Origin: Chloroflexota bacterium
Lineage (GTDB): Bacteria; Chloroflexota; Dehalococcoidia; Lucifugimonadales; VXLM01
DNA length: 32,341 nt
Reading direction: 5' to 3'
NCBI GenBank assembly: GCA_026713145.1
Contig: JAPOPA010000157.1
Location: forward strand, 1 to 32,341
This document shows, in pieces, positions 1 to 32,341 of this stretch. The notes under the pieces are model-generated. The model had not been told where the DNA came from, searched no databases, and saw only the letters and a list, made by a program, of their open reading frames with translations. Both the position numbers and the translations under genes were made by a program. Within the stretch, counting starts at the first letter, position 1. Each line of letters begins with the position of its first letter.

Positions 1-1
1 C

Positions 2-451
2 GCCGCCAAGGAGGGTATCGTCGGTCTGGCCCGCTCTGCCGCGAGCGAGTTCCAGGAGCATGGTATAACGGTAAACGCCGTCTATCCCGGCGGACGTACC
101 CGTATGGTTGAGTCAATACCTGAAAGCGCGGTCGAGTGGCTGCGTGAGCAGGCGGCCGACCGGCCCGGCAGCTACCCCGTCGCCGACCTCGTTGCTCCCC
201 CTGAGCCCGACGAGGCGCTGGTCCCGGAAAGCAATGCCCCCAAGATCGTCTACCTGTGCACCGATGCAGCCTCCTCCATCACGGGTCAAGTGATCGGCAC
301 GCACGGCTGGAGCACGTCACTCTACTCGCCGCGACAGCCGGTCAAATCCCTCCACAAAGACGGCGAGTGGACGCTCGACGAGCTCGAACGGCTCGTCCCG
401 ATATCCCTTGCCATTGGTCTCCAAAACCCCTCGCCCCACGAGGATCATTAG
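2..451 (+). CDS. SDR-family oxidoreductase, C-terminal part (truncated by window start)
   Basis: Frame is open from base 2 in phase with the 104..451 ORF: AAKEGIVGLARSAASEFQEHGITVNAVYPGGRTRM...APKIVYLCTDAASSITGQVIGTHG. This has the SDR active-site helix (AAKxG), the ITVNAVxPG motif and the C-terminal TDAASxITGQ motif. Confidence 0.88.
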   Translation, partial: AAKEGIVGLARSAASEFQEHGITVNAVYPGGRTRMVESIPESAVEWLREQAADRPGSYPVADLVAPPEPDEALVPESNAPKIVYLCTDAASSITGQVIGTHGWSTSLYSPRQPVKSLHKDGEWTLDELERLVPISLAIGLQNPSPHEDH

Positions 452-594
452 TGTGATGAGACGGAAATCCCTACGCCGCATCGATCCTACTGATTGCTTT
501 TGCGTTGTAATTGGGGGGTGGAGTGTTCCACTCCAAACGCGGGAGATTCGAGCGGCCGAGCCCAATTCAAACCAAATGCAGAGAGGTTACAAGA

Positions 595-1062
595 GTGTCG
601 CTGAAGAGAATTGGTGCAGCCGGAGTCATCTTGCTGGTGTTCATGATTATCGCTTCTTTCGTTCTGTCCACTCTTACCGACCCGGAGCCCGATTCGGAGA
701 AATTTACCAAGAATTACGTTCAGCAGGCCATAGACCGCTACAACTCCGACGGGCGTGAGGCAACTGTCGATTACTTCAACTCCCCCGACAGCGTCAGCGG
801 CCAATGGTTCGTGTTCATCATCGACGAGAACGAGATGATGATCGCACACCCTACCCGCAAGGACCGTATAGGAACAACGCGCGAAGACCGGGTCGACGTG
901 AACGGCTACTACTATGGGGACGAGTTCGCAAGTGCCACGGAGGCCGGCAAGTGGGTGTCCTACAGCTTCACCAACCCGACCACCGGACAGAACGGAATGA
1001 AGCGCACCTGGATCGTAAAGCACGACGGCCTGCTCTTCGGATCGGGATGGCACCAAAACTAG
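595..1062 (+). CDS. Membrane-anchored single Cache-domain protein
   Basis: ORF 511..1062 with a likely GTG start at 595 (VSLKRIGAAGVILLVFMIIASFVLS...): one N-terminal TM helix, then a Cache-like domain (WFVFIIDENEMMIAHPTRKDRIG...NGYYYGDEFASATEAGKWVSYSFTNPTTGQNGMKRTWIVKHDGLLFGSGW). Confidence 0.7.
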   Translation: MSLKRIGAAGVILLVFMIIASFVLSTLTDPEPDSEKFTKNYVQQAIDRYNSDGREATVDYFNSPDSVSGQWFVFIIDENEMMIAHPTRKDRIGTTREDRVDVNGYYYGDEFASATEAGKWVSYSFTNPTTGQNGMKRTWIVKHDGLLFGSGWHQN

Positions 1063-1090
1063 GCTGGACGGGGACAGTCGCCGGTATACT

Positions 1091-4000
1091 CTACCTAACC
1101 CGATACTCCGGCAGGGGCTTCACGCTGTAGCCGTCCTGTCCAGCCGCAAGGCTTTCCACCGCCGCCCTCGCCGTATCAAGCGAAGTGAAGCACGGGATGC
1201 GCGCTTCGGCTGCCGCCCGGCGTATCTCAAACCCGTCCTCGAGGGTCGTGCGATCACCCGTCACGGTGTTCACGGCTGCCTGCACGGTTCCATCGGCCAC
1301 GATGTCAACCGTGTTCGGGTGCCCCGGCTCGTGCGCCTTCGACACGGTCGTCACGTCGATGCCCAACGCCCGGATCATCGTAGCCGTGCCGTTGGTGGCA
1401 TATATCGAGTAGTCCTGCTCGGCGAGATCCTTGACCAGCGTGACGGCATCGGCCTTGTGCCGGTCCGCGATGCTGAGCAGGATTGACCCTTTTGGCGGGA
1501 GCATCATGCCCGCGGCCATCAGCGCCTTCGCCAGCGCTGGCCTGAACTCTGTGTCGATTCCCATCACCTCGCCCGTCGACTTCATTTCCGGGCCCAGGTA
1601 GGAATCTACCCCCACGAGCTTCGACATCGAGAACACGGGCGCCTTGATTGCAACGAGCTTCTGGCGCTTCCAGAGACCCCCTTCGTAACCTTGCTCCTTC
1701 AGTGTCTTGCCGGTCATGGCATTGACCGCCAGTCGCACCATCGGCACGCCCGTAACCTTCGAGATAAACGGAATCGTCCTGCTGGAGCGAGGATTGACCT
1801 CTATGACATATACTTGCGTTCCTTCCGTCCTCTGCTCGTCGTCGTCTCCCGCGCCGTTGCTTGAACTTGGCCGGGTTGGCGTCCGGTAGGCGTCGCCTCC
1901 CACGACGACATACTGGATGTTCATAAGCCCGCGCACGTCCAGCGCCAGCCCTATGCGTCGCGTGTATTCGACGACAGTGTCGACCTCTTCCTCGGAGAGC
2001 GTCAGGCCGGGGTAGATCGCCGTAGAGTCGCCGCTGTGAACGCCCGCTCGTTCGACGCGCTCCATGATACCGGGCACCAGCACCGTCTCGCCATCGCACA
2101 CCGCGTCGACTTCCACCTCTCGACCCTCGAAGTACTTGTCGATGAGAACGCGCCTGCCCTCCGCTGCCAAAACGGCTTCAGACCAGAACTTCAGGAGCTC
2201 CGTGGCGTTCTGCACGATCTCCATCGCCCGCCCTCCGAGCACGTACGACGGTCTAACGAGGACGGGGTACCCGATCTCCTGCGCAACGCTCAACGCCTGC
2301 TCCACCGTTGAGACGGCTGAGCCGGGCGGATTCGGTATACCGATCCGTGCGAGAAATTCTTCGAATAGATGTCTATCCGAGGCCGTGTCGATGGAACCCG
2401 CCGTGGAGCCGAGGATTGGAAGTTTGGCCTTGTCGAGCACCTGCGAGAGGTTGATGGCCGTCTGCCCCCCGAACTGCACCACGGTCGGAGGGACTGTGCT
2501 CACATTGCCGCCGTCATCCTCGGCGTCGTGGTCCCATACCTCGTTCTCGATGATGTCGCGGACGCTCTCCTCGTCGAGCGGCTCGAAGTACAGACGGTCG
2601 CTCGTGTCGAAGTCGGTCGATACCGTCTCTGGATTGGAGTTCACCAGGACGCTCTTGATGCCCTCCCGCTGGAGTGCCCATGCCGCGTGCACCGAGCAAT
2701 AGTCGAACTCGATTCCCTGCCCAATACGTATGGGCCCGCTTCCGACCACGACGGCCTTCGACGCGGGAATCGGTTCTGCCTCATTCTCCTGCTCGTAAGT
2801 ACTGTAGAAATAGGGTGTCTGCGCCTCGAATTCCGCCGCGCACGTGTCCACCATCTTGTAGACGGGCCGAATGTCCCACTGCCGCCGGAGGGAGCGCACC
2901 TGTTCATGAGTCCTGTCCGTCAGCAACCCTATCCGGTCGTCGCCGAAGCCGAGCCGCTTGGACTGCCACAGCAGGTCGTGCGTCAACGTCTCACCGAGGA
3001 GCCTTGCCTCCATTAGAACGATGTGCTCTAACGCGCGAGTGAACCATGGGTCGATACCGGTGACACGCGACAGCGCTTCCGGAGTGACTCCGCGCCGCAG
3101 CGCGAACAGCAAGGCCCAGAGCCTCTCGTCGTTGGGGTGGAGGGGCAAGGTGGTCTGCCAGTTCTTGAGGTCCTGGGACCAATCCGAAGCCTCCCACAAG
3201 ATGGAGCGTCCCGTGATCTCCAGCGATCGGACGGCCTTCTGAAACGCCGCCTCGAACGACCGGTCGATGGCCATGACCTCGCCTGTCGCTTTCATTTGCG
3301 TGGTAACCGTGCGGTCGCCACTCGGGAACTTATCGAACGGCCAGCGCGGGATCTTTACCACGCAGTAATCGAGTGCGGGTTCAAATGCGGCAACGGTCTT
3401 TTGCGTGACGGCGTTCGGTATCTCATCCAGCCTCTTACCGGTGGCGATCTTTGCCGCCACACGGGCTATGGGATACCCTGTCGCCTTACTGGCAAGTGCA
3501 GAGCTGCGACTAACGCGCGGGTTCACTTCAATGACGTAGTACGGACTGTCCTGCCTGCCGCCACCGGGTAGTGTGGCCCCCACGACATCCCCCGGTTCCA
3601 GCGCGAACTGGACATTGCAACCTCCCTCGATGCCAAGTTCCCGGATGATCTTCAACCCCGCCGACCGGAGCATTTGATACTCCTTGTCGGACAGCGTCTG
3701 GCTGGGCGCAACCACGATGCTGTCTCCCGTGTGCGCCCCCATCGGGTCGATGTTCTCCATGTTGCACACGGTGATGCAGTTGTCTCCTGAGTCACGCATC
3801 ACCTCGTATTCGAGTTCCTTCCATCCGACGAGGGACTTTTCCAACAGCACCTGATCTATGGGACTGGCCGCCAGACCCGAAGCTACTATGCGCTCAAACT
3901 CGTCGAGGGTATTGGCGATGCCTCCCCCAGTGCCCCCAAGTGTGTAGGCTGGGCGGACGACCAGAGGAAGGCCCAGCTCTTCCAGGGCCTGTTGCGCCTC

Positions 4001-4498
4001 CTCCATAGTTTCGACAGTTCGACTCGGTGGAACGGGCTCGCCTATGTCCAGCAGCAGTTGACGGAACAGATCGCGGTCCTCGGCCTTCCGGATTGAGTCA
4101 AGCGGCGTACCGAGCAGACGAACTTCATACTTGTCGAGGATCCCGGCGTCGGCGAGGTCGACCGCAAGGTTCAGGCCGGTTTGACCTCCGAGTGTCGGGA
4201 GCAGCCCGTCCGGAGTTTCCCGCGCGATGATCCGCTCAACCACCTCGACGGTAAGCGGCTCGATATACACTACGTCAGCGATGTCCTCGTCCGTCATGAT
4301 CGTCGCCGGATTCGAGTTGACGAGAACTGTCGTCACGCCCTCCTCGCGCAGCGCCTTGCACGCTTGAGTCCCGGCATAGTCGAACTCGGCCGCCTGCCCA
4401 ATAACGATGGGCCCGGAGCCGATCACGAGAACTTTTCTTGGTTTAGTCGATGGCATTGTTATCGGATTCCTCGTGAGCCCTCTGGCAGGGTTCGTCAT
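1091..4498 (-). CDS. carB: Carbamoyl-phosphate synthase large subunit
   Basis: 1135 aa: [33 protein letters not shown], duplicated ATP-grasp halves ([28 protein letters not shown]), C-terminal MGS-like domain. Confidence 0.98.
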
Positions 4499-4500
4499 TC

Positions 4501-5235
4501 TTAAGCGGAATTAGGTAGCAGCTCGTGAGCGAGTTCCCGTAACGAAGCCACTTCGAGATCCGGCTTCACGTCCGATGGTGGACTCTCGCCGTTGCGATTG
4601 AGCCAGACGCTCGCGACGCCGGCGTCGTTGGCTCCCCGAACGTCATACTCGATATGGTCTCCCACGTGAAGAAGCTCGTGCGGTTCGCAGCGGGCCTCTC
4701 TGACGGCGATCTCGAAGATGCGCGGGTCGGGCTTCTCAATGCCGCCGTGCTCGACTGACATAACAATGAAGTCGAAGTACTTCTCCAGCCCGAGCTGTTT
4801 CGGGCGCATGCTCCCGTTTGTCAATGTACCGAGCGGGTAGGTCCCGCGTAGAGCGTCGAGCCCGGGCACAACGTCGTCGAAGGGAACGTTGTTGCGGTTT
4901 CTCTCCTCGACGTAAGCGTCCGTGGCTCGATCGGCCAGTCCGTTGTCGGGGGTATCGATATCGGCGAATGCGCGCCGCATCGCATCGTGCCGCAGCCTAA
5001 CAAGGTCTGTGATGGTTCCCCATTGCCGGTCGCGTTCCACCACCCACGCTTGGTCGAGATAGTCGACCGTAAAGCCCTCAGTGCCCTCGGGATCGATCAG
5101 CCGGACTTCTCGCAAGGCAGCTACGAGACCGCGCCACAAGGCGCCCTCGAAGTCCCAGAGAGTACCGTCCACGTCGAACGATATGGCCTTGATGCGCGTG
5201 AGCGAGGTCACTGCCTGGTCACTCTCCAGACGCAT
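4501..5235 (-). CDS. HAD-superfamily hydrolase
   Basis: HAD motif [15 protein letters not shown], motif II TLTNGS, motif [15 protein letters not shown]...[26 protein letters not shown]. Located between carA and carB. Confidence 0.9.
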
Positions 5236-5305
5236 TCAGCTAGCCAGTCTCGGACTCGTCTCTGACCACAGCCAGCGTCATTCCTCGTCGGCGATAACTT
5301 GGACA

Positions 5306-6424
5306 TCAATTGTGTTGTCGCACCATCTCAATGAACCGGTCGAAGATGTACTCGTTATCCAATGGCCCCGGCGAGGCCTCCGAGTGGTACTGGATGGTCA
5401 TGATTGGCATGGTCGTGTGCCTCAGCCCCTCCACCGTGCCGTCGTTGAGATTGACGTCGCTGACCTCGAGCTCCGGGGGCAGGGAGTCGGGGTCGACCGC
5501 GTACCCATGGTTTTGAGCCGTGATGTAGACGCGGCCGGTCGCGAGGTCCTTAACCGGGTGGTTCGCGCCGCGATGGCCGAATTTGAGCTTGAACGTCTTG
5601 CCGCCGAATGCCCGCCCGATCATCTGGTTGCCGAGACAGATTCCGAGGATTGGTGTCCTGCCTGCGATTCCCTGCGCCGCCTCAACCGCGTAGTCGAGGA
5701 GTTCAGGATCGCCGGGACCGGGCGACATGACTACCCCGTCCGGATTGAGGCTCAAGATGTCCTCGGCGGTTGTCTTGGCAGGCAGGGCCTTCACCTCACA
5801 GCCCCGTGCCCGGAGCATCCGCAGGATGTTGTACTTCAGGCCACAGTCGTCGACCAGAATGCGGTAAGGCCTGTCCTGACCTCCTGTACCGTCCATAGTG
5901 CTGGGGGAGTCCCAGTCATACGGCTTCTCAGTCGATACCTGCTGCACGAAATCGGTGTCGCCGTAGTCCGGTAGGTCGCTCAGTCGGGCGAGCGCCTGTT
6001 CCGGCGGTTCGTCGATGGCTATCATGCCCTTCATTACGCCTCGCGTGCGCAGCCTTCGAGTTATCGCCCGCGTGTCGACGCCGCTGATTCCAGTGACGCC
6101 CTGCGACTTGAGGAACTCATCCAGCGTCGACGTGCTCAGCGCGTGGCTGGGCCGCGCCGAGTGCTCCCGCACCACGAATCCGGCAACCTGCACCCTGGCA
6201 GACTCGAAGTCACGGTCGCTGATCCCATAGTTGCCGATCAGCGGGTACGTCGGAACCACGATCTGCCCGGCAAACGACGGATCGGTCAACATCTCCTGAT
6301 ATCCCGTCATTGAGGTGCTGAATACGACCTCCCCGTGGGCCGGGCGTGCGGCCCCGAAGGCCTCCCCCCGGTAAACCGAGCCGTCTTCAAGCACGAGGAG
6401 GGCGGGGTTATCCAGTGACCGCAT
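5306..6424 (-). CDS. carA: Carbamoyl-phosphate synthase small subunit
   Basis: LVLEDGSVYRGEAFGA...GEVVFSTSMTGYQEMLTDPSFAGQIV and the class I GATase motif PILGICLGNQMIGRAFGGKTFKLKFGHRGANHPV. Confidence 0.98.
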   Translation of the reverse strand: MRSLDNPALLVLEDGSVYRGEAFGAARPAHGEVVFSTSMTGYQEMLTDPSFAGQIVVPTYPLIGNYGISDRDFESARVQVAGFVVREHSARPSHALSTSTLDEFLKSQGVTGISGVDTRAITRRLRTRGVMKGMIAIDEPPEQALARLSDLPDYGDTDFVQQVSTEKPYDWDSPSTMDGTGGQDRPYRILVDDCGLKYNILRMLRARGCEVKALPAKTTAEDILSLNPDGVVMSPGPGDPELLDYAVEAAQGIAGRTPILGICLGNQMIGRAFGGKTFKLKFGHRGANHPVKDLATGRVYITAQNHGYAVDPDSLPPELEVSDVNLNDGTVEGLRHTTMPIMTIQYHSEASPGPLDNEYIFDRFIEMVRQHN

Positions 6425-6608
6425 ATTTCAAAGTCCTTGGACTTGCGATCCGCGTAGACGCATCTAGGATCTCCATACCGATTACGTTGCCGTGATCGTC
6501 GTAGTCGATGATGACGCCAGGCTTGTCCTCGTCGCTCTCCTCAATCGCTGCATCATTCAGTACGATTCTCAGGACGTCGACTTTCTGGTCATATGTCACT
6601 TTCACCAC
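6408..6608 (-). CDS. DUF2283 family protein
   Basis: MVKVTYDQKVDVLRIVLNDAAIEESDEDKPGVIIDYDDHGNVIGMEILDAS shows the typical DUF2283 pattern (YD...D.L.I.......E......G...D.D..G...G.EIL.AS). Its 3' end overlaps the carA start. Confidence 0.85.
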   Translation of the reverse strand: MVKVTYDQKVDVLRIVLNDAAIEESDEDKPGVIIDYDDHGNVIGMEILDASTRIASPRTLKYAVTG

Positions 6609-6862
6609 ACCCTCCAGTATTTTCCGACTCTGCTCGTTCGATTGACTGTAACTGCTGTTGGCGGCTGTGGTTGGCCGTCCACTATTGCGCGTAGCAAATG
6701 TGTCTTATTCTCCCCGAATTGCATTTTCGACTGGTAAATGTTCCGATCTCCAAAGCTAGGCCCTACTTGCTCCGGCTCTTCCATCAACCTGCGTAATAGG
6801 ACAGGAGGAACCTCTCGTCGGGTCATCACCGATCGGGCGTGTTCGGTAAGCCTAGAGTTCAA
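6602..6862 (-). CDS. DUF4258 family protein
   Basis: RLTEHARSVMTRREVPPVLLRRLMEEPEQVGPSFGDRNIYQSKMQFGENKTHLLRAIVDGQPQPPTAVTVNRTSRVGKYW matches the DUF4258 pattern (T.HA...M..R.I......V..PE......G....Q.......L.R.V.......V.TVY.TS...KYW). Overlaps the DUF2283 gene. Confidence 0.75.
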   Translation of the reverse strand: MNSRLTEHARSVMTRREVPPVLLRRLMEEPEQVGPSFGDRNIYQSKMQFGENKTHLLRAIVDGQPQPPTAVTVNRTSRVGKYWRVW

Positions 6863-6871
6863 CTTGATCCC

Positions 6872-8203
6872 TTATTCCAGATACACCACCCGCCCGCCAA
6901 ACACCGTCGCAACCACCCGCCCCCTCAACGTCGCCCCGACCAGCGGTGTGTTCTTGCCCTTGGAGGCGAACTCCGACGGTTCCACGACCCACTCCGTATC
7001 AGGATCGATTATCGTAACGTCTGCCGTCGAGCCTGCCCGAAGCGTGCCAAGATCACTCCGTCCCAGAAATCCAGCGGGCGAGGCCGTCAGCTTATCAACG
7101 AGGACGGGTAGGGGAACGGAATCGGCATGAACTAGCGACATGACCGATCCAAGCGCCGTTTCGAGATTGCTGATGCCGTTGGCGGCGTCTTCAAACGTCG
7201 TCTGCTTGTCCACAGTTCCGTGCGGCGCGTGGTCCGTGGCGATGAAGTCAATCACGCCTTCTTTCAGAGCTTCGACCATCGCCTCAACGTCCTCACCCGA
7301 GCGCAGGGGAGGTGCGACTTTTGCGTTTGAGTCGTAGGCGGTCTCCGTGAGGATATCGAACGGCCCGTTGGCGCTTAGATGGCCCATGACCGTCTCGTCG
7401 GGGAGAGTCAAATGGTGGGGAGTGACCTCGCAGGTGACGCTAAAACCATGCTCCTTGGCTCTTCGGACAAGCTCAATCGTCCCAGCCGTACTGGCGTGAG
7501 CGATGTGGACACGCCCTCCGGTGAGGCGGGCAAGCTCGATGTCACGCGCGACCATAATCTCTTCGGCGGAGTTGGGAATGCCCTTGAGACCGAGCCGTGT
7601 TGCGACCCATCCCTCGTTCATGACGCCGCCGCTTGAGAGTGAGGCGACCTCTGCGTGATTGATGATCGGAAGTCCCAGTGAAGAGGCGTAGCCGAGCGCC
7701 TGACGCATGATGTTATCGTCCGACACAGGATGCCCGTCGTCGCTGAAGCCGATGGCGCCCACCTCCGCAAGCTCGCCCATCTCGGCAAGTTCCTTGCCTT
7801 TGCTTCCCTTTGTAACCGCTCCGATAGGCAAGACCCTGACGACTCCCTCTTCCGCTGCCTTCGTGAGCACGAAGTCAACGATGGAGCGAGAGTCCATCAC
7901 TGGGCTGGTGTTCGGCATGGCGCATACGGTCGTGAACCCTCCTCGCGCCGCCGCCGCCGTACCGGTCGCGATAGTCTCCTTGTACTCGAACCCAGGCTCC
8001 CGAAGATGCGTGTGCAGGTCGATGAAGCCCGGACAGACGATCTTCCCCGTTGCGTCGACGACCTCGGCGTGCTCCAGGTCAACTCCGCTGTCCACACCCA
8101 CGACCTTGCTGTCCTCAATAGCAACGTCCGCGACCCTATCGAGACCCAGAGAGGGGTCGATCACACGACCGCCCTTGATGAGTGTCCGTCCGGTAGAGGC
8201 CAT
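6872..8203 (-). CDS. pyrC: Dihydroorotase
   Basis: Likely start ATG at 8203 (MASTGRTLIKGGRVIDPS). Metal motif DLHTHLREPGFEYKETI and C-terminal IDFIATDHAPHG. Confidence 0.97.
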   Translation of the reverse strand: MASTGRTLIKGGRVIDPSLGLDRVADVAIEDSKVVGVDSGVDLEHAEVVDATGKIVCPGFIDLHTHLREPGFEYKETIATGTAAAARGGFTTVCAMPNTSPVMDSRSIVDFVLTKAAEEGVVRVLPIGAVTKGSKGKELAEMGELAEVGAIGFSDDGHPVSDDNIMRQALGYASSLGLPIINHAEVASLSSGGVMNEGWVATRLGLKGIPNSAEEIMVARDIELARLTGGRVHIAHASTAGTIELVRRAKEHGFSVTCEVTPHHLTLPDETVMGHLSANGPFDILTETAYDSNAKVAPPLRSGEDVEAMVEALKEGVIDFIATDHAPHGTVDKQTTFEDAANGISNLETALGSVMSLVHADSVPLPVLVDKLTASPAGFLGRSDLGTLRAGSTADVTIIDPDTEWVVEPSEFASKGKNTPLVGATLRGRVVATVFGGRVVYLE

Positions 8204-8207
8204 AAAC

Positions 8208-8585
8208 TCAGAGCCTTTCAAGTATGGTTTCCACGTGCCCGAATGCTTCAATATTCTCTTGGCGGTCCCACCAGAGGAATCCGCCGATTGTCTCCCCGTC
8301 CGGCGTACTTCCTATATCCACCTCACCGTGCGCGTCGATGAGAAACACATGGTGCCTGTTTATCGCCGTTTCCACTACGAATAGGTAGTCCGTCTGCGTC
8401 GCCGTCAGGCCGGTCTCTTCGAAGAGCTCCCGCGCAGCAGCCGACGCCGGAGATTCTCCCGGCTCGATTCCGCCTCCCGGCATCATATAAACCGGTCCGC
8501 TCCCGAGGACCAGCAACACCTTGCCGTCGCGTATCACGACAGCCGTAGCTCGATCCCGGAGTTGCGGTTCGGTCAAGGCAGTCAC
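8208..8585 (-). CDS. NUDIX hydrolase
   Basis: NUDIX box GGGIEPGESPASAAARELFEETGLTA. The gene lies between pyrB and pyrC and overlaps the pyrB stop. Confidence 0.93.
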   Translation of the reverse strand: MTALTEPQLRDRATAVVIRDGKVLLVLGSGPVYMMPGGGIEPGESPASAAARELFEETGLTATQTDYLFVVETAINRHHVFLIDAHGEVDIGSTPDGETIGGFLWWDRQENIEAFGHVETILERL

Positions 8586-9589
8586 GTCCCGCCCCCGTTG
8601 GAGTCCACGAGGCTGTACAGCAGGGACATCCGCACGGCGACGCCGTTGGTAACCTGTTCCTCGATGACGGACGCGGCCCCATGGGCGACATCCGCGTCGA
8701 TCTCGACTCCTTCGTTCATCGGCCCCGGGTGCATAACCAGAGCGTTGGGCTTTGCTAACTTCATGCGCCTTGCGCTGACGCCGTACATCCGAGAGTACTC
8801 ACGAAGACTCGGCAGATGGCCCGCTCGCTGTCGTTCGACCTGGAGCCGAAGCGCCATCACAACGTCGGCCCCGCCTACGGCGGCATCTACGCTGTTTTCA
8901 ATAGTGATTCCTGCGAAGGGGTGTTCCTCCGGAAACCCCTTCAAGAAGTCGGGCGGCATCAGCGTCGGCGGTCCGCACAAGGTCACGTCCGCCCCCATCT
9001 TTGTGAGACCCCAGAGATTGGAGCGAACAACCCTGCTGTACAGGATGTCTCCAACAATTGCCACCTTCAGTCCTTCGATCCGGCCCAGGTGCGACTGCAT
9101 TGTGTACATATCCAGAAGCGCCTGTGTGGGATGCGCATGCGCGCCGTCCCCGGCGTTCACGATTGGCGCGTCGAGATTGCGTGCTAGGAAATAGGGCGCT
9201 CCCGGGTGTGCGTGGCGGATGATGATCATATCGGCGTTCATGGCCTGGAGCGTCAGAGCCGTGTCGTAGAGCGATTCGCCCTTCTCGACGCTCGATCCCC
9301 CTGCCGAGACGTTGATCACGTCCGCGCTCATAACCTTTCCCGCTTGCTCGAACGAGGCCCGAGTCCTCGTGCTGGCCTCGTAGAAGAGTGTATAGATGGT
9401 CTTGCCCCGAAGGGTCGGGACCTTACGAATGTCCCGGCTCAAGACCTCTTTCATGACTTCCGTGTTTTGGAGGACCTCTTCGATCTCTCCACGGGTAAAG
9501 TCGTCAAGATCAAGCACGTGGCGACGGTTCGCGAGCGAGGACCTCGTTGAAGACTCAGTCATGGCTAGGCCGGAACCTCTCGCTGTCAT
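8582..9589 (-). CDS. pyrB: Aspartate carbamoyltransferase catalytic subunit
   Basis: [44 protein letters not shown]...[36 protein letters not shown]. Confidence 0.98.
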
Positions 9590-10164
9590 GCGCGCTTCCT
9601 CAGCAGGAGGACTTCGTCTTCGTCGCTGGTCTCGAGGAGATTCACTCGCACCTCCTCATCGAGCGAGGTCGGGATGTTCCGCCCAACGTAGTCGGCGCGG
9701 ATCGGCAGTTCCCGGTGACCTCGATCGATCAGGACCGCAAGCTGGACGCGACTGGGCCTCCCAAAATCGTTGAGAGCGTCCATGGCTGCGCGGACGGTGC
9801 GTCCCGTGTACAGGACGTCGTCAATCAAAACAACCGGCCTGCCCTCTATCGGCACGGGGATGCTCGTCGGACGCATCACCGGCCGTCCTCGGCGACTCAG
9901 ATCGTCGCGGTACAGACCGATGTCGAGCTGCCCGACCGGCGGCTTGGTCCCCTCGAACTCCGCAATGAGGTTGGCGGTGCGCTCCGCGAGGTGAATTCCG
10001 CCCGAGTGAATTCCGACAATTACGATATCCGGCTCGCGCACGTTCCCTTCGAGGATCTCGTGGGCGATTCTGATGAGTGCCCGACGCATTTGCTCGCGGT
10101 CGAGCACCTGCCGGCCACTGGTCTGTGGTGTTTCCCGTACTACGTTGGAGGACGATTCCGTCAC
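9586..10164 (-). CDS. pyrR: Bifunctional pyr operon regulator / uracil phosphoribosyltransferase
   Basis: [14 protein letters not shown]...[19 protein letters not shown]...[18 protein letters not shown]...[60 protein letters not shown]. Apparent GTG start. Confidence 0.97.
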
Positions 10165-10165
10165 G

Positions 10166-10199
10166 AAAGAAAACCCTCTTACCGGAGATGGCAGAGGGT
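10166..10199 (-). terminator. Intrinsic terminator (attenuator) in the pyr leader
   Basis: The minus strand reads ACCCTCT-gccatctccggta-AGAGGGT followed by TTTCTTT, ending at the pyrR start codon. Downstream of the PyrR-binding element. Confidence 0.8.
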
Positions 10200-10242
10200 C
10201 GTAGATGGCCGCCCAACATGTGGATGGACGATACCGTTAACG

Positions 10243-10273
10243 CCTTGCCAGCCTCACGGGACTGCCTTAAAGG
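10243..10273 (-). promoter_or_regulatory. Putative PyrR-binding (anti-antiterminator) RNA element in the pyr leader
   Basis: The minus strand reads CCTTTAAGGCAGTCCCGTGAGGCTGGCAAGG, closely resembling the conserved PyrR binding loop (CAGUCC.G.GAGGCU flanked by UUUAA/AAGG), directly upstream of pyrR. Confidence 0.85.
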
Positions 10274-10409
10274 TCGCTGATTGTTTCGACGACATTTTAG
10301 ACTGAACGTGCATGGGGATGCAAGTCTCTCTCCCAATTGAAAGGCAAGGCAATTGCCCACTGATGCGCTACAATGGCGGTTGCAGCAAGTCCACCATAGG
10401 TGCGGAATC

Positions 10410-11402
10410 ATGTCGAAGAGAGTATTGGTGACCGACTACGTTTGGCCCACGACCGATCCCGAGCGGGAGGTCATCGAGGCTGCCGGCGCCGAGCTTATCG
10501 TTTCACCCTCGGGCGATGAGGACACACTCATCGAGCTCGCCAGGGACGCAGACGGCATCATGACATGCTTTGCCAAGGTGACCGAGAACGTCGTGCGCGC
10601 GGCAGAGCGCTGCGTCGTCATTAGTCGCTACGGAGTGGGTGTCGACAACATCGCGGTGGACACTGCAACCGAGCTCGGAATTGTCGTCACATACGTTCCC
10701 GACTACTGCGTAGACGAGGTGTCCGATCACGTCATCGGTCTCATGCTGGGCTGGAATCGCCGCATCGTCATGCATAACGACGATACCAAGCGCAACGGAT
10801 GGGGCAATGCCGGTCTCGGTTTTCGGATCATGCGGCTGCGCGACAAGACGTTCGGAGTAGTGGGTTTCGGGCGCATCGGACGGGCCGCTGCCGAAAAGGC
10901 CAGGGCCTTCAATATGGAGACGGTTGCGGCCGACCCGTTCGTGAGCGAGGAAGACATGGCCGCCGTCGGCGTCCGCAAGGTCGAACTCGACGAATTGTTG
11001 CGGGTGTCCCACTTCGTCACACTCCATTCCCCTTTGATTCCAGCGACCGCGAACATGATGAGCGTTGACCAGTTTAATCTCATGCGAGACGACGCCTTCC
11101 TGATCAACTGTGCGCGTGGAGGTCTGATCGACGAGGATGCCCTGCACGACGCACTTACGACCGGAAAGATAGCAGGAGCCGGCCTCGACGTATTGGTCGA
11201 CATCGACCCACCAATTGACCATCGAATCATCCAGCACGACAACGTTATCGTCACGCCCCACACGGCATTCTTCTCCCAAGAAGCTACTCTCGAACTGGAA
11301 CAGCGCGCCGCCGCGGAAGTCGTTCGCGTATTCAACGGTCATATGCCCGACAATCTCGTCAATCCACCCGTCCTCGACCACGCGAGACAGCCTGTTTCAT
11401 AA
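10410..11402 (+). CDS. D-isomer-specific 2-hydroxyacid dehydrogenase (phosphoglycerate dehydrogenase-like)
   Basis: MSKRVLVTDYVWPTTDPEREVIEAAGAEL...SRYGVGVDNIAVDTATELGI...FGVVGFGRIGRAAAEKARAFNM...LINCARGGLIDEDALHDAL...NVIVTPHTAFFS. Confidence 0.92.
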   Translation: MSKRVLVTDYVWPTTDPEREVIEAAGAELIVSPSGDEDTLIELARDADGIMTCFAKVTENVVRAAERCVVISRYGVGVDNIAVDTATELGIVVTYVPDYCVDEVSDHVIGLMLGWNRRIVMHNDDTKRNGWGNAGLGFRIMRLRDKTFGVVGFGRIGRAAAEKARAFNMETVAADPFVSEEDMAAVGVRKVELDELLRVSHFVTLHSPLIPATANMMSVDQFNLMRDDAFLINCARGGLIDEDALHDALTTGKIAGAGLDVLVDIDPPIDHRIIQHDNVIVTPHTAFFSQEATLELEQRAAAEVVRVFNGHMPDNLVNPPVLDHARQPVS

Positions 11403-11490
11403 AGGTCTCTCTCCGGTCGAAACGTACGCAGCACAACAGATCGATGCGCTTGTGAGACGGCCTCAGGCATAGCGAGTTCGGCTGCTAACC

Positions 11491-11499
11491 TGCTATAAT
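11491..11499 (+). promoter_or_regulatory. Extended -10 promoter element upstream of argJ
   Basis: TGCTATAAT (TGn + perfect TATAAT) about 50 bp upstream of argJ. No clear -35. Confidence 0.55.
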
Positions 11500-11550
11500 T
11501 TTGACAGTCCGCCGCGAGGCGGTGGAACACACGGATTCGGGGTACCCTCG

Positions 11551-12768
11551 ATGAGCGCGGTGATACAATTAATCCATCGAGGCGGAATAGCCTCGGCTCA
11601 GGGTTTCACGGCCGGCGGCGTCTATGCCGGAATCAAGACCGCCAGCGACGATGTATTCGATCTCGGGATGGTCGTTTCCGATGTGCCGGCAGCCGTTGGG
11701 GGCGTGTTCAGCCAGAACAAAGTTCTTTCGCCTTCCGTAACGCTGAGCAAACGGCGGGTGGCCGACGGAAGCGCCCGCGCCATCGTGGCGAACAGCGGGT
11801 GTGCCAACTGCTCAGTCGGACCCCAGGGACTCACCGATGCGGAGGAGATGACCGCGCTCGCCGCCGCCCACGCGGATGTCGACCCGGAGGAAGTTCTCAT
11901 TGGCAGCACCGGTCTCATTGGTGTCGAACTCCCCATGGCACTCGTGAGGCAGAACCTCGGCAACATCGCTCTCAGCGATGACGGCGGAAACCGTTTCGCC
12001 CGTTCCATAATGACGACCGACACCCATCCCAAGGAAGTAGCCGTCTCGACCCAGATCGATGGACGCGAGATCGTCATCGGCGGGTGCGCAAAGGGATCGG
12101 GCATGATCCATCCCAACATGGCGACCATGCTTTCGTTTGTCACCACCGATGCAGCGGTTGAGCCGTCCTTTCTGCAACAGTGCCTCAAGAGTGCAGCCGA
12201 CACGTCCTTCAACATGATCGACGTGGACGGCGATCAGAGCACCAACGATACCCTTATCGTCCTGGCAAACGGCAGGGCCGGTGGAGATGAAATAACCGGC
12301 GGCACTCCCGCAGGAGACGACTTTCAAGAAGCGTTGACCTATGTCTGTGTCGAGTTAGCCAAGGAGATGGCTCGAGACGGGGAGGGCGCCACACACCTCG
12401 TCGAGGTGACAGTCGAGGGCGCCGATTCATTGCACGAGGCCCGGCTCGCAGCTCGAAAGATTGTCTCCTCGCTCCTCGTAAAGGCGATGATCTATGGACG
12501 TGACCCGAATTGGGGCCGCGTCATGATGGCGCTGGGAAACAGCGGTATAGAATTCGAGGAGTCCAACGTGGACGTTTTTGTCAACGAGATCCATATCGTC
12601 CATGAAGGCATGAGCATTGCCTACTTGAAGGACGCCGTAGTCAGTTCCATGAGCGAGGAAGAAGTGAGAATCAGGGTTCGAGTAGGTTCCGGCGAGGGCT
12701 CTGCGACGGCGTGGGGATGCGATCTCACCGAAGGATATGTAATCGAAAACTCGGCCTACAGTACGTAG
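11551..12768 (+). CDS. argJ: Glutamate N-acetyltransferase / amino-acid N-acetyltransferase
   Basis: FTAGGVYAGIK...DLGMVVSDVPAAVGGVFSQNKV...ARAIVANSGCANC...GSTGLIGVELPM...KGSGMIHPNMATMLSFVTTDAAVEP (ATML autocleavage motif), DPNWGRVMMALGNSGI. Confidence 0.97.
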   Translation: MSAVIQLIHRGGIASAQGFTAGGVYAGIKTASDDVFDLGMVVSDVPAAVGGVFSQNKVLSPSVTLSKRRVADGSARAIVANSGCANCSVGPQGLTDAEEMTALAAAHADVDPEEVLIGSTGLIGVELPMALVRQNLGNIALSDDGGNRFARSIMTTDTHPKEVAVSTQIDGREIVIGGCAKGSGMIHPNMATMLSFVTTDAAVEPSFLQQCLKSAADTSFNMIDVDGDQSTNDTLIVLANGRAGGDEITGGTPAGDDFQEALTYVCVELAKEMARDGEGATHLVEVTVEGADSLHEARLAARKIVSSLLVKAMIYGRDPNWGRVMMALGNSGIEFEESNVDVFVNEIHIVHEGMSIAYLKDAVVSSMSEEEVRIRVRVGSGEGSATAWGCDLTEGYVIENSAYST

Positions 12769-12813
12769 CGGTGGTCGCCTCTTGGGCGAAATAGCGCTTG
12801 AAGCAATGGAGGC

Positions 12814-13254
12814 ATGACAGTGACGCTGTTCCTGCGAGACGTCGGTAACTACATCATCCACTTCATCTTCATGTGGGTTGTCTTCGCTACCCTACTAGGC
12901 ATCATCCTGATGTTTGCCGGGCTAGGCGTGGGACTGGTGCTGCACTTTGTTCTGGGTAGCGAGCAACTCTCGAACTCACCGGCGGCCATAGGTGGTCTCG
13001 CCGTTGGAGTTTCCCTCGGCATAATTTCATCCTTCTTCATCGCACTATGGGGCACGATCAAGGTGGCCCCCACTGAGGCGAGCCGCGAAGAGTTCTTCAC
13101 GAAGACCGCCCAGACCCTTGGTAGGCCAAACCTTGGCCGTGACTTGGGATACGGCACGGAAGACGACGACGATGAAGATGATGAAGGCGACTGGTACACC
13201 CGTGCTCGGGACCGCGCTCGAGGCGAGGACGAAGATCTCCTAATGCGTCGCTAA
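12814..13254 (+). CDS. Small membrane protein with two predicted TM helices and an acidic C-terminus
   Basis: Two hydrophobic segments (FIFMWVVFATLLGIILMFAGLGVGLVLHFVLG; AIGGLAVGVSLGIISSFFIALWGTI) and a YGTEDDDDEDDEGDW tail. Occupies the argJ-argB gap. Confidence 0.7.
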   Translation: MTVTLFLRDVGNYIIHFIFMWVVFATLLGIILMFAGLGVGLVLHFVLGSEQLSNSPAAIGGLAVGVSLGIISSFFIALWGTIKVAPTEASREEFFTKTAQTLGRPNLGRDLGYGTEDDDDEDDEGDWYTRARDRARGEDEDLLMRR

Positions 13255-13334
13255 GAGACCCTAAGTCGTAAGCGACACTGCTCTCATCCATATGATATCT
13301 TCAATGCTGGCGCCCTTATTGCAAGTCGCGCAGA

Positions 13335-14207
13335 ATGAGTCGCCAACCATACCGCAATAGAATGCTATCACGGCCAGAATTCGTCGGGGACGGTGAGTCC
13401 CGCTCAGCCTTCAATACCGGCCAAACGGAGAGTTCTTATCATGGGACGATCGTAGTTAAAATAGGTGGCAGCACTCTTGGGAGTCACGACACCACGATCG
13501 AGGACCTCATTGCCTTCCAGCGGGAGGGCATTCAGCCCGTCGTCGTGCACGGTGGAGGCAAGACCGTCACGGACTGGATGGACAAGCAAGGCGTTCGGAC
13601 CCGCTTCGTAAAGGGTCTGCGATTTACGGATGAGCCAAGCCTCGATATCGTTGTTGCGGTCCTCACCGGGCTCGTTAACAAGCAGCTTATCTCCAGCGTG
13701 CTTTCGCTTGGTGGGAAGGCCGTCGGCCTATCAGGCGTGGACGGCGGAATCCTGCAGGCAGATGTACTCGACCCCGATCTGGGATACGTAGGTAAAGTCA
13801 CCAAGGTAAACACCGAGCCTATCGAAGTCGCCGTTGAGGCGGGTTACATACCGGTCATCGCGCCTGTAGCCATCCGACTCAGTGAAGGCGAATCGACTCT
13901 CTTGAACGTAAACGCCGACACTGCAGCCGGGGAAATCGCGGCAGCACTCGGTGTTCAGAAGCTGGTGTTCATGACCGACGTCGAGGGTGTTCTGGACTCC
14001 TCGCGCCGGCTAATTCCCAGGATCACGGAGCGTCAGGCAAGATCCCTGATGCAGTCCAATGTCATCGCCGGAGGAATGATCCCGAAGATTGGCGCCTGTC
14101 TCAGGAACGTTGGCGAAGGACGCACGACGCGGATCATTGACGGACGGAAACCGCACGCCCTGAGGAGCTTCCTAGAAGGAGAAGCGGTGGGTACGCGAGT
14201 CGGCTAA
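13335..14207 (+). CDS. argB: Acetylglutamate kinase
   Basis: TIVVKIGGSTLG...QPVVVHGGGKTVTDWMDKQGVRTRFVKGLRFTDEPSLDIV...ALGVQKLVFMTDVEGVL...NVIAGGMIPKIGACLRNV. Confidence 0.96.
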   Translation: MSRQPYRNRMLSRPEFVGDGESRSAFNTGQTESSYHGTIVVKIGGSTLGSHDTTIEDLIAFQREGIQPVVVHGGGKTVTDWMDKQGVRTRFVKGLRFTDEPSLDIVVAVLTGLVNKQLISSVLSLGGKAVGLSGVDGGILQADVLDPDLGYVGKVTKVNTEPIEVAVEAGYIPVIAPVAIRLSEGESTLLNVNADTAAGEIAAALGVQKLVFMTDVEGVLDSSRRLIPRITERQARSLMQSNVIAGGMIPKIGACLRNVGEGRTTRIIDGRKPHALRSFLEGEAVGTRVG

Positions 14208-14314
14208 CCGTCCTAGCGTGTATCAAAGGGTTGGTTGAAGACGGAGTTGCCCTCTGATACCTTTCCAATGCCCCATTTTGCCACACAAGACTGTCCGAAG
14301 CAGAAAAGGAACCC

Positions 14315-17104
14315 ATGGCCTACGAATTCCCATCTGAGTCAAACCTGCCGTTTGATCTGAGCAACTTCATTACCCCGGAGCTGCGGAACCGGATCAAGTG
14401 GGGTTCAATAATCGTCGCGCTGGTCGCGGGATACGCGGCTCTCAACTTCGGGCGCACGATCTATACCGACTACCTTTGGTTCGATGCCGTTGGCTTCCTT
14501 GGAGTATTCCGCACTGTTCTGATTACTCGCCTGGTCCTCTTTCTCGGCGGCGGCGCAATCATAGGGCTGCTCGGCGGCCTGAGCATCTACTTCGCACATC
14601 GATTGGCGCAAGGACCGGTGGAAATGCCGTTGGAGGCTCAGACGCAGCGTTTCCTGAAGAGCCTCTTCAAGTGGGGCAGCATCGTAGCCGTCATTGTCGT
14701 CGCAATCATCTTCGGCGCAATCGCAGCGTCCAAGTGGGACCTCTTCCTCAAGTTTGAAAACGCCGTGTCGTTCGGAGTTACGGAGCCGGTCTTCGGCCGG
14801 GACGTCGGCTTCTATATCTTCACGTTGCCCCTAATGGATACTGTTCGCAGTTGGTTCTTTACTGCAACCGTTACGATCGGCCTACTAACCCTGCTCGTAT
14901 ATTTCATCAACTTCAACCTGCGCGGCGTGGGCTTTCTCTTCACTGGACCGCTAAAGGTCCATATCTCCATCATCGCCGCGATACTAATGTTCACCTTGGC
15001 CGCGGGACACTGGATCGACCGTTGGGAACTCGTCCTGTCAGAAAACGGCGTGGTCTACGGCGCAGCTTATGCCGACGTGAATGCTCGAATGCCCGCGCTC
15101 CTCATTATGACCATCATTGCGTCCGTCGGCGGGGTACTGATGATCGTCAACGCCTACCAGCGTGGCATCAGGGTCATGGTCGGCGCCGTCGCCCTCTGGA
15201 TACTCATGTCCCTCGTTCTCACGGTAGGGTGGCCGAACGCGCTCCAGCGGTTTGCCGTCAACCCTAACGAGTTCACTCGCGAGTCCGAGTACATCGAGCG
15301 CAACATCAACCTCACCCGCAAGGCCTTCGGACTCGATGAAATAAGCACGCAGTCGTATCCCGCAGTCTCGAATCTCGCCCCGGAGGTCCTGGATGCCAAC
15401 GCAGTCACCGTCGATAACATCCGCCTCTGGGACAATGGCCCTGTGTCGGACGTCTACAAGCAGATTCAGAAGATTCGCCTCTACTACGACTTTAACGTGG
15501 CGGACGTAGACCGTTATACCGTCAACGGCCACTACCGGCAGGTGATGGTCGCCGCACGAGAGATTAGCCCCGACGATCTGGAACCCGAGGCTCAGACGTG
15601 GGTAAACCGGCGCCTTCGCTACACCCACGGATTCGGAATCGCGATGAGCCCCGTTACCGAGTTCACTTCCGAGGGGAGGCCGGAGTTCTTCGCCAAGGAC
15701 ATTCCCGCCGACGGCGTCATCGCCATTCAGGCCGAAGACCAGTCCACGGCTCCCGAGACCGTGATCGAAAACCCCCGCATCTACTACGGCGAGCTGACGA
15801 CGGAGTACGTTGTCGTAAATACGAACACCGAGGAACTCGATTACCAGGCTGAGGGCAGCCAGGACGTCCGCAACAATCGCTACGACGGGAGGGGAGGGAT
15901 CAGCGTCGGCTCATTCCTCAACCGTCTGGCTTTCGCCTGGCAATTCGGAGATCTCAACCTGTTCATCAGCGGGGAGATCAACAACAATAGCCGGATACAA
16001 TACCGTCGGCAGATCGCTGAGCGCGTCTCAACCATCGCCCCTTTCCTTCGTCTCGACGATGACCCGTACATCGTTGCTGCTGAAGGCCGCCTGTTCTGGA
16101 TACAAGACGCTTACACCATTTCCGACCACTATCCGTACTCGGATCCGGTTAGTGACACAGTGGGCTCCTCGCGGGGGTTCAACTATATGCGTAACAGCGT
16201 CAAAGTAACGATCGACGCCTACGACGGGACTCCAACCTTCTACGTCGTCGATGCCTCCGATCCACTCGTTCAGGCCTATCAATCAATGTTCCCCCAGCTC
16301 TTCGTACCTTTCGAGGACATGCCAGACTCGCTCAAGAGCCACATTAGGTACCCGCTCGACATCTTCTCCGTCCAAGCCGAAAAGTACCTGCGCTACCATA
16401 TGCTCGACCCGCGCGACTTCTATAACCTCGAAGACATATGGAACATAGCTACCGAGAAATTCGGACAGGGAGCCACGCAGCTTCAGCCGGTCGAGCCGTA
16501 CCGTGCAATCATGAAGCTCCCAGGGGAAGACAGGGCCGAATTCGTACTGTTGACTCCATACACCAGGAACGCCCCTCCGATCCTCGCGGGTTGGATAGCG
16601 GCGCGAAATGATGCGCCCAACTACGGTGAACTCGTCGCTTTCGACTTCCCGAAGGACCGCCAGCTCGATAGCCCAGAGCAGATCGAGGCCAAGATCGACA
16701 ACGACCCGACGATATCGGAGTGGTTCACCCTCAGGTGCCAGGAAGGCTCCGAGTGCATAAGGGGCAACCTCCTCGTGCTCCCGATGGCGTTCGGCGACCA
16801 ATTCAGCCTTCTCTATGCCGAGCCCATCTATCTCCGAGCCGAAGGCATAGAATTTCCAGAGCTAAAACAAGTGATTCTTGCGACCGGCACCACAGTCGTG
16901 ATGAGAGGATCCGTGGAGGAGGCGGTTAACGCGCTGATAGGTGAGACTAGGCAGGCAACCGCAACCGACGAGTCGCCGTCAATCACGACTCCCGACTTGC
17001 CGAGTTCGGCAGTCGAGGAGATCGACAGAGCCATAGAGCAACTGAAGGAAGGTATCAGAAATCTGGAAGACGCGCTGGAGCGACTAACTCAGGGAGATCA
17101 GTAA
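14315..17104 (+). CDS. UPF0182 family large membrane protein
   Basis: 929 aa, multiple N-terminal TM helices (IYTDYLWFDAVGFLGVFRTVLITRLVLFLGGG) and a long soluble region with UPF0182 hallmarks (ERNINLTRKAFGLDEI, DNIRLWDNGPVSDVYKQIQKIRLYYDFNVADVDRY, RLRYTHGFGIAMSPV). Confidence 0.92.
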   Translation: MAYEFPSESNLPFDLSNFITPELRNRIKWGSIIVALVAGYAALNFGRTIYTDYLWFDAVGFLGVFRTVLITRLVLFLGGGAIIGLLGGLSIYFAHRLAQGPVEMPLEAQTQRFLKSLFKWGSIVAVIVVAIIFGAIAASKWDLFLKFENAVSFGVTEPVFGRDVGFYIFTLPLMDTVRSWFFTATVTIGLLTLLVYFINFNLRGVGFLFTGPLKVHISIIAAILMFTLAAGHWIDRWELVLSENGVVYGAAYADVNARMPALLIMTIIASVGGVLMIVNAYQRGIRVMVGAVALWILMSLVLTVGWPNALQRFAVNPNEFTRESEYIERNINLTRKAFGLDEISTQSYPAVSNLAPEVLDANAVTVDNIRLWDNGPVSDVYKQIQKIRLYYDFNVADVDRYTVNGHYRQVMVAAREISPDDLEPEAQTWVNRRLRYTHGFGIAMSPVTEFTSEGRPEFFAKDIPADGVIAIQAEDQSTAPETVIENPRIYYGELTTEYVVVNTNTEELDYQAEGSQDVRNNRYDGRGGISVGSFLNRLAFAWQFGDLNLFISGEINNNSRIQYRRQIAERVSTIAPFLRLDDDPYIVAAEGRLFWIQDAYTISDHYPYSDPVSDTVGSSRGFNYMRNSVKVTIDAYDGTPTFYVVDASDPLVQAYQSMFPQLFVPFEDMPDSLKSHIRYPLDIFSVQAEKYLRYHMLDPRDFYNLEDIWNIATEKFGQGATQLQPVEPYRAIMKLPGEDRAEFVLLTPYTRNAPPILAGWIAARNDAPNYGELVAFDFPKDRQLDSPEQIEAKIDNDPTISEWFTLRCQEGSECIRGNLLVLPMAFGDQFSLLYAEPIYLRAEGIEFPELKQVILATGTTVVMRGSVEEAVNALIGETRQATATDESPSITTPDLPSSAVEEIDRAIEQLKEGIRNLEDALERLTQGDQ

Positions 17105-17105
17105 G

Positions 17106-18293
17106 ATGACCGACTGGAAGGAAATCGAAAGCAAATACTATCTGCACGTCGTCAACCGCCAGCCCATTGTCCTCGTGCGAGGCGAGGGCACGAAGGTCTG
17201 GGACGACGAGGGCAGGGAGTACCTCGACTTCACATCGGGCTGGGCCGTCGCGAACATCGGTCACGCCAACCCCGTTCTGGCGCAGGCCATTGCCGATCAG
17301 GCGAGTACCCTCATCCAGACCTCCAACCAGTTCTACACAGTCCCGCAGCTCAAACTCGCCGAGCTCCTCGTCGAAAACAGCTGTCTCGACAAGGTCTTCT
17401 TTGCCAACAGCGGCGCGGAGGCCAATGAGGGCGCCATCAAGAACGCCCGCAAGTGGGGCCTTCAGAACCGAAACGGCGCTTCGGAAATCATCACCGTCTC
17501 CCACGCCTTCCATGGTAGGACGCTCAATACCATGGCAGCAGGCGACAAACCCATTGACGACTTCGCACCCGTTCCCCAGGGCTTTGTGAACGTCGAATTC
17601 GGCGATCTGGAAGCCATCATGGTCGCCACGGACAAGAACACCGCAGCCGTGATGATGGAGCCCGTGCAGGGCGAGGGCGGCGTCAACATTCCTACGCAAG
17701 AGTACCTTCAAGGCGTCCGGCAGTGGTGCGACGACAACGGACTCCTTCTCATATTCGACGAGGTCCAGACCGGATTTGGCCGTCTTGGAACGCTGTTCGG
17801 ATACGAGGCGTTTGGCGTTGAGCCGGACGTGATGACCTTGGCCAAGGGCCTCGGCGGAGGTGTGCCCGTTGGCGCGTTTATGCTCAAGGACGACGCCATC
17901 GCCCTCGTTCCCGGAGACCACGGCTCGACGTTTGGCGGAAACGTCCTGACCACCGCCGCCGCCTACGCCTCGACAAAGTACATTATCGACAACGACATCC
18001 CCTCCCACGCGGCAAAGATGGGCGAGTACATGCGCGCGGCTCTGGGTGAGCTCATGGACAGGCATGACTTCATCACCGACGTGCGCGGCATGGGCCTGCT
18101 GAACGCCGTAGAGTTCGACAGGGAAATGGCCGCCGCGACGCTGACGGCGTGCAACGCTCGTGGACTGCTGCTGAACTTCACGCGCCCGCAGCTCATCCGC
18201 ATCATGCCGCCCCTCACCGTCTCCCAGTCCGAGATCGACACGGCAGTGGAGCGACTCGAGGCGGGTCTCGTCGAGGCTGCGGCTTCCACGTAG
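17106..18293 (+). CDS. argD: Acetylornithine / class III PLP-dependent aminotransferase
   Basis: YLDFTSGWAVANIGHANP...KVFFANSGAEANEGAIKNARKW...AFHGRTLNTMAA...LLIFDEVQTGFGRLGTLFGYEAFGVEPDVMTLAKGLGGGVPVGA...HGSTFGGN. Arginine context supports ArgD. Confidence 0.92.
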   Translation: MTDWKEIESKYYLHVVNRQPIVLVRGEGTKVWDDEGREYLDFTSGWAVANIGHANPVLAQAIADQASTLIQTSNQFYTVPQLKLAELLVENSCLDKVFFANSGAEANEGAIKNARKWGLQNRNGASEIITVSHAFHGRTLNTMAAGDKPIDDFAPVPQGFVNVEFGDLEAIMVATDKNTAAVMMEPVQGEGGVNIPTQEYLQGVRQWCDDNGLLLIFDEVQTGFGRLGTLFGYEAFGVEPDVMTLAKGLGGGVPVGAFMLKDDAIALVPGDHGSTFGGNVLTTAAAYASTKYIIDNDIPSHAAKMGEYMRAALGELMDRHDFITDVRGMGLLNAVEFDREMAAATLTACNARGLLLNFTRPQLIRIMPPLTVSQSEIDTAVERLEAGLVEAAAST

Positions 18294-18485
18294 GCTCCCA
18301 AACGAGGAGCTACTACTGTCGGAGACGCGTTCAGGGCAGGGGAGAACCAGCGTTGCCGATTGGCGCGGCTGAACGGCAAACGCACCCGAAGCGGCTCACC
18401 GGTCGCGAGTGGGCAATAAAGGCTGCAGCCCCGTCGACAAGTCGGTAACGCAAACGACTCCAACCCCATAACGCGAGGTGCCTCG

Positions 18486-18947
18486 ATGACTGCAGATTCC
18501 GGCAAGCTCACCCTGGGCACGATAGGCCAAATCGCCATCAGCGTGTCGGACATCGACAGCGCGACCGAGTTCTACCGCGACATGCTTGGGCTGAGGTTTC
18601 TATTCGGCGCTCCACCGAGCATGTCATTCTTTGACTGCGACGGCGTTCGCCTCATGCTGACCGTACCCGAACACGGCGAAAAACCAAGGGGTGACAGCAA
18701 CGTCGTTTTCCCCTTCTCAGAGGTTCAGGCTGAAGAAATTCACCCACGCCGGATAGCGCACGGCTTCGCCCTCTACTTCACCGTCCCCGACGTTCCACGG
18801 GCGACCCAAGTGCTAAAGTCCCGCGGCGTCCGATTCATCGGGGAGCCCCGCGTCATTCACAGCACCGACACCTACGACCTCTGGATGTCTTTCTTCACCG
18901 ACCTCGACGGCAACACCCTCGCCCTCATGGCCGAGGATCCCAAGTAG
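18486..18947 (+). CDS. VOC (glyoxalase/bleomycin resistance-type) family protein
   Basis: IGQIAISVSDIDSATEFYRDMLGLRFLFGAPPSMSFFDCDGVRLMLT...FVTDLDGNTLALMAEDPK-type ending (SFFTDLDGNTLALMAE). Confidence 0.9.
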   Translation: MTADSGKLTLGTIGQIAISVSDIDSATEFYRDMLGLRFLFGAPPSMSFFDCDGVRLMLTVPEHGEKPRGDSNVVFPFSEVQAEEIHPRRIAHGFALYFTVPDVPRATQVLKSRGVRFIGEPRVIHSTDTYDLWMSFFTDLDGNTLALMAEDPK

Positions 18948-18951
18948 TCTA

Positions 18952-18960
18952 TGCTATAAT
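18952..18960 (+). promoter_or_regulatory. Extended -10 promoter element upstream of tRNA-Ser
   Basis: TGCTATAAT, 18 bp before the tRNA 5' end. Same 9-mer as upstream of argJ. Confidence 0.55.
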
Positions 18961-18978
18961 TGCACCTGTAAGCGTCGT

Positions 18979-19068
18979 GGAGAGATGGCAGAGCGGACGA
19001 ATGCGCCGGTCTCGAAAACCGGTATGGGGGCAACCTCATCGTGGGTTCGAATCCCACTCTCTCCGCCA
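18979..19068 (+). tRNA. tRNA-Ser(CGA), CCA encoded
   Basis: GGAGAGA...TCTCTCCGCCA acceptor, anticodon arm CCGGT-CTCGAAA-ACCGG, long variable arm, GTGGGTTCGAATCCCAC T-arm. Confidence 0.95.
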
Positions 19069-19129
19069 CTTGCTCAAGACGCCGCCACGAACGGACTGCT
19101 AGACCTTCTGCTCCCGTTCGGTTCGTCGC

Positions 19130-19219
19130 GGAGAGTTGCCAGAGTGGACGAATGGGCACGACTGGAAATCGTGTGTGCCCGCAAGGGTACCGTGGGTTCG
19201 AATCCCACACTCTCCGCCA
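19130..19219 (+). tRNA. tRNA-Ser(GGA), CCA encoded
   Basis: GGAGAGT...ACTCTCCGCCA acceptor, anticodon arm CACGA-CTGGAAA-TCGTG, long variable arm, GTGGGTTCGAATCCCAC T-arm. Confidence 0.95.
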
Positions 19220-19375
19220 CTTACCCCTCCCTCATCGGCTCAATCTGTTCCAGATTGTCCCTTGTCCGTAGCTATTGAAGCCTTGAGTGGCACTCAAACT
19301 GTGCCTCGCGTTCCTCCAGTATCCCGTCCGAAGTGTGGTAATCTACGTGGTAACATTTCATCATGGAGCGGATAC

Positions 19376-20556
19376 ATGACACTATCGGCGACGCGGGTTA
19401 GGGCCCTCAAGGAACCGGGACGATACTCTGATGGTGGGGGTCTACACCTATTCATCAGCAAGGCTAGGCGCAAGTCATGGGTGCATCGCATCACCATCGA
19501 CGGGCGCCGTCGGGATATCGGACTGGGAGGATTTCCTTCGGTAAGCCTGGCTCAAGCGCGAGAGAAGGCGGCTGCCAATCGGACGGCCGTCGCGGGCGGT
19601 CGCGATCCACTGGCCGACAGTCGCAGGCCTGCGATGCCGACGTTCAAGGAAGCCGCCCATACCGTCCATGAGGCGAACAGACCACGTTGGCGTATGGCAA
19701 GCACGCCGCAGGCTGGATGGGGAGTCTTGAGCGACACGCAATGCCGATACTGGGCGGCATGCCCATCGATCGCATAGGCCGTGCCGACGTGCTGCGAGTT
19801 CTTACACCGATATGGACGACGCACCCGGAGACCGCTCGAAGGGTACGTCAGCGGATGCGGACTGTCTTCCGATGGGCGATGGCGCACGGCTTCACGGAGA
19901 GCAACCCGGCGGGTGAAGTCATCGACGGCGCGCTTCCGCCTATGCCGAAGGTGAGAGCGCATTTCAGGTCGCTACCCTATCAGGAAGTCGGGTCGGCGCT
20001 CGAAACCGTCGAGGCGTCGCCAGCTTCGGCAGCAGCCAAGCTGTGTTTCCGTTTTCTGGTTCTAACGGCTGCGCGCTCCGGCGAAGCTAGGGGAGCAACG
20101 TGGGACGAAGTCGACGAGGTGGGGCAAGTGTGGCGGATTCCGTCCGAGCGAATGAAGGCAGGCGTTGAGCAACGGGTGCCTCTGAGCAGTCAGGCCCTTG
20201 ATGTGCTAGCCGCGGCGAGCACCCTGTGCGATGAGTCCGGCTTGGTGTTCCCGTCACCGCTGAAGCCGGGCGTGCCGATGTCGGACATGACGCTAACGAA
20301 GATACTTCGTTCAACCGGCCTGGCGGAGCGAGCGACCGTTCATGGGTTCCGCAGCAGCTTCAAGAACTGGACGCTGGAGCAAACGGAGACACCTTGGGCC
20401 GTCTCCGAGGCGGCACTTGCGCATACCCTGGGCAATTCGACTGAACAGGCCTATGCCAGGTCCGATCTCTTCAAGCGCCGCCGCACGTTGATGCAGCTGT
20501 GGGCGGACTACATAGCGGGCTGTCAGGGAACAGGAGCCGACGACGCTTCGACCTAA
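19376..20556 (+). pseudogene. Tyrosine-type site-specific integrase (DUF4102/P4-type), interrupted by one frameshift
   Basis: N-terminal frame MTLSATRVRALKEPGRYSDGGGLHLFISKARRKSWVHRITIDGRRRDIGLGGFPSVSLAQAREKA...HEANRPRWR is continued in another frame by GKHAAGWMGSLERHAMPILGGMPIDRI...LTAARSGEARGATWDEV...TVHGFRSSFKNW...ALAHTLGNSTEQAYARSDLFKRRR. Break near 19693. Confidence 0.9.
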
Positions 20557-20627
20557 GCCGGATGGAGGGAACTTGCCAAATTCCCCGGCGGTGACGACCT
20601 CCCGGTTTAGACTGAATACGGCGCACC

Positions 20628-20695
20628 ACGGAACCCGTAACCTTGCCTGTGGTAAGGGTGCGCTCTATCTGTTGAGCTACGAGGGCGCGAACAAA
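20628..20695 (-). pseudogene. Degenerate tRNA-like remnant
   Basis: The minus strand reads GCGCCCTCGTAGCTCAACAGATAGAGCGC...AAGGTTACGGGTTC-CGTGGTGCGCC: a good 5' acceptor/D-arm and the start of a T-arm, but no normal anticodon stem and a truncated T-loop. Confidence 0.4.
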
Positions 20696-20751
20696 AGGGC
20701 CACTGTACTCAAGTGCAGCGGCCTTTCTCATTCAGGGTTGAGCGCAAACAG

Positions 20752-20871
20752 TTAGCCTTTGTAACCGGAGGCTTTGACGACTTCATCGGCGGTGGGTTCT
20801 TCGGTTAGGTAGGTCACTTGGTCCAACGTTCGGGCAGTGAAGAGTATCTTACTCGGAATCTACACCTTCAT
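20752..20871 (-). pseudogene. Short ORF interrupted by TAG at codon 4
   Basis: The minus strand reads ATG AAG GTG TAG ATT CCG AGT ... = MKV*IPSKILFTARTLDQVTYLTEEPTADEVVKASGYKG*, preceded by AGAGAGGA. Coding-like composition, below the track cutoff. Confidence 0.35.
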
Positions 20872-21118
20872 AGCGTCCTCTCTTTCATCTTCGCGGCACT
20901 TCGAAGATTCGTTATCGTTGACGTCTGGGCCTCCGCCCCATGTCTTGGGCTCAAGAGATTACGTACATTTTACGAGTAGTAACGCAAGGCTCCCCGCGCA
21001 CGTGTTGGTAAGCCAGGGAGCTACTACGGCAAAATTGATTGCTGAACTGGGACACACAAGAGAACGGTGCCACAATTTTGACAGGCGGTGGACGTTGACC
21101 AATGGTTCGGGCCAGCGA

Positions 21119-21400
21119 TTACTTGGCTAAATCTCGCTGAAGTGCTTCAACCATCCAACCCATCCCCTTGAGAAACTCCGATCTTCTGTTGCCAGGGGGG
21201 AGTTCTTCGCTACGGGGTTTTACTGCGTCAACTGCTTCAAGCAGCTTTTCCCCAACAATATGTCTGTTTCCTTTGGTCACAGCGTCTATGAGCACGACAA
21301 TCATCAATCGTTGGACTGTTAGCTGGCCTTCCAGAAAATCGAGCGCGTCTTGTAGCTTCTTGTCCTCTCGTTGCTGGTCAAACTCGTCAGGAGTGGTCAT
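21119..21400 (-). CDS. Small hypothetical protein (93 aa)
   Basis: MTTPDEFDQQREDKKLQDALDFLEGQLTVQRLMIVVLIDAVTKGNRHIVGEKLLEAVDAVKPRSEELPPGN... with RBS AAGGAG six nt upstream of ATG. Confidence 0.65.
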   Translation of the reverse strand: MTTPDEFDQQREDKKLQDALDFLEGQLTVQRLMIVVLIDAVTKGNRHIVGEKLLEAVDAVKPRSEELPPGNRRSEFLKGMGWMVEALQRDLAK

Positions 21401-21448
21401 GAATGCTCCTTCGCAACAGTTACATCATGGTTGTGTATGGTTTTGAAA

Positions 21449-21625
21449 TTACAGGAAGTACCGTTGCCAGAGATAATAGGCGATGTACCCGCAGATTGCC
21501 CCAAGAATAATGACGTGCCCGATGAGATTCCAGAAATCAGCCCATCCGAGCTCAGACCTGACCCACCACGCAACGATGCCCAGGATCCCTCCCAAAATGG
21601 TTCCTGTGATTGTCGCGCCTATCAT
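21449..21625 (-). CDS. Small membrane protein (58 aa), absent from the supplied ORF track
   Basis: Read from the minus strand: MIGATITGTILGGILGIVAWWVRSELGWADFWNLIGHVIILGAICGYIAYYLWQRYFL*. Two hydrophobic helices, RBS GAGGAG nine nt upstream of ATG. Confidence 0.65.
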   Translation of the reverse strand: MIGATITGTILGGILGIVAWWVRSELGWADFWNLIGHVIILGAICGYIAYYLWQRYFL

Positions 21626-21713
21626 GTATTTGACTCCTCGTGTGGGTGGGGTAGTTCGGAATACCCTTCATGATGAGTTGAAGCAGCAACCCGTCCTGCC
21701 CCATGATTGAAAC

Positions 21714-21929
21714 CTAAGCGATTTTGTCAGCACTACTCCCAAGAACTTCGCAGATATCGTCCTCACCGTTTAAACGAACACCTAGGACAGGGTAGGCGTA
21801 TTCAATGAGTCCCTTCCTACCTCTGATAGATCTCTTTTGAGTACGGTCGTTGATGCGGACACAGTCACCATGACGAGGCTCCCTAGACACCCTTCGTTCC
21901 ATGTTTACGATGCACTTGACTATTAGCAA
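21714..21929 (-). CDS. Small hypothetical protein
   Basis: MLIVKCIVNMERRVSREPRHGDCVRINDRTQKRSIRGRKGLIEYAYPVLGVRLNGEDDICEVLGSSADKIA. Protein-like, but TTG or internal ATG start and no strong RBS. Confidence 0.4.
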   Translation of the reverse strand: MLIVKCIVNMERRVSREPRHGDCVRINDRTQKRSIRGRKGLIEYAYPVLGVRLNGEDDICEVLGSSADKIA

Positions 21930-22179
21930 CTAATTGCGTTCTTCCTTATCGTAGCTGTATGTGAACTCGACGACCTCATACCCTTGTGACGCGTGCGTGT
22001 TGATCTGCTGTTTAAGGACTCAGACGGGTTGCCGGGTGTCTATGAGGTGACTGTGTATTAGATAACCATGTTTTCCTTCATATTGACCTCCTGAACCAAT
22101 GACTAGGACGTGTGTGCTATCATATTGATGAAACGAGGTGTATGCGATATGGATTCCCCCGATCCTACACCGATGTCTG

Positions 22180-22290
22180 TTCATATAGCGATGGTCATGT
22201 TCTACCGGGTGCACTCATCCATCGATACGACACCAGCAATTGAGGCAGGCCTTGACGATACGCAATAGGATCTTGAGTGGATCGTGAGCT
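22180..22290 (+). pseudogene. Possible degenerate transposase C-terminal remnant
   Basis: Frame reads SVHIAMVMFYRVHSSIDTTPAIEAGLDDTQ*DLEWIVS, resembling DDE transposase tails of the type YNFCRVHxSLxTTPAMxAGLxDHVWxLEEIV, with an in-frame TAG. Confidence 0.35.
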
Positions 22291-22687
22291 GCAAATTGAC
22301 GATCGAACGCCTGCACCACATCGTCCTAGAGCGTACACGGTCTCCCGTCGTCGTGCTTTGTCCCATTCCTAGTCATGAGGAGTGACTTCCAGTGACCCCT
22401 CCTGTAACCCTGTACAATTGCAGTTACCGCTTCCATCCCACACGCGGCCATTCGTGGCGCGAGGTCGCACCCTGAGGAACTGGTGGTATCTGACAACAGG
22501 CTCCCCGTGTAGGGAAATGGTAACTGCGAAGGCTATACTAACTGGATGGAGTTCAGTATGGCAACGCTGGCACGGAGAAGTGTAGCCAGCCCCAAGGGAG
22601 GATCCTTCTTGGCGTAGCGTATCAACTGTGAGTGTGGTATAAGAGTCGAACACAACGCAGGAAGGGAGAGCTAGGCATTGACCCGCA

Positions 22688-23794
22688 GTGCCTGGTTCAC
22701 CGGGGCCCATGAATCATGACGCTAGAGAACTAGCAGCGGTCCTAACCAGAGAGTTTCTTATAAACGGAAACTACGGCTCAGGAGAAGCAGCTATTGCTAG
22801 TAGAGCGTTTCGCTCACTAGCACCTATATCTATATCATCAACGCCACAATCATATCCGCTGCAAGAAAGAGGGTTTGCTGGCCTTGCGGTTCAGTCGGTT
22901 GGGTATGCGGAAAAGGAGGACGGAGACTCTGTTCACATCTACGTTTCGCGAGGCGACAAGAGAAGCCTAAATAGGATTTCACGCCCGATTGACGGCATAG
23001 AGGTCAATGTTGCCAGTCTAGGGAACCTTGTGGTGCGCCCAGAGGCTATAAGCTCCGCTAGCATGGGCGGGAAAGTCTATCAAAGAAACGGACGAATTGC
23101 CTGTGGTAGCTCGTGTGCTCCCGCTAACGCAAACTACGCGGGAACTTTTGGTGCCCTAGTTCTTCACGAGAGCCGACTCTTGGCACTATCTAACAACCAT
23201 GTTTTCGCGGGATGTAATCAAGTTCCAGTTGGACAACCTATTCTAGCTCCTAGTGCTGTTGACTCTACACCACGATTGCCCTCGCCTAGAGAAATATGTC
23301 GCCATGAACGCATCGTTGAGTTGCGTACCGGAACACCCGACTTAGTCCCAAAAGTTCGGTCGGACGCCGCAATAGCTGAAGTGTTAGATCGCAGCGGAGT
23401 GACTTCTTGGCAAGGGCCTAGCTATGGCGGATATGACACTCCGCACAACACGATTGACCCTATGGCTGGAATGCGGGTGAAGAAGGTGGGTCGCACGACT
23501 GAAATAACATCAGGAACCGTTGAATCAGTATCTCTTTTGTCACGTGTCCCCTACAGGACTCAAGGATTCACAGCCACCGTATGGTTTGAGGATGTTTGGA
23601 CTGTTGTAGGGGACCGAGGAGAAGCATTTGCTCTACCAGGTGACTCTGGTAGTCTCGTGGTCACAGAGGACGAAAGATACTCCGTAGGTCTACTTTTTGC
23701 GGCAAGCCCCAAAGGTGATAGAGGCATAATCGCCCCAATCAACACGATACTGCGGCAACTGTCGCTGAGTCTTGTTAGCAACCACGGACTATGA
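22688..23794 (+). CDS. Nal1-like trypsin-fold serine protease
   Basis: N-terminal domain GFAGLAVQSVGYAEKEDGDSVHIYVSRGDKRSLNRISRPIDGIEVNVASLGNLVVRP, then protease-like motifs: GTFGALVLHESRLLALSNNHVFAG (His), VRSDAAIAEV (Asp), EAFALPGDSGSLVVTEDERYSVGLLFA (Ser in GDSGS). Confidence 0.8.
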   Translation: MPGSPGPMNHDARELAAVLTREFLINGNYGSGEAAIASRAFRSLAPISISSTPQSYPLQERGFAGLAVQSVGYAEKEDGDSVHIYVSRGDKRSLNRISRPIDGIEVNVASLGNLVVRPEAISSASMGGKVYQRNGRIACGSSCAPANANYAGTFGALVLHESRLLALSNNHVFAGCNQVPVGQPILAPSAVDSTPRLPSPREICRHERIVELRTGTPDLVPKVRSDAAIAEVLDRSGVTSWQGPSYGGYDTPHNTIDPMAGMRVKKVGRTTEITSGTVESVSLLSRVPYRTQGFTATVWFEDVWTVVGDRGEAFALPGDSGSLVVTEDERYSVGLLFAASPKGDRGIIAPINTILRQLSLSLVSNHGL

Positions 23795-24006
23795 ACCTCA
23801 AAACAAAGCAAGCAGCGCTTTCGCTACAGGAGTCCCTAGAAGGATATCCCTGGTTCACTACTGTTGGAATTGCGCACCTCGACGGCTCGGATACGCTAAT
23901 AGTTTACGTCAGCCGTAATACAAAAAGGATTCAGAGTAGGGTGCCTGTTGCGTGGCAAGGCTATAAAGTCTGCACAAAGAAAATGGCGCAGCCAGCCCCA
24001 CTGTAG
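23791..24006 (+). CDS. Small protein resembling a stand-alone N-terminal domain of the adjacent protease
   Basis: MNLKTKQAALSLQESLEGYPWFTTVGIAHLDGSDTLIVYVSRNTKRIQSRVPVAWQGYKVCTKKMAQPAPL. ATGA overlap with the protease stop; VGIA....D.L.VYVSR..KR...R.P....GY.V parallels the protease N-domain. Confidence 0.7.
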   Translation: MNLKTKQAALSLQESLEGYPWFTTVGIAHLDGSDTLIVYVSRNTKRIQSRVPVAWQGYKVCTKKMAQPAPL

Positions 24007-24335
24007 CTTTGCCCGTTCCCCGTCTATATTCCCTAGCCTCAGGAGTTAGACCTCCGCCGTCAGCCTGCACACAGGGGGCTGATACCCCCTTCGGTTCCAT
24101 ATGGTCTTATCTATACTGGACGTAAGCCCTATGATGCAACAGAACCTACGATTAACTTCATCCAATCGCTCCATGTTTCGCCTCCTTCCTGACGCCTTTG
24201 CTTACGCCAGATGCATCTCTCTTAGTTATAGTGATCGTATGGCGAAGTACTCTGTTTTGGTTCGGTTCACCTATCTGATGTATACAGAAAAAGGAAATGT
24301 ATAACTAAGACTATTTGCAAGTCAGGCAGAAGCGA

Positions 24336-24494
24336 ATGAGAGCGATGGTGTATGAACCAATGACAGAAAGCCAGAACGTGACATTTCGCATCGGGGAGCC
24401 TCCCGGCGGCTTTGAGATTGCTCACCGTCACGTAGAGCGTCCAAGGGGTGGTAGCGAGAAATTCCAAGCATTAGCCTCCGGGAGACATGCGTAA
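24336..24494 (+). CDS. Possible 52-aa hypothetical protein, absent from the ORF track
   Basis: MRAMVYEPMTESQNVTFRIGEPPGGFEIAHRHVERPRGGSEKFQALASGRHA*. Protein-like but weak RBS. Confidence 0.25.
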   Translation: MRAMVYEPMTESQNVTFRIGEPPGGFEIAHRHVERPRGGSEKFQALASGRHA

Positions 24495-24694
24495 GCTTCA
24501 TGTGACGGGAGGAATGTTTCAGGAGAAGTGGGAAACGTGTCAACCGACTCGTAGGTGGTACAATCGGGTTGCCGTCTCCTGTGGCGATCCCACTGTGCTA
24601 TACCATGGTGGGGGCCAATGACAGAAGCAATTCGGCAGAGGAGTCTTCAGGTGGCGGTAAGGCGAATATAACACCCGACCTAGGAAGACAACCC

Positions 24695-24873
24695 ATGTTG
24701 ACCATCTTCGCCCAACTCGAAAAAGTTAGACTCGCCTTCAACCTTTCGGGAGTGGTTTTCATGTTCATAGGGTCACGAGATACACTTTCAAGTTTAGCGG
24801 TATGGGGGGGTGGTTCACCTTGTGCACCGGATTCGCACTACAACTGATCTCCATCGTTCTCGAGTCATTCTAA
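24695..24873 (+). CDS. Possible small membrane protein read across a 7-G tract (frame change needed)
   Basis: MLTIFAQLEKVRLAFNLSGVVFMFIGSRDTLSSLAVWG then a G7 run (24804-24810). The alternative frame continues as WFTLCTGFALQLISIVLESF*. RBS GGAAG nine nt upstream. Confidence 0.35.
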
Positions 24874-25121
24874 GGGTGATAAGTCGCCTACAATTTCAAA
24901 ACCCCACATTACTACGTAGCGGGCTGCAGGCGAACCGAAGCCGACGACATATCACCTTGAGTCGGATAGTGGGAACTCGGCAAAGTGCGCAGCGGTGACC
25001 AAATCTCGGTTTTCGCCGAAGGCGACAGGTCGAGGAATCCACCAAAGCCGCGTGGGGTTCGGGGGTACGACTCGGGCCCGTACAACGAGCGGAAGCATGA
25101 GACTCGATCCTAGAGTTCCGG

Positions 25122-25352
25122 TTATCTCGGCAATGTCTTGTTCGAGTTGGCCGAGTCGAACTCACCCGTGGCCAACGGCCTCGACTCCACCCATCTCGTA
25201 ATCTCGCTTGCCTTCCACCTGACGGCGGCGGGCCCGACCCTCACGGGTACCGGGAATTCTCCGTTCCTCATCAAGCGGTAGATCGAAGAGCGGCTTAGAC
25301 CGGTGATGTCCTCAACTTGTCTACGTCGCAGCAATCTGTCATTCACGTTCAT
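25122..25352 (-). CDS. AlpA-family / MerR-like helix-turn-helix regulator (excisionase-type)
   Basis: NDRLLRRRQVEDITGLSRSSIYRLMRNGEFPVPVRVGPAAVRWKASEITRWVESRP is a classic AlpA pattern. Confidence 0.92.
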   Translation of the reverse strand: MNVNDRLLRRRQVEDITGLSRSSIYRLMRNGEFPVPVRVGPAAVRWKASEITRWVESRPLATGEFDSANSNKTLPR

Positions 25353-26389
25353 TCTCAACTCCTCTTCTCAATTCCAAATTACGAACGGGTGGAGCTTGCT
25401 TCTCGACGCGCTGAGGGACGAGGCAGGCGTAGCCACCAAACCCGCTGAGTGGTGACACTCCTGTCATGGATCCTCCGTTGAATTCCACCCCACATTGCCC
25501 CTCGCACTCGTTTCCGAACCCGTCCGCCTGCTCTTCATCTCCGAGCTTCGTCTCGTCAAGCGCGACGGCCTCGTCCAGAGGCCTCCGCAGCGAATGCAGG
25601 TACGGCTCCTTGGCGAAGGCCAGTCCGACCCGCATCCTCACGTCGATCTCCACCGCCTAGGCGAACAGTTCCGACCAGCGGCGCGTCGTCTCGACTCACC
25701 GCTGTCGAGACTGGAAGGGACAGGGGGCGCATGCCGAGCGTTCTAGCGGACGGGCATAGCGAGCCGACCACCAGTCGATGCAGTCCCGTCTGGACATCCC
25801 GGCCTGGATCAGCGGATAGCGATTCCCTACCCAAGGATCGCGGGAGTCCTTCATTCGTGCGGCCTCGTCGGTGGAGATGCCAAGCCACAGCTCGGCGGTA
25901 GTAGCGGACGGGACACGTTGACCTTTCCTCAGTCTCAGCAACTCGCGTATCTTTCGGTGGATTGGCATGACCTTGTAGTTAGCAGCGCACTGCCGCCGTC
26001 CAATGCCGTTGCTCTCCCCGTCGCGTCCCTTCAGGAAGACGGGAATGTCCATGTAGCTCCGGGAGCCGGAGTGGTTGGTTAGGGCCTTCACGTCCTCTCG
26101 GAGGCTCATTCCCCCGTGTCGAGCACGGGGCAGGCTGTTGTCCACGACGTAGACGGGGAATCGAAGCTGATCCTTGAGCCACTCGATATATTCGTAGACG
26201 GTAGGCGGCTCCCAGTGGGTGTCGGCGAAGATTGCGCAGTCTGGTACTACCGAAGGCACCCCCCGATCCAGTCGGGGGCAGGCACTCTCCTAGCATGAGG
26301 GCCGTAGTCGAGACCTGTCCTCGACTCCGATCGGGGAACTGCACTCCTCCGCCGAGACTGACGACGGTCAAGGTCGGGCCGGACTGCAT
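25339..26389 (-). pseudogene. PAPS-reductase-like (PP-loop) gene, broken by an insertion, a frameshift and two in-frame stops
   Basis: Pieces in order: MQSGPTLTVVSLGGGVQ[27-nt insertion]STTALML; frame change; VPDCAIFADTHWEPPTVYEYIEWLKDQLRFPVYVVDNS...RRQCAANYKVMPIHRKIRELL...WLGISTDEAARMKDSRDPWVGNRYPLIQAGMSRRDCIDWWSARYARPLERSACAPCPFQSRQR; TGA; VETTRRWSELFA; TAG; AVEIDVRMRVGLAFAKEPYLHSLRRPLDEAV...FGNECEGQCGV. The core and C-terminal segments share one frame. Confidence 0.85.
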
Positions 26390-26616
26390 CAGGCTTCCTC
26401 CCCGGCATGATTTTTGCAATTCACAGCGTCGATGTGAGCGTCCTTCTTCGTCGTGGCCTGCCTGTCCCTTGCGGCGTGTCTGAGGAGGATGGTGAATATC
26501 CGCCGGAGCCTGTCCTCGGCGTCTGGGCCGATGTTGTAGTCGATACCCGCCAGCTTCAACTCATGGGAGTCGGCTCGATAGTTTCTTCGCTTGTTTCGGT
26601 TGTTCGCGTCCTTCAT
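26389..26616 (-). CDS. Small hypothetical protein overlapping the PAPS-reductase-like start (TGATG)
   Basis: MKDANNRNKRRNYRADSHELKLAGIDYNIGPDAEDRLRRIFTILLRHAARDRQATTKKDAHIDAVNCKNHAGEEA. Stop overlaps the next ATG. Confidence 0.55.
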   Translation of the reverse strand: MKDANNRNKRRNYRADSHELKLAGIDYNIGPDAEDRLRRIFTILLRHAARDRQATTKKDAHIDAVNCKNHAGEEA

Positions 26617-26824
26617 GTATCACCGTTCTTGGTATTCCGCGCCCTGAGCGCAGAGCGCACGGGGCTCCTACGCTCACCCTGTCGATTTTTCTTCGGGAGC
26701 CGTCCCTGGTCGCACTTTTTCGGAACGGCGGGCTTCGATGGGAACCCGGTCCGAAGTCCTTCAGTGCGAGCGGTATGCAATCGTCATATTCACCTGCGAG
26801 GGACTAGAGGAAGCCCTCTACTCC

Positions 26825-27100
26825 TCAGAAGCCCGGGAGCCTGGGACGCCGATCCCTCGCCAGGGGCAACATGTGCCCAAGGTTGAGACTGTCCGCGAAC
26901 TCCTTAAGCGCTATGAGATGCTCGGAGGTGGGACGAACCCCGTTCCTCCACCGCTTGACGGTGTTCGTACTGACTCCCAACCGGCGTGCCAGTTCGCTCG
27001 CCGACAGTCCGGCAGCCTCCATGAATCGCTCAAGGCACCGCGGAAAGTCGTCGGGGAAGGCGGCACTGACCCTCGGCTAGGTATGTCGTTGACGGGGCAT
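26825..27100 (-). pseudogene. HTH (XRE-like) regulator, with a TAG at codon 8 of the apparent full-length frame
   Basis: ATG CCC CGT CAA CGA CAT ACC TAG CCG AGG GTC AGT... = MPRQRHT*PRVSAAFPDDFPRCLERFMEAAGLSASELARRLGVSTNTVKRWRNGVRPTSEHLIALKEFADSLNLGHML, RBS GGAGGG upstream. A shorter product from ATG 27022 is possible. Confidence 0.7.
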
Positions 27101-27104
27101 GGTT

Positions 27105-27425
27105 CTAGTCCCTCCAGAGGGCCATCTGGAGTCCGTTGTCTCCGAGAATGTCGGATCCACCGTCGATCCAGCTCGCGAGCTGGAAGAGGGCGCGCATGGC
27201 TCCCCCGCTGGGCTCGGTGCCCTTGCGCCATCTGAGCACCTGCCTGCGGTCGACTCCGAGCACCTGGGCGAAGCCTGTCCAGGTAAGGCCGGTGGCCTCC
27301 TTGAGCATCTCGACGCGGCGTCCGAAGTCGTCGGGCAGGACCGCGCTCAGGTACGGAGCCGGGCGGCCTCGTATGGCGAGTCCGTTCGTACGGCCGTCGT
27401 TCAGGGTGGGTTCGTTACTCGTCAT
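27105..27425 (-). CDS. HTH (XRE-like) regulator
   Basis: Start ATG 27425 overlapping the upstream stop. LPDDFGRRVEMLKEATGLTWTGFAQVLGVDRRQVLRWRKGTEPSGGAMRALFQLASWIDGGSDIL. Confidence 0.85.
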   Translation of the reverse strand: MTSNEPTLNDGRTNGLAIRGRPAPYLSAVLPDDFGRRVEMLKEATGLTWTGFAQVLGVDRRQVLRWRKGTEPSGGAMRALFQLASWIDGGSDILGDNGLQMALWRD

Positions 27426-27720
27426 TGCACTCCTCCAGGGTGAACAGCTCGCCGAAGTCCTCGACTCCGAGCGCCCTCTGCATCCGCCTGCGGATGCGTC
27501 CCGAGGGAGCCCGACCCTCCCCAATCAGCATGGAAAGGTATCCCGGGCTGACGCCGATCTTTCGGGCGAGCCATCTCTGGGAGCGGTTCAGCGTGTCGAG
27601 TCTGTCCCAGAGGGCTCGCGCATCGAGGCGGACTATTGCCCGTCGCCGGGGTCTCCGCGAGTTTCTTGACCTGTCGATTCCGTGTGTTTCGCATGTTTCG
27701 TGTGATTCGTGATGCGACAT
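27415..27720 (-). CDS. HTH (XRE-like) DNA-binding protein
   Basis: VRLDARALWDRLDTLNRSQRWLARKIGVSPGYLSMLIGEGRAPSGRIRRRMQRALGVEDFGELFTLEE. Confidence 0.82.
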   Translation of the reverse strand: MSHHESHETCETHGIDRSRNSRRPRRRAIVRLDARALWDRLDTLNRSQRWLARKIGVSPGYLSMLIGEGRAPSGRIRRRMQRALGVEDFGELFTLEECNDE

Positions 27721-27736
27721 GTCTCAAAAGACCTCT

Positions 27737-29395
27737 CTACGGGCGCGCGGGCGCGGCGTGGGTGGGTTCGTATTCGTCGGGCGTGAGCCATGCGGGTCCT
27801 AGCGGCCCGGCCCTCTCCATGAGTCCTCGGTGGGAGACCCAAAGGGGGAGCGTGACGCCCGTCCTGTCCGTCTCCTCCCGCGCCACGCGGAGGAAGCGCG
27901 TAGCAGCGAGGTCGTCGTGGAAGACGACGAGGACGGCGGGCCTCTGGCCGTGATCGTCGGCGGGCCGACGTGTAGAGTAGTAGCGCAGGTAAGGGGCGAT
28001 GCGTGACTCCATGGTTGCCGGTCGCACGGCGCGGCGTTCCGACTCCAGGAAGAACGGGCAGACGGCGCGGCCCCTTCGGAGGACGCCGAAGGCGTCGGGC
28101 TGGACGGATCGCAGGCTGCCTTCATGACGAAAATACCTTGAAGCGCGGTGAGGCGGGTCGAGCTGCGCGATCTCCCATTCCAGTGCTCGGGACTGCTCCG
28201 CGAGGGCGGCGATGAAGGCGTGGACGCCGCCGGTGTGCTCGACGTTCCTGAGCAGCTGCTTGCTCCTCGAACCTGAGAGGTTTCTCCAGTCAAGTGGGGC
28301 GTCCAGGTCGCTCGGCTCGAGGCTCCAGCGTTTCTTGGCGATTGCGAGGGAGGCGCGGTCCCTGTGTGCAAGGACGGCAAGTCCCCGGTCGGTGAGAACC
28401 AGCCGGGCGCGGCTCCCCGAAGCGAGACGCGCCACCACTCGAAAATCTTCGAGTCCGCTCACCACCTGAGAGGCCCTCGACTCCGATACGTTCAGCAGGT
28501 CTGCTAGATTCTTCAAGGTGATCCAGGGCCAGTCCGAGAGCAGGTCGAGCGCTCTTTTCTCCGCCGACTTGAGGATGGCGGGCAGGGCATGGTCGGGCAG
28601 GTCGTCTCCCGGACCGCCCGTGGGCATGTCCCAGGGGAGCGAGACCCGCGAGAGCGGCGGCTCCTCCGGGAGATCGGAGCCCGGACGTATCTTTTGAATA
28701 GCCGTCCGAAGGTCGACGGCCTCGCCGGATGCGAGGAGACTCCATATCGAGTCGTCCGGGCCTGCGGCTGCCGCGTCGCTTTCCACGGCCAGGAAGACGG
28801 GAACGGGAGCGCCGGAGAGCAGCCTGCGCGCGTGCCTGAGCCGCACGTCGTCGGACACGATCATGAGGACTCCACCCGGAAACGGTCCTTCCAAGACCCT
28901 CCGCATCCGCTTCGAGAATGCCGTCCTGTCCTGGGTGCGGCCCCACCTCGCGACGGCGACGGTCCTCCCGTCGGAGAGTTCAATGGCGGCGTCCAAGGGC
29001 AGGGCCCGGTACCATTGGAACCACGTGAGGTGGGCAACCTCGGAGACCGCCGAGGCGAGCCGGTAGGCCATCGCGACGGCGTCGAGGCGCTTGAGCATGA
29101 CGGCCCGCCACTGGAGGGAGACGGGACGGAAGCGCAGCAGGTCGTCGAGGGACACTGCCCCCTCTCTCGCGAGGCGGCGCACTCCTTCCGCGGTGAGATG
29201 GTACCGCGCGGTGAGCGGGGTGAAGTCGGTCGCGTGAGGGACAGGGGCCGCGAGCCCCTCGTCCTCCAACTCCCTCACGGCCTCGTAGACAGCCGCACGC
29301 GACCACCCCGAAACGGCGGCCATCTCCAGACGATCGAGGAAGGGCATTGACGCCAAGAGGCGAAGTGTTTCGTATAGGCATCCATCTGGCTTCAT
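27737..29395 (-). CDS. Replication-relaxation family protein (winged-helix, mobile-element associated)
   Basis: LLASMPFLDRLEMAAVSGWSRAAVYEAVRELEDEGLAAPVPHAT...RYHLTAEGVRRLARE...LLSDWPWITLKNLADLLNVSESRASQVVSGLEDFRVV...RLVLTDRGLAVLAHRDRAS. ATGA overlap with the upstream ATPase gene. Confidence 0.72.
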   Translation of the reverse strand: MKPDGCLYETLRLLASMPFLDRLEMAAVSGWSRAAVYEAVRELEDEGLAAPVPHATDFTPLTARYHLTAEGVRRLAREGAVSLDDLLRFRPVSLQWRAVMLKRLDAVAMAYRLASAVSEVAHLTWFQWYRALPLDAAIELSDGRTVAVARWGRTQDRTAFSKRMRRVLEGPFPGGVLMIVSDDVRLRHARRLLSGAPVPVFLAVESDAAAAGPDDSIWSLLASGEAVDLRTAIQKIRPGSDLPEEPPLSRVSLPWDMPTGGPGDDLPDHALPAILKSAEKRALDLLSDWPWITLKNLADLLNVSESRASQVVSGLEDFRVVARLASGSRARLVLTDRGLAVLAHRDRASLAIAKKRWSLEPSDLDAPLDWRNLSGSRSKQLLRNVEHTGGVHAFIAALAEQSRALEWEIAQLDPPHRASRYFRHEGSLRSVQPDAFGVLRRGRAVCPFFLESERRAVRPATMESRIAPYLRYYSTRRPADDHGQRPAVLVVFHDDLAATRFLRVAREETDRTGVTLPLWVSHRGLMERAGPLGPAWLTPDEYEPTHAAPARP

Positions 29396-31974
29396 TCGGC
29401 GCTCTCCCCGTTCTCTGCGTCTCGGTCGTCGTTCTCAACTGCTTTATCCCACTTCGAGCGACGCCTCTTGTTTCCGGATCCCGAAGGTTGTTCGGCGGCG
29501 CTCTCCTCCTTCTCGGGCGCGGCCTCGGCGTCCCTCAGGGCCTTCATGCCGTCCTTGAACCTCTGGACGCGCTTCCTGCGCTCCTCGTCGTCCTCTGAAT
29601 CGGGGGTGTACTCGGCGGCGATCCGGCGGATGAGCTCCGCCGTATAGGGATTGCCGGGGTCGGGTCTTCTGACGGTCATGGAGAAGGCGGGCATCCGCTC
29701 CGTTCCCACCGTCGCCCGCACGTAGCACTGGTGCACCGGAAGCGACGTCACGTCGTCCTCGGTCACGCGCTCCTTGCCGAGCTCCCAGACAAGGTGCCGG
29801 GCGTCGGATGCGGCCACCTGGAACACGGCGAGGCACCCGACGTTCGCGAGGATCGTGTCCCGCATCGTGGGGGACAGGTCGTCGAGCTTTGCGAGGCTCT
29901 GGGTGGCCAGGATGAACGACGCGCCGAACTTGCCGAGCTCGCTGAGCATCGACTCGTAGTCCACGCCCGGCATCGACTGCATCTCATCGACTACCACCAG
30001 AGCTCCTCGTCGTTTCTCAGGCGGCACGTCGCCCTGCTCGCGGATCACGGCGTCCACGAGGTTCAGGAGCGACGCGCCGACGAGGGCCGCCACGTCCCTG
30101 CCCACACTCCCCTGCGCGGTGGAGACGAAGAGTATCCCGCCGCCAAGAATGGTCTTGCGCAGGTCGATGGTGGAGCGCGACTGGCCGAGGATGGCTCGCG
30201 CCCTCTTCGATGATGCGTAATAGGAGAGCCTCGTCTGCACCGGCGCGAGGGCCTCGGCCTTGTACTGGCGATGCCATGAGGAAAAATCCCTTTCCCACCA
30301 CTCGATGAGATACGAATCGTTCAGCTTCTCCAGCAGCTTGTTGCGGAACGGATCGTTCGACAGGAGCTTGAGCCCGTCGAGGATCGTGTACTGCTCGTCC
30401 TCCTCCATCGACTCGTTGGCCTCGTGGAGGGTCTTGACGGTCTGTTCGAGGATCGACTGCATCCTCGGACCCCACTGGTCCCAGAGTCCCCGCGCCACGC
30501 GCACCACCGAGTCGGCGGTGCGGTCGCGGTCGGCGAAGACGCGGGTGTCGAGGAGGTTGATGCCGGGAGCGCCGGAGCGGTCGGCGAGGTCGATGAGGCG
30601 GACTCCGTCCGCGAGGGAATGTGGGACGTGTTCCAGCAGTCCGGACACGAGGTCGGCGTGGGGATCGACGACGACGATGGCGTCGCCGTCCCTGCCTGCC
30701 GCCTTCTCGCGCAGCTTGTGCGCGACGATGTGCTGCATGAGCGTGGACTTGCCCATGCGAGTGCGCGCGACGTAGAGGTGGTGCCTCCTGAGCAGGTCGC
30801 CGGGGAAGTGGATTTCGCGGTTCCCTCCCGCCGTGGCCTCGCCAACGAGCGCTCCTCCCTTCACGCCTCGGGCAGAGGGCAAAAGCGTCCTGGCTCCCGA
30901 ACGTTCCACGAGGGGTGTCTCATCCCGCGCTCCCGGCGGGTGCCACAGGGAGGCGACCTCGCGGACTCCGAGGATGCTACGCCCGCCGAAGAGTCCGGGG
31001 CCAGCGGGATGTAGGGAAACGGCGGGGTCGGCGGGCCTGACCTTGCCGGCGTCGAACCTCGCTCCTGCGGGGTTGTCGTAGTGGCGGTAGGCCGACGCCA
31101 CCTGTTCAAGGAGTTCGCTCGCTCGTTTAAGCCGGTCTCCCGCGGGCAGGACGGCGACGATCTCGACCTCGGCGTCGAAGGCGATGCGCGAGACTTTTTC
31201 GCGTATCTGAATGGGGTCGTGGACGCGGGAGTGGGCCTTCTTCCAACGGTGCCAGGCCCAGCCTCCTACGCCGAGGGCCAAGGAGATTCCAGCGCCCATG
31301 AGAAAGGCCTTCCAGGACTCGCCGTCCCTCACCCACAGGTAGCCCCTGAGGACAACCATGGCCGCCGCGCCGATGACGGCCATCGTCACGCCGTCGGTCC
31401 GGTGGGCGCGGGCCTGTCCGGTGTAGGACGACTCTTGCCTATCGGGCACGGCGCTCCTATGGCCCTTGTCCTGGTGCGCCTCGGCCCAGTCGGGTCCGAG
31501 GGAGCGGAGCAGCAGCCGCGCCACGACGCGCTCGCCGTCATTCAGATCGGATAGGGCGCCCATGAGAGCTAAGAGCGGGTCGGAGCCGGGGTCGAGCAGG
31601 TCGTCGTCCCTGAAGACCCTGAGCGGCGCGTAGTCGGGTCCGCTCGACCGCAGCGTCATGCTCCACGCCTGCTCACCCTCGTCGAGACTCAGAGGGTCGT
31701 CCTCTTCGGAGACCACGTGGATGCGGGCCTGGGGATAGTGGGCGGACAGCTGGGCTCTCACCGCCTGCTCGTCGAGACAGCGGGCCATGAGGGACACGCC
31801 GTCTACGTCCCCCGCAAGCTCGAGGGAGAACGGCTCCGGCACGGCGATGGAGGCGAGCATGTTCTCGACGCCGAGGAGCGTCCGCTCTCCCGTGCGCGGC
31901 GGCGTCACAGCCAGAAGGACCGGTTCTTTTTCCTCGCTGTCGCCGAAGAGTCGTCTGATCAGGCTGTGTTTCAT
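29392..31974 (-). CDS. Type IV secretion/conjugation ATPase (VirD4/TraG/TraD-like coupling protein)
   Basis: TM pair near residues 195-240, Walker A HHLYVARTRMGKSTLMQHIVAHKL, AIVVVDPHADLVSGLLEHVP, Walker B GALVVVDEMQSM, FILATQSLAKLDDLSPTMRDTILANVGCLAVFQVAASDARHL. Confidence 0.88.
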   Translation of the reverse strand: MKHSLIRRLFGDSEEKEPVLLAVTPPRTGERTLLGVENMLASIAVPEPFSLELAGDVDGVSLMARCLDEQAVRAQLSAHYPQARIHVVSEEDDPLSLDEGEQAWSMTLRSSGPDYAPLRVFRDDDLLDPGSDPLLALMGALSDLNDGERVVARLLLRSLGPDWAEAHQDKGHRSAVPDRQESSYTGQARAHRTDGVTMAVIGAAAMVVLRGYLWVRDGESWKAFLMGAGISLALGVGGWAWHRWKKAHSRVHDPIQIREKVSRIAFDAEVEIVAVLPAGDRLKRASELLEQVASAYRHYDNPAGARFDAGKVRPADPAVSLHPAGPGLFGGRSILGVREVASLWHPPGARDETPLVERSGARTLLPSARGVKGGALVGEATAGGNREIHFPGDLLRRHHLYVARTRMGKSTLMQHIVAHKLREKAAGRDGDAIVVVDPHADLVSGLLEHVPHSLADGVRLIDLADRSGAPGINLLDTRVFADRDRTADSVVRVARGLWDQWGPRMQSILEQTVKTLHEANESMEEDEQYTILDGLKLLSNDPFRNKLLEKLNDSYLIEWWERDFSSWHRQYKAEALAPVQTRLSYYASSKRARAILGQSRSTIDLRKTILGGGILFVSTAQGSVGRDVAALVGASLLNLVDAVIREQGDVPPEKRRGALVVVDEMQSMPGVDYESMLSELGKFGASFILATQSLAKLDDLSPTMRDTILANVGCLAVFQVAASDARHLVWELGKERVTEDDVTSLPVHQCYVRATVGTERMPAFSMTVRRPDPGNPYTAELIRRIAAEYTPDSEDDEERRKRVQRFKDGMKALRDAEAAPEKEESAAEQPSGSGNKRRRSKWDKAVENDDRDAENGESAE

Positions 31975-31997
31975 GGTCTGGGTCTCTCCCTATAGGG

Positions 31998-32341
31998 CTA
32001 TCTGTGATAGCCGGGCCGCCACTCGATTACCGCCGTCTCTTCCGGGGCCGCCTCGATGCGTACCGGGAACTTTTGTCCACGTGCAATCAGGAGTCCGTCT
32101 CCGCGAGGGCAGGAGACAAGCCATCGCTGGAGGTCCTCCGGCAGGTCGAAGGCGTCGCCTACGGTGCTGATCGCCGCGGCATCCTGCTGGAGCAGGAGCT
32201 TGAAGGCGGCGTTCTGGAGGAGGGCGCGCCCACTGTGTCCCGTGATGGCGCGGGACGAGTCCTCGGACAAGAGATCCTGGACGTCCTGGGTGATGAACTG
32301 GAGACCCAGCCGATGCTTTCTGGCCCGCTTCGCCATGCTCA
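31998..32341 (-). CDS. VirB4/TraC-like ATPase, C-terminal part (runs off window end)
   Basis: AKRARKHRLGLQFITQDVQDLLSEDSSRAITGHSGRALLQNAAFKLLLQQDAAAISTVGDAFDLPEDLQRWLVSCPRGDGLLIARGQKFPVRIEAAPEE matches the C-terminal end of VirB4-like conjugation ATPases (ARKHxxGLxxITQDVxDFL...LL.Q.......A..F.L......L......GEGLL..G). Confidence 0.82.
   Translation of the reverse strand, partial: SMAKRARKHRLGLQFITQDVQDLLSEDSSRAITGHSGRALLQNAAFKLLLQQDAAAISTVGDAFDLPEDLQRWLVSCPRGDGLLIARGQKFPVRIEAAPEETAVIEWRPGYHR

Follow-up and report, generated by a model that had tools for sequence, protein, structure and literature searches.

A Nal1-family serine peptidase gene and an overlapping gene for a putative solo copy of its N-terminal domain in a mobile element of the Chloroflexota

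An integrative element of a Chloroflexota bacterium carries the gene of a Nal1-family serine peptidase, the stop codon of which overlaps the start of a gene for a 71-amino-acid (aa) protein, predicted to be a solo copy of the N-terminal domain of the same peptidase. Small ORFs of this kind directly follow the gene in all independent complete close homologs and in many distant relatives. The reading preferred here, with a probability of roughly 0.55, is that the pair forms a coupled operon of an intracellular Nal1-family peptidase and a dedicated solo NAL1_N partner that would dock on it, and that it serves as a cargo device for defense or conflict in a clade of mobile elements. The window analyzed was the 32,341-nt stretch of contig JAPOPA010000157.1 (assembly GCA_026713145.1), the relevant features of which are listed in Table 1.

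Table 1. Position of the gene pair, its functional sites, and neighboring features of the element in the window
Feature	Position	Strand	Evidence or remark
Nal1-like serine protease	22709..23794	+	361 aa from ATG 22709; alternative GTG 22688, 368 aa
NAL1_N-like N-terminal domain of the protease (predicted)	22721..23017	+	AlphaFold2 secondary structure and profile matches
Catalytic His, residue 164 (SNNHVFAGC)	23198..23200	+	Invariant in 10/10 aligned proteases
Probable catalytic Asp, residue 219	23363..23365	+	Invariant in 10/10 aligned proteases
Catalytic Ser, residue 313 (GDSGS)	23645..23647	+	Invariant in 10/10 aligned proteases
ATGA stop/start overlap linking both genes	23791..23794	+	Sequence
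71-aa solo NAL1_N-like domain, putative protease partner	23791..24006	+	ORF, BLASTP, HMM, profiles, AlphaFold2
tRNA-Ser (gga), probable insertion site of the element	19130..19219	+	ARAGORN; integrase directly downstream
Tyrosine integrase of the element	19687..20556	+	Pfam Phage_int_M, 3.5e-23; Phage_integrase, 6e-19
AlpA-type regulator of the element	25122..25358	-	Pfam Phage_AlpA, 1.5e-20

The preliminary description of this region had named the first protein a Nal1-like trypsin-type protease, which was borne out by three kinds of evidence. The protein reached 30 bits with the Pfam model Nal1_C (PF25819; cut-off, 26.1 bits). Rice NARROW LEAF 1 (NAL1) accounted for all 32 best PDB fold matches of its AlphaFold2 model (mean pLDDT, 73.5; pTM, 0.78) in Foldseek, with E values from 2.1e-13, and bacterial chymotrypsin-type enzymes ranked behind. 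The trypsin-type triad H164/D219/S313 was intact and did not vary in ten aligned relatives. Judged by sequence and model, the protein is a Nal1-family serine peptidase, the sole Nal1_C protein detected in this genome assembly. Its relatives match the PHROGs entries phrog_25502 (unknown function) and phrog_20754 (protease). The start of the gene is uncertain, and the ATG at 22709 is favored over the GTG at 22688 because of the alignment with the starts of relatives and the length.

A NAL1_N domain is predicted to precede the catalytic domain. The Pfam scan did not list NAL1_N for the window protease, a profile that includes its N-domain (A8) matched NAL1 chains in the PDB with an E value of 0.012, and the relative L021 gave a NAL1_N match of 3e-5, under the curated cut-off. 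The AlphaFold2 model of this domain contains a helix (residues 5-18), two strands (60-67 and 74-81), a second helix (84-90), and a third strand (97-103), and a long low-confidence loop separates helix 5-18 from the elements between residues 60 and 103. The window protease thus resembles NAL1 and the bacterial Nal1-like S1 peptidases (PF25608, PF25819) in its best PDB fold over both domains, in a Nal1_C score above the cut-off, and in an N-domain profile that finds NAL1. It differs in that the Pfam NAL1_N model does not reach the window sequences, and the plant protein has been described without a separate solo-domain partner gene.

For the second protein, a free copy of the protease N-domain had been proposed, together with a profile-profile search and a structure prediction as the means to examine it. 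Profiles of the two were compared and each protein was modeled by itself, and homology and the same order of structural elements were found. The direct pairwise similarity of the two sequences is weak (27% over 62 aa; BLASTP E value of a single comparison, 4e-5). The small proteins of the close family, compared as a profile with ten protease N-domains, gave a probability of 96.3 and an E value of 1.5e-9, and a broad set of small proteins gave 98.0 and 2.4e-13. AlphaFold2 predicted for the small protein (pLDDT, 87) a helix (3-16), two strands (22-30 and 33-40), a helix (45-50), and a strand (58-64); this helix-strand-strand-helix-strand order is common to the models of the small protein and the protease N-domain. 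In the HMM search, the window protein ranked at the top along with its relatives. The profile-profile E values and the shared predicted order support the assignment of the 71-aa protein as a solo copy of the N-terminal domain, as far as sequence and models can tell. A Pfam scan yielded no PF25608 match for the 71-aa protein itself; its stand-alone relative L090 exceeds the cut-off of this NAL1_N model (35.3 versus 27 bits). Pfam contains models for Trypco1 and Trypco2, and full Pfam scans at E values of up to 1 showed no match to either; nor did the small protein match any effector-associated domain (EAD) in Pfam. Against PDB folds, the small-protein model gave weak and uninformative matches alone (KH domains and the C-terminal domain of MamM). 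Among viral models, uncharacterized phage proteins of 67 to 97 aa share the predicted fold with a TM score of about 0.8 (BFVD A0A249XS89, B5LJ31, and A0A6J5RTM5, two of them from the mycobacteriophages Phabba and Myrna).

Close homologs of the protease are 31 to 48% identical to it. They originate from a Prosthecobacter metagenome-assembled genome (MAG; L005), a Rhodospirillales MAG (L006), a genome of the same order as L005 (L075), and the viral contigs L031, L032, L033, L067, L068/L069, L070, L071, and L072/L073, with L075 being the intact version of L033. Two entries are incomplete: L070 ends at the contig edge, and the L072 protease holds a transposase gene. This interruption spans L072:2164-4675, and the same gene is intact in L073:3707-4882. 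A small ORF is located at the protease stop in nine of nine independent complete close homologs (L005, L006, L031, L032, L033/L075, L067, L068/L069, L071, and L073; the window is not counted). The junction is either a stop/start overlap or a gap of 1 nt (L032) or 3 nt (L067). The ATGA at positions 23791-23794 of the window, which had been noted earlier as common to both genes, was confirmed by the ORF calls and the window sequence, with the start of the small ORF at 23791 and the protease stop ending at 23794. The two genes may be translated as one coupled operon. Similar-looking small proteins are also encoded upstream of the protease in L068:3287-3523 (78 aa) and L070:2559-2981 (C-terminal part of 140 aa); the 78-aa protein had no family match.

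The comparison was extended with an HMM for which ten small proteins of the close family were the sole input and which was used to search 1538 ORFs around 40 distant Nal1-like proteases. At E values below 0.01, all eight stand-alone matches (L059, L062, L016, L081, L082, L028, L008, and L014) came from ORFs that immediately follow the protease gene in the same orientation. This count leaves out the proteases and a piece of one split protease (L028 801-1469); L081 and L082 had been found via the small-domain search, the remaining six by searching for proteases. A broader model, which is partly circular because some of these loci contributed to its building, adds L010, L013, L015, L020, L060, L061/L064, L076, L077, and L079, as well as copies 5' of the protease (L025/L090) and divergent copies (L007, L009). 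No nearby solo copy was seen for the proteases L018, L021, L023, L065, L066, and others. Among 349 genomes of the phylum of L006, the small-domain profile matched three places, all three beside a Nal1-like protease. In the window's phylum (301 genomes), the small domain was scored in 13 genomes; 12 of them encode the protease as well, and the remaining one was a chance match. A few solo copies in this phylum do not adjoin the protease. The hit in G219, inside an ABC ATPase, and the hit in L106, within a long unrelated ORF, were rejected as chance matches. Solo copies apart from any protease are present in L087, L088, L091, and L099. The window's own genome has a second solo NAL1_N-like domain (G000:C256:2596-2781 on the minus strand; L099:1480-1929), and the L099 ORF encodes 149 aa with an N-terminal hydrophobic segment and is without an adjoining protease. 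There was no tblastn match of the small protein in the plasmid collection, no match of the protease in phage records with close queries, and no match of the L005 small domain in a scan of viral sequences. The genome-context survey of close and distant relatives thus agreed with the expectation that the small gene recurs beside homologous proteases in unrelated islands. The two points on which the preliminary description had made its proposal depend, structural likeness of the small protein to the N-domain and conservation of the small ORF, were both found.

The small ORF is a real gene, because amino acid changes are far rarer than silent ones (pN of 0.25 versus pS of 0.77, and 0.33 versus 0.70, between related loci) and because it is present in every complete close homolog. 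In a tree of 53 domains, which has few columns and many unresolved forks, small proteins and N-domains fell mostly into separate groups (8 label changes versus 18 by shuffling). The distances between small proteins track those between the catalytic domains (r = 0.92; none of 5000 permutations as high), a correlation that shared operon ancestry alone may explain. From the separate tree groups, the co-divergence, and the mostly silent differences, it follows that the small partner is an old, co-inherited gene and not a recent duplicate. The small ORF probably arose by duplication of the N-domain, as also assumed if it were a functionless duplicate in decay; that it is such a duplicate is nearly excluded by purifying selection, the same junction across phyla, and the old split from the N-domains. 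The duplication-decay and chance-ORF readings were rejected on the tree split, the silent-biased differences, and the distant 3' HMM matches.

The close family resides in integrative islands, prophages, and two restriction loci (L005 and L006). In the Prosthecobacter locus, the end of an HsdS gene is followed by the protease and then by a small domain that continues in frame into a type I HsdR (L005:1635-4640). The HsdR part matches the PADLOC model REase_I (E = 3e-294) and TIGR00348 (2.6e-177). After the small domain, no in-frame ATG, GTG, or TTG occurs before the HsdR body begins, and GTG 1818 inside the small domain is a possible alternative start. This HsdR fusion is a single case and comes from a MAG; if real, it connects NAL1_N to a restriction nuclease. 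The pair of L006 is in an island bounded by an integrase gene and tRNA-Ala, and the gene directly upstream of it encodes a type IIG restriction enzyme-methylase. In L012, a second copy of the domain forms the C terminus of the protease, for which no N-domain was recognized. The context of a more distant relative on a Rhizobium leguminosarum plasmid includes an M48 protease and a phospholipase D protein of the DrmC type. In the Rhizobium plasmids L007 and L009, a Nal1-like protease is located beside radical SAM and HEXXH peptide-modification genes, and the solo NAL1_N-like ORF is divergent. The bacterial NAL1 relatives are annotated as "hypothetical protein" in the plasmid records examined.

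The fusions to a protease (L012) and a nuclease (L005) make a docking partner the simplest model. The solo domain would dock on the peptidase through N-domain-like contacts, as N-domains may dock on each other. The docked partner may set the assembly or activity of the peptidase and bring it to its target, and a partner fused or bound to another protein would deliver that protein to the protease. In Prosthecobacter, the peptidase would act as if tethered to HsdR, either to activate or to alleviate restriction: HsdR may be activated by cleavage, comparable to the nuclease-protease pairs described in PMC12799240, or removed, comparable to the alleviation by ClpXP (PMC4231737). ClpXP acts on EcoKI HsdR, and this restriction alleviation is a known control of type I restriction (PMC4231737). 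A protease acting on HsdR is a possible parallel for L005; ClpXP is a housekeeping AAA+ protease, whereas L005 encodes a dedicated Nal1-like peptidase of putative role within the locus. The protease-free solo copies, the proteases without a nearby solo copy, and the fact that the HsdR fusion is single were counted against the docking model. A wider version is conceivable, if more doubtful, in which NAL1_N serves bacteria for homotypic recruitment, comparable to the EADs, and proteases dock on free copies or on copies fused to effectors such as HsdR.

A toxin-antitoxin-like or inhibitor pair would also suit the location on mobile elements, the small size and tight 3' coupling of the partner, and its divergence together with the protease. 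In such a pair, the free protease is harmful, the small protein mimics the N-domain or fills its docking site, and loss of the small protein frees the protease. The cis fusions to protease (L012) and HsdR (L005) and the protease-free solo copies fit a docking domain better, which renders inhibition unlikely as the explanation. The conserved adjacency, and the defense nuclease-protease pairs that act by cleaving a neighbor (PMC12799240), may indicate instead that the small protein is a mere substrate or pro-signal cleaved by the protease. This is improbable: the partner is homologous to the enzyme's own domain and ends where that domain ends, and the alignments showed no conserved cleavage motif.

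Another candidate function concerns the mobile elements themselves. HTH-Peptidase_S24 repressor genes are near the pair in the viral contigs L031, L068, and L070, and the window element encodes HTH regulators. These settings would suit a protease that cleaves its own element's repressor in the way ImmA does with ImmR, with the small protein presenting the repressor or controlling its cleavage. ImmR and ImmA are the regulatory pair of ICEBs1 (PMC8960796). As a lysogeny or element switch, the pair would be rather improbable. The repressor genes vary in sequence and position among the loci; L005, L006, and L075 have no adjoining repressor and possess restriction or lysis genes instead, with the L075 pair coming after an endolysin-like ORF; and many distant homologs are on plasmids or in other genomic contexts in which no repressor was seen.

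The window element begins at the tRNA-Ser with the integrase gene and carries AlpA, replication-relaxation, and TraG/TrwB-like genes. No attachment repeat of the element was found within the window. The pair is positioned in a GC-poor patch (0.50 versus 0.60 to 0.67). A weak PADLOC match to SspD (E = 6e-6) was obtained for a PAPS-reductase-like protein of the same element (25696-26259, minus strand). The preliminary description had suggested a defense or conflict role for the pair, and this holds in part. In its favor are the two restriction loci, one of them with the HsdR fusion, and the islands and prophages that harbor the other pairs. Against it, the pair of the window is not flanked by any recognized defense, effector, or restriction gene, and neither the protease nor the small protein is represented by a PADLOC model. 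Within the docking model, the module would most likely be a cargo defense or conflict device in the mobile-element clade that includes the window.

Known systems resemble the pair in some aspects. The trypsin-like proteases paired with MBL nucleases in Hachiman, AVAST, Lamassu, and DRT (Tuck et al. 2025, PMC12799240) also combine a trypsin-type protease with a coupled partner gene, and this protease is swapped between defense loci (PMC12799240). Their partner is an upstream MBL-fold pro-nuclease, and HamA, Avs1a, or LmuA forms a fusion protein with the protease. The partner in the window, in contrast, is a small 3' NAL1_N domain, the protease carries its own predicted N-domain, and no long ORF able to encode an MBL-fold nuclease adjoins the pair. 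The EADs and Trypco1/Trypco2 (Kaur et al. 2020, PMC7159879) share with the pair the use of one small domain in a regulator and its neighbors, or the pairing of a trypsin-like peptidase with the product of a small adjoining gene. The window differs from these systems in the missing Trypco1/2 or EAD match of its small protein and in having no VMAP, MoxR, or vWA genes. A putative serine protease of the Aeropyrum coil-shaped virus (Alphaspiravirus yamagawaense) is likewise virus-borne and Nal1-like, with an N-domain match and a tblastn E value of 7e-19 with a Rubrobacter relative, but it is distant and belongs to an archaeal virus. Both the protease family and the concept of a conflict module made up of a protease and its partner are already known (PMC7159879, PMC12799240). 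A search of open papers, with subscription papers outside its scope, for bacterial Nal1-like proteins, NAL1_N, and the Pfam accessions returned nothing relevant, and within the searchable literature neither the solo NAL1_N partner nor its fusion to HsdR seems to have been described.

In several phyla, the bacterial relatives of NAL1, a crop-yield gene, are accompanied by a conserved partner gene that lacks annotation and is made of their own N-domain. This offers a direct handle on the control or targeting of Nal1 proteases and is perhaps also relevant to the plant enzyme. Since the pair recurs in distant bacteria and prophages and twice beside restriction genes, it points to an as yet undescribed module of protease and partner with a possible role in phage defense, and is a candidate for a new protease-based defense module. 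Homotypic recruitment by NAL1_N, if true, would define a whole unrecognized class of protease-controlled conflict systems.
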